64,000 nucleotides of DNA, taken from NCBI GenBank assembly GCA_006503475.1, contig RSEH01000167.1, positions 44,282 to 108,281 of the forward strand, read 5' to 3'. The notes beneath the pieces are model-generated. The model saw nothing but the letters and a program-made list of their open reading frames with translations, did no database searches and had not been told where the DNA came from. This stretch comes from Stentor roeselii (taxonomy: Eukaryota; Ciliophora; Heterotrichea; Heterotrichida; Stentoridae). Position 1 is the stretch's first letter; the number at the start of each line of letters is the position of its first letter. Shown piece after piece: positions 1-64,000 of this stretch. Position numbers and translations under genes: made by a program.

Positions 1-2
1 AC

Positions 3-1862
3 AACACTCCACGTACTGCAACAGTGACAGCAACTGGCCGATGTACTTTGTTATCCCTCGGCAGAGAGGACCTTGTCCGCGCTTTAGGCTCTCATTTATT
101 AGAAATAATTTACAAGAACAGCCTTGTGATCGCAATTGAAAAGAGCAAAGGCCTCAGGTCCTTAAGCAAGACCCAAATCGACTCCCTTTACGACAAGGTC
201 AAGACCTGCATCCAGCCCTTTAAGTTCTCAGAGGTCGTCATCACTAAAGGCTCACCAAAGAAAGAAAAAATCTTCATTGTTTTGAAAGGATGCATCAAAA
301 GTTCAACTACCGCCTTCGGACTTTACTCTTGCATCGGTGACGAGGCTGTGTTAAGAGAAAGCAAGTCTCTTTGGGAAGAAGACTTTTTAGCTGACTGTAG
401 TTCTGACGTCGCTGTTATTTTTAAACAGGACCTGGAAGAAGCTATCGGCGGAAAGATGAAAAGTGTGAAAACTCAAAATGAAATTATTCAGGTGCTTAAA
501 AAAGTTAGCCTTTTCAGAAATTTACCACCTGCCAAGTTGGAAAACCTTGCAAATAACTTGAAAGTCGTTCGGTTTAAAGCTGGAAGGAAGATTTTTGAAG
601 AAGGAGATGAAGGAGATGTTTTTTTTATTGTCAAAGATGGGCAGGTTGAGATTTTCAGGGGAAAGACAAGTATCAGGGTCATCGGAAAATTTGATTATTT
701 CGGAGAGAGGTCGATTATTTTAGATGAAAAAAGAACAGCGACTGTTGTTTCTAAGACTCGCTCACATTGTTGGACACTTACAAAGAAAAATTTCTTGCAG
801 ATCATTGATGAGGGGATGAGAAGGCAGCTGTTGATTCGCATTCTTTTGCAAAATGACCTGGTTGAACTGAAGGACTTACTCGTTGTGAAGCCGATAGGCA
901 AAGGGATGTTTGGAGTAGTTTTTTTAGTTCACTGTTCAAGCAACAACTCCTTTTACGCTCTGAAGACAGTGAATAGGCAAAAAGCAGCGGATCATGATAT
1001 TTATGATAATTTGAAACTTGAAAGGAAAATTTTACTTCAGGTTGACCATCCTTTTATTGTAAAACTAGTCAAAACATTTAGAGATTCAAGTCGTCTTTAC
1101 TTTTTAATGGAGTTCGTTCAAGGCCAGGACTTGTTTGACGCGATTCGATCCATCGGCATCTTGACTAATGAAAGTGCCAGGTTTTACATGGCCTGCATTT
1201 TACTGATTTTTGAACATCTTCATGAACAGAAAATTATTTATAGGGACTTGAAACCTGAAAATATTATGGTTGACCAAAGTGGGTATCCAAAACTTATTGA
1301 CTTTGGAACTGCGAAGGTTATTGAGTCAAGAACTTTTACACTTGTTGGCACTCCGCATTATATGGCGCCTGAAGTTATTAAAGGAAGTGGATATGGTCTT
1401 CAGGCTGATGTCTGGAGCATGGGGATCATGTTGTTTGAGTTTGTTTGTGGATGTGTACCTTTTGGGGAAAGTGAAGAAGATCCTTATAAGATTTATTCGA
1501 AGGTTTTAGAATGTAACCTTAAGTTCCCTGCTTATATGTCTACGACGAAACCGAGAGTCTTGATACATAAATTACTTGATTCTAACCCCTTGCATCGTGG
1601 CTCAGTTGAAAACATAAAACAAGATCCCTGGCTGACAGGTGTCCTATGGGAGCAGATCTTATCCAAAAACATCCGACCACCTTACTTACCAAAGCTCGAA
1701 AAGTTAAGCACAGAGCACCAAAAAGCATTAAAATCCAATAAATCCCTGGAAGCCTGCATCCAACAACACGAAGAACTAGAAAACCGTACATCAAGCGACT
1801 ATCAAGTCGATCCTCAAGCAGGTGTTCGTGAAATTCCTGCAGATTGGGATGCAGACTTTTAG
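3..1862 (+). CDS. cGMP-dependent protein kinase (PKG), 5'-truncated by window edge
   Basis: Serine/threonine kinase of the AGC group, switched on by cyclic nucleotide. The frame is open to the left edge, so the start lies outside; GTG at 24 is not a credible start. In order: the tail of one cyclic-nucleotide-binding (CNB) domain (RTATV), a second CNB that looks degenerate with no clear phosphate-binding cassette, a third CNB with an intact cassette (FGERSIILDEKRTATV, about 700-750), then the kinase: glycine loop GKGMFGVV (about 898-922), ALKTVN lysine, YRDLKPEN in place of HRD, DFG, activation-loop TLVGTPHYMAPE. The protein ends in WDADF, as PKG tails typically do. At least three CNBs recall the multi-CNB PKGs of alveolates. 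Ends TAG, 25 bp before the next gene. Confident in kinase class; choice of cGMP over cAMP is from architecture. Confidence 0.9.
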   Translation, partial: NTPRTATVTATGRCTLLSLGREDLVRALGSHLLEIIYKNSLVIAIEKSKGLRSLSKTQIDSLYDKVKTCIQPFKFSEVVITKGSPKKEKIFIVLKGCIKSSTTAFGLYSCIGDEAVLRESKSLWEEDFLADCSSDVAVIFKQDLEEAIGGKMKSVKTQNEIIQVLKKVSLFRNLPPAKLENLANNLKVVRFKAGRKIFEEGDEGDVFFIVKDGQVEIFRGKTSIRVIGKFDYFGERSIILDEKRTATVVSKTRSHCWTLTKKNFLQIIDEGMRRQLLIRILLQNDLVELKDLLVVKPIGKGMFGVVFLVHCSSNNSFYALKTVNRQKAADHDIYDNLKLERKILLQVDHPFIVKLVKTFRDSSRLYFLMEFVQGQDLFDAIRSIGILTNESARFYMACILLIFEHLHEQKIIYRDLKPENIMVDQSGYPKLIDFGTAKVIESRTFTLVGTPHYMAPEVIKGSGYGLQADVWSMGIMLFEFVCGCVPFGESEEDPYKIYSKVLECNLKFPAYMSTTKPRVLIHKLLDSNPLHRGSVENIKQDPWLTGVLWEQILSKNIRPPYLPKLEKLSTEHQKALKSNKSLEACIQQHEELENRTSSDYQVDPQAGVREIPADWDADF

Positions 1863-1887
1863 CCATTTAATTAATATTTAAATACAA

Positions 1888-2715
1888 ATGTCGTTAGAAA
1901 GAAGCCCGAACCTTGCACTAATCGACGAAAGAAACCCTTTGGACACATCAAGTTCAGTGAATTATCTGAGTTCCTCAATCCTAGCCCGGGGCATTGAAGA
2001 CATTTACAGCCCTGACGCGTCAGTCGACATGTACGCTTTGGGAATTCCTCTCGATACACAAAAGTCTTCCCAGTTCAGCGAGATTCACTTGAGCCAAGGC
2101 TCAGGTGAGTACAAAATGCTTCGACTTCCAGAAGACTTGGGAACTAGTTTGACCAGCATCACGAATGGCATCAACAAGGCCTGTGGAATGAATGATACTA
2201 AAAAGACTGTTATTGAAAAAAATGTGAAAAATGATTACAATGTTTTAATTGACTCTTTACAGGAAGTCTCTCTCAAGTCGTTGAGTGAATCGAATGATGA
2301 AAATTTTAATGCTCGAAGTGGAGAGATCAGGGATTCTACTGTTTATACTAATTTAAGTGAAGATTCTTTTCATGTGCAAAATGAACCACTTTCTCCACAG
2401 GTTTTAGATGAGAGGAGAAGGGAAAACTTGCAGGATGTTTGGAGGAGTAAGAAAGTGATTTGTAGTAGACCTGCTGCTAGTATTAGGAATTCAACTTTTG
2501 CTTTGACGAATAGGATTTTTTGTGGAAAGTGTAATGCTGAAACTTTTACTAATGTTAGCTTTCAGATGAAGGATATGAACTTGTGGGGGAATATTGGGTT
2601 TTTCTTTACTGCTATCAAGTGCTGTGGAGAACCCAGGGCTTTGAGTAGGTACCAAGATATTGTTCATTCTTGTAAAAAGTGTGGAAGTGTAGTGGCTAGA
2701 ATTAGCACAGCTTAA
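1888..2715 (+). CDS. LITAF-domain-like zinc protein
   Basis: 275 aa. The first 200 residues are Ser/Asn/Asp-rich and probably disordered. The last 70 carry CGKC, a short hydrophobic stretch (LWGNIGFFFTAIKCC), then YQDIVHSCKKCGSVV. Two CxxC knuckles flanking a membrane-dipping segment, with an H-x-C-x-x-C second knuckle, is the layout of LITAF (SIMPLE) domains, which bind one zinc and attach to the cytosolic face of endosomal or lysosomal membranes. The N-terminal part resembles nothing I know. It starts at the first ATG after the PKG stop, same strand, with a 25-bp gap. The domain call is by pattern and could be another zinc ribbon. Confidence 0.6.
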   Translation: MSLERSPNLALIDERNPLDTSSSVNYLSSSILARGIEDIYSPDASVDMYALGIPLDTQKSSQFSEIHLSQGSGEYKMLRLPEDLGTSLTSITNGINKACGMNDTKKTVIEKNVKNDYNVLIDSLQEVSLKSLSESNDENFNARSGEIRDSTVYTNLSEDSFHVQNEPLSPQVLDERRRENLQDVWRSKKVICSRPAASIRNSTFALTNRIFCGKCNAETFTNVSFQMKDMNLWGNIGFFFTAIKCCGEPRALSRYQDIVHSCKKCGSVVARISTA

Positions 2716-3609
2716 ATAATTACGAATAAATATATACCTAAAGGATGAATGCAAAGATTGTATAAAGAAAACAATTTAGGGAATAGTTTGATACTGTATG
2801 GGCTCTTTGTGGAATTGAAGAATCACCCTGTAGAAAGTATTTTTCGATTATGTCCTGAATAATATTCATAACAGTTACTAACTTAATATAATAGCATTAT
2901 ATCCTAAGATTTACATGATTATTGCCCCTAGAAAAAGAAGGTAATTTTGATAAGTATTTAAGAATTTTACAAGAAATTAAATTCATTTAGACTAATATTA
3001 AGCACAGAAGAAAAGAAGTGAGAATAGGTCTCGGACAATTACTAAAGAAAGTATAAAAATTATCACTTATGAAATCAGTTTAAATACTTTCTTAAAGTAG
3101 ACCTATTCATATAAAACCTCATTGAAATCTAATTGTACAAAAGGATATTTCAATGTACACTAACTCATTTTCATGAAATTCTCAATTTCGGAACTCTTAT
3201 ACAAATGATTTCAGATAATCTAGTGATAAAGATTATTTGAAGAAGGCATGATAATTATATAAAATTTTTTTTAACTTCAATTATATAAAATCTCATTTAA
3301 TTAGTTAAAAAATTCAATTCCTTTGTGTGGTAAGTAAAGGAGTTTCTCAATCATTAATTTATAGCAATTTTTCATATATTAGATATCCTTAACTTATAAA
3401 TGAAATATTTGTCTATTAAAGATATTTTAAGTTAGTTTTTTCCTCTTTATATATATAATAACATATTTTCAGAGTTTTTAAATATTTTCGTACAATTTTT
3501 CAACCATAATAGAATTTTTCGTGAATCGATATATTCTCTCTAAATTTATCAAATTTAATCACACAATTATAACAACCAAAACCAATCAATAGACAAAACT
3601 ATCTTAAAC
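2716..3609. other. AT-rich intergenic region
   Basis: About 0.9 kb between the 3' ends of two convergent genes. No open frame of useful length, no tRNA-like B box and no clear repeat seen. Long for this compact region. Confidence 0.6.
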
Positions 3610-5427
3610 TTACCTATTTTTATATCTTTCTCCTATAAACTTAAGAACCAGCAAAGACAAAACAATAGTCCCAATTTGAATACACATCAAATAAACAGCT
3701 CTAGTCCACAATTCTCCAGAAAAATTCAATTCATCCAACGGATCAAGTCCCGAATCCATATCAAGTCCTCTAAACTCATTAATACAAAGAGCTTGAAAAT
3801 AATGAGAAAACGGAGAAATTTCTCCAATCCATGCAAACGATTCCGGGTAACTTTCGTGATTGCTAAAGTACCCTCCATACATCATAAAAGGTGTAATCAC
3901 AGCAGGTCCAATCGTGACGGCAGCAACGACACTCGGCGACATGACTCCAGATAAATTTCCAATTAAACTTCCAATCATATGCGAGTAAACTGAAAACCCA
4001 AGATTAATAAAAAACTTATCCGCTGATTCAAGGTTCAAATCAACAGCAAAATAATAAACCAAAACAAAAATAACAGCAGGAATGATTTGTGAAGGCACTT
4101 CTGAAATAATTTTTGAGAAGTAATAAGCACAAACTCCGTATTGTCCTTCTTTATAATCTTTCAAAAACAACGGTTTTTCAAGAGGAAAAGTCATAGAATT
4201 CGATAAAGAGCCAAGAGCGACTAGGTTCATCGCTGAGTAGAACAAAACTCCTTTTCTATTCTCGACTTGAGTGCGACCGTAGCCTAAGTCATGATACAAA
4301 ATATCCACTAAAAACCCTAAACTTATCGCTTGAAAAACCTTGACTCCTAACAAGAAAGGATTTCGATAAGAGTTAATCCAAGCTCTCTTCAACAGCACAA
4401 AAAACTGCACAAAAAAGGAAGCTTGCAAATTTGAAGCTTTTTTTTGAATTTCTTCAGAAAATTCAGGAATTTCGTCCATTTTGTTGATTTTGTAAGATTC
4501 TATCATGAGAGTAACTTTTGACTGTTCTTCAGTATTTAAGGAGTTTGAGTCTTTTAAATATAACATGCGCATGAAGAAGTCAGAGCAATGAGAACGTTCT
4601 GGACAAACAAAGCCTAAATCGTCGAAGTAAATTTTTGCTTGATTCGCTGCACCTGAATACACGAAATGACCTGAAACCATCAAGACAAGGCGGTCAAACA
4701 TATCAAAAATAACTCGGCTTGGTTGGTGAATAGTTAAAATGATTGTCTTTCCTTGAGATGCCTGGGTTTTCAGCAGGTTTATCACCATTTTAGCTGAAAC
4801 ACTATCAAGACCTGATGTAGGCTCGTCGAGAATTAGGATGCTGGGACTTGCTATCATTTCAACTGCGATTGAAACACGTTTTCTTTCACCGCCGGACAGT
4901 CCACGAGTGAGGAGACCTCCGATGTAGTTATATTGGCACTTTTTCAGGTTGAGTTCTTCAATTATAGAGTCGACTTTTTCAGTCATTTTTCGGGAAGTCC
5001 CTCCACATTTAAGTTGATAAGAAAATTCTATTGTTTCTCTTGCGGTTAATGTGGGAAGTAAAATATCTTCTTGCATTACATATCGAGCATAAGATGGGTA
5101 ATTAAAGTTCTTTATTGGTACTCCATTGAATTTCACATCACCTTGAGTGCGGACATGATGAGAAGAATGAGGCTGATTTGAAATCATTGATAATAGAGAA
5201 GTTTTTCCAGCTCCTGATGAGCCCATGATTGCTAAGATCTCTGAAGGGTTAGCGTAACCTGAAACTCCTTTCAGAACTTCTCGGCGTTTACCTTTGATTC
5301 TAACTGAATAAGAAAGATTTGACCAGGAAAGCTGGATTTTTTTTAGTTTTTCAGATGGGATTGTATCTTGACATAGCTCGTATTCTCCTGAGTCTTTAGA
5401 CAAGGAGTTAATGTGACGAACACTCAT
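3610..5427 (-). CDS. ABCG-family (WHITE-type) half-transporter
   Basis: 605 aa, the usual length of an ABCG half-transporter, with the reverse order typical of the family: nucleotide-binding domain first, membrane domain second. Visible motifs: Walker A GSSGAGKTS (near residue 70), signature LSGGERKR (near 178), Walker B ILILDEPTSGLD (near 196) and the H-loop TIHQPS (near 233). From about residue 365 there are hydrophobic segments consistent with six membrane helices and a large external loop before the last (YFSNHESYPESFAWIGEISPFSHYFQAL). Such proteins dimerise and export lipids, sterols or pigments; the substrate cannot be told. The ATG context is clean. Ends TAA. Confidence 0.95.
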   Translation of the reverse strand: MSVRHINSLSKDSGEYELCQDTIPSEKLKKIQLSWSNLSYSVRIKGKRREVLKGVSGYANPSEILAIMGSSGAGKTSLLSMISNQPHSSHHVRTQGDVKFNGVPIKNFNYPSYARYVMQEDILLPTLTARETIEFSYQLKCGGTSRKMTEKVDSIIEELNLKKCQYNYIGGLLTRGLSGGERKRVSIAVEMIASPSILILDEPTSGLDSVSAKMVINLLKTQASQGKTIILTIHQPSRVIFDMFDRLVLMVSGHFVYSGAANQAKIYFDDLGFVCPERSHCSDFFMRMLYLKDSNSLNTEEQSKVTLMIESYKINKMDEIPEFSEEIQKKASNLQASFFVQFFVLLKRAWINSYRNPFLLGVKVFQAISLGFLVDILYHDLGYGRTQVENRKGVLFYSAMNLVALGSLSNSMTFPLEKPLFLKDYKEGQYGVCAYYFSKIISEVPSQIIPAVIFVLVYYFAVDLNLESADKFFINLGFSVYSHMIGSLIGNLSGVMSPSVVAAVTIGPAVITPFMMYGGYFSNHESYPESFAWIGEISPFSHYFQALCINEFRGLDMDSGLDPLDELNFSGELWTRAVYLMCIQIGTIVLSLLVLKFIGERYKNR

Positions 5428-5599
5428 TATTTTTAAAAATAAGTCTGAATAGAACTAAAAAATGAAAAAAATTCAAATGAAAGAACAGAAAATTAGACTT
5501 TTTTATAAAAATCTTAAGAAAGTAGAATAAATAATCAGAATAAACACCAGCTCAACAATTTTAATAATTTCCATCACTACTAACATAATAAACTCATAA

Positions 5600-6244
5600 C
5601 TATTTCTTAACAACTCCAACTTTCGCAACTCTCAACACCCGATCCTTGATTTTATAACCAGTCATAAAAACTTGTCCAACACTTCCAGGTTCCTTCTTCT
5701 TATCCTCATAAGCGAGAAGAGCTTCATGAAAGTTAGGGTCGAACTTTTCCCCAGTAGGGTTAAATTCAGTAATATTAAACTTTCCAAAGGCATTCTTGAG
5801 AATATCTCTGGTCATCGCAACACCTTCAATAAGATCAGCAATACTTTTCTTTGGGTCATCTTTGATTTTATCATTAGTGGTGTTTTCGATAGCTCTGTTC
5901 AAATTATCACTGACCTCCAGCATTTCCTTTGCAAATTTAGTGATGCTGTAGTTTCCTTCGTTTTCGACTTCTTTCGAGAGTCGCTTTCTGATGTTTTCTT
6001 GCTCTGCTATCGCCCTGATGTATAAGTCTTTGTAATGATAGCTTTCTTTTTCTAATGCTTTGAATTTTGACTCCAAGTCTTTCAATCTGGCATCTTCAGC
6101 TGAAGGACTTGATGGGTCTTCTGACCTGGCCTTTTCGTCTTCGGCTTTTCCTTCTTGTTGGGAATAGAACCGTCTTTGTTGAGGAGTGAGCAAGGTTGTA
6201 AGTGATCTCATTGGTACGACTCTTGCTAGGCCCCTAAACGCCAT
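5600..6244 (-). CDS. GRPE: Mitochondrial GrpE nucleotide-exchange factor
   Basis: 214 aa. Co-chaperone that releases ADP from mitochondrial Hsp70 during protein import and folding. The first 35 residues are Arg/Ser/Thr-rich and lack acidic residues up to RRFYSQQEG, as expected for a matrix-targeting presequence. A charged coiled coil follows (about residues 50-110), then the beta domain ending in the GrpE signature: MTGYKIKDRVLRVAKVGVVK, matching G-Y-x(4)-R-x-LR-x-A-x-V. Convergent with nothing; lies 56 bp from the stop of the NEK gene upstream on the same strand. No sign of truncation. Confidence 0.95.
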   Translation of the reverse strand: MAFRGLARVVPMRSLTTLLTPQQRRFYSQQEGKAEDEKARSEDPSSPSAEDARLKDLESKFKALEKESYHYKDLYIRAIAEQENIRKRLSKEVENEGNYSITKFAKEMLEVSDNLNRAIENTTNDKIKDDPKKSIADLIEGVAMTRDILKNAFGKFNITEFNPTGEKFDPNFHEALLAYEDKKKEPGSVGQVFMTGYKIKDRVLRVAKVGVVKK

Positions 6245-6300
6245 TTGACTTGTTATAATGGCCTCACATTTTATTCATAAATTAGAAATGAAAGGATTAA

Positions 6301-8550
6301 TTAACAGAAACCTTCTAAAAATACCAAAGTTTCAATCAGTGGCAGAAACTCTTGCGCTTTAGAAGGAGATGTAAATGCTTGAACTTTATTCATTACTTGC
6401 TCCAAACTTTTCTCATCTAAGCCTGAAAGTCCTGCTTCTTTTAATAATTGGTAAGCTTTGAAGGTTTCATCTCTGCCGAAGCGGTCTTCGATAAAGAAAC
6501 GCATGTCAGAAAGTTCAGGAATTTCGCGATCTAGGATTAAAACATCTACTGTCCCGATTCGGTCTTCACGTTCGAAAAGGTCTTCTTCTTCTTCATTGGG
6601 GAGCTCAGGAATAACTTCCTCTTCCTCACTCGAATCCATGACAGCATTCTGCAGAACTTCAATAAGTCGAGCTTCATCTCTATTCTCCGGCTTGACAATT
6701 AACTTGACATCACCAAGCCACTGAATCAAATTTTCCTCCTTATTCTTCTTCTGTTTCCTCTTCTGTTTTTTGATATCTCTCAACATATTCTTCCTTTCAG
6801 CTTCTCTTTTTTTTGAATTATTTTCCCTTTGTTTATCCAAATCATCCCCTTTCTTTTTACTATCTTCATCTTTTTTCTTTTCTTCATCTTTCTTCTTAAC
6901 AATTTCATCATATTTCGCTTTAAAGTCTTTTTCCTGTTTCACAGCAGGTTCTTTAAAAATTGCTTTGAATTCAGCTTCTTTATTCCCAACTTTATCCACA
7001 GAATCTTCAATTTTCTGATAAATATACGGGTTGTACTTTGCCACAGGTGTAGCAGGAGCAGGAGGAGGTTTATAAACAACTGGATTTTTTATATCATTTT
7101 TAACAACAGGCTGAACTTTTCTTTCTTCCACAGGTCGAAAAGGTGGAATTTCTATCAATTTCGGCCTTTCCTCAGGTTTAACAGGGTCGTTGCATTTGCC
7201 GTCTCCCCTGAACTGCGGGATTTCATTTAACTTTGCTTTGGCCTCAGCGATTTTTTCCTGAACTTCTAAGACCTTTGCTTCGATTCCAGGTCGAAAAGGT
7301 GAGATTTCATTAACTCTTTGATTTCTTATTGGAATGACTTCGTTTTGTCTGAGATCTCCGCGGAAAGGAGGGATTTCATTGATTTTTGGTTTGAAGTCTG
7401 GTTGCTTCTCACGACTCGGGTCTCTTCTGATTGGAAGTGGCTGTCTTTGAGCTTCGAGTCGTTTTCTTTCAGCTTCTTTTCTTCTTAACTCGTCTTCTCG
7501 AAGGCGGGCTTCGGCTTCTTTTAAAAGTTTTTCTTTTCTCTTGTCGTCTTCTTCTTTTATTTTTTGTTCAAGTTTTTTTCGTTCTTCTTCTTGTTTTTTT
7601 CTTTCGTCTTCGAGTTTTTTTCTTTCTTCTTCCATCTTTCGGCGCATTTCGTCTTCTCGATGCTTCGCGTCTTGCTTTGGCTGGGAGAATAGGTTTTGGT
7701 TGTGGAGGATTGTGTGGGAAAACTCTTGAAATCTTACACTTTCGGTTAGAACGTTTTTTATTCGGTGGGTTATGAAGGGAAGCTTTAGGACTTGGCCTAC
7801 TGTTGGTCGTCTTGATGGGTCAAGATTCAACTGCATACTAACCAAATTCTTCAACTCCTTAGAAAAATGTGCAGGAAGCGGTGGATAATTTCCTCTACAA
7901 ATATTAACACTAAGCTGCCTGATAGAAGTGCCATCAAAAGGAGGTCTCAACGTACAAAGTTCATAAAGTAAGACCCCCAAGCTCCAAACATCACTTTTAA
8001 AGCTATAAGGTCTTCCCTCAACAATTTCAGGTGACAAATAATAAGGAGTACCGACCATAGTCCTTGCCTTATCAATAGTATTAGTAAGCACCTTAGAAAT
8101 CCCAAAATCTCCTAATTTAATCATTCCTCCCCTCATCAAAAAAATATTCTGTCCCTTGATATCCCGATGAAGTACCTTGCGATCATGCACATGTTTCATC
8201 GCAAGACAAATCTGCATAAAAATATCTAAAATTTCATTTTCTGAAAAAAGCCGCCCACGTTGCGCCTTGATTTTTGACTGTAAGTCTCCGCCATCTGCAT
8301 AGTTCATCACAATATTCAACTTTCCATTCGTAGTTGTATAAACTTCTTTAAACTTGATGATATTCGGGTGGTCAAAGGCCGCCATGACTTTCGCTTCATG
8401 ATAAGCTTCTCTTTTTTCTTGAGGAGTCATGCGAGAAATGTCGATTTGTTTCACGACCCACAAGGTTTTATCACGATTATCTTCACAAAGATAGCATTTT
8501 CCAAAAGCTCCTTCTCCAAGAAGTTTTATTTGTCTGAGGTTGTCAGCCAT
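6301..8550 (-). CDS. NEK-family serine/threonine kinase with repeat-bearing tail
   Basis: 749 aa. N-terminal kinase (about 1-265): GEGAFGKCYLC, VVKQIDI lysine, HRDIKGQNIF, GDFGISKVL and GTPYYLSPEI, all typical of NIMA-related kinases, which in ciliates act on basal bodies and ciliary length. Next comes a long charged coiled coil (about 295-375), then four copies of a motif close to NEIPPFRGD (coding positions about 7133-7384), a Lys/Glu-rich stretch, and an acidic C-terminal domain. The Nek1-like order of kinase plus coiled coil is seen; a specific orthologue is not claimed. The gene is divergent from the DLEC1-like gene with 63 bp between start codons. Confidence 0.92.
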   Translation of the reverse strand: MADNLRQIKLLGEGAFGKCYLCEDNRDKTLWVVKQIDISRMTPQEKREAYHEAKVMAAFDHPNIIKFKEVYTTTNGKLNIVMNYADGGDLQSKIKAQRGRLFSENEILDIFMQICLAMKHVHDRKVLHRDIKGQNIFLMRGGMIKLGDFGISKVLTNTIDKARTMVGTPYYLSPEIVEGRPYSFKSDVWSLGVLLYELCTLRPPFDGTSIRQLSVNICRGNYPPLPAHFSKELKNLVSMQLNLDPSRRPTVGQVLKLPFITHRIKNVLTESVRFQEFSHTILHNQNLFSQPKQDAKHREDEMRRKMEEERKKLEDERKKQEEERKKLEQKIKEEDDKRKEKLLKEAEARLREDELRRKEAERKRLEAQRQPLPIRRDPSREKQPDFKPKINEIPPFRGDLRQNEVIPIRNQRVNEISPFRPGIEAKVLEVQEKIAEAKAKLNEIPQFRGDGKCNDPVKPEERPKLIEIPPFRPVEERKVQPVVKNDIKNPVVYKPPPAPATPVAKYNPYIYQKIEDSVDKVGNKEAEFKAIFKEPAVKQEKDFKAKYDEIVKKKDEEKKKDEDSKKKGDDLDKQRENNSKKREAERKNMLRDIKKQKRKQKKNKEENLIQWLGDVKLIVKPENRDEARLIEVLQNAVMDSSEEEEVIPELPNEEEEDLFEREDRIGTVDVLILDREIPELSDMRFFIEDRFGRDETFKAYQLLKEAGLSGLDEKSLEQVMNKVQAFTSPSKAQEFLPLIETLVFLEGFC
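7133..7384 (-). repeat. Four-copy NEIPPFR coding repeat in the NEK tail
   Basis: Four short repeats spaced about 70-83 bp apart on the minus strand encode NEIPPFRGD, NEISPFRPG, NEIPQFRGD and IEIPPFRPV. Short linear repeats like these often dock a partner protein; the partner is unknown. Confidence 0.8.
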
Positions 8551-8613
8551 AATAATAAAAGTGATTTTTGAAGGATGAGGACTTTAGTATCGGTTTCTTG
8601 AATATAAACATAA

Positions 8614-11600
8614 ATGGAAGGAATCCGTACTTTAAAACCTGATAGTACTCTTGACAACTTCAACCCCCGGGCAAGGCTTAGTAAGAAGCTTCCTCTTTAT
8701 CTGCAGACTATGAACGAGGTAGACAAGGCGATCAACAGGAAGTTAGTTCAAAGTATGAACAAGAAAATTACCTTTTTGAAAAACCCCCGAGAAGTGCCTC
8801 CTTACGATAACCCAAAACTAGGAGTTCTTGCAAAAGACTCCGCCTTTCGAGTGAGTCCAGACCTTGTTTTATTTACTGACTACGAAGAAGGAGGAATCTA
8901 CGAGATCCAAGTAACCATCACTAACGTGTCGGGTCTTCTTCGTAGAATACAAGTCCTTCCCCCAGCGACTGATTTATTCAGTGTGGCTTCAGTTCTCTTT
9001 CCGGATAATGAGACTGGTCTTATCGCTCCTGGAATGAGTGCAAAGGTCCAGATACACTTTCATGCCTCGTCTTTAGCCGACTTTGAAGACGAGTTTGTTA
9101 TCAAGACTGAAGGAAAAGTCTTACAAGTTCCTATTAAAGCTAAGAGAGAACCGCCTAATCTTACACTGGCTAAAGTACTTGAATGTGGAATGGCTTGGGC
9201 TGGAGATAGAGTTGATACGGTTTTTCGATGTCAGAACTTGGGAGGAAGTGCTGGGTTCAAGTTTTTTCATTTGGATGAAAGCAAAGATCCGGATATTGGA
9301 GATGAAATTTTGGTTTCTGGACCTTTTACTATTTTTCCGCTTCAGTTTTACCTGGCTACTGGACAGTTTGTAGATGTTTATGTTTGCTTTCAACCTACTC
9401 AAGGAGGACTTGTTGAGAATAAAGTTATACTTGCTTGTGATAATCAGAAATCGGATTATTATACTTTTAAGGGTCATGGTGCGACACTAGAATTAAACGT
9501 AGTTCAAATCGACGACAAGCAATTAAACTTCAAAGAAAATCCCTTAAGCGCGATATGGTTCGAAGAGAGTCATCCAAAATCAGAGTGTTCTCGAGTTCTT
9601 CACATCCAAAACGCAAGTCTTCTTCCAGTGAACTACCACTGGTCAACCTACATAACTTCAGACGAGATAATTTCATTAGACCCTCAAAACATCCACTATT
9701 CAATAAGCCCAAGCCAAGGAACGATGCCTCCATCATCCCTGCAACAATTTAAAATAACCTTCGCTCCGACCTCTTCTCATCCATTCAACGAATTCGCTGA
9801 CTTATTCGTAGAAAACATTCCAATTCCTGCATTGTCTCACATTTCAAAGCAGCTTCAAGAGTCTCCATTATTTAAAGACCCTTCGACTTTATTTTTAGGA
9901 AGTAACGGAAAGTTTCCCCCGATACCTTACATTAAGTTTAACCTTCATGGTGAAGGAAGTTTATGTCAACTGTTGTTCGACCCGCCTTTTTACTGCTTTC
10001 CTGAAGACCTGGCAGTGGGTGTCGAGTACTCAGGGACTGTTTCATTGAAAAACAGCAACAACGGCCCTGTAAAATTCGAGATTAAAGAAGTCCAGGACCT
10101 TGATTCCAGTTCTCAAGCTTTTTTTGAGCTTAATCCGAAAAATGGCCTGATTGATGCGAAGCACTCAATTCAAGTCACTTTTAAAATTCGCCCTGAAAGT
10201 GTTGGCCGACATAAACGGTACTTTTTATGCACTGTTGAAAATGGTCTTCCACTTTACTTGATGATTTCTGGAAATGCTGTTGGACCTACTATCAAGTTAG
10301 ACTGTCCAGACCTCAACTTCGGCATCGTCCGTTGTGGGGAGACAGTAGAAAAAACGTTAAAAGTCCAAAATTTATATCAAAACTCAGTCGAAATTTCTAT
10401 TCAAAGTCACAGTGAAATTCTTTCAATCAGCCCAAAGTCCTTTCAGATAGCCGGTGAAGGTTATCAAGAAGTGTTGATTTCTCTTCAGTCAGACACAGTT
10501 CAAAGAATCGAGGAGATCCTGAAGATAAAAGTTCACAACAGTGAATCGTCCTTCATCTCACTAGTGGCTGACATTCAAAGACCTTTGGTGTACCTGGACA
10601 TCTACGAGTTTACCCTGGGTTCACTTTCAGCAGGAGTTCCTTCAAAAGAGCGAAAAGTGAATCTAGTGAACTTCGGGAACATCTCAGCGAAGTTCAACTG
10701 GGACAGCAGCCGGGAGGACTGTTCCTTCACAATAAGTCCGAAATCAGGTGAAATCCTTCCTCGTTCCTCAACCCTCTGCACCTTCACCGTAACACCCTTC
10801 GAAGGCGGAAAACTAGAGCAGGTCTGGATGTGCACCGTCGAAGGAATGGAAGGCGAAATTGGAATTTTCACATCTGCAACAGTAAAAGGTTTAGAAATCG
10901 CTTACGTTGTTTTTGATGAAAGTGTTCACGTTAACTCAAAGCCAGGAAACCTTCCACCTTCTCTTTACAATACAAGTGAACGTCAAAGTTTCATCAGTTC
11001 AATGACTCTCAGCATTCCTCCTGAACAACTTCTTAAAAATGTCGACTTCGGGACTGTCAACATCAGCGAGCCGAGGACTTTCAAGTTTCTCATTAAAAAC
11101 AACTCAGGACTTTCCACGACTTTTGACCTGCGATGTGAAAGGTTTGAACCCAGCAGGTACCATGACGAGCTCCTGGCAGAGAAAAAAGCAAAAGAAACTC
11201 AAGCCTTACAATATGTAAAACAACCGAGTAAGGTAAAATTCGCGAATTCAACGAAATTTACTAAGAAAGAAAGAGAAAAATTACCTCCACTTTTAACTGA
11301 TGCTCATGAACACCAGAATAAATTTTCTACAAAAGAAGGGGAAACTTTTACTGCTACGAAACAGTTGGAAAAGAGTCAGAAGTTTTATTTGGGTAATAAT
11401 CAAGGAATAGCTTTTGTATGTGAGCCTCGGAAAGGGACTTTGCAAGGGTACAGTGAACAGCTGGTGACTGTCACCATGTACAATGATATCTGTGGAAAGT
11501 TTGAAGACCTCCTCGTCAGCGCTGTGAAAGGTCTAAAGCCTCATAAAATTCCTGTTCGTTGTCGGGTAAAGGGCTCTCCTCTCAACATAGTCCCTAACCA

Positions 11601-13017
11601 GCTGGGGATAAACTACAAGTCCGACCCGCTGGTACTTTCTTTAGGCTCAGTCCCTATAAAAGGCTCCCTTAGCAGAAAAATTCGACTTTTCAACTCAGGC
11701 CCGAAACCCATTCAGCTCTTTTGGAAAGTTTTTAATTATGAGTCACTTGCAAGTCGCACTGATGACATCTTTCGTATTTCTCTGCAACCTTCTGTAATGG
11801 CTGCTGTTTCAGATGATGAAAAACCTGATGTTTTTGATGTGAAGTTTCAAGCACTTGAACCTGAAGAAAGTGAATCGGCTTTTGACATTTCTCCTAAAAC
11901 TTGTGTTATTGGAGGGAAGTCTGAATTTACTTTTAATGTCACTTTTTATTCGGAAGAAGAAATTTTGCATCAGGCCATTGCTCTTGCCCATCCTTTGATT
12001 GATGAGGACGGAGAAGAAACGAAACTTGAAGAAATTGGGTTTTTGTTGCAGGCTAGAACACTTCGGCCGTTTTTACATGTGGATAAAGTCCCCAGGGCTG
12101 ATGGGAATCATTATGTCGCTTTTGATGCTTATGCCTTGGCTGGACCTGCTGGGGCGAAGGACTTGTCCTTGACTAATGTGACGAATTCTGCATTGAGCTT
12201 TAATGTTTCTATTGAATCTGGACCTTTTATTATTACAGGATTTAAAAATTCCGCCGCTCTTGCCTTGCAAGACTATGAAGGAGGCTCTGTCGCTGATGCT
12301 GTTGAAAACTTGAAACTTAAAAAAAGTAGCTCGAATCTTCCTTTAGTACAAAAACATGTACTTGCCCCGGAGGATAACTTGATGATTGGACTCAAGTTCA
12401 TCAAACCTAACCCGAATGACCTCGACGCTTGGCCTGAAGTGGCGAGAAGTACTGTTAAAGGAAGACTTGCTATCAAATTTTCTAATAATGAAGAACAGTT
12501 CGTTAATTTAGAAGCCAGGCTTTACAGACCTAAACTTGTCATGTCTAGTTTTCAATGTGATGAGTTTAAAAATTTGACTGAACAGGACTTTGGAGTTGTT
12601 AACACCCAGCATTATAAGAAAATTACTATTTTTATGGTGAATGTCAGCCCTGTTGATGCAAAATGGGAACTTAAGTATTTGAAATTTCCCAAAAAACCTG
12701 CATCGAAACTTAAGACTATGACTAAAAAGGAAGTTGAAGATGCTGGAATTGTTGATGATTCTGAAGTTTTTGTTTTTTCTGTTAGTGAAGGGAACTTGCC
12801 AGGACCTTCTATACCTTTGAAAATGACGCCAACGGGACCTGCTGCGCCTTTACCGAATTGTGCTGAGGATAAACTTCCGATTGCTATTCATATCATGTTT
12901 AAGCCGAAACTTGCGGTGCTTTATAAGTCTTTGTATAGAATTGTGGTTAAAGGAGGACCTGATATTGATTTTGTGCTTAAAGGAACAGGGTCATTTGAAG
13001 AACATCATGATGCTTGA
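8614..13017 (+). CDS. DLEC1/hydin-type ASH-domain ciliary protein
   Basis: 1467 aa. Built of repeated immunoglobulin-like ASH/MSP beta domains, each with hallmarks such as GLIAPGMSAKVQIHF, LECGMAWAGD, LDCPDLNFGIVRCGE, FDISPKTCVIGG and VDFGTVNISEP. The N-terminal block (SPDLVLFTDYEEGGIYEI, then NVSGLLRRIQVLPPATDLF) most resembles DLEC1 among the hydin-related axonemal proteins; CFAP47 or CFAP74 are alternatives. A charged insert near residues 870-930 interrupts the domain series. Such proteins sit on axonemal microtubules or the central pair. It is the only gene in the window ending in TGA, followed two codons later by an in-frame TAA (tga tct taa). Confidence 0.8.
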   Translation: MEGIRTLKPDSTLDNFNPRARLSKKLPLYLQTMNEVDKAINRKLVQSMNKKITFLKNPREVPPYDNPKLGVLAKDSAFRVSPDLVLFTDYEEGGIYEIQVTITNVSGLLRRIQVLPPATDLFSVASVLFPDNETGLIAPGMSAKVQIHFHASSLADFEDEFVIKTEGKVLQVPIKAKREPPNLTLAKVLECGMAWAGDRVDTVFRCQNLGGSAGFKFFHLDESKDPDIGDEILVSGPFTIFPLQFYLATGQFVDVYVCFQPTQGGLVENKVILACDNQKSDYYTFKGHGATLELNVVQIDDKQLNFKENPLSAIWFEESHPKSECSRVLHIQNASLLPVNYHWSTYITSDEIISLDPQNIHYSISPSQGTMPPSSLQQFKITFAPTSSHPFNEFADLFVENIPIPALSHISKQLQESPLFKDPSTLFLGSNGKFPPIPYIKFNLHGEGSLCQLLFDPPFYCFPEDLAVGVEYSGTVSLKNSNNGPVKFEIKEVQDLDSSSQAFFELNPKNGLIDAKHSIQVTFKIRPESVGRHKRYFLCTVENGLPLYLMISGNAVGPTIKLDCPDLNFGIVRCGETVEKTLKVQNLYQNSVEISIQSHSEILSISPKSFQIAGEGYQEVLISLQSDTVQRIEEILKIKVHNSESSFISLVADIQRPLVYLDIYEFTLGSLSAGVPSKERKVNLVNFGNISAKFNWDSSREDCSFTISPKSGEILPRSSTLCTFTVTPFEGGKLEQVWMCTVEGMEGEIGIFTSATVKGLEIAYVVFDESVHVNSKPGNLPPSLYNTSERQSFISSMTLSIPPEQLLKNVDFGTVNISEPRTFKFLIKNNSGLSTTFDLRCERFEPSRYHDELLAEKKAKETQALQYVKQPSKVKFANSTKFTKKEREKLPPLLTDAHEHQNKFSTKEGETFTATKQLEKSQKFYLGNNQGIAFVCEPRKGTLQGYSEQLVTVTMYNDICGKFEDLLVSAVKGLKPHKIPVRCRVKGSPLNIVPNQLGINYKSDPLVLSLGSVPIKGSLSRKIRLFNSGPKPIQLFWKVFNYESLASRTDDIFRISLQPSVMAAVSDDEKPDVFDVKFQALEPEESESAFDISPKTCVIGGKSEFTFNVTFYSEEEILHQAIALAHPLIDEDGEETKLEEIGFLLQARTLRPFLHVDKVPRADGNHYVAFDAYALAGPAGAKDLSLTNVTNSALSFNVSIESGPFIITGFKNSAALALQDYEGGSVADAVENLKLKKSSSNLPLVQKHVLAPEDNLMIGLKFIKPNPNDLDAWPEVARSTVKGRLAIKFSNNEEQFVNLEARLYRPKLVMSSFQCDEFKNLTEQDFGVVNTQHYKKITIFMVNVSPVDAKWELKYLKFPKKPASKLKTMTKKEVEDAGIVDDSEVFVFSVSEGNLPGPSIPLKMTPTGPAAPLPNCAEDKLPIAIHIMFKPKLAVLYKSLYRIVVKGGPDIDFVLKGTGSFEEHHDA

Positions 13018-13021
13018 TCTT

Positions 13022-13320
13022 AAATAATATTAAGTAACTTTTTTAGATCTTTATGATGGTTGCTGGGTGTTAATTTCTTACTTTTATTGATTGAGTTCAA
13101 TATAATATCAAGTATATTTTATATTACTTCTGATTATTCAGGGTGTTAATTTCATTGATGTTTTGATTAAATTTAGAATAATATTAAGTAAATTGAAGAC
13201 CTGTCTTATTTTGCAGGGTGTTAATTTCTTACTTTAAGATTGTGTTTTTAATGTCAGTAACTTTAGTAAACCTTTCCCATTTTGCAGGGTGTTAGGGTGT
13301 TAATTTCTTTATTTTTATAA
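13022..13320. repeat. Degenerate ~75-bp tandem repeat with telomere-like GGGTGTTA units
   Basis: Four imperfect units fill the gap between two convergent genes. Each has the core GGGTGTTAATTTCTTA or close to it, starting at 13065, 13141, 13216 and 13287 (spacing 76, 75, 71). Units also share an upstream AATAATATTAAGTAA-like block (13023, 13101 weaker, 13183). The last unit holds two telomere-type units in a row, GGGTGTTAGGGTGTTA. TGTTAGGG is the G-rich strand of the CCCTAACA telomere repeat that I recall being reported for Stentor and Blepharisma. Confidence 0.75.
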
Positions 13321-13379
13321 AGTTTAAATTTTAAGCCTTCTCAATACTACTCTTTACACTTAATCTTACTTCTCAATCT

Positions 13380-13850
13380 CTAATTAATCCAGTCATTATC
13401 ATCAAACTCACATTTAGCAAAGGCATCTGCCAGGTTTTCACTGAGTTCCAGTGAAAACTCTTGGCTAATTCCCATTTCTTCCATTTGATTCCTCAAAAAA
13501 TCGCTAGGTTCAAGAACGATCTTATCTACTGTAAGTGTATCATTAGTCGAAATAGTTTCATCTTGGACTTTTCCATCAAGATACGGATAATCTGATGTCA
13601 CAAGAAACAAGATTAAATTGAATTTGTTTTGTGACATGCACCCTGGCACTAGTTTCACCTCTAAGACTGAAAGTTCAGGGACAAGTTTAAATATAGAGTT
13701 TTTTATTTCAAGGTTATCTTTTGAAAGGACTACTTAAAAGATACCGAAAGGTGAGGCTGCTTCTTCTGAAATCGGATAAGAAATGAAAATTATTGGACAC
13801 TCACATAATGCGAGCATCTTCTCGATAAAGTTTTCGACTGATGATTTCAT
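13380..13850 (-). CDS. Unknown 151-aa protein, two exons joined by a 15-nt intron
   Basis: The frame opens with ATG at 13850 (MKSSVENFIEKMLALCE) and meets TAA; removing 13730-13744 (GTATCTTTTAAGTAG, sense strand) joins it in frame to the rest (PFVLSKDNLEIKNSIF, then KLVPGCMSQNKFNLILFLVT), ending TAG at 13380. Spliced length 456 nt including the stop. The product is small, mixed alpha/beta by eye, with an acidic C terminus (FAKCEFDDNDWIN). I do not recognise it. A reading that ignores the intron would start at an internal ATG and lose about 58 residues. Confidence 0.75.
13730..13744 (-). other. 15-nt spliceosomal intron
   Basis: Sense strand GTATCTTTTAAGTAG: GT start, AG end, with an in-frame TAA inside. 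Removal restores a single frame across 151 codons. Length and form match the 15-nt introns known from heterotrich ciliates. Confidence 0.8.
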
Positions 13851-13989
13851 CTTTACAGTTAATAAATTGAATTCTTTAATGATTTCGAGTAATAGATGCG
13901 AAAAATTTTATATCAGATTTCAGAGATTTTAATAAACTTCTGAAATTTTCTCTACTCCAAGTTTAAAAATAGTCTATTTTAGATTATTA

Positions 13990-16900
13990 TTAAAAATGAC
14001 TCAAAACAATCTTTCCAGATGATATTCGAAGCTTGGTCATTACTGAATTTATTTTCGCATTATCACCAAGGTAGATAAAACTAGGTCTTTTGTGATCTAA
14101 AGTGCATCCATCCAAGAAGTACCCATTTTTATTTTTGAAGATGATAATACTCGCTTTTTTCCCATCAATAAACACAATTCGATTCAAAATACATTTCTCT
14201 TCAATAATAATTTTCTTCCTATCAATATCCACATGGATCAATTTCGCAAAAGACTCAAAATCTTTAACATAATTTCCTATATTTTTAGTCAAAACATCAT
14301 CATCAACAAGAATTTCTAAAAAAGTTCTAGATTCATTCTGATAAACTTTAACATAAAACGTGTAAAGATTAGGAGTGATGCTGAAAGTAGTGACAAGTTC
14401 ATAATCTTCATTAGTTTGAATAGTATTCGACTTTAATATATTCATCAAGTTAGGCACCACAGAAGCTTTTGCAAGTTCAATGGTGGGTCTTCTTCTAAGA
14501 GGCGACCTAGACTCAGATTCTTTTAAAAAAGTGAATTTTTTATCAGAGTTTTTCAAGTTCTTTAAAACTTCTTCAAAAACAAAGACTTTTTTATTTCCCG
14601 CCCTGTAAAACTTCTCCATGAACCCTTCAGTGAGTTTACTTTTGAAGACATCGAAGCCTTTTATCGCAGCCAAGTAGTTTTTATTAAAAAGTGCATAAAC
14701 CAAAATAGTGAAACTCGATCCTTGTATCTTAAAGTTTTCCTTAAATAAAAAAACCAGTTTAATAAAAACCTTCCTTCTAGCTTTATAGCCTCTTATTAAA
14801 GCTTGCAATTTCGCAACGAATTTATCAAGAACAACAGGAGGTCTTGAGCAGTCAATATAAAATTCATCACTGTTGATAACAACCATATTTTTACTAATAT
14901 GCTCAGCGATTGCCAGTATTGCTTTCTGGTCAATTCCAGTAATCGATGCAGCCTGGGAAAGCCCGATGGTAGTTTTTCTGCATCCTTCTAAAGAAGAATT
15001 AAGTTTAGCGTAAAATTTAAATTCACTTTCTTCGAAAATTTCAGTATTTTCCACAAAAGTCGCACAGATCAAGTACATTGAAATTCCTTGACGCACAGCG
15101 ATTTTTGATATGATGTGAACGTTTAACAGTTCATCGACTGCAGCAGGAAGAGAATAACGGACCAGGTCTGAAGTGACGATGGAGCCGTAAGAAATCCTTA
15201 AAGACGGGATAAGCGATTTCGGGTCATAGATCCCTAAATGTTTAACTATTTCAGAATGAGTGAATTTTCTGGTCAAATGACTCAAGTTTCCTTTCAATGA
15301 GATCAGTTTGACTATTAACGACTTCTGCTTATCTATAGTTGCTTTCAATATGTAAGATACGTAATTCAGCTCTTTTATTAAGAAAATTGGCCATTCAGAG
15401 TTTTCTATTTCTTCATCTGGTATGAAATTGGTTTCTATGTAAAATGAATTTTCAGGGTCGTCTGCGTAAATATCTGCATGTGCCCGGGTGATGACGATTT
15501 TGTTGTCAATCACGGTAGTAGCGTCAATCAACTTGTGCAAGTCTTCGATTTTATTCAAGGCTGAAACGTACCTCAAAGGGTTTTTTATTAGTTTATAAGC
15601 CAAGCATCCCTGATCTGAAAAGACTTCAATGATCAGTCCTTGCACTACTTTAAAAACGTTGAAGTTAAAAATAACACCCTGGATTTTTTTAGATTGATGA
15701 AAAACTGAAGTAATTTCTAAGTTTTCTAAAGCTTTTTTATTTCTCTTGAATCGTGCTCTGAACTTAAGCTGGACTTTTTTTAAGAGTTTTAAAAAATCAA
15801 CTGATTGGGTAAGTTTTTTTGTGCTTATTTTAGGAACTGGAATTGGAATTAAAGAATTTTCTTTTAAGGTAAAGTTGTTTAAAATCATTTCTATTGATGA
15901 TTCAATTTTACCTGATTTGACTCTGAATAAAGAATTGATTTCTGATTGAGAAAGCTGCAGAGATGAAATAAGGATTTGGTCAGGATGAAGGCATTCAAAC
16001 AAGTACTTCTTTTTATTTGAGGTATTCACAAAACATCTGAAAATCAAGTCTTTTTGAGAGATCTGCTTTTTAATACTTTCAATGAATCGAAAATTCAACT
16101 TTTCTAATATTTTTCCTGGGGTTTTATAGTCAATCGCGAAGAAGTAAATGAATGAGTTATTGTGAGGAAAAATTGAATTTTCGAAGAAAGGCAGAAAATT
16201 TTCCTCTGGGATAAAAAATACTGACCTGGAAGGGGTCGAGTTGTCGATGATGCAGATTTCGACTTGGGACCCTTCGCATGAAATGACTTTATATATGAAA
16301 ATAGTCAAATTTTTCTTTGACTGTTTGCATTTCACATGAAAAACCAGTACTTTTTCAGAGATTTGTTTGGGATAGTCGAGTTTCAACTGGCCTTCAGAAA
16401 TCGTGAGGTAGTTGGTTACTGAATTTCTGATAAAATAATCAATTTCTTTGTTTTCAGTCATTGGAATAGTCAGTTCAAAGGCTTTTTCCTCATCTTGAAG
16501 TTCGGCCTTTATGATGGTTTTTTTCTTGTTGATGCTGAAAAACACGTCGACTGTTTTTCCGTTTATGACTGATTCACATGAACAGAAATGAAGAAAAGAT
16601 TCAGTGGCTTTCTTTTGGATTTGAGAATATCTTAGAATTCCTTCATGCAAGAAAAATTTTGATTTACTGAAATTTTGCATTTCTTGTGGACTGAGATCAA
16701 AACTGGATTTTTTTTCGTTAGTTTCTAAGAAAACTCTGAAAGAATCTTGGATTTTCGCAATTTTTATGTAAAAAATATGATACTCAAGTAACAAAACTAG
16801 AGATTTTTCCCACTTTTTCCGGTTTTTTATCAGGGAAAATTTTTCTCTTGCCAGGTATCCTCGGAAAAATGCTTGAATTTTTATAACAGCAGCTAAGTAC

Positions 16901-18066
16901 TCTTCGCTGATGATTTTTTTAACAATAAGGCATTTCCTCAAAAAATGTTTTTCAATGATTTGACTATTCTTTTCAACACCCTGAAAATTTTCCCTTTCAT
17001 TTTTCTGATGATCTAATCCACTCCCTTCATTTAATTTTTTTTTTACATCCTGGCTTTTTTTTCCATTTTTAACCTGAAAACTCTGCATTTTTTCAGCTAT
17101 TCCCTTATCCTTCTCATGATTTCCCTCAACTTTTTCAACAGCCCTGCCTTGAACCCGAAATTTTTTCTTTAACACCCTAATTTTCTGATCATTACTTTTT
17201 GCTCTTTCCTTATCACAACTAAATTCTTGCCTCTTCCCAACACCCAAAGGTTTTCTAAGTCCTTCACTATTACTCTTCTGCGACTCAATCAAAATATTCA
17301 ACCTTATAAGTCCCTCAGGTGTCTTAGGGGGTGTCAATAGTTCTATTCTCTGACTGAAATCTTCAGAATTATTCCTTTTTTTTCCATAAATCTCTTGAGC
17401 CAAACTATTCAGAAAGGTTGAAGTTTTTCCTTTAAAGCCTTCAGAACAGTCGAACTGTCCTGATCTGTTAAGACTTGGCCTTTTTGCAGAGCTTGGCCTT
17501 GTCGTAGACTTCAGTTTTGAGTAGTGCTGAGAAGGTGTCGGGCAGGTCATTTGTTTGCGTTTTCCAGCAGTTGAAGGCCTTTTGGATCTTTTGAAGTAAT
17601 CTTTTTCTTTTGATGCATAGTTCATTGAGCTGGAAACTGAGAAAGGGAAACTTGGCTCGTTTATCAGTTGAAGGAATTCTTCTTGGAGAAGAGGCTTGTT
17701 GGAAGGTGGATCATCTGTCGCTGTGCATGGGTGAAGATCTTTTAGTTTGGAGTACTGAGTTAATAAATTAGAGTTTTTCACGTAGGGGATGATTTGGTCA
17801 GCTTTTGAGAGAAGTTTTAAGCATAAGGCGGTGTCTTGGTGGTTTTGGAAGTGCTTGATTAGGGTTAATAGAGTTGAAAAGGCTTTTGATGCGGTTTGAG
17901 GGGTGGAAATAAAGGAAAGAGATGTGGTCAATGTTTTTATGTCGGGTTGAAGAGATGAGAATATGCTTTGGGCTATTTTTTTTGAGATTTTTTGGCATAG
18001 GTCGGATATTTGGTTATCAAAAAATAGAACCTTTGGACTTTGTGCAGTTATGCGTTGTTTTTGCAT
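13990..18066 (-). CDS. Large IQ-motif protein with repeated beta-rich modules
   Basis: 1358 aa. The first 390 residues are basic and disordered. Then three calmodulin-binding IQ-like helices: AAVIKIQAFFRGYLAREKF (near residue 395), KKVQLKFRARFKRNKK (near 770) and VAKLQALIRGYKARRKVF (near 1090). After each comes a line of the form K-I-Q-(G/D)-x-x-F followed by about 300 residues of alternating hydrophobic strands, so the protein looks like IQ-plus-beta-domain modules used three times. IQ proteins bind calmodulin or centrin, often at the cortex or cilia of ciliates; this family I cannot name. Its start lies 68 bp downstream of the stop of the ZC2HC1-like gene on the same strand. Confidence 0.8.
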   Translation of the reverse strand: MQKQRITAQSPKVLFFDNQISDLCQKISKKIAQSIFSSLQPDIKTLTTSLSFISTPQTASKAFSTLLTLIKHFQNHQDTALCLKLLSKADQIIPYVKNSNLLTQYSKLKDLHPCTATDDPPSNKPLLQEEFLQLINEPSFPFSVSSSMNYASKEKDYFKRSKRPSTAGKRKQMTCPTPSQHYSKLKSTTRPSSAKRPSLNRSGQFDCSEGFKGKTSTFLNSLAQEIYGKKRNNSEDFSQRIELLTPPKTPEGLIRLNILIESQKSNSEGLRKPLGVGKRQEFSCDKERAKSNDQKIRVLKKKFRVQGRAVEKVEGNHEKDKGIAEKMQSFQVKNGKKSQDVKKKLNEGSGLDHQKNERENFQGVEKNSQIIEKHFLRKCLIVKKIISEEYLAAVIKIQAFFRGYLAREKFSLIKNRKKWEKSLVLLLEYHIFYIKIAKIQDSFRVFLETNEKKSSFDLSPQEMQNFSKSKFFLHEGILRYSQIQKKATESFLHFCSCESVINGKTVDVFFSINKKKTIIKAELQDEEKAFELTIPMTENKEIDYFIRNSVTNYLTISEGQLKLDYPKQISEKVLVFHVKCKQSKKNLTIFIYKVISCEGSQVEICIIDNSTPSRSVFFIPEENFLPFFENSIFPHNNSFIYFFAIDYKTPGKILEKLNFRFIESIKKQISQKDLIFRCFVNTSNKKKYLFECLHPDQILISSLQLSQSEINSLFRVKSGKIESSIEMILNNFTLKENSLIPIPVPKISTKKLTQSVDFLKLLKKVQLKFRARFKRNKKALENLEITSVFHQSKKIQGVIFNFNVFKVVQGLIIEVFSDQGCLAYKLIKNPLRYVSALNKIEDLHKLIDATTVIDNKIVITRAHADIYADDPENSFYIETNFIPDEEIENSEWPIFLIKELNYVSYILKATIDKQKSLIVKLISLKGNLSHLTRKFTHSEIVKHLGIYDPKSLIPSLRISYGSIVTSDLVRYSLPAAVDELLNVHIISKIAVRQGISMYLICATFVENTEIFEESEFKFYAKLNSSLEGCRKTTIGLSQAASITGIDQKAILAIAEHISKNMVVINSDEFYIDCSRPPVVLDKFVAKLQALIRGYKARRKVFIKLVFLFKENFKIQGSSFTILVYALFNKNYLAAIKGFDVFKSKLTEGFMEKFYRAGNKKVFVFEEVLKNLKNSDKKFTFLKESESRSPLRRRPTIELAKASVVPNLMNILKSNTIQTNEDYELVTTFSITPNLYTFYVKVYQNESRTFLEILVDDDVLTKNIGNYVKDFESFAKLIHVDIDRKKIIIEEKCILNRIVFIDGKKASIIIFKNKNGYFLDGCTLDHKRPSFIYLGDNAKINSVMTKLRISSGKIVLSHF

Positions 18067-18134
18067 GTTTAATTTAATGGGGTGATGAAATTGCTGATAG
18101 AAGACTTCAATAATAGATGAGGATATTAAAATGA

Positions 18135-19205
18135 TTATAAAGATTCCAGTTTAACCAAACTAAGACTTCCACAATTAACACAAAATTTGGAGTTATCAGA
18201 AACAAATCCACATCCATTACATTGCAAAACAATTCTTTTAATCTCTAAATCATCCTGATAAATCTGCTTAAGACTAATTTTCCTTTCCATATTTCTCTTT
18301 CCAAATTTATCAAACCTAGCACTCTGGCCATTTTTCCCCTTTTTCTTCTTCCTCTGCACAGCAGGAGTATTAGAAACTCCGTGACCCAATCCAATTTCCT
18401 TAACTTCCCCATCATCATCTCTATTTTCTTCCCTAGACTCAGTCCTCGGCAAAGTCAAATCAATTTTTTTTTTCTTTAAAAAAATTCCATTCCCTTCATT
18501 TTTTCCAAAAATTTCCTTCATCGACTTAACTTTTTTCACAGTCCTCTTCAAATTCAAAACAACAGGAGGAGGTTTCGGTTTATTTAAAATAAACTTACAG
18601 ATCTCAATATGACTTTCCGCAATATTCGGAGCAAATTTCCTAGAACAATACTTACAAGGTAAATAATCCGCATAAACAGAAGTTTTTTTCGACTTTCGCA
18701 GTGATTCTATCAGTTGAAGATGCTGCTTCTGCCATTTAGAATTCGGGTATTTCAGCAATGGAGGACTGCGCTTCGGAGAAACTCTTAAAGAATTCGGTCT
18801 TTCAGTGAAAGAAAGCAAAGGAAGGCGCTTTTTCGCCATGTCGAAGACAGGGCGCTTCTTAGAAGCCCATTGACAGGCCTGTTGATGTTTTTCAATCCTT
18901 TCCAGAAGAAACCGTCTTTTGCAGAACCTGCAGGTTCTGCATGTTTCAGAAGAGTCTTCCTGTACGATGTTCAGGGTGCGGGTTTCTTGAGAACAAGTTA
19001 AATAATGACTGGAAATCGTTGTTATTTCCACGTTTTCTTCACATTTTCCGCATCGGGTCCTTTCAGGTTGAAAGGTGACTTGAAGTCCAGGGTGGTATTT
19101 TTTATGATGTAGAAAAATAGTAGAAGACGAGAAATCTTTAAGACTTTTTATTTCTTACCAGTTTCCACAAGTGACTTTAACAAGTTTAGCACTTTCAACA
19201 CTCAT
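18135..19205 (-). CDS. ZC2HC1-type zinc-finger protein with 15-nt intron
   Basis: 351 aa after splicing. Exon 1 starts at ATG 19205 (MSVESAKLVKVTCGNC) and joins exon 2 after removing 19144-19158. The splice falls inside a zinc finger: CGNC, then HHKKYH, made only when the intron is removed. A second pair follows (CGKCEE, then HYLTC). Next come the ZC2HC1 hallmark CRFCKRRFLLERIEKHQQAC with the KKRPVFDMAKKR tail, and another C2HC finger (CKYCSRKFAP, then HIEIC). The C terminus has a zinc ribbon (CNGCGF, then CVNC). ZC2HC1 proteins are conserved in ciliated organisms but poorly understood. An internal GTG at 19029-19031 in exon 2 is not the start. The ATG is 6 bp from that of the divergent HID1 gene. 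Confidence 0.85.
19144..19158 (-). other. 15-nt spliceosomal intron
   Basis: Sense strand GTAAGAAATAAAAAG. Left in, it gives an in-frame stop; taken out, it fuses CGNC to LKDFSSSTIFLHH and so completes a C2H2-like finger. The finger spanning the junction is strong evidence that it is real. Confidence 0.88.
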
Positions 19206-19211
19206 AATTAT
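19206..19211. promoter_or_regulatory. 6-bp divergent intergenic space (shared promoter)
   Basis: Only AATTAT separates the start codons of the zinc-finger gene (minus) and HID1 (plus). Promoter elements for each gene must lie in the other's coding sequence, or leaders must be almost absent. Confidence 0.6.
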
Positions 19212-21170
19212 ATGGGAGCCAACTCCTCCATCAGAGCTTTTAATGAAAATTTCTTGACTCGTATCAGGTCTGAATCAGGACTTTACGAAGACCCTTTATT
19301 CTGGAAAGGCCTTTTCGAGACTTTATCACCTTTTGTGCAGATTCCAGACTTGTCACAAGTTTTAATGAGCCAGCCGATGAACTTGATACATGTTTGTCAA
19401 CTTTCGACAGAATTTTTAGAAGTTGCTTGGCTGCAGGTTGAAGAATTGGGTGAAGGTTTAATAAGATCATGTGAAAACTCGCTGAACTTTTTGAGTTCTG
19501 TTGTTCCTGTCACTGTCGAGCTGAACAGGCTTGAGTTCTTTTGGGACTGCAACATGCGGGCTTATCGAAGTTTAAAAGCTTGTATTGGTTTGTTTTCGAG
19601 TCACTTTTTTGGATCTTCTGCTTCACAGACCATGACGATGAACCAGTTCACAACGCATACAATTGTGGAAAACTCGCAGATTTGTAATAAAAGACGTGAA
19701 ATGATTGGAAAGGTTTTAGTTTCTTGTTTGATGGGTGGAAACTATGCTTTTAAGGTGTTGTTGACGAGAGATATTTTGATTAGTGAGGAGTTTTTAGTGG
19801 CTTTGATTGAAACTTTAACACAGAAAAGCCCGGAACTGGTTTCAACGACTTGTAAAGTCCTGTCATTGATGCTCAGTCAGGACCTGGAAACTCAGGCCTG
19901 CAGTGAAGATGTGAATTTTGTGAAGGATCTTCTGAAACAGCGAAAAAAAGGCCAGATTAACATCGTTTTTCAATTTTTTAAGTCATTATCAGACGAAAAC
20001 ATCAATAAAGTGTTATACTGCGTATTACTCGCCAGTCATCGCCTTGAAGGTTCAGAGCAGATCGAAACAGTTTTAGACTTAATTTCAAAACTTTTCACTG
20101 TCAGCAGTCTTTACTGCAAGTACATCGCACTTAACAAGAACATTTCAATAGCCTCAACGATTTTAAGCTCTCGCGAATACCTTCATCCTAGAGAGACCTG
20201 CAAGTCCTTCAGTTCAGTTTTTTACGCTTTGAGTCTTTTCCGCGAGTTCACCGTCTCTTTAACCACTGCGGAGGTGAACTATTTGTTGGAGATTCTCTTT
20301 AAACTAGTCCTCGCAGGACAATACGAGCATCAAGAGCACTTCCCTTCAATCCTCGCAACTTTTTGCAACGTTTCAGCTTTCGTGATCCGAATAAGCCAAG
20401 AAAACTCTCAGTTGATTACTTTAGTTTTTGAGTATTTAACTGAAAAATCCTGGCTTTTATCTCGAAAAATGAATCATTTAAATGTTTTTTACGTGATTCA
20501 AGGAATTAATAACTTGATTCAGTATCAGTGGGAAGGTTGCAACTATTTGGTTTATTTTTTAGTGAAGAAAAAAGAATCGTTTTATAAGATTATCAGGATG
20601 CAGGTCGATACTCCTGATGAAGTTTATTTAGATGACCAGGCCACTGACGGCGAGTTGGAAGCCGAATCGATGAGCGAAGAAGAAAATCATTCAGATCAGT
20701 CCAGCCTTTCAAATCATTCAGAAAAGTCTCAATCTGAGGAAGTGAAAGATGAATCTGACAGTTCTTGTGATGAGGTCTTTAGTGAAAGAAATGATCGGGT
20801 TATCGAGTTAGAACAAATCAATGAAGGACTCATCCTCGGCCTTAACGCGCATGGTCCAGACGAGTTGGTTCAAAGGACTTCTTATTTAAACACACATGTA
20901 AGCACTGAAGACCTAGACCGGCGGAATACAGTTCAACATATCGAGATTAAAGAAGAAGAATGGAAACCCACCCCTGAATGGATGCTGGTCTGGAAAACTC
21001 GACTTCCTATGAAATGCATTTTTGTCACTATCAAAGAAACCTTTTCACTCATCGTCGACCTACAGGACCAGGGGAAAAAATTAGAGGAAATCACAGAAGA
21101 ACTGAAAAATTTGACACTTGTCGGAGTCTTGCCAAGACCTCATCCGATTTGTCAGGTCCAGCTAGTGTAG
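19212..21170 (+). CDS. HID1: HID1 family protein
   Basis: 652 aa. Peripheral Golgi/TGN protein needed for regulated secretion and dense-core granule formation in animals. It begins MGANSS, a good N-myristoylation signal as in HID1, followed by an EDPLFWKGLFE block. The body is all-helical HEAT-like. An acidic Ser-rich insert (about residues 475-530) precedes the highly characteristic C terminus: RLPMKCIF, then TLVGVLPRPHPI near the end (animal HID1 has GTLVGLLPVPHPI). Somewhat shorter than animal HID1 (about 790). In a ciliate the likely cargo is extrusomes or cortical granules, an inference. Ends TAG. Confidence 0.88.
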   Translation: MGANSSIRAFNENFLTRIRSESGLYEDPLFWKGLFETLSPFVQIPDLSQVLMSQPMNLIHVCQLSTEFLEVAWLQVEELGEGLIRSCENSLNFLSSVVPVTVELNRLEFFWDCNMRAYRSLKACIGLFSSHFFGSSASQTMTMNQFTTHTIVENSQICNKRREMIGKVLVSCLMGGNYAFKVLLTRDILISEEFLVALIETLTQKSPELVSTTCKVLSLMLSQDLETQACSEDVNFVKDLLKQRKKGQINIVFQFFKSLSDENINKVLYCVLLASHRLEGSEQIETVLDLISKLFTVSSLYCKYIALNKNISIASTILSSREYLHPRETCKSFSSVFYALSLFREFTVSLTTAEVNYLLEILFKLVLAGQYEHQEHFPSILATFCNVSAFVIRISQENSQLITLVFEYLTEKSWLLSRKMNHLNVFYVIQGINNLIQYQWEGCNYLVYFLVKKKESFYKIIRMQVDTPDEVYLDDQATDGELEAESMSEEENHSDQSSLSNHSEKSQSEEVKDESDSSCDEVFSERNDRVIELEQINEGLILGLNAHGPDELVQRTSYLNTHVSTEDLDRRNTVQHIEIKEEEWKPTPEWMLVWKTRLPMKCIFVTIKETFSLIVDLQDQGKKLEEITEELKNLTLVGVLPRPHPICQVQLV

Positions 21171-21203
21171 TTAGTTAAAAGGACTGAAGGTCTTGTAAGC
21201 TAA

Positions 21204-21872
21204 TTATTTTCCTTGGTAATATCGAGGAGGTGCGTTTATTATGTTTAAGCCTGGGATTTGATAGGTTTGACCAGGGTTTTGATAGCCTAGACCGGGGGTT
21301 TGAGTGTAAGGGTTTAGGCTCGCTGCTCCTCCGTATATTGGCGGAGCTGCTAAAGGCACTTGAGGTCTTGTTATGGGAATTGGAGCCACTCCTGCTATAA
21401 ATGTGGAATTTGGGCTTGAGTTGTTGACTTGGCCACCTGCATTTGGATATCGCAACATTTGAGTTGGACCTGCTTGCATTAGATTTGCTTGGTTCATTGG
21501 AACTATTGGAACGTTTCTTGGGCCTTGGTATTGAGGAGGTGGTCTAATCGCTGGATTATTCCCAGGTATATTTTGTGTATACTGGCTCGGGTTTACATTC
21601 ACTGTGGCTTGAGGATACCCTTGAGGATACCCTTGAGGATACCCTTGAGGATACCCCTGAGGATACCCCTGAGGATACCCAGGGTTCAGTTGCACTGGCT
21701 GCTTCAGCTGAGGTGGAGGGAGAGTCCCTGTTACCTGGATATCAAGAGAAACCAAGTTCTGGGCCAAAACTTTCGCATATTGAAAGGCATTCTCTTCTTC
21801 GCCTTGGTTAATATAGTACTCGAAATATTGAACGTATTGGTTAATCGTGTCATCATCAAGATATTCAGTCAT
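21204..21872 (-). CDS. GYPQ-repeat, Pro/Gln/Asn-rich protein
   Basis: 222 aa. About 47 acidic, probably helical N-terminal residues (MTEYLDDDTINQYVQYF, then NAFQYAKVLAQNL) are followed by a low-complexity tail with six perfect GYPQ repeats and many Pro, Gly, Gln, Tyr and Asn. Tails of this kind occur in annexin-VII-like, COPII and RNA-granule proteins and favour weak multivalent binding or phase separation. Function unknown. Stop is 33 bp from the HID1 stop (convergent), start 47 bp from the PI4-kinase stop (same strand). Confidence 0.75.
   Translation of the reverse strand: MTEYLDDDTINQYVQYFEYYINQGEEENAFQYAKVLAQNLVSLDIQVTGTLPPPQLKQPVQLNPGYPQGYPQGYPQGYPQGYPQGYPQATVNVNPSQYTQNIPGNNPAIRPPPQYQGPRNVPIVPMNQANLMQAGPTQMLRYPNAGGQVNNSSPNSTFIAGVAPIPITRPQVPLAAPPIYGGAASLNPYTQTPGLGYQNPGQTYQIPGLNIINAPPRYYQGK
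21608..21681 (-). repeat. 12-bp tandem coding repeat (GYPQ)
   Basis: Six near-identical 12-bp units on the minus strand, differing mainly at one T/C position, encode consecutive GYPQ. Near identity at the DNA level suggests recent slippage. Confidence 0.9.
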
Positions 21873-21919
21873 CTTTATAATCTACAATTTTAAAAATTTG
21901 AAACTTTCAATTCTGAAAC

Positions 21920-23776
21920 CTACAAAATTCCGTTAGTCAAGTACTGAAAGTCGTCATACTTGTCAGTTCTCCAGTTATTCGTCGATTGGTAAACCAAGTC
22001 TTCTATAAAAGCCATGCATTTCTCATCAGTAAGTCCCAGTTGCAGCCGGTCCTTGATACCCTCAACAGCTTCTTCAAAGTTTCCCAAGCATTCCATTCCC
22101 GAATCCGCTCCCATAGCACTGACAGTGACCATAAAATTATTCACATGTTTTCTAACCTCTAAAAATCCCTGCAAAAGTAAAATCTTGAAAAACCCAAACA
22201 TCTCGCCATCAAGTCCTCCCATGACCTGCACAAGTTCATGATTAAGTTTAAAAGGAGCGCTTTCAAATCCAAGATTTCCAGGACTAGTAGTTAAAAAGAA
22301 GCCAAAATCAATATGAATGACATGTCCTTTACTATCAATAAGAATATTTGCATTGTGTCTGTCCTTGATACTTAAAATATAACTCAACAATGAATACCCC
22401 GCCATGCTTCTAACAAAGTTTCTTTGAGCTTCTTCAAAAGAATTTGACCAAGTTTCTTCGAAGAACTCACGAAGAGATGTGAAATTGGGAAAGGTCTTTT
22501 TAATGCTATGAATTGATAAAGCATTGGGAATATACTCGATCATTCCCATGTAGTGAGAGATGACTCTGATTTCGTAAGGCCGAAGGTAGAGAGAAAGATG
22601 AGCCTCGTCCCAGATTTGCTTGATTTGAATGATCAGCTGCATTGCGAGGTACTCTTGACGAAGGTCGTCAAGTCCTTTCACGATCACGCCTCGAAGCTTC
22701 CAGGATGAAAACGCGCCCCATTCGGAGGATTCTCTGATTTTTTTTTTTAGGTCTTCCCAGGACTCGCCCCAGACTTCTTGGTCGTGAACTTCGAAGCTGT
22801 CGCTTTCTTTTCTTGATTTTAAGTAGTCTAGACCTTTCTCTGCACCTTGCACGAATTCGCTGTATCCTTTAAATCTATCGTTTTTGTCTAAGGTCTTGTC
22901 GATTCCTTCTATGTCTAATGTGTTTAGGTCAAATGGTATATCTTCTGGAGCGGAATTTATTGTCTGGTGATCGGAATGGCTTTCTTCGTCTACTGCGATT
23001 GTTTCTAATATTAGCTTGAATGGAACTCGAGATTTCGTTGAAAAACAAAGACTTTTGTCGAAATGTACTCGGACCACTTGAGCAGGTTCATCATCAGGCT
23101 CATTAAAAAAACGTAGTCCAATTACAGGACCTCTAAAAAGTTTTTGTTCAGATTTATTACAATTTCTATGAAGTTCTCTTGTATTTTTAATAGTTTTATT
23201 CACACTTTTAAGCCAAAGTTCAAGTTTTGAGTTTCTTTCATCATTAGGAACTTGATTAAGCCCGACACTGATTTTACAGAGTAACTGAATAATGCTCATT
23301 TGATAAGAGTAGTAGTTTGAGCGAATACTTTTTCTGTTGAATCCATCAATTTCAGAATCTTCTGATGGCAGGTCGAAGAAATGTGGAGGGGCTGATGATG
23401 AGAAATGTTTTGGTAGCCGAGCATTGACGATAACCATTTCAAGACTTTCTAAAAGACTTTCAATTGACTCTTTTTTCTCTTCGCTTGAAGCGCAAATGAA
23501 TGCTGATAGATGTCCATGCAATGAAAGCGCAAATAAATGAGAATCGATACTAGCAGAGAGAAGAATTCTATGTATTTCATTGCATCCTGGATTGTGAAAT
23601 GATAGGCTAAGCAGCTGTGGAATGAAAAATTCGTACGTTTCTAGCGGATAAGATGCGATTTTTGAGATAAGATGTGATAAAATCTCGATTTGCTTACTGG
23701 AGTTCAGGTATTCTAGCAGCATAGGAAAGGTGAAATGGTCACAGTTGAAGAGACGAAGGAGGGAGTCATTCGACAT
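21920..23776 (-). CDS. PI4KB: Type III phosphatidylinositol 4-kinase (PI4KB/Pik1-like)
   Basis: 618 aa. Makes PI4P on Golgi membranes. The catalytic domain fills the last 300 residues: VKGLDDLRQEYLAMQL, SLYLRPYEIRVI, then the catalytic and activation loops LSIKDRHNANILID and HVIHIDFGFFLTTSPGNLGF, AFKLNHELVQVMGG, closer to PI4KB than to PI4KA or PI3K. The N-terminal 250 residues contain a reduced helical region (LLCKISVGL, then KLFRGPVIGLRFFNE). Shorter than human PI4KB (about 800) but all catalytic residues are present. Its neighbours HID1 and the GYPQ protein make a plausible Golgi trio, though ciliate gene order is rarely functional. Confidence 0.93.
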   Translation of the reverse strand: MSNDSLLRLFNCDHFTFPMLLEYLNSSKQIEILSHLISKIASYPLETYEFFIPQLLSLSFHNPGCNEIHRILLSASIDSHLFALSLHGHLSAFICASSEEKKESIESLLESLEMVIVNARLPKHFSSSAPPHFFDLPSEDSEIDGFNRKSIRSNYYSYQMSIIQLLCKISVGLNQVPNDERNSKLELWLKSVNKTIKNTRELHRNCNKSEQKLFRGPVIGLRFFNEPDDEPAQVVRVHFDKSLCFSTKSRVPFKLILETIAVDEESHSDHQTINSAPEDIPFDLNTLDIEGIDKTLDKNDRFKGYSEFVQGAEKGLDYLKSRKESDSFEVHDQEVWGESWEDLKKKIRESSEWGAFSSWKLRGVIVKGLDDLRQEYLAMQLIIQIKQIWDEAHLSLYLRPYEIRVISHYMGMIEYIPNALSIHSIKKTFPNFTSLREFFEETWSNSFEEAQRNFVRSMAGYSLLSYILSIKDRHNANILIDSKGHVIHIDFGFFLTTSPGNLGFESAPFKLNHELVQVMGGLDGEMFGFFKILLLQGFLEVRKHVNNFMVTVSAMGADSGMECLGNFEEAVEGIKDRLQLGLTDEKCMAFIEDLVYQSTNNWRTDKYDDFQYLTNGIL

Positions 23777-24329
23777 TTGCTGAAATGGTTTTTTGTATGA
23801 TTTTGAAATGAGTTACTTTTGAGAGAAAGACGAGGGAAGAGAGATATTTGTGTTGAAACGGTTTGATTTATGGATTGGAATTTGAGAATTGTGATAAGTA
23901 TGATGAGTGAATAAGAAATGAGGTTTTTGGTGGAATTAATCAAATTAAATAAAGACTTGCAAATATTGGAATGATGAGTAAATCTTTTCCAGTGATTTTA
24001 AATCGATACTAGGCACTTTTTACTAAATTTGATATGTTTGAATGGAGATATTCTAAAAAGAAAAGCAACTCCAAGTAATTAAAGAAGACTTAATATCAAC
24101 ATAATAAAAAAAATTCTTAAAGAAGTAGTTGCTTAGAGCAAATCTAAAATAATACAATCTTCCTAAATTTCCAGTTTTCCTTTCAAAAGATTTTTAAAAA
24201 TAAAGCTGCTGTGAAACTAATATCAAAAAATCCATCAAGTACCAAAGCGATCTGCTTGTATTCACCAAGCCAGCAGAAGGACCTCTCTAGTTAAAAACTC
24301 CTGAAAAACCGAAGAAAAGAATCTTATAA
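23777..24329. promoter_or_regulatory. Divergent intergenic region, AT-rich
   Basis: 553 bp between the start codons of the PI4-kinase and a coiled-coil gene. It must hold both promoters. I see no specific motif, RNA gene or repeat beyond A/T runs. Confidence 0.5.
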
Positions 24330-25154
24330 ATGGCAACAGGCGAGCAGCTGCATCACTTAGAAGAGCTTCTGAAACAGAAACAAGAACTTCGAGAACAACA
24401 GCTGATAGAAAACAAATACTCAGAAGCAGAAACATCCTCAATAGAGATAGCGAAACTTCAAGAGAAGCTCAAATCGAAGCAGTTAGACCACCTTATCCTT
24501 TCCCAGAACAACGAGCGAGAACTATTCGAAAGACAGTTCGAAGAAGAAAAAAACTCCCTTAACAAGACCTGGGACACGCTCTTCGACTCTTACAACTCAA
24601 AATGTGAAAACGAGATCCAAGAATTCAACAAAAAGCGTAAAGAAGACGTTTTAGCTGAAAAAAAACGCCTTGAAAGCACTCTTCACATGTTTTTCAAACC
24701 TAGCTCAGCTTTACTCAACATGACAAGGTGCAAGGAAAAGGCCATCAAAGCAGGAAAATATGCCGACGCTCAGATCTTGCATAATCAGATTGAAGAAGCT
24801 AAAGCTTTTGAAGAGTCGAAATTTGCTGATCAAAAAAGAGCTGCTGTTGATCAAGGAATTTTGAATTTTCAGCAGGTTTATGAGAAAAAGCTTCAGAATT
24901 TGAAAAAAAGACATCATGCTGGGTTTAATGAGCTGGAAATTCAGAGAGCTGGGGAATTTAATGTTGTGGTTAAGAAATATGAAAATTTGAAGAGGGATAT
25001 GGAGAATAATCATGAGATTCGAAGGAATATTCATATGGGAAAACATACTACTGCTGCAGGAAGACATCATCAGAGTCCTAATAAAGGAATGTACTCCACT
25101 AGCTCATCTTTGAACCCCATGAGTTCAGTCCGCAGGGCAGAAGATGATTCCTAA
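24330..25154 (+). CDS. Coiled-coil protein, unknown
   Basis: 274 aa. Almost wholly charged helix (residues 1-235) with heptads such as HHLEELLKQKQELREQQ and EEEKNSLNKTWDTLFD. A less charged break in the middle (MFFKPSSALLNMTRCKEKAIKAGKYADAQIL) looks like a compact helical hairpin. The tail is Ser/His-rich and disordered. Structural, perhaps cytoskeletal; I cannot place it in a family. Followed after 42 bp by the E3-ligase-like gene on the same strand. Confidence 0.75.
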   Translation: MATGEQLHHLEELLKQKQELREQQLIENKYSEAETSSIEIAKLQEKLKSKQLDHLILSQNNERELFERQFEEEKNSLNKTWDTLFDSYNSKCENEIQEFNKKRKEDVLAEKKRLESTLHMFFKPSSALLNMTRCKEKAIKAGKYADAQILHNQIEEAKAFEESKFADQKRAAVDQGILNFQQVYEKKLQNLKKRHHAGFNELEIQRAGEFNVVVKKYENLKRDMENNHEIRRNIHMGKHTTAAGRHHQSPNKGMYSTSSSLNPMSSVRRAEDDS

Positions 25155-25196
25155 GAATAAGAATAAGATTAAAGCCCCATTTATATAAGTCTATTC

Positions 25197-26123
25197 ATGT
25201 GGCCCTCCTCGCCGTCCACTCAAACACGTTCGGCCAGTTCTTCTTGTTCTTTAAGTCCTCAGTCCTTTTCACTGCACCCTGAATGCGTGAACTACCTGAC
25301 CTGCACATTTTGCACAGAGCCCTTCAGCGGGTACGTTTTCGCCTGTCCTCAGCACCCAGATATAAAAATATGCACCGACTGTTACAGAAGAAAAGTGATT
25401 TGTTATCATTGCAAACGCGAACTTCAAAGAAGCATCCAAATCGAAGAGATGTTAGGAATGATTTCAATCATTTGCAACCTCTGCGGAACAAGTGTCAGAA
25501 TGAGCGAATATTCAAATCATCGTAAAGTTTGCGAAAGTCGTGGAAAATTCGTATGTGCCTTCGAAGTAGGTGAAAACCGATGCACGTTCTGCACTGAAAA
25601 AAGCGATTTTATTTTCACGCATTACGTTGTAGATCATCGTGTTCTTGAATACAACTCTTTGATTGATACTATTATTTTGCCTCATGCTCAGCTTCACTTT
25701 TCTCCCAGGGAAATCGAGAAGCCCTTTAAAACTGCCTTGGGACTGCCTTGTTACACCTCGTTGTTTTATTTGTATATTCTTAACTTCCAGGGTGTTAGGG
25801 TGTTAGTTGAGTTCTTCTATCGAGTCCCTTGTAAAAGCTTTTTGTTGGTTGCTAGAAGTGAAAAAACTGTCAGGATTCAAATTCAGATGCTTGTTCCGAG
25901 GAATGGAGTTTATGGAATTTCTATGGGATTCGCTCGTGATGAAGTTGAAACGAAAGAAGGACAGTCTGTTAATTTCAGTGAAAATCAACCTTTGCATATG
26001 CATAACTCCAATATGATTAGAAGTATTTGTGCCTTTGAAATTGATGTTTTTGACATGTATGAAAAGTACTCGATGATTCATGGAGATTGCAGGTTTGCCC
26101 AGTTCGGGATTAAAATTGTATAG
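25197..26123 (+). CDS. SINA/SIAH-like E3 ubiquitin ligase
   Basis: 308 aa. RING-like start CTFC..FACPQH..ICTDCYRRKVICYHCKREL, then a Sina-type second zinc module (ICNLCG, YSNHRKVCE, FVCAFEV, CTFC, HYVVDH), then a beta-sandwich-like C-terminal half (VEFFYRVPCKSFLLVAR, VRIQIQMLVPRNG). This is the order of SIAH/SINA ligases (RING, two zinc fingers, TRAF-like substrate domain). The RING spacing is slightly unusual. A telomere-like 17-mer at 25790-25806 codes for QGVRVL in the middle of the TRAF-like part and may instead be a 15-nt intron (see that entry). Confidence 0.75.
   Translation: MWPSSPSTQTRSASSSCSLSPQSFSLHPECVNYLTCTFCTEPFSGYVFACPQHPDIKICTDCYRRKVICYHCKRELQRSIQIEEMLGMISIICNLCGTSVRMSEYSNHRKVCESRGKFVCAFEVGENRCTFCTEKSDFIFTHYVVDHRVLEYNSLIDTIILPHAQLHFSPREIEKPFKTALGLPCYTSLFYLYILNFQGVRVLVEFFYRVPCKSFLLVARSEKTVRIQIQMLVPRNGVYGISMGFARDEVETKEGQSVNFSENQPLHMHNSNMIRSICAFEIDVFDMYEKYSMIHGDCRFAQFGIKIV
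25790..25806 (+). repeat. Two telomere-type units inside a coding region; possible 15-nt intron
   Basis: GGGTGTTAGGGTGTTAG is two tandem copies of the heterotrich telomere unit. The 15 nt at 25792-25806 (GTGTTAGGGTGTTAG) also begin GT, end AG and have the exact length of local introns. Removal keeps the frame and turns NFQGVRVLVEFFY into NFQVEFFY. No stop lies in it, so coding and intron readings are both open. Confidence 0.6.
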
Positions 26124-26252
26124 TAATTGATTGAATATGGAAATTATAGATTTCTTTATTTTCATAAGCAAAGTCCTTTCTTGCAATTTAAACTGATAAC
26201 CTTCTCTAACCATAATTTATTCCAAGATTTACCCCACATCAAAATTATATAA

Positions 26253-27887
26253 ATGGATCATTCAAAATTCGAATTACATCACACCATCATGAACGCAATC
26301 AAGGACTACCTAAGCAAAAACAACTACGTCGACACCTTACGTACCTTAGAAGTAATTCCCACTCAGAAAGAATCAAAGCTTCTAACAACCTTAAACAACT
26401 CAAACCTATTAAAATTCTTCGAACAAGGAGAAAAAGACCTATTTTTTTCCGCATGGAGACCAATGATCCTCGAGTCGCCATCTTCACTAAAAGTCGAGGT
26501 CCTTCTTCAAATCTACTTCTACACATTTCACATCTCATCAGACCATCGACAACTCCATTCAGAAGACCTAAAAAAATTCTTCCAGGCCAACAACGAGTTC
26601 ATCAGTAGTCAAGAAGATCTTTTCCCTTACTTTGCCCTGCCATTCATTTCAAATCCATCATCCCACTCGAATTTTCAGCATCTTTTCACAGCAGACTGGC
26701 AATTTGAAGTGCAATCACAGGCTTTATCCTTAGTACAGCCTCGTTCGTCAAGTCCTTCCATCTTGGAAAACGTTTTCAAGCCTTCACTTCCGCTGCAGTC
26801 GCCGAAGTCAGGAAGGATTTTGACGAAAGTAGGAAGTTCTCCGAAGATTGGGTCTTTTTTTCCAGAAATGTCGTTTAACCCGATTGGGGAAAGTGGAGAT
26901 TTCATGCATTTTAATTATACTTTGATTTGTACGGATCTTTGCACTTTGGTTTCAGAGACTTCTCTTTGTGCATTGCTTCAGGCGTTGAGGTGGAAACTTA
27001 GTCAAAGTAGTCAGGAAGAGGCTTCAAGGTATTTGGAAGCTTTTATTAAGAATAACTTGCTGTGTACTACCAAACCTCATGATGTTTTGATTGATCGACT
27101 TTTGGCTTCTTCGAAAAGGGTGCAGGAGTTTACGGTTAAGTTGATGAATGTTATGTCGTTTAGCAAACCGGGAAGGGAGTACTTGTTGACCAAGGAAAAT
27201 ATTGTTGCCTCTTTATTCCGAATCCTAATCTCAGAAAAATCCAAATCATCTCTTCGAACCTACACCCTAAGTCTAATGCAAAAACTATCTCTTTCAAAAT
27301 CAGCACAGTTACAAATGATCAGCCAAAACATGGTAAAATGGATAATAAAAGTAATGCGTAAAGAAATTTCCGCAGTCGACGAAGAAATGATAGAATTTTG
27401 TTCAGGAATTTTAATGAATCTCTCAGTTCGAAGTTCAGCAAAGTTAAAATTCGAAGAAGTAAAAAACGAGGTGATTCCAACAATAATAAAATACTTAAAC
27501 TACAAAAACGATCTCGTCGTAAAATACACCTTTTGCCTGTTATACACCCTGATGGGCTACAAAACTTTCAGAGAAATCGCCAAAAAATCAGGAATCGAGA
27601 AAGTCTTAAAAGGACTAAGAAAAACTTACGGCAACAATGAAATCAAAGCAATTTTAGACCAGGTCCAAAGTGAAAACGATGCCGATTCCAGTCTAGTCAG
27701 CGACATCGAAGCCGAAGACATAATCGTGACAGACGACGACTTAGACGACATAATAACAGACCCACGAGTGATGAAAGGAAACGAATTGCTTCGTAGTCGT
27801 TATTCCCACAAAATCCAGCAGCCTGAAAAGCTTGCAGAAGAAGTTTTCAGTTCTCGAGACAAGATCCCAAGAACCCCTTATAATTAA
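26253..27887 (+). CDS. ARMC9: ARMC9 (LisH and armadillo-type ciliary protein)
   Basis: 544 aa. In animals ARMC9 acts at the basal body and cilium and is mutated in Joubert syndrome. Seen here: an N-terminal LisH helix pair (IKDYLSKNNYVDTLRTLE), EKDLFFSAWRPMI, the very specific FPYFALPFISNPSSHSNFQ and LLQALRWKLSQSSQEE, then armadillo-like helices (SGILMNLSVRSSAKLKF) and an acidic tail (DIEAEDIIVTDDDLDDI). These blocks occur in the same order in vertebrate ARMC9; the coiled-coil segment in the middle of the animal protein is reduced. Start ATG follows a TATATAA-like leader. Confidence 0.92.
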   Translation: MDHSKFELHHTIMNAIKDYLSKNNYVDTLRTLEVIPTQKESKLLTTLNNSNLLKFFEQGEKDLFFSAWRPMILESPSSLKVEVLLQIYFYTFHISSDHRQLHSEDLKKFFQANNEFISSQEDLFPYFALPFISNPSSHSNFQHLFTADWQFEVQSQALSLVQPRSSSPSILENVFKPSLPLQSPKSGRILTKVGSSPKIGSFFPEMSFNPIGESGDFMHFNYTLICTDLCTLVSETSLCALLQALRWKLSQSSQEEASRYLEAFIKNNLLCTTKPHDVLIDRLLASSKRVQEFTVKLMNVMSFSKPGREYLLTKENIVASLFRILISEKSKSSLRTYTLSLMQKLSLSKSAQLQMISQNMVKWIIKVMRKEISAVDEEMIEFCSGILMNLSVRSSAKLKFEEVKNEVIPTIIKYLNYKNDLVVKYTFCLLYTLMGYKTFREIAKKSGIEKVLKGLRKTYGNNEIKAILDQVQSENDADSSLVSDIEAEDIIVTDDDLDDIITDPRVMKGNELLRSRYSHKIQQPEKLAEEVFSSRDKIPRTPYN

Positions 27888-27998
27888 ATATGGAGCAGTC
27901 CACAGGTTAGTCCTTCGACCATGGTCAACAGGACAGAAAACACTGCGAAATTTTGAGAAGACTTCTAAGGTCGACTCGAATATTCAATAGTCTTAAAT

Positions 27999-28658
27999 AT
28001 GAGTCAGATCTTCTTCGTCTTGAGACATGGAGAACGTGCGGATTATGCCCAGACACAAAGAGTCACAAGGGTTGAAGGAGACCCGCCTCTCACTGAAGTC
28101 GGACTTCAACAAGCTGTTGTCGCCGCTGGTCATGTCAAGAGCTGGATGAAGGAAAATGGAAAAGTTGCTGTTTTTTCATCGCCTTTTACAAGGTGTATTG
28201 AAACTGCTGCTCCTTTAGCTAAATTACTTGATGTGCCGATTATTGTTGAGGAAGGGTTCAGTGAAATGATGTCGCCGAAGTATTTTCAGGATGGAATTCT
28301 TGATAGAGTACTTTCGAAAAGTCAAACTCATGTACTTGAAGATGAACTTGATGTTAAAATTGTGCAGGGACTGCATGTGTTGAGACCGACTTTCCCTGAA
28401 ACTTGGGCGAATAGCTCCACTCGGGCTAGAAATGTTTGGAATGAGTTTAAATTGAGGTACAAGGAGTTTAAGTATGTTGTGATTGTCACGCATTTGTTCT
28501 TTGTTGATACTTTTTTTGAGATTTGGACTAATATCGTCAATTATCAGGATGATGGATTTTGTAAGTTGGGAGTTTGTGAGATGTTTGAAGATAGGAATAT
28601 TAGCTTGATGACTCCTTCGTCTTGCTATTTGGTTGATGAGAAGAAGGAGGATAGATAA
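27999..28658 (+). CDS. Histidine phosphatase (phosphoglycerate-mutase fold, UBASH3-like)
   Basis: 219 aa. Branch-1 histidine phosphatase: FVLRHGERADYA with the phospho-accepting His, FSSPFTRCIETAAPLAKLL with the second Arg, a conserved Glu in EEGFSEMM, and VIVTHLFFVDTFF with the second His. The RHGER-x-D start is typical of UBASH3/TULA-type and related phosphatases rather than glycolytic mutases. No targeting signal. Substrate unknown. Lies 111 bp downstream of ARMC9, same strand. Confidence 0.88.
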   Translation: MSQIFFVLRHGERADYAQTQRVTRVEGDPPLTEVGLQQAVVAAGHVKSWMKENGKVAVFSSPFTRCIETAAPLAKLLDVPIIVEEGFSEMMSPKYFQDGILDRVLSKSQTHVLEDELDVKIVQGLHVLRPTFPETWANSSTRARNVWNEFKLRYKEFKYVVIVTHLFFVDTFFEIWTNIVNYQDDGFCKLGVCEMFEDRNISLMTPSSCYLVDEKKEDR

Positions 28659-30097
28659 TTTAGAGTTTGATTGAAGAATTTTGTATTAGGGTTTGTTATT
28701 GTTGTAGGATAATTTTTGCATTTTTTGTTGAATTTCTTTGATCTCTAAAGTAGTGGTTTTTGATTGGTTGGATGTGAAAAGTTAGAAAATTCTTTATTTA
28801 TAGTTACTTGAAAATCTTATAGGCTCATTAAAATGATTATCTTGAACAAGCATGTTGTAAAAATTTTAATTATTTTTAAGGAAAAAGCGACTTCCATTAG
28901 GTTTAGTGAAATTCACATTTCTTAAAAATTTCAAATTTATCAGTATAAAATAGGTGAAATTAGTGCTGATAACTCCGATCAGTATAATCACTTATTTAAT
29001 TTAACTGCCAAAGATATCAATTATTCGATAGGTAATTAGAATTAGGCCTTAGCAAGATATAAACTATTAGTAGTAACTCAAACTTCTTAAAAAACTTTAC
29101 TAAACTGATGTGAGATTTTCAGATCTTCAAATATTATGAACTTTCCTTCATTAAAGATATTGCGAACAATTAGTAAATTCGATTTTTTAGATAAATGATG
29201 AAAACTGAATAGTCAATATCTAAAATCTTTATTTTAAAGTCATTATTCTGAGTTGAATAATAAATTATCGATGGAATAACCCAGAAATTTTGATTTAGTA
29301 GAGAAGTATCAGCTTTATTCATAGTAAGAAGGATATATTTGGGTTAGTAATGATGAATGCCTAACATTTAGAAATTCTATAGCTGAATTTCAGTTCTTAA
29401 CTAGCTAAAATAAACTTCATACTTTATATCTTGAAGTTTAGATATAATCTTTAAATATGGTAATCAAATAATGCTATAAAACTTGATCAACTTGTAAGAC
29501 TACATTATCTTAAACTGGCTAAATCTAATCTATTATTAGGCTTTCTTACTCTTAAATATTGAAAAATTTGATAATATCCCTTTACAAAGTTAAAAGTCAT
29601 TTCGACTATCAAAGATTAAATCAGGCCTTCTGAAGTAATTGAGAGGGCAAAGTTATTAAGTATCAATTTTAATACTTTTCTTCTGGCTTTCCAGAAAATT
29701 CTGCTAAACTATTTACTAGGATAAGTTTGAGTTGGACTGTTGGAGAAATATTAAAAATGTGATTGCAGAAGGAATATAATAATTTTTTACACTGACCCTA
29801 GATATCTGTGCTTATGCAATCCATAACAAGGTGATGATTACTGCAAGTCTAGGGTTATTACTGTTTTAGAAAGAATTGTAAATTTTCCAGGCCTTTCTTT
29901 CAAATTTACGAAAAGCGAATAATAAAGTAGAAGTAAAGCTGAATATTTTTAAAACAAAGAAATTAAAATCGCTTATATTATTAGTAGGGTTCAACTATCA
30001 TTCTTTTAACTAGTTGAATTCAATTTTATTCCACCTTTGTTTAAAATTTATTCTCTCCACTCATTTTAATCCAAAGCCTTCAGGTATAATTATTCAA
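28659..30097. other. Long AT-rich intergenic region
   Basis: About 1.4 kb without a usable open frame. Holds the promoter of the cysteine-rich membrane protein and one candidate structured element at 29795-29855. No tRNA or mobile-element signature seen. Confidence 0.6.
29795..29855. other. Candidate structured element (8-bp inverted repeat)
   Basis: ACCCTAGA at 29795-29802 pairs perfectly with TCTAGGGT at 29848-29855. The 45-nt interior holds a small hairpin (TTATG-caatc-CATAA) and GTGATGA, which equals a snoRNA C box but sits on the wrong side for a classic C/D RNA. The block is richer in G/C than its surroundings. It may be a small noncoding RNA or chance. Confidence 0.25.
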
Positions 30098-33000
30098 ATG
30101 AAGAAAGTTCTTGCTTTAAGTCATTTGCTTAAACTATTTTTCTGCACCTCAATCATCGACTATCGCTTTAGAACCAGCACAGGTCAAGTTTTTTTTGACT
30201 ACTCTGGAAACGGGTTTCATGGGGTGAATGGCAATTCCCATTTAAACGAAGTCAATGATGTTATTTTTTCAGACCGAGGGGTGTATTTTTCTAAAGATTA
30301 CAATATGATTAACTCACCTCCAAACAGTCTAATATCAAAAAACCCAGTTTTGTATTCTCCTTTCAGTATAATCGTTTGGTTTAACATAGCTGAAACCTCA
30401 TCAAACGATGTTATTGTGCTGCGAAGACATTTCACTTCTAATCTGAACCAAAGACTAACAATTGGTAGGATTCCCAATACTATTCTAGATTTTTACTGCA
30501 CAGACACAAGAATCTGCACCCCATCAGGACATACCACCTTCTCAACATCAAAAACCATTGCAGGTATTTGGGAGATTTTAGTTTTTTCCATAAATAACAC
30601 CACCCTGAAATATTCAATAACTGGAGGTCATCAAATTATCAAAAGTTTTCCATCGACTTATTCAGAGTCAAGTTATAATTTGACTTTTCATCTTGGGAAA
30701 GTTTTAAGTTCAAGTGGAAAAAGTATGAAAATGTTTATGTATCGATTCTTGATAGTTGATTCAGAGGTTGAAATTTCGACTTTGTATTCATTTTCAGAAA
30801 GTTTTTTTGAGTGTCTTACTGTGCCGTGCTCAAGTCCTTGCCCGACATCATTCAAAGAAAACTCTAAAAATATTTGTCTTTCTTTGAATATTCCAGTAAC
30901 TCAAAGTGCTAACGGATTAAATTGTAGTTGTTCTTATGGCTGCACTAATGAAATAACTTGTTTGAGTCCTCTTTCGTGTTTATTTAATAGTACGTTTATT
31001 AATGGAAGCGAAAAGTATTGCATTTGTGGATTATCAGGAAATTCTACTCATTGCGCTGATGCTGTTTGCCACCCTGAATGCTTGACTTGTAGTTTTTATT
31101 ATAAGTGCACATCTTGCAGAGATAGTAATGCTTTACCTGGTATTTCAGTTGGATGTCTATGCAAAGATGGATATTTTAATGAAACTGCATTGGGAAAATC
31201 TGAAAGTAACTGTAAGGCTTGCTTACCTGAATGCAAAAAATGTAGGAATATAAATACTTGTTTAGAATGCTTGGATTTGAATGCTTTTCTTAATTCAAGC
31301 TCGTTATGTCAATGCAAAAATGGATTTTATACTATAAAAGATATAACAAACCAAAGACTGATATGTCAAAAATGTCTTCCGGAATGTAAAACCTGTTTTG
31401 ACTCAAGTAGCTGTAAAGAGTGTAATGATCAAAATTCTTTCTTAAATTCCAATATGTTATGTGAATGTAAAGAGGGTTTTTATGATGCTGACGATAGCTC
31501 AAACTTAGTTTGTCAGAAATGCCTTCCTGAATGTAAAGCCTGCTTAAACTCAAATAGCTGTAAAGAGTGTAATGATCAAAATGCTTTATTAAATTCCAAT
31601 CATTTATGTTATTGCAAAGACGGTTTTTATGATGCTGACGATAGCTCAAACGTAGTCTGTGAGAAGTGTCTTCCTGAATGTAAAACTTGTCTAAACTCAA
31701 GTAGCTGTACAGAATGTTCAGATAATAATTCTTTTGTTAATTCAAGTCTTTTATGTAACTGTAAAGAGGGTTATTATGATTCAGAAAAAGGCTCGAAATT
31801 AGTCTGTGAGAAGTGTCTTCCTGAATGTAAATCTTGCTTAGACTCAAGTAGCTGTATTGAATGTAATGATCAAAATTCATTATTAAATTCCAATATGTTA
31901 TGTGAATGTAAAGAGAGTTTTTATGATACAGACGAAAGCTTAAACTTAGTCTGTGAGAAGTGTCTTGCTGAATGTAAAACCTGTTTAAACTCAATTAGTT
32001 GTATTGAATGTAATGATCAAAATTCATTCTTGAATTCTAATCGTTTATGTGAATGTAAAGAAGGCTTTTATTATCCTAACGCTCACAGTGATCAATCATT
32101 AACATGCAGTGCATGCCCCATAGAATGTAAAACTTGTATAAATTCAACCCACTGCCTAACTTGCAAAGATCAAAACACAGAACTATCATCAGGGAAATGC
32201 ATATGTTCAAATGGTTTCTATCAAAAAGAAGATACTTCAGAACCAAGCTGTTTAGAGTGCAGTAAAACATGCTTAACCTGCAAAGGAGGGTCATCTTTTG
32301 ATTGCTTGTCTTGCATAGGGACCTTAATCGAAGGTATTTGCTACCAGAGTTGCCCAGTAGGTTATCGAAACATATCAGGTGCTTGTTATCAAGATTCAAC
32401 TGATAAGCTGATTGTTAAATTCGACTTCAAAAGAGTTTCTAATAATTTTATAGATTCAATAAACAACTTTTCAGGGTTAATAAAACCTTTGAATTATTCA
32501 GAAACTCTTGGAATATTTCCTAGTTACAGACAAGGAGTTTATTTTGAAGGGAATAGTTTTATTGAAGTTGCCTTTGAAAATGTGACTCTTCTCAGTAATC
32601 GATTCGCTTTTGTGGTTTGGATTTTGACGAAGGAAGATTCTGGTCTAATCTTCATTAAAAAGGAAAACTGGGTAAATCAAACTTCGGAAAATTGGGATTA
32701 TTTAAAGCTTTTTTTGAATGATTTTGCTGTTCAAAGTGAATTTAGTTATAATGGAAATATTTCTGTGGTTAATTCAAGGCTATTGGTGAAAAAAGATGAG
32801 TGGAATCAGGTGGTTTTATTTGTTAACTCTTCAAATATCTTGACAATCAGCTTGAATATCAATAATGATGAAAGTCACTTTAGTTTCGAGTCTGTTGTTT
32901 TTAAAGACTCTTCAAATTCCTTGATTTTTATAGGAGGATACTCAGAAGATCCATCAGCATATAAAGGTTTCATGCATTCTTTTGAAATATACTCTAAACT

Positions 33001-34993
33001 TGTGACCTCATTTTCAGATTTTTTTACTTCAACCAACTGTTTGGACTGCGAAAATTGTAAAAAATCGATTTTTTGTCTTCCGACATGTTCTATTCATGAA
33101 TTTTTCAATGATTCTGAGATTTCTTGTAAAAGTTGTCAGTCCTCTTGTTCAAAAGGATGTAAAAATGAAACTTCTTGCTCCTTATGCAGTGATGATCATT
33201 GCAATTCATGTGAATCATTTGAAGATATGTCTTGTTTAGTCTGTGATGTAGGTTTTCAAGTGATTAACAAGACTTGCAAGAAGTGTGAAACTAGAGAATA
33301 TTACAATTTTCATTTAAAAACTTGCGAAAGTTGCCCAAATCTTTGTCTTTCATGTCAAAGTTACTTTTTTTGCAATGAATGTTACGAAAATGCTGTCATA
33401 AGCCAGGGTGTGTGTGAATGCAAGAAAGGCTTCAGATATGAAGGAATCTGTTTGAGGATCATTTTTGAAGCTCAGTCTTGGCTCAGCTGGGATAATGTGT
33501 TAAGGATTAAATTTAGTGAGTCTCTTGAACATGATTTGGTGGATTCAGAGTTGTTGGTTTTGGTTGATGGAAGGAAAAGTCAGATTTCAATTAAAAGGTT
33601 TGATGAGCTTTCTTATGATATCAGACTTAAAGATTATGATTTCAGTGAAAAATCAATTTTGAATGTGACTTTTACAAAAAATATTACTTCGAAGAATAAT
33701 TCACTACTTAATAGAAGCTCTTTTATTAATGAACTTCATATGACTGATGAAATTTTAGAACAAAAAGAACTGGCGAAGATGATAAAAAGTAATAAAAGAT
33801 TTGCCTCTTCAGGAACTACTGCTTTGTTTTCAATAGGTTTGTTGATTTCAGTGTTAAATTTTGATCCTTCACTCTTGTTCGACTTTTTAAACACAGCTGA
33901 AATGTTTTACGCTCTTTGTTTATGTAACATCGACATCAGCCCAATTCTTTCAGAATTCTTATTTAGCATAAGAATACAGAAAAGCATTCCAAACATAATC
34001 AAAATGATTTCGAAACATTATAACTATTCAGTTCCTATAAATTCTTCTAAAATATCTAAAAAATTCAAAAAGTTTGGATACTCTTCTCACATCTTTCTAA
34101 TAAATGCAGGTGTTCAATTAACAACAATTTTTGTATTAATATTAATGACATTTATACTCTACCTGTTAAAAAGATTGAAACCTCTTAAAAAAATTTGTGA
34201 ATTGATTTTAAATGTTTTAATATTTGGTGCATTCATCAATATCTGGCTTCAAACTTTCTTTGAAGTACTTATCGCATCCACCTTGAGTTTTTGGTTCTTT
34301 GATAAAAAAGATGGTTTTCAAATCTTTGATATAGTAGCAAGTGTTTTATTTTTGGTAATTTTTATAAAGAATCTTGAATTTTATTTTGTTTTTCTTCTCT
34401 TTTCTGCAATAAAAACAAGAAGTAAAACCCAGGATCCAGAAAAAATTCTTGAAATGAATCAAAAGTTAGGAGTTTTGTTCAGTGAGTTTAAAGATGAAGG
34501 AGTTTTTTCATGGTTTTATTATGTTTTTTTTATTGTTAGAAGAATTCTCATTGTTTTATGCTTGAACTTTGTGAATGATGGAGCACTTCAGCTTTGTTTT
34601 ATTGTAGGGGTATCGATTTGGGTAATAAAAAAACAGGTTCCTTTGTATATTTTGTATTCAAAGTGTTTTAAGAGCAAAATTCGGCTTGTTTATCATTTTA
34701 TTAATGAAAGTATTTTAGCGATTTTTTATATCACTATGATTATTTCAGTGATTTTTCAGAAGACAAATTCAAAAATGGTTTTGAATTCAGGAATTTACTT
34801 GGTCACTGCTTCTTGGGGCTTTAACGCATTTTTTAATTTGATTTTAAGTTGTATCAAATATTATCAAAAGGTAAGAAAATGTTTGGGTAAATCAACAGCG
34901 GAAAATTTAGATTTTCATGTTACTAAAGTTGTTCCAATCACTACTGAAAATATATTAATAAGTTGTGTTGATCAGAATTTCAAGAAGAACTAA
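30098..34993 (+). CDS. Cysteine-rich repeat membrane protein with LamG-like domains
   Basis: 1631 aa from ATG 30098, chosen because it gives a signal peptide (MKKVLALSHLLKLFFCTS); an in-frame TTG upstream does not. Order: LamG/ConA-like lectin domain (YRFRTSTGQVFFDYSGNGFHG), about eight growth-factor-receptor-type Cys repeats of about 48 residues (C-L-P-E-C-K-x-C ... C-x-E-C ... C-E-C-K-E-G-F-Y), a second LamG-like domain (FAFVVWILTKEDSGLIF), a further Cys-rich part, a beta domain, then several hydrophobic helices over the last 350 residues (multi-pass). Large GFR-Cys/multi-TM surface proteins are an expanded ciliate family of unknown role. More AT-rich than its neighbours and flanked by 1.4 and 1.9 kb of noncoding DNA. 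Confidence 0.85.
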   Translation: MKKVLALSHLLKLFFCTSIIDYRFRTSTGQVFFDYSGNGFHGVNGNSHLNEVNDVIFSDRGVYFSKDYNMINSPPNSLISKNPVLYSPFSIIVWFNIAETSSNDVIVLRRHFTSNLNQRLTIGRIPNTILDFYCTDTRICTPSGHTTFSTSKTIAGIWEILVFSINNTTLKYSITGGHQIIKSFPSTYSESSYNLTFHLGKVLSSSGKSMKMFMYRFLIVDSEVEISTLYSFSESFFECLTVPCSSPCPTSFKENSKNICLSLNIPVTQSANGLNCSCSYGCTNEITCLSPLSCLFNSTFINGSEKYCICGLSGNSTHCADAVCHPECLTCSFYYKCTSCRDSNALPGISVGCLCKDGYFNETALGKSESNCKACLPECKKCRNINTCLECLDLNAFLNSSSLCQCKNGFYTIKDITNQRLICQKCLPECKTCFDSSSCKECNDQNSFLNSNMLCECKEGFYDADDSSNLVCQKCLPECKACLNSNSCKECNDQNALLNSNHLCYCKDGFYDADDSSNVVCEKCLPECKTCLNSSSCTECSDNNSFVNSSLLCNCKEGYYDSEKGSKLVCEKCLPECKSCLDSSSCIECNDQNSLLNSNMLCECKESFYDTDESLNLVCEKCLAECKTCLNSISCIECNDQNSFLNSNRLCECKEGFYYPNAHSDQSLTCSACPIECKTCINSTHCLTCKDQNTELSSGKCICSNGFYQKEDTSEPSCLECSKTCLTCKGGSSFDCLSCIGTLIEGICYQSCPVGYRNISGACYQDSTDKLIVKFDFKRVSNNFIDSINNFSGLIKPLNYSETLGIFPSYRQGVYFEGNSFIEVAFENVTLLSNRFAFVVWILTKEDSGLIFIKKENWVNQTSENWDYLKLFLNDFAVQSEFSYNGNISVVNSRLLVKKDEWNQVVLFVNSSNILTISLNINNDESHFSFESVVFKDSSNSLIFIGGYSEDPSAYKGFMHSFEIYSKLVTSFSDFFTSTNCLDCENCKKSIFCLPTCSIHEFFNDSEISCKSCQSSCSKGCKNETSCSLCSDDHCNSCESFEDMSCLVCDVGFQVINKTCKKCETREYYNFHLKTCESCPNLCLSCQSYFFCNECYENAVISQGVCECKKGFRYEGICLRIIFEAQSWLSWDNVLRIKFSESLEHDLVDSELLVLVDGRKSQISIKRFDELSYDIRLKDYDFSEKSILNVTFTKNITSKNNSLLNRSSFINELHMTDEILEQKELAKMIKSNKRFASSGTTALFSIGLLISVLNFDPSLLFDFLNTAEMFYALCLCNIDISPILSEFLFSIRIQKSIPNIIKMISKHYNYSVPINSSKISKKFKKFGYSSHIFLINAGVQLTTIFVLILMTFILYLLKRLKPLKKICELILNVLIFGAFINIWLQTFFEVLIASTLSFWFFDKKDGFQIFDIVASVLFLVIFIKNLEFYFVFLLFSAIKTRSKTQDPEKILEMNQKLGVLFSEFKDEGVFSWFYYVFFIVRRILIVLCLNFVNDGALQLCFIVGVSIWVIKKQVPLYILYSKCFKSKIRLVYHFINESILAIFYITMIISVIFQKTNSKMVLNSGIYLVTASWGFNAFFNLILSCIKYYQKVRKCLGKSTAENLDFHVTKVVPITTENILISCVDQNFKKN
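31219..32160 (+). repeat. ~144-147-bp tandem coding repeat (Cys-rich units)
   Basis: Units begin near 31219, 31366, 31512, 31659, 31803, 31950 and 32103. Neighbouring units share long near-identical DNA stretches, for example around the CLPECK and CNDQNS segments, including synonymous sites, which points to recent duplication or gene conversion. Confidence 0.85.
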
Positions 34994-36898
34994 ATTTTAA
35001 TATTAGGATCTTAGATTTGTAGATAAGTTATTAAATGAAAAATTTAGAAACAGATTTGCTTTAATCTGATAAGTTTTGAATGAATGATTAATTTCGTGAA
35101 ACGTATTCTCAAAACTCTTAAATTTAACCCAAAAAAGGCATAAGAAACAATTAGAAGTTCGAGAAATTTTTGTGCAGACCTGCTAATCTAGTATCAGCAA
35201 AGGTTACCGAACACAACATACTTTAAAAATGACTGATTCATAAAAAATTTGGCCTTTCTATGCTGATATATAAAATCCTTGGAAACAGTTAAACTTATGA
35301 TTTTTAGATCTTTGCCAAGGTAAGAATGATAAAATTTCACAGTTCAACTAAAGGTCTAATACAAGTCAAGTAATTTTCAATAAAATAAACATTTCTAAAA
35401 AATCTTAAAGAATTCAACCTTACCGTAAAGTATTCTTAGATAGGCTCAGGAAGTTATTTAAAGTATTGAACTATAGACAAACTGGGTGGTAGAGATCAAA
35501 TATTCTATAGTTCATGGTAAATATTACTTTTGTTGATCATCACTTACCCACAATCAGATCACTACTTTAATTTTTGAATTGATATATGTTTATTATAGAT
35601 CACTTATTCAAAATGTTTCAAAAATAAGGTTCATTTTGTTTTTAAATAAAAATGAATCAATATTTGTAATATTTATTCGATTCTTAAATATTTTTCATGG
35701 AAGTAGTACAAAAAACTTCTGATTTTTATAAACTAAATTTTTATATTGAATTAATTTACACTTTTTATTGTTACATAATAAATTTTTGTATGAATTAATT
35801 AAAACATCGTGGGTATAAGTGCAGGATTTTTGAATTCTTATAAAAACTAAGAATTTCTGCATAAAAGTCTAACATATGATTGGAAAAAAATGAAGAATTC
35901 CATTAAAAACAATGTAAAAAGTAGCCAAATTAATTACAGTATTTTCACAACTAAGCAAAGCACTTGGCTAGTGTAAATTTAAATAAAATTAAGAAAATCC
36001 TACTTAAATTATCATAATTAATAACTATTTTTGATTATAATTAATTACTTAACATTTATATCTTAATGCTGGATATTTATGAAATTTGTAGGCTGATGAA
36101 TTAGTATTTCCAATAAGTATCTTGAATTAATCAATGAAATATATTGTAATCAGTTTAAAATAGCTTCTGAATTTATTTATAATAATCTTGATTACCAGAT
36201 TAAATGATCCGAACATTTTCATAACTATGATTATAATACATGAGAAATATTTTAAATAAATTGTAACAACATTATTACTCTCTTGAGTTTAAATATATTC
36301 TTGAAAAGATTTATTTTTATCAAACATGGTTCAAATTTGAGTGAATATGAAAAACTTGAATATTTTTCAAACAAGTTTCTAATTTGAGGGAATTTTGAAA
36401 AATTTGATCAATTTTAAACATATCAAATAATTAGACAAACATTATCATATCTATAAACCATTTTAATTTATCCTATTTTTTCCATATAAATTTATTCTGA
36501 TTTTCAAAAATTCAAAAGAAATTCATATCCTCCATTCCCAAAACTTCAAATCTAAGTAGATCCTTGTAAAACAGCGACTTTAAACTAAAAAACCATAAAA
36601 ACCGTCTATTTTAATCTAATTTTTTTTTCTTTAAAAATATATCCAACATCAGTAATGATTCAACATAAAACCAAGTCAATAAAATGATAAAGAAATTTTC
36701 CATTCAAAAGTTTTACATTCCTCTAAAAATCACTTCCTTCCTAAAATTTTCAACAAAACATTCCAAAAGTATCGTAAAATATTAAATTTTATTGTGCAAA
36801 TAATGCCAAATCACAGGACAACTAAACGAATTCTACATGATTACTGATAATTTTCAACAGTAAGCTAGAGTTACCATAAATATTCATTTCTCAAATAA
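34994..36898. other. Long AT-rich intergenic region
   Basis: About 1.9 kb, the longest gap in the window. No open frame of note, no tRNA B box. One weak 50-bp tandem duplication near 36325-36420 (AATTTGAGNGAATNTTGAAAA-like). Otherwise nothing identified. Confidence 0.6.
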
Positions 36899-37520
36899 AT
36901 GAAAGATTTTCTGATTGATGACCCATGCTTGCAAGGCATTGATTTTGGAGACAGGTTTAATTTTAAATGCAAATTTTGCTTAAAAAACCTCTCCTCTCGT
37001 CAAAACTTGCGAGAACACATGTACATCCACACTGGTCTAAAGCCATATGTTTGCAAAGAAGTCGGCTGTGGACAAAGTTTTAGACAGGGAAGTTTGTTGT
37101 CTATTCACAAAAAAGAGCACAGTAAAACTCGAGAGGGAGAAAAATCATCAAGTCCTCTGGATAAACTACCTGTTTATCCGAAACTTACTGAATTAATCAA
37201 AAACTTTGAAAATTTTGGGGATTCAGTTTTGGATCAAATTGAAAAAGAGGAGATTTTAAAGAGAATTGGAGACTCGGGGTTTAGATTTGTTGAGGGAATC
37301 GTGTTTAAGATTATTAAGGATAGTTAATTTTTTGGATGATTTAGATTCTGCAGGGTTTTTTGTTTTTCATCATAGTGACAAGGTACTTGGGCCTGCCATT
37401 TTAATGGACATTGGGGTAGTAAGAAAATTTCAAATTTCTGAATCAGGTGATGACGATGAAAATACAATTTTAATGGAATTACTTAAGACTTTGATAAATC
37501 TACCAAAATTTCAACTTTAA
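36899..37520 (+). CDS. Small C2H2 zinc-finger protein, probable 16-nt intron
   Basis: 201 aa after splicing. Two C2H2 fingers: FKCKFCLKNLSSRQNLREH..H and YVCKEVGCGQSF..LLSIHKKEH, joined by a TGLKPY linker like the classic TGEKPY, so DNA or RNA binding is likely. The frame stops at 37327; removing GTTTAAGATTATTAAG (37303-37318) joins it to IVNFLDDLDSAGFFVFHHSDKVLG and continues to TAA at 37520. The first finger starts about 25 residues in. The C-terminal 80 residues are not recognised. If the intron is not used, the protein ends at residue 142. Confidence 0.75.
37303..37318 (+). other. Probable 16-nt intron
   Basis: GTTTAAGATTATTAAG, GT..AG, length 16 (the second length class of heterotrich introns). 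It shifts the frame exactly as needed. A second 16-nt candidate, GTTTAGATTTGTTGAG at 37279-37294, would also restore the frame; the first is preferred because its A-rich 3' end resembles the two better supported introns. Confidence 0.55.
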
Positions 37521-38772
37521 AGTTTTAAAACTCTTTCAAAAGTAGAGAAAATCAAAATTTATCTCTTAGAGAGTATTTAATATTTATCATGCGACAAAAA
37601 ATCAGGAATTTTTTAACCCAGCCCTTTAGAAATATTTCCTTTTTTAGATTTAGATTTAACTCCAAAAAAATTATAATTCCTTATATCAACTTTTTCAAAA
37701 CTTAACTAATTAAATTTCAAGAACTGATTGATGAGATTGTTAATCAATTCCTAAAACGGAATGGGGTTCATGTAAATATTTATCAAGAAAGCATCTAAAG
37801 CTATCTGCTGGATTATTTTCGGGATTTCCTGGTTTTTGTTAAAGGTTTTAAGTTTTCATTAGAGGAAATTATCATTTTACTAATATTTGATTTCTAATTT
37901 AGAATATGGTCTCAGTCAATAAATCATTTTTATTATTAACTAGCCAGATAATTATAAATAGGTAAGCATTTTTACTATCTTAATGTAAAATCACTATCAT
38001 TCCCTAAGAGTGTATTTAAAATAGTTTTTCTTGCTAGTCTGAATATTTATTGTTTACGAAAACTAAAAATTTTAATCTGGAGCCTCCTAGATTGAATCAA
38101 TCAACTTGAAAAATGATTTACACGAAAAGATATAAATACTTCTAGAAAGAATATTCCGTCAAAGCCTACTTATTAAGTTTAAGAACTAAAATAATAAAAT
38201 TTAAAGCTTTCACCCAACATAAAACTTTTCGCGCCAACATTAAATTTTCTTTGTTTTTTATATCCCTAGTTATAGACTAAAGACTAGGAAACTAAATAAT
38301 TTACCCTTAGTATCAATTAAAACATTTGATTGATTAACGTTAGATCTTATCATTTTGGTTTATGTTTCTCATCTCTTAGGGACTCGTGATGTTTGAATTG
38401 CTTAAGAATTTTATTATGATGCATCTGGACCTTGAAAAGAATGACAAGTAAAGAGAATAATCATATCTTACACAAAATAGTCAGACATTTCTCTTAGTTA
38501 AATTAAATAAAGTTAAAAGTGTCTATATTTGTCTAAATAGTAAAATTCTGAATATTAATAGTTTCAATATTTCCTCGTATTCTCTCGTGAATGGATTGAA
38601 AGTAAAAAAACTAGAAAGATTTCTATCCAAAAGTATTATAATCAACCCAAAAATGTAATTCCTTATTCTAGCTATCTTTTCACTATATCCAAAATAATCT
38701 AAAACTAAACAAAATTTCAAAAAAATCAAAATCATCTACCATGAAATCTAATCATAAACAATTCACATAAAG
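37521..38772. other. Long AT-rich intergenic region
   Basis: About 1.25 kb between convergent genes. Nothing recognised except an isolated E2F-like site (TTTTCGCGCC, 38226-38235) that is not near any start codon. Confidence 0.55.
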
Positions 38773-40752
38773 CTAAGAGTTTCTAACACCTGTTTTATTC
38801 TTCGAGCTTCCCCTACTTCTAACCGAAGGAGAAACAAGTTGCGGTAAAAAGTCCTTATTATCCTGTGTGGCCTCATCAATAGACCCAAGCCTACTAAACC
38901 TAGAATTCCTTTCAAATCCTTTCTCCGTTTTTCCATCATTCTTCTCAAAGCTCTTCTCAATAAAATCCTCATGTTTGAAATTAAGTAACCCCGAATTATT
39001 TTCCCAGCATTTTTTCAGCATCTGTCCTTTCAACCTCAAGAGTTCATCTCTTTCAAACTTTTTATTCCGATACAACAAAGGCGAGGGGTGATAAACAATA
39101 GAAGTTCGAAAACCAGTTAACAATGAATTCGCAGTTCCACACGACAAACACTTTTTCTGAAATGAAAAATTTGCAGAAGGTAAAGAAATCGAGTCATTAT
39201 GAGGCTTGTAAGAAGCCATTTCATTTTGAAACTCTTTTTCCATTGTTTGAGCCATGTTGTGTCGGTCTTCTTCGTCTTGTCTCTGCATTATTTGCTCGAT
39301 TTGAGAGAATTCGTAAAGACAGGTCGTCATCTGGGTCAAGGTGTTCAGAAGGTTTTGACTTGATGAATGTTCTGACTTGTTATTTTCTAGTTCTTTTTTT
39401 AAGTCTGATACTTCTAGTTGAAGGTCGGTTTTCATCAACTTCATCTTTGATGTCAGGTTTTCTAACTCGTGAACGAACTGGCTTTGCATTGAACTTGCCT
39501 CTGAGTTGAAACTTTTTAGGAAGGATTTGAATGTGTCTAGCTTTTGCTTTAACTCGGATTTTAACCTTCCTGCTTCTGCGTCTAGAGCTATTGTTAGATG
39601 GGATGTTACTATTTTTTCTACGTCGGATTTGGTTAGAGGAGGGGGTCCTTCATCAACTTCCTTCTCATCATGATTAATCAAAGAAGCCTTTCTCTTCAAA
39701 TTGATTTTTTCCTTAAGTTCCGAAAAATTAGGTAATCTCGAAGGACTTTTAATCTCTTTGGTCTGAAACTCGACTTTCCTTTCCTCGACATGTTTCATAT
39801 CCTTGATGATCTTATCAGCCATATCTTGCCTTTTAAGAATTTCCCTTCCCTCCAAGATATTCCGATTGATTTCCTTCAAGCTAAGATTTTCATAATCCGC
39901 TATTTTTTTCTTAGTAGATCCATCAGCAAAGCTATAAAGATAGTCCGAAATGAAAATAACAGTTTGCATAGGAATATACTTATCAATAAACATATCCCTT
40001 TCCTTCAATTCATCTAAAAACTTGCTGATTTCTTCAGAAAGTTGAGAAAAGCGATTCTGGACTCGATCTTTTTCATTTTCAAATACATCTATATTGAGTT
40101 TCAGTCCTCTTACTTCCTTAATCATCATAAGTGAATCAACAACATCTTTCCTGACGCCGTCGATTTCACGTTTATAGTTCCCCATCTCCAAACTATTTGC
40201 ATTCGCCTTGGCAATCGCAATATTCGCCTGTTCTTCAGTTTTCATCGCGACCTCCTGGTAAACCCTGTTCATTTCCCTGAAATTCAAGCTAAGTGCATCA
40301 AGTTCTTTCAAAACATGATCTTTATGTTTATCAATATTTTCATTTGTTTTTTGTATCTGCTGTTCTCGAGAAGTGTCTCTTCCTTCCATCAACTTTATCT
40401 GTTCTTTGAATTTTTTGACTTCCAGGTCGAAAGTAGTGACTTTTTCAGTTAAAATCAAAAAGTTTTGGTCGTGTTTTATTGAGTCTTGCTTTCGATTGCC
40501 CTCGATTTCTGCACATCTTTTGTAGATGTTCTCGATGATGGTTTCAACTGACTGGTCTCCGAGAACTGCAAGTTCCAGGTTTTTTACTCGGGTTTCTAAT
40601 GACTTCATCTTGTTTTTCATAACCTGGGTCGTTTCGCGGTCGTCTCGAGCTTTGATGAGGACAGGTTCAAGTTGGGTATGAATCAGTTCGCGCATGCGAG
40701 TTTCTAATTCAAACCATTCGAGTTCTCTTGTGGATTTTTCATTATCGGCCAT
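38773..40752 (-). CDS. Long coiled-coil protein, unknown
   Basis: 659 aa. Heptad-rich helices span about residues 1-250 and 385-500 (for example MRELIHTQLEPVLIKARDD, MKSLETRVKNLELAVLG). Between them is a more globular part (FIDKYIPMQTVIFISDYLYSF) and a short conserved-looking block after it (NRNILEGREILKRQD). Near the C terminus is a CxxC (KKCLSCGTANSLLTGF) followed by a basic disordered tail. It reads like a ciliate structural or basal-body protein, but I recognise no family. Convergent side faces a 1.25-kb gap. Confidence 0.78.
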   Translation of the reverse strand: MADNEKSTRELEWFELETRMRELIHTQLEPVLIKARDDRETTQVMKNKMKSLETRVKNLELAVLGDQSVETIIENIYKRCAEIEGNRKQDSIKHDQNFLILTEKVTTFDLEVKKFKEQIKLMEGRDTSREQQIQKTNENIDKHKDHVLKELDALSLNFREMNRVYQEVAMKTEEQANIAIAKANANSLEMGNYKREIDGVRKDVVDSLMMIKEVRGLKLNIDVFENEKDRVQNRFSQLSEEISKFLDELKERDMFIDKYIPMQTVIFISDYLYSFADGSTKKKIADYENLSLKEINRNILEGREILKRQDMADKIIKDMKHVEERKVEFQTKEIKSPSRLPNFSELKEKINLKRKASLINHDEKEVDEGPPPLTKSDVEKIVTSHLTIALDAEAGRLKSELKQKLDTFKSFLKSFNSEASSMQSQFVHELENLTSKMKLMKTDLQLEVSDLKKELENNKSEHSSSQNLLNTLTQMTTCLYEFSQIEQIMQRQDEEDRHNMAQTMEKEFQNEMASYKPHNDSISLPSANFSFQKKCLSCGTANSLLTGFRTSIVYHPSPLLYRNKKFERDELLRLKGQMLKKCWENNSGLLNFKHEDFIEKSFEKNDGKTEKGFERNSRFSRLGSIDEATQDNKDFLPQLVSPSVRSRGSSKNKTGVRNS

Positions 40753-40947
40753 GAGGAATTATCGACTATTACGAAGAAGAACCAATATTCCTAGAATTCC
40801 TAAAAATTCCTTAAAAATTCTCAGAATTCCTTAAAATTCCTTAAAATTCCCTAAAATTTCCTTAAAATTCCCTAAAATTTCCTTAGAATCTCAAGAAAAG
40901 TGAAAATCTTCAAGATTTAGAATTATTTTTAATATTATTTCTAACGG
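40753..40947. promoter_or_regulatory. Divergent promoter region with CCTTAAAATT repeats
   Basis: 195 bp between two divergent start codons. From about 40794 to 40890 it is built of 10-12-bp variants of AATTCCTTAAA. Similar but weaker repeats lie at 58040-58100 before another gene's stop. Confidence 0.55.
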
Positions 40948-41943
40948 ATGTCAGAATCAAGACTTAGACTCATCAAACACCTCAGCAGTTCGATTTTTTC
41001 CAGTCAACCTGAAGAGAACTGGTTCAGACCTTCTCGAAAAATGACTCGTGACTCTTTCGGGTCCTTCGCGCATGGGTCGAGTCGAGAGCCGAGCCCAAGA
41101 AGTGACTACCTGAAGCCAAAGGACCATTTAAAGGGAGACTTTTACAGTACTTCACCAAGCGAGTTCTTCCGAAAAGACTTAAACGGCTTCTTCGAGTCGC
41201 CTGTGATTAAAGTGAAAAAAATTGACTGTTTCGATAAAATCCACAACGTCCGAACAACGCGCTCCACATCTTTCAAGCCTTCAGCTCAAAACCTTTTCCC
41301 TCTGCAGGGCGAGTCCTTCACCTCCCGAAGTTCAAGTCCCAAGCCTTGCATTCGCCCTCCGCCTGAAGCGCGATTAGAGACCATTTCAGTCTTCGGCTCA
41401 CTTGGAGACCAAGTCGACTTGAAATCGTTCTGCAGAGGGTTGCATGTCGTGAATATTTCAAGTGAAGTTGATAATTTGACTGGAAAAAGCCTCGGAAAAG
41501 CGACGATTTCTATTCGAACTAATGACTCTAAACAAATTGAATCTTTAAAATACAGACTTTTGAATCAGGGCCTTCAGGTCTCAGCTATTTCTGCAAGACC
41601 TGGAAAAAAAAATAATTTTCATACTGCTGGAGTTCATTTCTTGAACTCGAAACTTCAGCAGGAAGAAAAAAGATTGAATGGAAACTTGTTGAGTTGTCGG
41701 GAAAGGAAAATGGCCTTGCTTTCTTCGGATCAGGAACTTTTTGGGAATACTCGTAGAGGCTTTGAAGAGATCACTAATCGATCTTTTGATGTGAAAGAGT
41801 CGAGAAAGACTTCTGAATGTCTTAGGATGTGGCAGATCACGAAAAGTGTTTGTGTTAAAAGTCCTTCTGGGAAAGGTTCTTTGGCTTTTTCTTACTCTCG
41901 ACCGACTATTTCATCTACTTTTAAAATTGTGAAAAGAGTGTAA
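40948..41943 (+). CDS. Unknown basic, Ser-rich protein
   Basis: 331 aa, rich in Ser, Arg and Lys. Several SP/RS sites (SSREPSPRSDY, SRSSSPKPCIRPP) suggest phosphorylation. A central block is better ordered: TISVFGSLGDQVDLKSFCRGLHVVNI, then GKATISIRTNDSKQIESLKYRL, resembling a small alpha/beta (ferredoxin-like) domain such as an RNA-recognition or ACT fold. No family named. The rest appears disordered. Confidence 0.72.
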   Translation: MSESRLRLIKHLSSSIFSSQPEENWFRPSRKMTRDSFGSFAHGSSREPSPRSDYLKPKDHLKGDFYSTSPSEFFRKDLNGFFESPVIKVKKIDCFDKIHNVRTTRSTSFKPSAQNLFPLQGESFTSRSSSPKPCIRPPPEARLETISVFGSLGDQVDLKSFCRGLHVVNISSEVDNLTGKSLGKATISIRTNDSKQIESLKYRLLNQGLQVSAISARPGKKNNFHTAGVHFLNSKLQQEEKRLNGNLLSCRERKMALLSSDQELFGNTRRGFEEITNRSFDVKESRKTSECLRMWQITKSVCVKSPSGKGSLAFSYSRPTISSTFKIVKRV

Positions 41944-42439
41944 ATTAAGTTAGAGGGTTTTATTTGAATAGGAGTAATTTTAATGAATAGACGTTGATTG
42001 TGTTGGGTTTAGTATTTTTTATTATATGGTAAACCTGAGCTCACCACCAGTGAGTATAAGAAATTCTTAACATGCTTGAAAATCTAGTGATTCTTATGTC
42101 TATAAAATATTTAACATAAATTATATCTTTAGGTGAAAAATAACCTTGAAGACTGAATATCTTGAAAAGAGCAAAAGCCTCTCTTTAGTTATTCTTCGAC
42201 TCTCAAACATCTAACAAAACTCGTTATTTCCCATATCCAAACCATTTCCAAACAAAAAACCTGTCCTAACCATCTAAATACCTCAAAAAACCTCATAACT
42301 CCCTAAATCCATTTAAAAAATGGTCCTCTTAAATTCCTTCCAATCCCATATTTCAATTCAAATCCTAAACCCCTTAAAAACTCATCAAAATCCAAAAATT
42401 TCTTCAAATACAAACCAAATTGTAATCAATAAAATAATA
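41944..42439. other. AT-rich intergenic region
   Basis: Nearly 500 bp between two plus-strand genes. Holds a 5-bp hairpin (CTCACcaccaGTGAG near 42039-42053) and nothing else I can support. The in-frame extension upstream of 42440 is AT-rich and unlike coding sequence. Confidence 0.45.
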
Positions 42440-42919
42440 ATGAAACCTCATCAGCAGTCATTTTCCAATCAAAAGCTGAAAATGAAACATCTTTCTCTAC
42501 CTCAACTGAATTGTGACCCCTTCGATCGGCTTCTGCCCTGCAAAAAAAAAGCCGCGATCTTAAAACCGATCTGTCATCGAAGAATCATCAGTGAAGAAGT
42601 TCTAACCAAGCCGAAAAACGTGGTTTTCAAGAACCTTGAAGTAAAAGCAGCACAAACTCCAAGAAGTCTTCAGTCGCCTCGGCTGTCGCCCAGCAGTTTC
42701 TTGAAGCTTAACCCGAATTTTAAGAACTCTAGAATAAAAATACCTACTAAGGGCTTACCTGATAAGATTAAAAATATAGACTTACTTGTTAGAGACTCTG
42801 GTATCGCGAAGGACTCAGCGATTTTAAATTTGTTTAAAGGGAATTTCAAGGGGAATTATCTGGTTAGGAGAACTGAAGTCTCTGATAGCTCGTTTTCGGA
42901 ATTTTCATTTGGAAACTAG
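42440..42919 (+). CDS. Small unknown basic protein
   Basis: 159 aa from ATG 42440 (MKPHQQSFSNQKLKMKHLS). An in-frame ATG at 42320 would add 40 residues, but those codons have intergenic-like composition, so the later start is chosen. Contains PCKKKAAILKPICHRRIISEE, TPRSLQSPRLSPSSFLKL (proline-directed phosphorylation sites) and a hydrophobic C-terminal third (NIDLLVRDSGIAKDSAIL). No family recognised. Confidence 0.6.
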   Translation: MKPHQQSFSNQKLKMKHLSLPQLNCDPFDRLLPCKKKAAILKPICHRRIISEEVLTKPKNVVFKNLEVKAAQTPRSLQSPRLSPSSFLKLNPNFKNSRIKIPTKGLPDKIKNIDLLVRDSGIAKDSAILNLFKGNFKGNYLVRRTEVSDSSFSEFSFGN

Positions 42920-43072
42920 GACTGGTAGATAATAATTAATGGTTATGCCTTGATAAGAAGGAAGTTATATATATTTAGCTCAAAGGTTTAAGAAATTGAT
43001 AAATTTATGGTAATTTACTAGTAAATTGATATTTCTGTATTAAATCAATAATTTTAGATATTAACACTAATC

Positions 43073-44023
43073 CTACTTTTGCGAAACACTTAATCTGGCT
43101 AAGTATTCTTCATCCTCATCAGTTTCATAATAGCTATCACTAGTGTATCCACTTGACTCTTCACTTTCATGTATAATTTGAGGTTTCGTATACGATTCAG
43201 TTTCTTCCTTTGTAACTTTTTCACTAATCCTAACATCATCGCTTTTGGCATCCTTTGTAAAATAATCACTTCCCTCAACATTTTCACTAATTTTCCTAGT
43301 TTCTCTAGTTTCCCTATTTTCCTGAATGACTGCAAGTGTCCTCTGTTCATCAATCCTCGAGCTAGCACGTTTAACATGAGCAGTTTCATTCCCAGCAAAG
43401 CTCTTCTTTTTCCTGCTAATCACAATTTTATCAGTGAAATAAACACATTTCCTCGAATCCTTATAAGGCACAACAGTAACATTTTTAACTTTCCTTATCA
43501 TTTCCTTTTCAATTTCATCAAAATCCCCATATTCCACGATTCCTTCTTTAATCTCTTGTTTAGAAGTAAGGTAAAAGTTTCCATAAAGTGTTGTAGCCGC
43601 CTGAGTGACTGAAGGGGAAGTTTCCAGATCTGCTAAAAAAAGGTAAATTGAAGGATATGACTCAGGCCAATTAGGGTGCAGGTCAGAAATGAGTTTTAAA
43701 AGCTGACTGCGACATGCAAGCAGCTGAGACTTTTCTTTCATTTGCTCTTGCTCGCATTTTTCAAGCTTTCGACTCAGCATCAGCTCGTCTGTTGAGGACC
43801 TTGCATCGGAAAGCCAGTAGTTACGGTAGTTTTTTATTATTTTGTAATACTGCTCAGCACACTTGCTTAGGTATAACATGCTCAGAGCACAGTGAAGTTT
43901 ACGGACGTTTATGAAGAGACATTCTAGGATTTTTAGTAGAATTAGGTTTTCTTTCATTTGGTCGTCACAGTCTGAACTTAGTTGGGAGTTGACTTTACCT
44001 GTGCGAGAATTTGTACAGCCCAT
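43073..44023 (-). CDS. Predicted dual-acylated (MGC) coiled-coil protein
   Basis: 316 aa from ATG 44023, giving MGCTNSRTGK, a textbook N-myristoylation plus palmitoylation start; another ATG nine codons upstream (44050) is possible but would hide this signal. Helical region about residues 20-150 with several Cys (LHCALSMLYLSKCAEQYYKII), then a charged region and a strongly acidic tail (SYYETDEDEEYL). Likely sits on a membrane such as the plasma or ciliary membrane. No family named. A leading alternative is a coiled-coil scaffold unrelated to lipid. Confidence 0.65.
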   Translation of the reverse strand: MGCTNSRTGKVNSQLSSDCDDQMKENLILLKILECLFINVRKLHCALSMLYLSKCAEQYYKIIKNYRNYWLSDARSSTDELMLSRKLEKCEQEQMKEKSQLLACRSQLLKLISDLHPNWPESYPSIYLFLADLETSPSVTQAATTLYGNFYLTSKQEIKEGIVEYGDFDEIEKEMIRKVKNVTVVPYKDSRKCVYFTDKIVISRKKKSFAGNETAHVKRASSRIDEQRTLAVIQENRETRETRKISENVEGSDYFTKDAKSDDVRISEKVTKEETESYTKPQIIHESEESSGYTSDSYYETDEDEEYLARLSVSQK

Positions 44024-44291
44024 TTTTATCAGCAAGGTTATAAGATTCATGAATGGTGATTTCCAGACATTAAAACAGATTTTTCCTGTAATTTTTGATA
44101 AATTGATATCTCAACCCACACCTTGGAATTCAAGGAGATAATCATAGAGGATTTGAGGTTATTTACCAATTTTTATAGTGAAAGATGCTAACTCTTAATC
44201 CCTATAAAGATCTTTCAAATTTTTCACTAATTACCAAAACCCAAACATCCGCTGACATCAGTACCCTAAATATTTCCTTCCCAATATAAAA

Positions 44292-45302
44292 ATGGATCTA
44301 AAAGAATCTATAATCAGGGAATTCAATCTTCTGATCGACAACTTGCAGAACTCTTTCATCGAAAGCCTGAAAAAGCGTCTCTTGCAGCCAGAACAAGCGA
44401 CGGATGCAAGTCCAGAAGAAGACCTTCCATTGAAAAGACAAGATTCATCAAGAGCCAAGAAGCTAAGAAAGTCTTCAAAGCTGACAGAAGACTTCAAAGA
44501 GACAAAAGATCATCAAATCGCCCAGCCTGATCCTCAGTCCTCTAAACTCAAAGACTCAAAACTGAAAAAGACTCGGAAGAATTCTTCAGATACTTCCCAA
44601 GACCATATTCCGAAGAAAAATGAAGAAAAGGTTGAAGCAAGAATCGAAAAAAAAAGGTCGGAAGAAAGACTTGAAGTAAGAAGTGAAAAATCAGATCATC
44701 GAGAGGTAAAAGAAGGAAAAATCGACAGAGTCCCGAAGAAAACTGAAGAAAAAAAAACAGATGATGGGAAGAAAAATGATGATTGGAAGAAAAATGATGA
44801 TTGGAAGAAAAATGATGATTGGAAGAAAAATGATGAGAAAAAAAATGATGAGAAAAAAAATGATGAGAAAAAAAATGATGAGAAAAAAAATGATGAGAAA
44901 AAAAATGATGATTGGAAAAAAATTGAAGAGAACAAATCTGGGGATAAAGGAAGAGAACGACATGAAACTCCTTCGAAAAAGATTACTGGACCTGTTGACC
45001 AGGCAAAAGTCAATAAATGGATGGATCTTTTTGAGAAAATAAAACATGCTGACAGCCAAAATAATGACCAAGCTCTTTATAAGGTTTTGATGGAATTTAG
45101 TCAAGAAATCACTGACAAAATCACTGATGGTGAAGTTGAATATGTAGAAACTTCCTTGAATTATTTGAGAGAAATCCATAATGCTGCTCATAAAAATATT
45201 AAGCCACTGATCCATTCGATTTTTACGAGATCTAAAAAGCATTTGCCTAAACATAATCATATCAATAATCGTTTGGAAAGTTTGGGAGTTAAGCTTTCTT
45301 AA
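44292..45302 (+). CDS. Lys/Asp-rich repeat protein with IBD/TFIIS-N-like C-terminal bundle
   Basis: 336 aa. A short helical N terminus (IIREFNLLIDNLQNSFIESLKKRLL), a long Lys/Glu/Asp-rich linker containing three or four DDWKKN and five KKNDE repeats, then a helical domain over the last 100 residues (KWMDLFEKIKHA, ALYKVLMEFSQEITDKI, VETSLNYLREIHNAAHKNI). The size, heptads and charged linker recall the integrase-binding/TFIIS-N type bundles of LEDGF and Iws1, which tether chromatin and elongation factors. This is a fold-level guess; role unproven. Confidence 0.55.
   Translation: MDLKESIIREFNLLIDNLQNSFIESLKKRLLQPEQATDASPEEDLPLKRQDSSRAKKLRKSSKLTEDFKETKDHQIAQPDPQSSKLKDSKLKKTRKNSSDTSQDHIPKKNEEKVEARIEKKRSEERLEVRSEKSDHREVKEGKIDRVPKKTEEKKTDDGKKNDDWKKNDDWKKNDDWKKNDEKKNDEKKNDEKKNDEKKNDEKKNDDWKKIEENKSGDKGRERHETPSKKITGPVDQAKVNKWMDLFEKIKHADSQNNDQALYKVLMEFSQEITDKITDGEVEYVETSLNYLREIHNAAHKNIKPLIHSIFTRSKKHLPKHNHINNRLESLGVKLS
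44768..44930 (+). repeat. 18-bp and 15-bp tandem coding repeats
   Basis: First about four 18-bp units encoding KKNDDW, then five 15-bp units (GAGAAAAAAAATGAT) encoding KKNDE. Each unit carries an eight-A run. Identity is nearly perfect, so copy number probably varies between strains. Confidence 0.9.
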
Positions 45303-45325
45303 AATAAACTCTTTTTAATAAACTT

Positions 45326-45874
45326 ATGAGTGTTTCTAAATATTCTTTGTCAAGTCTTGAACATGAAAGGTATCAACAATACTCCCTCGAACTACACCAA
45401 AGACGACTGCGAGAAATCCACCAAAAGTCTCCAAGAGTTTCCAAACTTTCAATGAAATTCAGACCTCGAAAGCAAAGCGAATCAAACTCATTTCAAAAAG
45501 ACCTGGACCAGCAAAACTTGATGCTTCTTTTAAAGTTAATCAATATCGCAAAGTCAAAAGAAAAAAGTCCAATTCGGTCAATTACGCCTTTGCCTCGCAC
45601 TCTAAACTCAGTTAACAGAAAAAAGGAAATCATGAGAATTAATGAAGAAAACAGAAGAATCGCTGATAGGATCACTAGCCAGTCACCAGTTCTCAGTTCG
45701 AAGTACTTTCAGAAGAACTACCAGGCCCAGAGCAAGTATCGAGAAATACTTACTAAATTCAGTCTCTTTAATAAAAAACGAGCATTTAGCAATAAACTAC
45801 TTGAGAATATGGATAAGGGCAATAAGAGTAGGTTTAAAATAAGTGCGGATTCGTCGAATTCTGGGAAAAAGTAA
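45326..45874 (+). CDS. CFAP97: CFAP97 (KIAA1430/Hemingway)-like protein
   Basis: 182 aa. The family hallmark is a short motif pair: a Leu/Lys helix (LMLLLKLINIAKSKEK) and, after a Pro-rich gap, a helix with LN-x(2)-NRKKEIMRINEENRRIADRI then a Pro and aromatic-containing end. CFAP97 and Drosophila Hemingway are needed for motile cilia and sperm flagella. The rest is basic and Ser-rich. 23 bp downstream of the IBD-like gene, same strand. Ends TAA. A different KIAA1430-domain paralogue is equally possible. Confidence 0.65.
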   Translation: MSVSKYSLSSLEHERYQQYSLELHQRRLREIHQKSPRVSKLSMKFRPRKQSESNSFQKDLDQQNLMLLLKLINIAKSKEKSPIRSITPLPRTLNSVNRKKEIMRINEENRRIADRITSQSPVLSSKYFQKNYQAQSKYREILTKFSLFNKKRAFSNKLLENMDKGNKSRFKISADSSNSGKK

Positions 45875-46070
45875 AAAGTTGTAGGGTTTGATAGATCTGT
45901 TTAAATAATGAGTAAATATTTAATATTGGATATAGAGAATCAAGTTTGTTGACTTGTGAATGGGTAATTGATTAAGTCATCTTTCAATATTCACAATCAT
46001 CATCTTTCCTAAAGTCCTTCCTACCTTTCCAACCCTTAAAACAATAACATTAATTAAATATCCATATATA

Positions 46071-49000
46071 ATGGAAAAGCCTTTTCCGCCTCCATCACAG
46101 GACACCATAAAAATGAATCCGAACTCATCATCAAAGTCCTTATCACGTAAAGTAAACTCCTGCAAATACCTACGACCAAAGTCAAAAAAGAAGTCCTTAA
46201 TCCCCTCAAAAATATCAGTAAAAATTCCTGAAGCTGAAGATAAACCGATCAGCATGTCTCCCTCACGTCCAGGAAAACAAAGAAACCCAAGCCAAGACCG
46301 TTTTCCTCTAAATGTTTTTTCTCCTCTGAACTTAAACGCATCGCTAAAAAAACCTAAAAAGTTGAAAGAAGTGAAAACTGAAAAAAACAAATCAGGAAAA
46401 AAATTCACTTTTGAGGCAGAGGGTCCAAAAAAAGAAGAAAAAAACGAGGAAAAAAAAATCAAATCAAAAGAAAGGGACCAGGCCCGGCGTCTGTCGATTC
46501 AAGGCTTCAAGGCCAACGAGACTTTAAAGCTCGGCAAGAGCAACGACTTCAAACTCTCAAAAAACGACTTGAAGCCTCAAGAAGAAGAAGCTCCAAAAGA
46601 CTCAGTCAGTCGAAAAAGCAACAGAAAAGTCATCGACTTGAACAAAACCACAAAAATCGAGAAAAAATCAAAAGATTTCACCAAAACCTCCACAAAAAAT
46701 GAGATTTTTCATGAAAAGCTCAAAAAAGGAATGATTGAAAAATCCAGTCGAAGAATCCAGGAAGAAATCCGTGAAAAAAACACTGCAGAAGCATTAGAAA
46801 AGTTAAAAAAACTCACAATAGGAAAAAAAATTAAAACAAAATCAAAAAATCTGAAAGAAAAGGCCGGGTTATTGAAATGTATAAAAAAAAAGCGTAGAAA
46901 AGCAGAAGATCTTCGTCCGAGAATCGAGACATCGCCGAAGTTCATAAAAAATCCAGAGATCATGAGAAAGTTTAAAGAAAACAGAGCAGCGGTCATTATT
47001 CAAAGATGGTTCAGGTCTCTTCAAAGAAAATTCGAGTCTTATGAGGAAAGTGACTCGTATCATTCAAACGGTTTAATCACTGAAAGAGAAGAATGGGTCA
47101 ACTTCTTAGATTCGAAGTACTCTGGCTCGAACAGTGCTTTTGTTGAAGAGTTCAAAGCTCAGATATTAAAAAATAAGGTCCAGGTGCAAAAGACTCTTGA
47201 TTTTCAAGAATTAAATAAATCAGTCAAAAGTTCTTCTGACTCTGATGGCAGCACCTTGATCATTGATAAACAGTCGTTTAAGGCACAGATCAATGAAAAA
47301 AAAGTCAATGTTCCTAAGTTGTCGCTTTCTATGCTTAAAAATTCTGAGTTTTCAGAAGAGGAGGATGACATGAATTCAAAGTACCTTCAAGATGCACCTG
47401 GAGATGTGAATGAGGTACTTGATAGTGACTCAGGGTCGTATGAAAGTGTACAGCTGGTTGAAAGAATTGAAAATATTCACAAGGCGCCTAAAAAAGGACC
47501 TAATATCAAAAGCTTGGATCTTGGAAAGCTTAAGGCTTATGAGGATAGTGAAGAACAGTACAGTCAAAGTGATGAGATAATTGAACACAATAACGAAAAT
47601 TCAGAACAATATGATGACAGTTCATATGAGTTTAAGGGACTCATGAAAAACCAAGAAAAGTGCAAGCCTCGTTCTGGAATCAACTTCGGCCAAAGCCAAG
47701 ACAGTGACGAAAGTGATTCAGAGAACGACTGGAACTATCAAGGAAAAATAATTGGCTTGTCTCAAGCAATTAACTGGACAAAAAGCACAAAAGACAATGA
47801 AAAGCAGAAAAGTGAATCAAATCACTCTTCAGATGTCAAAGATAAAAAAATCAGCAAAAATTTCTATGAAAATGGAGAAATCGCTAAAAAACAAACAATC
47901 TTTCAACAAAAAGACGAAAAAATAGAGAAATTCAATTTGAAAATGGAAGAAATAAAACCAGAACCAATCAATCAATTAAAAATTTCAGAAAAAAATAAAA
48001 AAGATTCAGGAAATACTGAAAAAAATATTGAATCTTCTGGTAAACAAAAAGAAAATCCTGAAAAAATTCTAGAAAGTCCAAGTAAAATCTTTGAAAATCC
48101 TGAAAAAAGTTGTAAAATTTTAGAAAAAATTGAAAAACAGCCAAAATTAACCTCTCAAAAACTCATAGAAGAAAATAACGAAAAAACAATGAACACCTTA
48201 AAACTATCAGATAAAAAAGATTCAAAAACAACTGAAAATAAAAAACCCGAAGAGCCCATCCCAGACTCCAACTCTTTCCCACAAATAAAAAAAGCCACTT
48301 CCCCAACTGACTCAAAATCCTCTAAAATTTCATCAAAAAAGCCATCAAAACTCGAGAGCAACTCACCAAAATACCCAAACTTAAAATTCCAATGTGATTC
48401 TCAAGTTAACACAACCTTAAAAGATCAAAAATCTTTCATCGACTTCAAATCATTTCCACCCTCTTCAAACTTGCCAGACCCTTCAACCTCTGAAATTCCA
48501 AATCCCGCTGAAACCACCTCAAATCAAAAAATTGATCAAGTCCCAAAGCCCTGCGTTTCGCTCGAACCACTTCAAGCCACCCCTTCAAAAATCACAATCC
48601 AGCCAATAAAAAACGACCCATCCTCATGCAAAGAATTTTCCCAATCCTTCCATTTTTCTCCAGAGTCTAAAGTTTTTCCCCTCGAGGCCTCAGACGTTTT
48701 TTTCACAGCAATTGAAGAAGTCCGCCCAGTGAAAATCGTTGCATCTTACAAGGCTGTTCAAATTCCTGAAAGAGACTCAGGCGAAAAGGCCTCAGAACAG
48801 TCGCCTTACGACCTGCTGCAGACTTCTTTTTTTAACCCGGTTGACCTGCAATCGCCTCAACTTTCATCGCGTTCTGAAAATTTAGAAAAAAATTCAGAGA
48901 CTTTGAAGAGCAAGAGCAGGTCTCCTTCTCTTTCTCCGCAGTTATCGCCTCGGTTTTCTGAGACAATTTCGAGTTTTTCTATGAAATCTCCGAAAAATGA

Positions 49001-50060
49001 AAAAACAAGCAAAAATAAAAATTTTTTTAACTCGAAATTGTTTGAGAATAATGGAGAACCTTTGTCTGAAAGGGCGAGGAAGTTTATGAGCTCTATTGTG
49101 AATAAAGTGAATGAATTACATGAGGAAGTTTTGGAGAAGAGTGAAAAAAATAAGTCGTTGATTGTTCAGAATGAAAAAAATGAGAAGATTCAGGATGTTT
49201 TTGAAAAAGAATTGAAAATTATTAAAAGTCCGAGAAGAGATGAATGTAAAGGTGAAGGGTTTAAGTCTTTTAACTTGAATGATGAAATTAGTGTGAAGCC
49301 GAAGTCTTCGAGTCATATTTTATTAGAAGATCTTCCTGAAATTATTCAGAAGTTGATAAATTCAGAGATTTACTCTTTTTTACGGCTGATTCCTTTTAAA
49401 GACTCAGAACGGGAAGTCGATAGTTCAATCGAGTTCATAGTAGAATACCTAGAACTGATGTCAAAAGAACTAAAACAAACCGAAGAAGACGTATTAGACG
49501 CGATAAACACTCCAGCCTACCAAGAGCCCCTTCACAAGCTTACATTAATTCAAGACTTTTCAACAATCCTCAGCAAATTTCCAACTCTTGAGTTAATTCT
49601 ACCTCCTGACCTTTGCTCTGAGTTGAAAGTTTTATTTCATTCACTTGAATTACCTTCGCGGCAGATTTACCTTCAAATGCTTTTTGACTGTGTCAATGAA
49701 GCCTTGAATTATATTCGACCCTTCGGAGTTGATGGCATTCCCGACCCTTGGAGTTCTAAAGCAAGGATTTTATTTGGAGAAGCTGAACTTTCCAACGTTT
49801 TTACAAGAATCATCGCTTTCATGGTCAAGTGGGCCTCTTGCAAAGCTGGCCTTTTTCATTGTCCTGAAAGTCGAGGAGAGGATGACCGGCTTTTGTTTTT
49901 GAGAGAGGAAAAAATGAGTTCTTTGCTTTGTATGGATGTCAGGGATGAAGAGGGCACTTGGCTTAGGTATGAAGAAGAGGAAACTCAGATTAAAATCATG
50001 ACAACCAATTCCATTTTTGAATCTTTGATTGATGAAATCATAACTATAATTAATAACTAA
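46071..50060 (+). CDS. Large disordered protein with DUF4378-like C-terminal domain
   Basis: 1329 aa. The first 1100 residues are Lys/Glu/Ser-rich and mostly disordered, with one IQ-like helix (AAVIIQRWFRSLQRKF, near residue 308) and many SP sites. The last 220 are ordered: LPEIIQKLINSEIY, QIYLQMLFDCVNEALN, ISKW-type aromatic positions, and a final helix ESLIDEIITIIN. A LFD-x-VNE core with a terminal acidic amphipathic helix is the pattern of the DUF4378 domain of plant TRM and animal CEP350-related microtubule/centrosome proteins. I rate the domain call moderate. Confidence 0.55.
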   Translation: MEKPFPPPSQDTIKMNPNSSSKSLSRKVNSCKYLRPKSKKKSLIPSKISVKIPEAEDKPISMSPSRPGKQRNPSQDRFPLNVFSPLNLNASLKKPKKLKEVKTEKNKSGKKFTFEAEGPKKEEKNEEKKIKSKERDQARRLSIQGFKANETLKLGKSNDFKLSKNDLKPQEEEAPKDSVSRKSNRKVIDLNKTTKIEKKSKDFTKTSTKNEIFHEKLKKGMIEKSSRRIQEEIREKNTAEALEKLKKLTIGKKIKTKSKNLKEKAGLLKCIKKKRRKAEDLRPRIETSPKFIKNPEIMRKFKENRAAVIIQRWFRSLQRKFESYEESDSYHSNGLITEREEWVNFLDSKYSGSNSAFVEEFKAQILKNKVQVQKTLDFQELNKSVKSSSDSDGSTLIIDKQSFKAQINEKKVNVPKLSLSMLKNSEFSEEEDDMNSKYLQDAPGDVNEVLDSDSGSYESVQLVERIENIHKAPKKGPNIKSLDLGKLKAYEDSEEQYSQSDEIIEHNNENSEQYDDSSYEFKGLMKNQEKCKPRSGINFGQSQDSDESDSENDWNYQGKIIGLSQAINWTKSTKDNEKQKSESNHSSDVKDKKISKNFYENGEIAKKQTIFQQKDEKIEKFNLKMEEIKPEPINQLKISEKNKKDSGNTEKNIESSGKQKENPEKILESPSKIFENPEKSCKILEKIEKQPKLTSQKLIEENNEKTMNTLKLSDKKDSKTTENKKPEEPIPDSNSFPQIKKATSPTDSKSSKISSKKPSKLESNSPKYPNLKFQCDSQVNTTLKDQKSFIDFKSFPPSSNLPDPSTSEIPNPAETTSNQKIDQVPKPCVSLEPLQATPSKITIQPIKNDPSSCKEFSQSFHFSPESKVFPLEASDVFFTAIEEVRPVKIVASYKAVQIPERDSGEKASEQSPYDLLQTSFFNPVDLQSPQLSSRSENLEKNSETLKSKSRSPSLSPQLSPRFSETISSFSMKSPKNEKTSKNKNFFNSKLFENNGEPLSERARKFMSSIVNKVNELHEEVLEKSEKNKSLIVQNEKNEKIQDVFEKELKIIKSPRRDECKGEGFKSFNLNDEISVKPKSSSHILLEDLPEIIQKLINSEIYSFLRLIPFKDSEREVDSSIEFIVEYLELMSKELKQTEEDVLDAINTPAYQEPLHKLTLIQDFSTILSKFPTLELILPPDLCSELKVLFHSLELPSRQIYLQMLFDCVNEALNYIRPFGVDGIPDPWSSKARILFGEAELSNVFTRIIAFMVKWASCKAGLFHCPESRGEDDRLLFLREEKMSSLLCMDVRDEEGTWLRYEEEETQIKIMTTNSIFESLIDEIITIINN

Positions 50061-50062
50061 TC

Positions 50063-50608
50063 CTAGTTTTTAGTTAAAAGTGATTTGAAGTACTGGTAAA
50101 GTTGTTCTTCATAAACCACTTTTTGTTCATTGGTCCAGTTATAATGAAATTCTGGATACAAAAGTCCATACCCTTCAAGCTTCGCAAGTACTTTCTGGAA
50201 ATAAATAAAATTCTTAGTTGTATCCACCCACGATAGAGTTTTAGGAATCACCATTGCAGCCATACTTGGAGCCAAGTAATTCATATGGCTTAAAACCAAA
50301 TCCGTATTCTTCTCAAGAAAGCTGGAGGGATGAATAGTGATTTCCCTTTTCAACTCATTCAAACTCTGATTCCTCAAACAAGCAACTAACCCTCTGACCC
50401 CTCTTTGAGCGACTAAAAAGTTCATATATTCCATTTCCGAGAAGTCAGGTCTAAGTCTATTAAAGTGAAATCTCCACATTTCAAGAAACTGTCCTCGATT
50501 CAAGTACTTAGTATGCAGCACTCTTCCTTTGCGGTCATCATAAATCAGGTAGTCGCTGAAGGAGTTAAGCACATTTCCATATTCCTGCATATTGATTATA
50601 AAAGCCAT
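50063..50608 (-). CDS. Unknown 181-aa globular protein
   Basis: Compact and well-mixed sequence (MAFIINMQEYGNVLNSF, QFLEMWRFHFNRLRPDFSE, ELKREITIHPSSFLEKN, YPEFHYNWTNEQKVVYEEQL) with many aromatic residues, unlike the disordered neighbours. No targeting signal or metal-binding motif. Its stop is 2 bp from that of the convergent DUF4378-like gene, its start 3 bp from the stop of the DZIP1 gene. Unrecognised; the dense aromatic content suggests a stable fold. Confidence 0.72.
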   Translation of the reverse strand: MAFIINMQEYGNVLNSFSDYLIYDDRKGRVLHTKYLNRGQFLEMWRFHFNRLRPDFSEMEYMNFLVAQRGVRGLVACLRNQSLNELKREITIHPSSFLEKNTDLVLSHMNYLAPSMAAMVIPKTLSWVDTTKNFIYFQKVLAKLEGYGLLYPEFHYNWTNEQKVVYEEQLYQYFKSLLTKN

Positions 50609-50611
50609 AAA

Positions 50612-53218
50612 TTAAGACTCGAAGTCAAACTTCTGCTTTCTCCGATTTTGAAGTTTAAACAAGGCACGTGTCTTGCTGAACTGAATGTTTTTTACTGTTT
50701 TTAATGTTGTTTCTTCTGAGAGTCCTGGAGCCTTCTCGAAGTTCGAGTCGCCTAAAACATTACCTTCAACGAATCGTTGCCCGTCGCGGATGACTTGCTT
50801 TTCTTTTAAGATTGACTTGTCTTGGATTAGTTTTATACCTTGACTCCAGGTGTTTCGGCTTATTTCGGAAAAGTCTCGTGATTTAAATTCTTCTTTTTCG
50901 AGATGAAGCGGCTTTGGTGACTTTAGGGTGTCGTATAATGGGCTTTTGGGACTTTTGGAACCTTTTGACTCTTCGTAGTCTTTTGAGTCGATTGAAGCTT
51001 TTGATGCTTGAAGGTCACTTGATTTTTGGAAAAATATTTCGGTTGATTGTTTTCTTTCGATTTTCTTTTCTTTTTCGACTGGTTTTTCAGGGTTTTCAGT
51101 AAATTTTTTAGGATTTTCTGAACTTTTTTCAGGGTTTATTTTAAAGCTTTCAAAATATTTTTCGTGATTTTTCAGGATTTTTTCGACAAAGTTGATTTTT
51201 TCTGAAAATTCTTTTTTTCCGAGTTTTCTGCCTTTTTTGATGATTTCTTTTCGATCAAGATATTTTTCTTTCATTTCAATTTTATGTTCTTCGATATTTT
51301 CTTTGGAATGTTTGAAGTGACTAGGCAATCCGGAGTCTTCATGAAGAGTTTCTTTAGTTAAGGCTTGAATTTTATCAGCAATATTATAATGACTGATTTT
51401 TAAAGAACTGAAGTAGTCTCTCCAATAAGGAATTTTTGGGTTTTCGATACTGACACCGCCTTTAGAATCGATGAAATATGTTCCATCGTCCTGAACATGT
51501 TCTTTCCAAGAGTCAGGAAGGGGTGCCTGTGTAAACCTATCAACAATAAACATATACCGTTGGTGCACCTTCGGGTTGATCCCAAGACTTTTCGCGATTT
51601 CATCTCGAGTCATTTCTTTCGGAACAATTTTTTTACTTTTCGCTGAAACATCAGAGTCTGATTCAAAATCCTGATTTTGATGTTTATTCATATCAAAAGA
51701 AACCTGTTCTTCCATGAAAACCGGGCGTTCCGAGACATTACTTTTTTCAATAAAAGATTCTTTATCACTAGCATCCGAGTCAGAAACCAATTCTCCACAA
51801 TTCGAAGTCTGTTGATGTTTCGACTCTTCACTTTCAGAGTCAGAAATCAACTCTCCCGCATTAGACTCCTTTACTTTCGAAGGGTTTAAAATTTGAACTT
51901 CTGCTGTCAAGACCGGAAGTTCATAGTCTTCCTCAATACTAACAGCTCTTCCATGGACAGCAGGTGGTTCATGCGAAATGAAAGGATTGAAATTTTCATC
52001 AGGGACTTTCAATGTTTGACTTTTTTCAGGGAATTTATTTTTTTCTTCAAATTCAGTTTTTTCTTGGATTTCTTTTAGTTCTTTTGGGAAGTCTTCAGGT
52101 TTTTTTGCTTTATTTTCTTCTTTTTCTTCAGGTTTGGACTCGAAGTGCCTTTGTACCGCTGCAGGGGTTTCTCGGTCTTCACGAAAAATTGGGTGGCTTC
52201 CTTCGTGGAACCTGGAATGGTCTTCGAAGATTTCATTGATAGAGTTTTCGTTGCTCATCAGTTCTTCGAAGTCTTTTTGCTTGTCTTGGACTTCTCGGTT
52301 GAGGTTTTCGTTTTGTTCCATTAAAAATCGAAGTTTTCTTTCTGTGTCGTGAGCTTTTCTTAGACCTTCTTCGAAGTCTTCGTTTAACTTTTCTTTCTCG
52401 AACTTCATTTCCATTAGAAGAGGCTTGAACTTCTCTTCTTGCATTAAGGACTGCTGGTCTTTTAGCATTTTTAGCATTCTTTCGAAGTATTGAGATTCTT
52501 TTTGAGATTGAAGCTCGATTTGAAGCTTTAGAAGCTCTTTTAGGGATTCGATTCCTTGTCGGTTGGATTCTGAAACCAGAGTGATTTTTTGTTCAGTAAA
52601 AGTTTTCATCATCTCAAACATAGGAGTCCAGTCAACAGTTTTACTAGAATCTAAAGAATCATTAACAGTATGCCTTCTCTTTTTATGTCTTTCCAAATTT
52701 TCACCATTAGAAAAGTACTTTTCACATATATCACAAGGTACAGCATTATCCCTCGTGACACTTTTATTCAACTTAGCAGCGATTCCAGGCTGTTTAAACA
52801 AATTTTCCTGAATTTTAATTTTTTTCCTTTTTTCAAAATACTCACTTTTCAAATTCTCAATTTCCTCAGAGTAACTCTTTAAAGTTTCCTTCAAAAAGCA
52901 ATTTTCCTCATACAACTTCTTATGTTTCGATATATAAGAATTCCCGGCTTCCTCAGAATGGTTTTGAACTGACATAAGATACTCGACTGCCAACTGGCTG
53001 ATGCGAAAGACTTTCACCACATTCGAATTGTGAAACTTGTCCAAGTCTTCTCTGTCCAAAGTAGAATAAGTTAAATTTTCAATGATGCTCTGTAAAGACT
53101 CAATATCTCCTGTTGCCAGAATAGAGTCCAAGTCGAGGTTTAACAGTTGATCCCAGTTTATCTTTCCAAATCGCTGACGAAATGAAAATTCCAGAGTTGA
53201 CTTGAAAGTGGAAGACAT
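50612..53218 (-). CDS. DZIP1: DZIP1/Iguana homologue with CEP164-like WW segment
   Basis: 868 aa from ATG 53218 (MSSTFKSTLEF). Residues 1-120 match the DZIP1 N-terminal domain (FSFRQRFGKINWDQLLNLDL, VVKVFRISQLAVEYLM), followed by the single C2H2 finger (VPCDICEKYFSNGENLERH..RRH, Cys162/165, His178/183) and coiled coils. DZIP1 is a basal-body/transition-zone protein required for ciliogenesis. Unexpectedly, residues about 538-605 read EIAKSLGINP, MFIVDRFTQAPLPDSWKEH, DGTYFIDSKGGVS, like the N-terminal WW region of CEP164; the second WW tryptophan is replaced (SIENP). The rest is acidic or basic and disordered. Its ATG is 4 bp from that of the divergent RAP gene. Confidence 0.88.
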   Translation of the reverse strand: MSSTFKSTLEFSFRQRFGKINWDQLLNLDLDSILATGDIESLQSIIENLTYSTLDREDLDKFHNSNVVKVFRISQLAVEYLMSVQNHSEEAGNSYISKHKKLYEENCFLKETLKSYSEEIENLKSEYFEKRKKIKIQENLFKQPGIAAKLNKSVTRDNAVPCDICEKYFSNGENLERHKKRRHTVNDSLDSSKTVDWTPMFEMMKTFTEQKITLVSESNRQGIESLKELLKLQIELQSQKESQYFERMLKMLKDQQSLMQEEKFKPLLMEMKFEKEKLNEDFEEGLRKAHDTERKLRFLMEQNENLNREVQDKQKDFEELMSNENSINEIFEDHSRFHEGSHPIFREDRETPAAVQRHFESKPEEKEENKAKKPEDFPKELKEIQEKTEFEEKNKFPEKSQTLKVPDENFNPFISHEPPAVHGRAVSIEEDYELPVLTAEVQILNPSKVKESNAGELISDSESEESKHQQTSNCGELVSDSDASDKESFIEKSNVSERPVFMEEQVSFDMNKHQNQDFESDSDVSAKSKKIVPKEMTRDEIAKSLGINPKVHQRYMFIVDRFTQAPLPDSWKEHVQDDGTYFIDSKGGVSIENPKIPYWRDYFSSLKISHYNIADKIQALTKETLHEDSGLPSHFKHSKENIEEHKIEMKEKYLDRKEIIKKGRKLGKKEFSEKINFVEKILKNHEKYFESFKINPEKSSENPKKFTENPEKPVEKEKKIERKQSTEIFFQKSSDLQASKASIDSKDYEESKGSKSPKSPLYDTLKSPKPLHLEKEEFKSRDFSEISRNTWSQGIKLIQDKSILKEKQVIRDGQRFVEGNVLGDSNFEKAPGLSEETTLKTVKNIQFSKTRALFKLQNRRKQKFDFES

Positions 53219-53222
53219 TATT
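53219..53222. promoter_or_regulatory. 4-bp divergent intergenic space
   Basis: The start codons of DZIP1 (minus, 53218) and the RAP gene (plus, 53223) are separated by TATT only. Depends on the chosen starts; both are supported by protein features. Confidence 0.55.
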
Positions 53223-54881
53223 ATGATTATTTTTCGATGTCTTCTCACACAAACGATTAGAAATGGACAACTACAGCTTCGACATATTGTTCAGGCCTCG
53301 GAAAGTGAAATTTTAGAGCTTAGTTCTTTTTCTGTTAAGAAAGTTGCACAGGAGTTTTATTCTCAGTTTCAGAACTCGAGGGAATTTCAGAGGACTAATA
53401 AAGTGATTATTAGTCGTGTCAAGCAGGTGATAGATGAGACGAGCTTAGCGAATCAAATCACTTTTTTAAAGATTTTTACTGTTGCTTGTGATAAAGGAGC
53501 TGAGATTGACTGTGAAATGATTTTAAAAGGTCTTGAATTGTTGGCAAGTAGAAATTTCGAACAAAATCCAAGTGATTTGAATTTGATATCAAGATTTGTA
53601 GCGATGGCAGTGGTGAAGAACATAAACTGTGATAAGTATCTTCAGGAATACATCTTGAAAATTTCCCCTTCGTGTTTTTCAAGTTTTTCTGATAATTTTC
53701 TGACACAGTTCTCGAGTCTTCTGCAAAAACGAGCAAGTTTAAACAAGTTTTTCAATATCGAGTACCCTGGATGCAGGTCTTTATACCAAGTTCTTGAAAC
53801 TGAGATAAATAAAAGATTAGAAACTATGCCGATTTCATTGTTAACAACCCATCTCAAGATGTTCATCTCAACTGATCATGGAAGCGAAGACTTTATAAGG
53901 AAAATTGAAACTAGAATCTTCACCAACCTCGATCAAATCGATGAAAAATACCTGGTCGACCTTGCATCTTTCAATAAAAGTCGATATCTTCACAATGTTT
54001 CTTATATCGCCAACTATATCTCTAAACCTCTCTACTTGGAGTTCACTTCAAGATTCGAAACTTTAACACCTTTGACCAAGTCTTTATTTTTACTCAACTA
54101 CTGGAAAAACTCTTTTCTCTATGGAATGTTCACTGATGAGACCTTGCAGTTAAAACTAGAAAAATTCTTGAAAAACAAGGAAAATTTTTTAAAACTTGAT
54201 AAAAAAACTAGAAATTTTCTACTTTTAAATATTTTCAGTTATTTGTCACATTCGAGGCAAGTGACTGACTCGATATTTAAAGATCTTGAAAGTCTTTACT
54301 TGATTTTTTTCAGTTCTTTTGACACAGTCTTCCACTTGCGCCTTTTGACTTACATGGTTCGTGAGAAGTCTTTTCCAGATTCAATGTTTTTCACAAGTCT
54401 CAGTTCTATTTCCACCCTCGAACATTCAGAAGAGACGAGTTCTCAACTTTATTCAATTTACCTGAACTTGAAGTACAGACATCCTTCAAAACTTTCTTTT
54501 TTCATCAAGGCGCTTCCTGCAGGAGAAACTTTAGAAAACATTGAAAAAAAATGGAAAAAAAACAGGATGAGTGACTTGCTTCAAGCCAGAGGAAGCCACT
54601 TGCATCGGGAAGTTGAAAACTTACTGAGAGAAAAACAGGTTTCTTTTATTAGCGAGTTTTACGACGATTATTTCATTGATATTGTGATACCTCAACTGAA
54701 AATCGCTCTTGAAATCTCAGGACCTGGACATTTTCTACATCCAGGGTTTAAGTTGAATGGAAAAAGTTACAATAAACAAGAAATTCTTAAAGCAAAAGGA
54801 TGGCAGGTTTATTCATTTTCTTACTATTCATCGAAATCTTTGGCCTCATTTTTATCATCTATTCTTCCACTTGACTTTTAG
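53223..54881 (+). CDS. Mitochondrial RAP-domain (FASTK-like) RNA-binding protein
   Basis: 553 aa from ATG 53223. The N terminus MIIFRCLLTQTIRNGQLQLRH is basic and amphipathic, as in matrix-targeting signals, which supports this start over the upstream in-frame TTG. The middle is helical repeat-like. The last 75 residues are a RAP domain: FYDDYFIDIVIPQLKIALEI, SGPGHFL, LNGKSYNKQEILKAKGWQVYSFSYY. RAP proteins handle mitochondrial RNA in metazoans and parasites. Ends TAG; the stop overlaps the convergent gene's stop. Confidence 0.85.
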   Translation: MIIFRCLLTQTIRNGQLQLRHIVQASESEILELSSFSVKKVAQEFYSQFQNSREFQRTNKVIISRVKQVIDETSLANQITFLKIFTVACDKGAEIDCEMILKGLELLASRNFEQNPSDLNLISRFVAMAVVKNINCDKYLQEYILKISPSCFSSFSDNFLTQFSSLLQKRASLNKFFNIEYPGCRSLYQVLETEINKRLETMPISLLTTHLKMFISTDHGSEDFIRKIETRIFTNLDQIDEKYLVDLASFNKSRYLHNVSYIANYISKPLYLEFTSRFETLTPLTKSLFLLNYWKNSFLYGMFTDETLQLKLEKFLKNKENFLKLDKKTRNFLLLNIFSYLSHSRQVTDSIFKDLESLYLIFFSSFDTVFHLRLLTYMVREKSFPDSMFFTSLSSISTLEHSEETSSQLYSIYLNLKYRHPSKLSFFIKALPAGETLENIEKKWKKNRMSDLLQARGSHLHREVENLLREKQVSFISEFYDDYFIDIVIPQLKIALEISGPGHFLHPGFKLNGKSYNKQEILKAKGWQVYSFSYYSSKSLASFLSSILPLDF

Positions 54882-55201
54882 GAATAAAATTTAAATAAAT
54901 CACTTTCTTTACTTTCTAAGGTTTTAGTGAAGTTCGAGTCTGTGAATGGAAGTTCGATTGGAACTGATTTCAAGATTTTTATACCTAATCGAAGACGCAT
55001 TTTCTTTGTTTTCAGGATTCTTGAATGGATAGGAGGCAGGTCAGGACTTCCAGTTCTCATATCAATCGTTATTTTTTTTGTGTCATTTGAAAGGCACCTA
55101 GGAATCAAGTTTTCTTTATTAAGGCTTAACCTTGCAAGTATTTCTGCTGGAACTGGTTTCGAAGTTCTCAGAGTTCTTAAAGACTTGAATCGGGAGTCCA
55201 T
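54878..55201 (-). CDS. Small basic protein, unknown
   Basis: 107 aa, basic, with a Pro/Leu motif (PVPAEILARLSLNKENLIPR) and a second KxLxxxIPL-like stretch. The RAP gene's stop codon (54879-54881, TAG) overlaps this gene's stop (54878-54880 read in reverse, TAA). It lies 20 bp before the acidic 879-aa gene. A plus-strand frame over the same bases reads as hydrophobic, unlike any neighbour. Real gene likely but not certain. Confidence 0.55.
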   Translation of the reverse strand: MDSRFKSLRTLRTSKPVPAEILARLSLNKENLIPRCLSNDTKKITIDMRTGSPDLPPIHSRILKTKKMRLRLGIKILKSVPIELPFTDSNFTKTLESKESDLFKFYS

Positions 55202-55221
55202 ATTTAAAACTTTCTTAAGTA

Positions 55222-55630
55222 TTAATGTCGGAAGTAAGGTCTTGAGCCAATTTCAGGTAATCCTGCCCTGCTTCGCTTTTCTTTGATCCAATGATCCCAG
55301 TACCCATCTTTGTTATCATAGAAAGTGATAGAAGAAGGAATCGGTCCATCACTATTTTCATGATTTTTTGTATCCCAGTCAATAGTCCTGTCATAAATCT
55401 TGAAATAAATATCTTCTTCTTCAATATTTTCAGTACGTTCACCTAATGCTTTTTTAAGTTGTTGATTCGGATTTAAATGAAATTGTTCTATATCAATTTC
55501 GTCATCCTCGTTCTGGAGTTTCTGAATTCTTTCTTCTTCTTCTTTCCTTCTTTTTTCTTGTTCAGCCTTTAATGTTGCATCTTCTTGATTTTCTTCTTCA
55601 TCACTATCTTCACTTCCACTTCTATCATCG

Positions 55631-55677
<47 letters not shown>

Positions 55678-57861
55678 GGTATATTCTTCAGAGTCTGAAA
55701 CAGAAAAGTCACTTTTTTCACCATCTGTACTTTCTTCATCTGATATAAGAGATTGTCCATAAGTTATGTCATTCGGATTATCTTCTTCAACATCTTCTTC
55801 ATATTCCTCATCTTCATCATCATCATCCTCACTATCTTCATCGATTGATCTTTTAAAGCTATCACGCTTACGACTAATATGATCATCTTCTTCATCTTTT
55901 TCATCTTCATCATCTGTACCTTCTAATGCTTCATCATCTTGAATTTCTTCTTCAGTTTTCCATAGTTGTCTCTTGTTGACTTCATATTTTATTTTCTTAA
56001 AAGAATGCAATTCTTTGATAGTTCCAGTTGTTTTATCTATTTCAATTTTTACATCAGGCCCTACTTCTTCATTTTTATCTTCTTCTTCAATTTCCTGAAT
56101 TCTAGCTTCGTTAAACTCTTTTTTTGCATCTTTATCAGGTATATAATCGTCAGGTAGTGTTAAATGACTGGCACCAGCTTCAATTTCAAAAATTTGGTTA
56201 GTGGTTAAATTTTCATGCTTATGACGATATTTCTTCCACTTGGAATTTCCAGTAGTTCCCTCGATTAAATCACGAACTTCACTAGGCTTTTCATTATAAA
56301 TCTGATCCAAGACATCTTTTAACTTTTCATCATTTTTCTCTGCAATATTCGGGAATTTCTTAATTATTTCTTCAGGGATTTTCCCGTCTATAACATTGAT
56401 CTCACCAACTTTAATAAGAAAATTTTCTTCAGGATTTTCCTTCTTCCTTCTCTCAACTTCTTCGAGGATTTTTGGGTCTATGTCACTAGCTGTGTACTCT
56501 TCTGACCCTTCAATGTGAATCTCTCCTTCAGACCGTACTTCATTTGTATTTATCTCAGGGTTCTCAGTTTCGCCTTCAGAATATTTTTCTAAATTAGTTG
56601 AGACTTTCGAGTCTGTAGGGAAATATTCTTGCAAAAACTTGTACTTTTCAGGGTTTTTCGGGGTAAGGAAATAACAAAGTCTGTTTAATATAAGTTCTTT
56701 TCTTTTTCTCGATACCTTCGGGTGATACTTCTCTAAAATTATGGTCACGTTTTGAATAAGTCTGTTATTTTTATGGTAATTTGGAAGAGTTTCGTAATAA
56801 TTGTAGATACTTGGAAGTTTTACTGGAACCCAAGGTTCATTTGAAGCGAATTTATTGTCAGCTTCTCTTAATTTCTTTAAACTTGTAATGACTTCAGGAA
56901 AGGATTTAAAGACTGACCAAGACTCGATGTCTTTATTGAAACCGACAAGGTCAGGCCTGAGTACAGGAGGAGTAGGAGGTAAATCATTAGCTTTCTTTAA
57001 AGGTGTATAGAAGTTCATCTGGCCTGCATTGCGATTTTTCATTAAACTGATCATAGGGAAACCTTTCGACATATTGATATTATCATAAGTCCTTTCAATT
57101 GATTCTTCGATTAAGTTGGTGTGAAAAGCTGTATTTCTTTGGTTGGTTCCTTTATTTTTTGGAGAATTTAAGATTGAGTATCTGTCTCTCAAGAGTCCTT
57201 TATATACTTGAAAATAATTAATGGGTCTTTCTTGGCTGATGTAAAGAGGCTCCCACTCACCACCATCAAGACTTTTGATATCTTCAGGCTGATTCTTGAG
57301 ATACCAGCTACACCAATGATTGATGTCGACAATCTTGTCGTCTTTAGTTTTTCGAGGGTAAAACTTTAACATGGTTGAGTCGTAAGGTTTCAATGCATAT
57401 TCAGGCACTTCTTGTAATTTCATTAGTATTCCATAGTTTCTATTTGACCTTACTTGGTTTAAGATGTAGTTCCTTATATCTGTACCTGTAATCATTACAT
57501 CATCTTTAGTCATCGGCTCGTTAAAGTAATGAACACCTTCTTTGGGAATTGTTATCATACCCTTTATGAATTTTTCGTAGGACACTTTACGGTATTTGAT
57601 CTGCCTGTCAACCTCGTTGTTTTCAGCTAACCGGTTCCGGAAATCTTCTGGGATGTCTAAGTAGTTCTCTGGTAATTGACTTATGAAATTTACTCTTGCT
57701 TTTAAGTCAATTTTTTCCTCGGCCGATTGTTTTAAAGAAAATTTCACTTTTGTTGAGGGCTTTGAGGCTTCTTGCATCTTTGGTTTTGGAGTCAGCTGTA
57801 GATTCAGAAGCGCTTCTGATAAGTAGTCTTTTGTTAGCTGGCGACGAAGCAGTCTCAACAT
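55222..57861 (-). CDS. Large acidic protein, possibly mitochondrial
   Basis: 879 aa. Starts MLRLLRRQLTKDYLSEALL, which resembles a matrix-targeting presequence. The first 430 residues are globular with aromatic-rich motifs (EGVHYFNEPMTKDD, WCSWYLKNQPEDIKSLDGGEWEP). The middle is strongly acidic, including 18-residue poly-Asp. The last 80 residues contain WDTKNHE and DGYWDHWIKEKRSRAGLPEIG. I do not recognise it; a ciliate-specific mitoribosome or respiratory-complex subunit is one possibility, unproven. The same-strand neighbours are 20 bp and 255 bp away. Confidence 0.75.
55627..55676 (-). repeat. (GAT)n trinucleotide microsatellite, poly-Asp
   Basis: A nearly perfect ATC/GAT run of about 17 triplets encodes uninterrupted aspartate in the acidic gene. 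Long runs of this kind are prone to length change. Confidence 0.9.
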
Positions 57862-58116
57862 TTTTATGATTTGAGTGGTTTAGGATGTGGAAGGTGCTTA
57901 GAGGTTAAAATTTTAGAGTTATTTGGTTTGATGATTCGATTAGGTTAAGGATTTTTTGAAAATTTACCTGAGTTGAAAATTGTGTCAAAATGTTTAATTA
58001 TTTGAATTATTTATGATGATAATTAGTCTTAATCATAATCAACATCGAATTCCTAAAATTCTTAAAAAATCCCTTAATATCCTGAAAATCCCAGAAAATT
58101 AATATATATCTAAATT
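57862..58116. other. AT-rich intergenic region with CCTAAAATT-like repeats
   Basis: 255 bp. The stretch 58040-58100 repeats short variants of AATTCCTAAAATTCTTAAAAAATCCC, like the motif at 40794-40890. Confidence 0.45.
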
Positions 58117-59988
58117 CTACGAAAGTTTAAAGTACTTAGAGCATATATCCTTAGCCGAGTCTTTCGAGACACTATTCTGCGCCTTGATTTTACTTAAAAT
58201 CCATTTAGGAATCCTTGTTCTTTTCTGACTGCTATCAAACCGTCTATCAACAAAAACAACAGCCTGCTGCAAATCAGAACATTTAACACCCTGAGAAATG
58301 GCCCAAACCGCATCCCTCATCGCATCATAATTCAAATAATCCGCTTCATCAACATTCAAATGTTTTTTCAAATAAACAAGTCTAGCCCGGAGCACCCTGC
58401 TAAGGACTCCTCCCTGAGGCACTCCAAAAACCAAAGAGCACCTTACAAACTTTCCATACTGATTCATCATCTCCAGACACTTTTCACGAGCAACAGTAAA
58501 AAAAACAGCGCCTCTTCCACATTCACAAGCTTTTTTGAAGTTTTTCATCAATTTCTGCTCATTTTCCGTATTTTCAATAAAAACGAGTTTATTTTCCAAA
58601 AGTCTTAAAATAAGTCCACTTTCATTCCACTTGACGACATAACTCATCAAAGTTTTCCAATCAGGAAAAACAGCGACGAGTCCATCAGGGACAACTTCAC
58701 TTAAATCAAGCAGGACTTCTCCGTAGTTCCTGATAACTCCGTCATCTACCTTTTCATCTGACTTTGTCGAAAGAAACAACTGGTCAGAGCCTCGGGTGAG
58801 TACTAAAGAGCAGATATCAGGGACTTCTGGGAAATAAAAGACTTTTGATTCGATTCCCACGAAGGATGCAGAGACTTGGCTGTAGGAAGACGTGAAAAGG
58901 ACTTTGCAATTAAAGGACTTCAACAGAGATCCTAAAAATACACTCGGGTCTTGACAGGAAAGCTGAAGAATTGGACTGCGCACTGAGGCCTGCTCTGAAT
59001 GAGGCTCGTATATCACGCTGTAGATCTCAGGGTGTAACGCGGATAAGGAAAGGAACTCGCAGATTGTGTATAAGGCAAAAAAGTTCTCGCTTTTTAATAT
59101 GTTTATTGAGAAAAAAGTGATAAGTGAACAGAAAATTGATGAGGATATTGAAAGAGACTCTCTTGGGACTAACCAGGTCTTGAAGAGATTGTAGTGGAAA
59201 TAGTGACAGCTGTTTATTGATGGCTCTAAACCTCGTAGGGATGAACGGATGAAAACGCAAACGGTTTTTAAAAGCTTTAAGAAGAACTCTGGACGACGCA
59301 AGTTCCCGGGGACTGGCTTTTGAAGGATTTCGTTTGAGGTTGAGATACCTCTTGGGAATGTGTCTGGGGATAGGGTTGATGAGAGTGCAGAGGTTTTTAA
59401 GGTGTGGAGGTAGGAAGTGAAGGAGGCGTCTGATTCGCATCTTTTGGTTGATATTAGGTCAGACATTTCTTGGATTCCTCTGATTGCTGCTGATACTAAC
59501 TTTAAGTCGATGTTTATACTTAAGTGGTCAATCGCCCTCACATCAAGTTGCAAAGCATCTTCTAAAATCAACAAAAAATCCTTCTGTAGCAAATCCTTTC
59601 CCTTTCTAAACAAAAACGCCTGTGTACAAACAATAATCTGTGCCTCCTTCCCCAAATCCTGTACTGTTCCCAGTCCATCCTGATCCTTTCCTTGAATCCT
59701 CATCTTTTCAACCCCACTAATAACCACTCCAACACTTCTTTCATTCAAATCAGCCGACAAAAAAACAGCAGGAACATCAGGCCTAGCCTTAAAAATTTTC
59801 CTAATAATTTTTTTGCAAGTAAAAACATCAGTCCCCACAACAATCATCTTACAAAACTCTTTCCCAACAAACCTTTCAAAAATTTCTAAAAACATTCGAG
59901 TTTTTTCATTCAAATTAGGATTAGTTTCCACAAAAATCGCACATTTATTAGAAATCGACGAGTTCACCATACCAAAGAGCTCTTCCAT
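58117..59988 (-). CDS. XPD/Rad3-fold pseudo-helicase (catalytic motifs lost)
   Basis: 623 aa. C-terminal residues 390-623 follow the second half of XPD (ERCC2, TFIIH helicase): RGSDQLFLSTK, VIRNYGEVLLDLSEVVPDGL, WNESGLILRLLENKLVFIE, KACECGRGAVFFTVAR, VFGVPQGGVLSRVLRARLVY, YDAMRDAV, VFVDRRF, RIPKWILSK. The matching catalytic sites are gone: Walker A region NLNEKT (residues 25-30) has no glycine-rich GTGKT; DEAH becomes EDALQLD (near 143); motif V REKCLEMMNQ lacks GIDF; motif VI WAISQGVKCSD lacks Q-x(2)-GR-x-IR. The iron-sulfur cysteine block also appears shortened. The frame is intact, so it is not a pseudogene. Reads as a dead paralogue, perhaps a structural partner in TFIIH or unrelated. Confidence 0.82.
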   Translation of the reverse strand: MEELFGMVNSSISNKCAIFVETNPNLNEKTRMFLEIFERFVGKEFCKMIVVGTDVFTCKKIIRKIFKARPDVPAVFLSADLNERSVGVVISGVEKMRIQGKDQDGLGTVQDLGKEAQIIVCTQAFLFRKGKDLLQKDFLLILEDALQLDVRAIDHLSINIDLKLVSAAIRGIQEMSDLISTKRCESDASFTSYLHTLKTSALSSTLSPDTFPRGISTSNEILQKPVPGNLRRPEFFLKLLKTVCVFIRSSLRGLEPSINSCHYFHYNLFKTWLVPRESLSISSSIFCSLITFFSINILKSENFFALYTICEFLSLSALHPEIYSVIYEPHSEQASVRSPILQLSCQDPSVFLGSLLKSFNCKVLFTSSYSQVSASFVGIESKVFYFPEVPDICSLVLTRGSDQLFLSTKSDEKVDDGVIRNYGEVLLDLSEVVPDGLVAVFPDWKTLMSYVVKWNESGLILRLLENKLVFIENTENEQKLMKNFKKACECGRGAVFFTVAREKCLEMMNQYGKFVRCSLVFGVPQGGVLSRVLRARLVYLKKHLNVDEADYLNYDAMRDAVWAISQGVKCSDLQQAVVFVDRRFDSSQKRTRIPKWILSKIKAQNSVSKDSAKDICSKYFKLS

Positions 59989-60007
59989 ACTAAAATATAA
60001 AAATACA

Positions 60008-61015
60008 CTAAAAACAAAAGAACCTCATTCGACAGCATCCAACATTTTCATTCAAATCGTCATACAAAATCGTTTTCACCTCTTCTTCAGTCACTTTCTT
60101 CGTCGGAGCTTCAACGTAAAGTTCATCTGAATTCAACTCGAAGTCAGGGAAAAACTGTCGCGGGAACCTTGGAGTTATCGACAAGTTTCTCTGTAAAATC
60201 CCTCCAGAAGCAGTCCCTTGATGCAAAGGAGTCGTCACAATCGCCCTTTCCTCAACCCTCGCTGATTTACTACAACTACTGAAGTCAGTATTGTCCTCCT
60301 CTACTCGTAACTCGATACTTTCCAAACAAATTCTTATTTCAGCTATTCTTTCTTCAGCGCAAAGAATTTCTGAGTTGATTTCAGAGATTTTACATAATAA
60401 AGCGTTTTTTTTCTTGAATTTCTCAGGAAAGGATAACTCGACTGACCTTAAAGTGTCTTTTTTTAGTTTGAATTCAACTGAAAAGTTTATCCAAGATGCA
60501 AGGATTTGGACTCCTTTGCAGAAATTTTTTAGTTTTGATTGAATACTTGACTGGTTCTTCCAGATGTCGAGTAATTCATTTATTTGCTCGTCTGATAATG
60601 ACTGAGGTTGGAGATTTGTCATCAGACTTTTAAGCGGGGCGAAGTTTTTAGTCACTGCTTTGAATGAAGTCCAGCTTCTGTCTTTTTGCTCGATCATTAA
60701 TAAGAACTTATCTGCCAGGTTTAGTAAAGTTTCATTTGGTTTACGGATTTTTGGAATCTCTGCACATACTTCTTTTGTAAACTGCCAGTTAGTGTCTTTG
60801 AACCCTTCAAGGGCTCTGTTGGTCTCTTGAGTAAAAAAGTCAATCTGCTGTTTTATCCTCAAAAGATTTGATTTAGTTTTTTCTAATTTTCCTTGAGTCT
60901 TTTTTAGAACTTTCCGCTGGGCGTATGAATTTCTGTCAAGTTCCAAGAGTTCCTTTTTAAGCACTGTTATTGCATGAAACTCCAAATGGCTTCCTGGACG
61001 ATTTGAGTCCATCAT
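60008..61015 (-). CDS. Stand-alone dynein-stalk-like coiled-coil protein
   Basis: 335 aa. An antiparallel-looking coiled coil (residues 15-75 and about 195-255) encloses a helical tip: IRKPNETLLNLADKFLLMI, DRSWTSFKAVTKNFAPLK, LSDEQINELLDIW, FCKGVQILASWINFSVEF. The order and spacing recall the microtubule-binding stalk of dynein heavy chains (the KPP loop, the W-x(2)-hydrophobic loop, the CKGLxxWVxAM helix), without any AAA domain. The tail is acidic and low-complexity. May bind microtubules. Judgement is by pattern; an unrelated coiled coil is possible. Its start is 46 bp from the divergent gene, its stop 19 bp before the XPD-like start. Confidence 0.6.
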   Translation of the reverse strand: MMDSNRPGSHLEFHAITVLKKELLELDRNSYAQRKVLKKTQGKLEKTKSNLLRIKQQIDFFTQETNRALEGFKDTNWQFTKEVCAEIPKIRKPNETLLNLADKFLLMIEQKDRSWTSFKAVTKNFAPLKSLMTNLQPQSLSDEQINELLDIWKNQSSIQSKLKNFCKGVQILASWINFSVEFKLKKDTLRSVELSFPEKFKKKNALLCKISEINSEILCAEERIAEIRICLESIELRVEEDNTDFSSCSKSARVEERAIVTTPLHQGTASGGILQRNLSITPRFPRQFFPDFELNSDELYVEAPTKKVTEEEVKTILYDDLNENVGCCRMRFFCF

Positions 61016-61061
61016 GTGGGAAGTTTATATTGGAATCAGTTTTTCAATTGTTTTCAAATAA

Positions 61062-62498
61062 ATGCTTGTTACTAAAGAATTTGCAGCGTTGGCCTCTGCT
61101 TCAAAGGATAAGAAAATGTGTGGAAATTGTTCTGTGTTCTCAATGAAACTACTTCAGCTTGAAGAAAGTTTAAAAGGATATGAAGAAAATCTCGCAAAAG
61201 CTCAGATTGAACTTGAACACTCGAAAGTCATTCAAGAACAACAGAGACTACTTTTTGATAAAAGAGTTGAAGACTTTAGAACGGCTTCTATGAAAGATGG
61301 GCAGGAGGGTATGAAAGATAAGGAAGTTTCTGAACTTAAACAAGAAGTTAGGCAGAGGGATCAACTCTTAGCGAAAGCGAAGAAATTGGTTTCTGTTCTT
61401 AGTGAAGAACTCGCTGAAAAGACTCGTGAAGTCAAAAACTTAAAACAAAATAATTTCGAACAAGTCTTACAAGAAAATGAAAAACTTAAAGAAAAAATCA
61501 AAGATCTCGAAAATGTAAAAGAAGCTCAAAAAAACGATTCTTTCAGTTTCGATACTGAAAGTTTCGGTTCAAAAGTTGTGAAATCTCACGAAAAAGACTA
61601 TCAAAAACTCGAAAATGACTTAATTTTTATGAGCAACCAACTTGACTACACCCAGACGACTCTGAAAAATGTTTGTGATGAAAACTCTCGTCTAAAGGAA
61701 ATTCTTACAAATGTTGAGTCAAAACTAGCTTCTTCTATTCAAGAAAATTTAAATTTTGCTGAAAAGGTGCAAAATCTTGAACAGATTCTTCATGAAAGTC
61801 AAAAAAGACAGTATCAGGTGGAAAACGAAATGCAAGAATTGGTACGCTCGAATCGTTCTTCTTTGAGTAAAGATGACTTTTCTAAACTTATATCACAAAG
61901 AGAGTCATTTTTTAATGAACTGACTTCTCAGATGTTACGAAAAACTCATCGAAGACATCGACATAGTTCTCATGTTAGAGATATGTATGAGTTTGTTGAA
62001 GCTGTTAAAACTGAAGTTAAATCAGGAAAAGAGCCGAATTCTAATCTCAGTAAGGAGTCTTTAACGATATTTAAAGATTTTCAGTGCTGGTACAGGACCC
62101 ATAAATTCGACCCAAAAAGAAAATTTTTATCAGAAATCCTTCTGATCCTCCTCACTAACACTAAAGGAAAAGTGAAAAGCCACCTCGAAACACTCGCAAA
62201 TGATTTTCCAGACCTTGAATACGAGCAAATTGAAGAAAAACTAATAAAATCCTTGAAAATCGCTCTTATTTTTAAGGTTGAGGTCTTAGCAAAAATAAAA
62301 GAAATGTCAGCAGGATTGAAACTTGGTATCGAAAGCATCGAAATAGTTTGCAGCAAAATATTAGAGCTGAAGCTCAGCGTGAAAGAAGACGACATGGAAA
62401 AAATAGTTGATCTCGCTCTTGAGTTTTTGAAAGGATTTGCAAAAGAAAGAGTTGCGGACTATGAGAACTCTTGTGAAGTGATGAATATGGTTCTGTAA
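61062..62498 (+). CDS. Coiled-coil protein, unknown
   Basis: 478 aa. Coiled coil from about residue 30 to 270 (QLEESLKGYEENLAKAQIEL, LKQEVRQRDQLLAKAKKL), preceded by a CxxC (KMCGNCSVF). The C-terminal 200 residues are helical and less charged (FYRTHKFDPKRKFLSEILLILL, KSHLETLANDFPDLEYEQIEE), looking like a globular bundle. Cytoskeletal or basal-body role possible; not recognised. Confidence 0.78.
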   Translation: MLVTKEFAALASASKDKKMCGNCSVFSMKLLQLEESLKGYEENLAKAQIELEHSKVIQEQQRLLFDKRVEDFRTASMKDGQEGMKDKEVSELKQEVRQRDQLLAKAKKLVSVLSEELAEKTREVKNLKQNNFEQVLQENEKLKEKIKDLENVKEAQKNDSFSFDTESFGSKVVKSHEKDYQKLENDLIFMSNQLDYTQTTLKNVCDENSRLKEILTNVESKLASSIQENLNFAEKVQNLEQILHESQKRQYQVENEMQELVRSNRSSLSKDDFSKLISQRESFFNELTSQMLRKTHRRHRHSSHVRDMYEFVEAVKTEVKSGKEPNSNLSKESLTIFKDFQCWYRTHKFDPKRKFLSEILLILLTNTKGKVKSHLETLANDFPDLEYEQIEEKLIKSLKIALIFKVEVLAKIKEMSAGLKLGIESIEIVCSKILELKLSVKEDDMEKIVDLALEFLKGFAKERVADYENSCEVMNMVL

Positions 62499-62620
62499 AT
62501 ATGTAACTTAATAGGGCTTAATAAATAATCATTTAAATCTCAGTAAAATTAAGTTTTTTTTGAGTTTTAAGTTTTTTGAATTTTTAAAAAGACCTTAATT
62601 TAAAGCTATCATAATTTAAA

Positions 62621-63199
62621 ATGTCTAACAATCATTACTCCAAAACGAATTTAGTTATGAAAAGGTTCCAAACTACAAGAAAAGAACTCTTAGAAAAGAT
62701 TTCTCTTGAAAAATCTCCAAAACTATGCAAAAAGATCATCACACCGAAAAGTGTCAATCAAAATTTCGCTTTAAACATAAAATTCGAAATCGAAAACAAA
62801 ATTTTCATACCAGGTAAAGTAATAAAAAGTAAAAGTCCGAAATCTTACAGGCTTAATAGTTCAAGAGTGCAAAAAAAAGATATAAAATCATCAAGATCTT
62901 CAAAGGACACAAGTTTAAGTCCACAAAGAACTTCAAGAGCCAGATCTTCTCGAGAGCGAATCGATTACTGTAGTCCTGTTTTTAAGAGAGAGAGAAAAAA
63001 TTTGATTGATTCTTTTCAATCTTATTATGATTCAGAAAAAGAAAACTTGGAAATTCTAGGACATTGTGAATTTAGCTATGTTGATTTTAAATTAAATCAT
63101 CGAGAAATTAAGAGAAAAAGGATGATTATGAAGAGAAAAGAGCTTCGTCTTCAAAATGATTTTATTAGAAAGAGAATTAAAGATTTTGTATTTGGATAG
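62621..63199 (+). CDS. Small basic protein, unknown
   Basis: 192 aa, Lys/Arg/Ser-rich. Contains an SSRSSKDTSLSPQRTSRARSSR stretch reminiscent of phosphorylated basic regions, then a helical C terminus (FKLNHREIKRKRMIMKRKEL). No family recognised; could be nuclear or cytoskeletal. Confidence 0.65.
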   Translation: MSNNHYSKTNLVMKRFQTTRKELLEKISLEKSPKLCKKIITPKSVNQNFALNIKFEIENKIFIPGKVIKSKSPKSYRLNSSRVQKKDIKSSRSSKDTSLSPQRTSRARSSRERIDYCSPVFKRERKNLIDSFQSYYDSEKENLEILGHCEFSYVDFKLNHREIKRKRMIMKRKELRLQNDFIRKRIKDFVFG

Positions 63200-63832
63200 A
63201 TTAGATGAAAGTGTTTTTTATATTTATTGGTTAGCGACTTTGAAGTAATAAATCATTTCAACTCTTATGGCCATTTGTAAAGATTAATTGAATATTTAGT
63301 TCTTCTTATGAAGCCTATATATGCTGAAAACAATTATTTGGATAAATTTTAATCAGTGTTTACGGAAATTTTAAACTGTTTGAGTAAGATATTATCTAAC
63401 CTCTCTTAAGAACAACCTTCATCTTGGTATATTAGTAATTAAACCTTTTTAATCTAAGGAGATTCAATATATATCTGCCAAGATATATTTGAAGGTACTA
63501 TTTATGCAAGGAATTTTAATTAATGGAATTTTCTCAGGTGCGCAATTTACTAAATACGTAGTTAATACTTATACCTGGAAATGATTAAAAATGTACTCAT
63601 TTCATTTAGTTACTCATTTGTAAGGCACCCACTTAAACAGCCCTATTAAACAAAGATAGAGTTCTCATGAATCAGCTTAAATACCTAGTTACTTTAAATA
63701 TGAGATTAGACACATCAAATACCGATTCCTTCAATTTTTATATAATTTGAATTACTTAATCTATTAACAGTTAATTCTCAAAATGATGAAAGACTTTTAA
63801 TACTTAAGGATTCGTTAATAAGCTTATTTTAT
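63200..63832. other. AT-rich intergenic region
   Basis: About 0.6 kb between convergent genes. No open frame, RNA gene or repeat recognised. Confidence 0.5.
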
Positions 63833-64000
63833 CTAAGCTGCGTGAAAATTTGACTGAGTAAAAGATTTCGAATTTCTGTTGTGTAAAGGAGACAAAGTCA
63901 TTTTATTCCTCAGAGTATTGGGATTTTCTTTATTCCTTACAAATTTAGTTTTTTTTTCTTCTTCAAGTAAAATCCGTGACAAGTGCTGGTTAGCCTCCGA
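63833..64000 (-). CDS. 3' end of an unknown gene cut by the window edge
   Basis: A frame on the minus strand is open from the right edge to TAG (63835-63833). 55 residues: begins ...QHLSRILLEEEKKTKFVRN and ends SKSFTQSNFHAA. The composition (charged, then Ser/Asn-rich) fits a protein tail and unlike the flanking AT-rich DNA. Short, so it could be chance. Confidence 0.5.
   Translation of the reverse strand, partial: SEANQHLSRILLEEEKKTKFVRNKENPNTLRNKMTLSPLHNRNSKSFTQSNFHAA

Follow-up and report, generated by a model that had tools for sequence, protein, structure and literature searches.

The only XPD gene that we found in the genome of Stentor roeselii encodes an intact protein from which the motifs of the helicase motor have gone, and we consider it likely that this protein has become a non-catalytic subunit of TFIIH, a scaffold joining p44 to MAT1/CDK7 that outlived the loss of nucleotide excision repair. 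The gene occupies positions 58117–59988 on the minus strand of the window, by which we mean the whole stretch of 64,000 nucleotides analysed here, and forms a complete open reading frame of 623 amino acids running from ATG to TAG. A scaffold role in TFIIH had been proposed in an initial annotation of this DNA, and it stands as the most economical reading of the results below.

XPD ancestry

By its database matches and its place in a tree, the window protein is an ortholog of eukaryotic XPD (ERCC2/Rad3). In a phmmer search against PDB sequences, residues 131–615 of the 623 matched human XPD (E 1.5e-60, 208.6 bits); yeast Rad3 was matched at E 1.9e-59 and FANCJ weakly, at E 0.077 and 14.7 bits. 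Pfam sees only Helicase_C_2 in the protein, and the NCBI rad3 model TIGR00604 gives it 200.5 bits, under the model cut-off of 246.95. A RecA2 tree was built from 18 sequences, comprising the window protein, human XPD, human FANCJ, the five FANCJ-like proteins of the genome and ten archaeal sequences. In it the window protein and human XPD split off from the FANCJ-type and archaeal XPD sequences with a support of 100, in a sampling that holds one eukaryotic XPD and no DDX11 or RTEL1 and in which long-branch effects are possible; the branch of the window protein is very long, at about 1.55 substitutions per site.

Relatives for the alignment came from a scan of genome contigs with motif V–VI segments, which returned 15 loci, of which 12 have archaeal titles and 3 bacterial ones. 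Ten of them were taken; the five left out (L048, L052, L053, L055 and L056) were near-duplicates or bacterial forms, and among the ten, L043 and L044 are near-duplicates of each other and L047 and L051 are similar. A scan of genome contigs with three FANCJ-like paralogs gave no relatives, and neither did two scans of viral contigs.

The AlphaFold model of the protein, made with 16 sequences (FANCJ-like and archaeal rows, no eukaryotic XPD), reached a pLDDT of 64.7 and a pTM of 0.64, against a pLDDT of 40.3 with 6 sequences. The titles of the entries behind its best 15 Foldseek matches name TFIIH, transcription pre-initiation, excision-repair or XPD complexes, with E values from 1.4e-32 to 8.2e-19 and a TM by query of 0.57–0.66. 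Those of the matched chains that are also among the phmmer matches are XPD/Rad3; the rmsd of 8.4–14.2 means that the model reproduces the domain arrangement poorly. Profile search, tree and structure matches thus agree with the XPD fold and ancestry first read from the letters. The similarity had been placed in the C-terminal half; it is indeed present there, but it is not confined to that half and covers the Arch domain plus RecA2.

Loss of the helicase motifs and cluster ligands

As aligned, the window protein is without Walker A, DEAH and motifs Ia, III, V and VI of an active XPD-type SF2 helicase. The erosion of Walker A, DEAH, V and VI had been noted in the initial annotation and was confirmed by the alignments, which add the loss of Ia and III. 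Where Walker A should give the P-loop PSGTGKT, the protein reads NPNLNEKT (residues 23–30; 59899–59922, on the minus strand like all features of the gene given below). This placement was made by eye and is supported by a strand at 15–20 and a helix at 23–40 predicted in the AlphaFold model; automatic alignments put the first 40 residues differently and none yields a P-loop, and residues 7–41 contain no glycine, hence no P-loop glycine. The SRT of motif Ia is lost. According to the alignments, EDAL (143–146; 59551–59562) takes the place of DEAH in motif II, TSSYSQ (366–371; 58876–58893) that of SGTLSP in motif III, REKCLEMMNQY (501–511; 58456–58488) that of RGKVSEGIDFV in motif V and WAISQGVKC (562–570; 58279–58305) that of QCVGRAIRG in motif VI, and the changes in motifs V and VI sit in gap-free blocks.

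The window protein retains 9 of the 44 columns that are near-invariant among 15 relatives, and two of the nine (Cys46 and Cys58) are probably misaligned, whereas each of the relatives, left out in turn under a nearly identical column rule, retains 37–44 of 44–45. Within RecA2, 20 of the 49 columns common to human XPD and three paralogs are retained, against 67 of 210 other columns, so that retention of the columns needed by the motor barely exceeds that of the others.

A remnant of the 4Fe-4S domain is placed at about residues 74–117 (59638–59769), with the cluster cysteines absent as a set. Human Cys116 lies opposite Val, and Cys134, 155 and 190 fall in gaps; between residue 46 and motif II the protein has just two cysteines, Cys58 and Cys121, and the cluster requires four ligands. 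On this alignment, the four-cysteine ligand set of the cluster is missing. Human XPD has about 70 residues more between motif Ia and motif II than the window protein. Tyr158, Phe161, Tyr192, Phe193 and Arg196, which belong to the pore and lesion pocket of human XPD, are opposite gaps, and the model has a pLDDT below 50 over residues 78–110.

XPD, TFIIH and excision repair in the genome

The window gene looks like the only XPD of the genome. We searched the whole assembly (44.4 Mb in 522 contigs, completeness not given) with the rad3 model, scoring the best first-look candidates only (7 of 7 scored), and at E 0.01 obtained no more than the window gene and five FANCJ-like loci, and no second or canonical XPD. 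The proposal that this is a second XPD-like subunit finds no canonical partner in the 44.4 Mb and does not hold up. The FANCJ-like iron-sulfur helicases form an expanded family: three loci lie on contigs C72, C60 and C30, within 7 kb of the contig starts, and two are neighbours on C135. Walker A, DE[AS]H and motifs V and VI are all present in four of these loci, and in the fifth (C135, 67–69 kb) the open frame begins after Walker A, a short upstream piece being broken by TGA.

The search for other TFIIH subunits covered XPB, p44, p52, p34 and MAT1, and all five were found. The XPB scores 902.4 bits and contains GSGKT, RED, GDTSIDLP and QRLGRILR; its motif II reads DEVQ, where human XPB presumably has DEVH. 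By contrast with these five of five, none of the four repair-specific factors searched for (XPF, ERCC1, XPC and XPG) was found as such. No XPF ortholog appeared in the genome, the sole match of the XPF model, at 24.5 bits, being a protein with an ERCC4 domain and a layout like that of MUS81. ERCC1 and XPC had no match in the genome, each with a model that also matched no control genome. No XPG ortholog was found among eight model matches in five places, the best at 93.1 bits where the model cut-off is 1204.4; the four places examined align with FEN1-type proteins and are classed by us as FEN1-like or EXO1-like, and the fifth, on C95, scores 45.5 bits. A photolyase domain was likewise not found in the genome by a search that was positive in 8 of 14 control genomes. 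The missing photolyase, together with the excision nucleases not found, suggests little UV repair.

These counts bear on the possibility that the window gene is a diverged second paralog and that a canonical, active XPD lies in an unassembled or missed part of the genome. We regard it as improbable. The rad3 model caught even this eroded copy at 200 bits along with the five FANCJ-like loci, with all seven candidates scored, and a normal XPD should by our reasoning score far higher; the 522 contigs are of unstated completeness and the scoring of first-look candidates favours such an oversight, yet XPB, p52, p44, p34 and MAT1 were all found, and a single unassembled locus would leave it unexplained that XPF, ERCC1, XPC and XPG were not found either.

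Contacts with p44 and MAT1

The regions of XPD that contact p44 are residues 531–533, 563–565, 589–592, 612–616 and 718–725, according to the part of PMC6422496 available, which also gives the p44 residues paired with XPD Arg722 and Arg592. In the window protein, the equivalents of the first four loops are, by alignment, VPD (433–435; 58684–58692), which is identical, ENK (465–467; 58588–58596), with two of three residues identical, ECGR (489–492; 58513–58524), with three of four identical and Arg492 corresponding to Arg592, and GKFVR (512–516; 58441–58455), where Arg616 alone of the five is identical and an alternative alignment sets Lys opposite it. Together, 9 of the 15 positions have the human residue, as do 87 of 259 across RecA2 (hypergeometric P 0.028). 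This contrast is suggestive, not strong, since C72 and C60, paralogs that bear a motor, also agree with human XPD at 7 of the 15 each. In the AlphaFold model, a C-terminal helix (609–621; 58126–58164) would correspond to the helix with which human XPD binds p44, around Arg722. If the phmmer alignment, which ends at human residue 716, continues gap-free, Lys621 falls opposite Arg722; for this placement we assumed the human XPD letters past 716. The p44 of the genome retains the DLRPxR and SLSxxD segments of yeast Ssl1, which we take, on human p44 numbering, to hold the residues paired with XPD Arg722 and Arg592.

The Arch domain, the MAT1/CAK platform of XPD, is placed at about residues 155–337 (58978–59526) from a match of residues 217–347 to the 197-residue XPD chain 6tun_A (phmmer E 5.8e-7). 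Its EILQKPVPGNLRRPEFF block is conserved with human, and model confidence is low over much of the region (block pLDDT 39–45 over 201–230 and 29–43 over 251–300). The MAT1 of the genome matches 6tun_D, the MAT1 chain of that XPD–MAT1 entry, at E 5.7e-6, and the MAT1 chain 28jm_H over residues 3–151 at E 3.7e-16. We infer that the window protein would bind p44 and MAT1.

A protein of XPD ancestry could instead have taken a job outside TFIIH, for example as a free anchor of the CDK7 kinase or in another complex, its catalytic parts having been lost in some other way. The very long branch, of about 1.55 substitutions per site, and a p44 surface retained in part only are in keeping with such a change of partners, but we judge it unlikely, as p44 is present with its XPD-facing segments retained (PMC6422496, in the part available; human numbering presumed) and the p44 contacts are better retained than the rest of RecA2. 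A role in the CIA complex, the other possibility raised in the initial annotation, makes little sense and is unlikely because the 4Fe-4S cluster ligands are gone.

Reading frame and coding signal

The 623-codon frame is intact as first described. The other five frames of 58117–59988 hold 22–53 stops, and the chance that such a frame stays open, at the stop probability of 0.065 per random codon given by base composition, is about 10^-18. The codon score of the ORF, 0.136, exceeds that of shuffled copies (–0.155, sd 0.028) and those of its own other two sense frames and of the antisense frame tested. Ten neighbouring genes, which are also the training set, score higher (0.197–0.343), and the middle third of the ORF, at –0.038, is near background. 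The last two figures are what would speak for a decaying pseudogene that is open by chance. This we hold to be very unlikely, given that about 1.5 changes per site have left no stop or frameshift in 623 codons against a chance of 10^-18, and that the changes are non-random, the blocks VIRNYG, VVPDG and SRVLRARLVYL being retained while the motifs were lost. We argue for purifying selection on the ORF from its open frame only.

GT-AG joins are not in excess, at 64 against 92–135 in four control pairs (raw counts, uncorrected for dinucleotide frequency). Several GT-AG stretches of 16–76 bases at 60.0 kb could join an upstream 335-aa ORF in frame, and no XPD motif was seen in that ORF. A six-frame pattern search of 56801–62100 gave 0 matches to DE[AS]H, SEG[ILV][DNE] and Q..GR..R; SRT occurred twice, both times on the plus strand and in neither case in an XPD-like context, and the loose pattern G..GK[ST] matched twice, at 56969 on the plus strand and at 59873 on the minus strand. 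The latter, GLLGKS, is out of frame, between nearby stops and without XPD-like context. Hidden introns or other frames masking normal motifs were rejected on these counts and this search, and an altered genetic code was rejected because TAA, TAG and TGA all terminate genes in the genome. A faulty gene model, with normal motifs concealed by introns, a frameshift or an altered code, is therefore scarcely credible, for the joinable stretches at 60.0 kb and GLLGKS, which alone point that way, are set against the low GT-AG count, an upstream ORF and six frames empty of the XPD patterns, motif V and VI changes in gap-free blocks and three working stop codons.

Discussion

The enzymatic activities of XPD are dispensable for transcription in the laboratory (Kuper et al., 2014, PMC4182028). 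In the available part of that paper, K48R XPD supports transcription like wild type and C134S XPD at 65%, and the p44-contact variant R722W at 20%. In the window protein the repair-only parts appear to be gone and the assembly parts recognisable, matching this division, and the protein is best read as a natural counterpart of the laboratory finding. It would resemble K48R (Walker A) and C134S (4Fe-4S) XPD, as that part presents them, in being motor-dead and structurally competent; those variants, however, carry single engineered changes, whereas here every motif is gone, and the setting differs in that this genome yields no XPF, ERCC1, XPC or XPG ortholog.

The scaffold reading suggests the following course. 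Nucleotide excision repair would have been lost in the lineage first, thereby freeing from selection the only step that needs the XPD motor, and the motor would then have been lost. XPD would have been retained since its RecA2 would still hold p44 and its Arch domain MAT1 and thereby the CDK7 kinase module; TFIIH would rely on XPB for promoter opening and would still be able to phosphorylate RNA polymerase II. The lineage appears to have lost nucleotide excision repair, and loss of repair presumably preceded loss of the motor; the XPF, XPC, XPG and ERCC1 orthologs that were not found would supply the cause for the erosion of XPD. We lean, by a little, toward a wider version, in which the lineage dropped nucleotide excision repair altogether along with photolyase, leaving a transcription-only TFIIH in which XPD, stripped of motor and cluster, would bracket p44 and the CDK7 kinase module together.

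With human and yeast XPD/ERCC2/Rad3 the window protein shares its ancestry and RecA2 core, a recognisable Arch domain, the larger part of the p44-contact loops as aligned and a predicted C-terminal helix, and the partner genes XPB, p44, p52, p34 and MAT1 are also in the genome. It differs from them in having no P-loop, DEAH or motifs Ia, III, V and VI and in the deletion of most of the 4Fe-4S domain, and it falls 137 residues short of the 760 in XPD chain 29vf_1. Trypanosoma brucei XPD is similar in that it is reported to appear dedicated to transcription and not to repair, but the available text of PMC4138998 does not mention motif loss, and CSB, XPG, XPC and DDB were studied there. Paramecium offers a ciliate case with a divergent TFIIH, and the study describing it points out that XPD has a structural function in transcription (PMC12716044); in the excerpt at hand, its XPD is called a clear ortholog and motif loss is not stated, and only XPD, XPB, p44 and p52 are identified, to which the present genome adds MAT1 and p34. 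In the open-licence literature, as far as its texts were accessible (the latest part from 2024 on only), we met no report of a naturally motor-less XPD; in the accessible open-licence texts we likewise met none of excision-repair loss in ciliates or protists.

If the scaffold reading is correct, evolution and not mutation has split the repair-motor and structural roles of XPD, and the protein would reveal which XPD surfaces transcription really needs. Promoter opening by TFIIH would have to run without any XPD motor, and the organism would be predicted to be unable to excise UV or bulky lesions.

Other genes and base composition

Elsewhere in the genome, contig C51 carries a FEN1-like ORF (L037:1111-2253, plus strand), a 381-aa open frame in which active-site-type acidic residues are replaced. 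The FEN1 of contig C421 reads VCDAS, VFDG, GEAEAE, SEDMD and LGSDY where the C51 ORF reads ACNAT, VFSK, ENAEAQ, SEDSE and LGTKK, and we take the acidic residues replaced to be those of the FEN1 active site. This is apparently a second open but putatively inactive enzyme of DNA metabolism in the genome. In another FEN1-like gene, L034 (contig C505, about 123.6–125.3 kb), a long spacer separates the N and I regions, and a TAA occurs in frame between them.

Next to the XPD-like gene, at 55222–57861 on the minus strand, lies a gene for an 879-aa protein with an mS31-like stretch at residues 280–401 and a very acidic C-terminal part with D runs. The best of its three matches is mS31 of 6z1p, which we take to be a Tetrahymena entry, and the others are an engineered protein and an acidic-tail match. 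Another neighbour is closest to cGMP-dependent kinases, its four best chains being presumably apicomplexan, and genes for relatives of CFAP65, DZIP1 and ARMC9, all of them proteins of cilia, also lie in the window. Finally, the keto (G+T) strand skew flips within genes in blocks of several hundred bases, for example at 58051–58800, 58951–59550 and 59551–60300, and exceeds sampling noise, with a standard deviation of 0.073 per 300 bp against a binomial 0.029.
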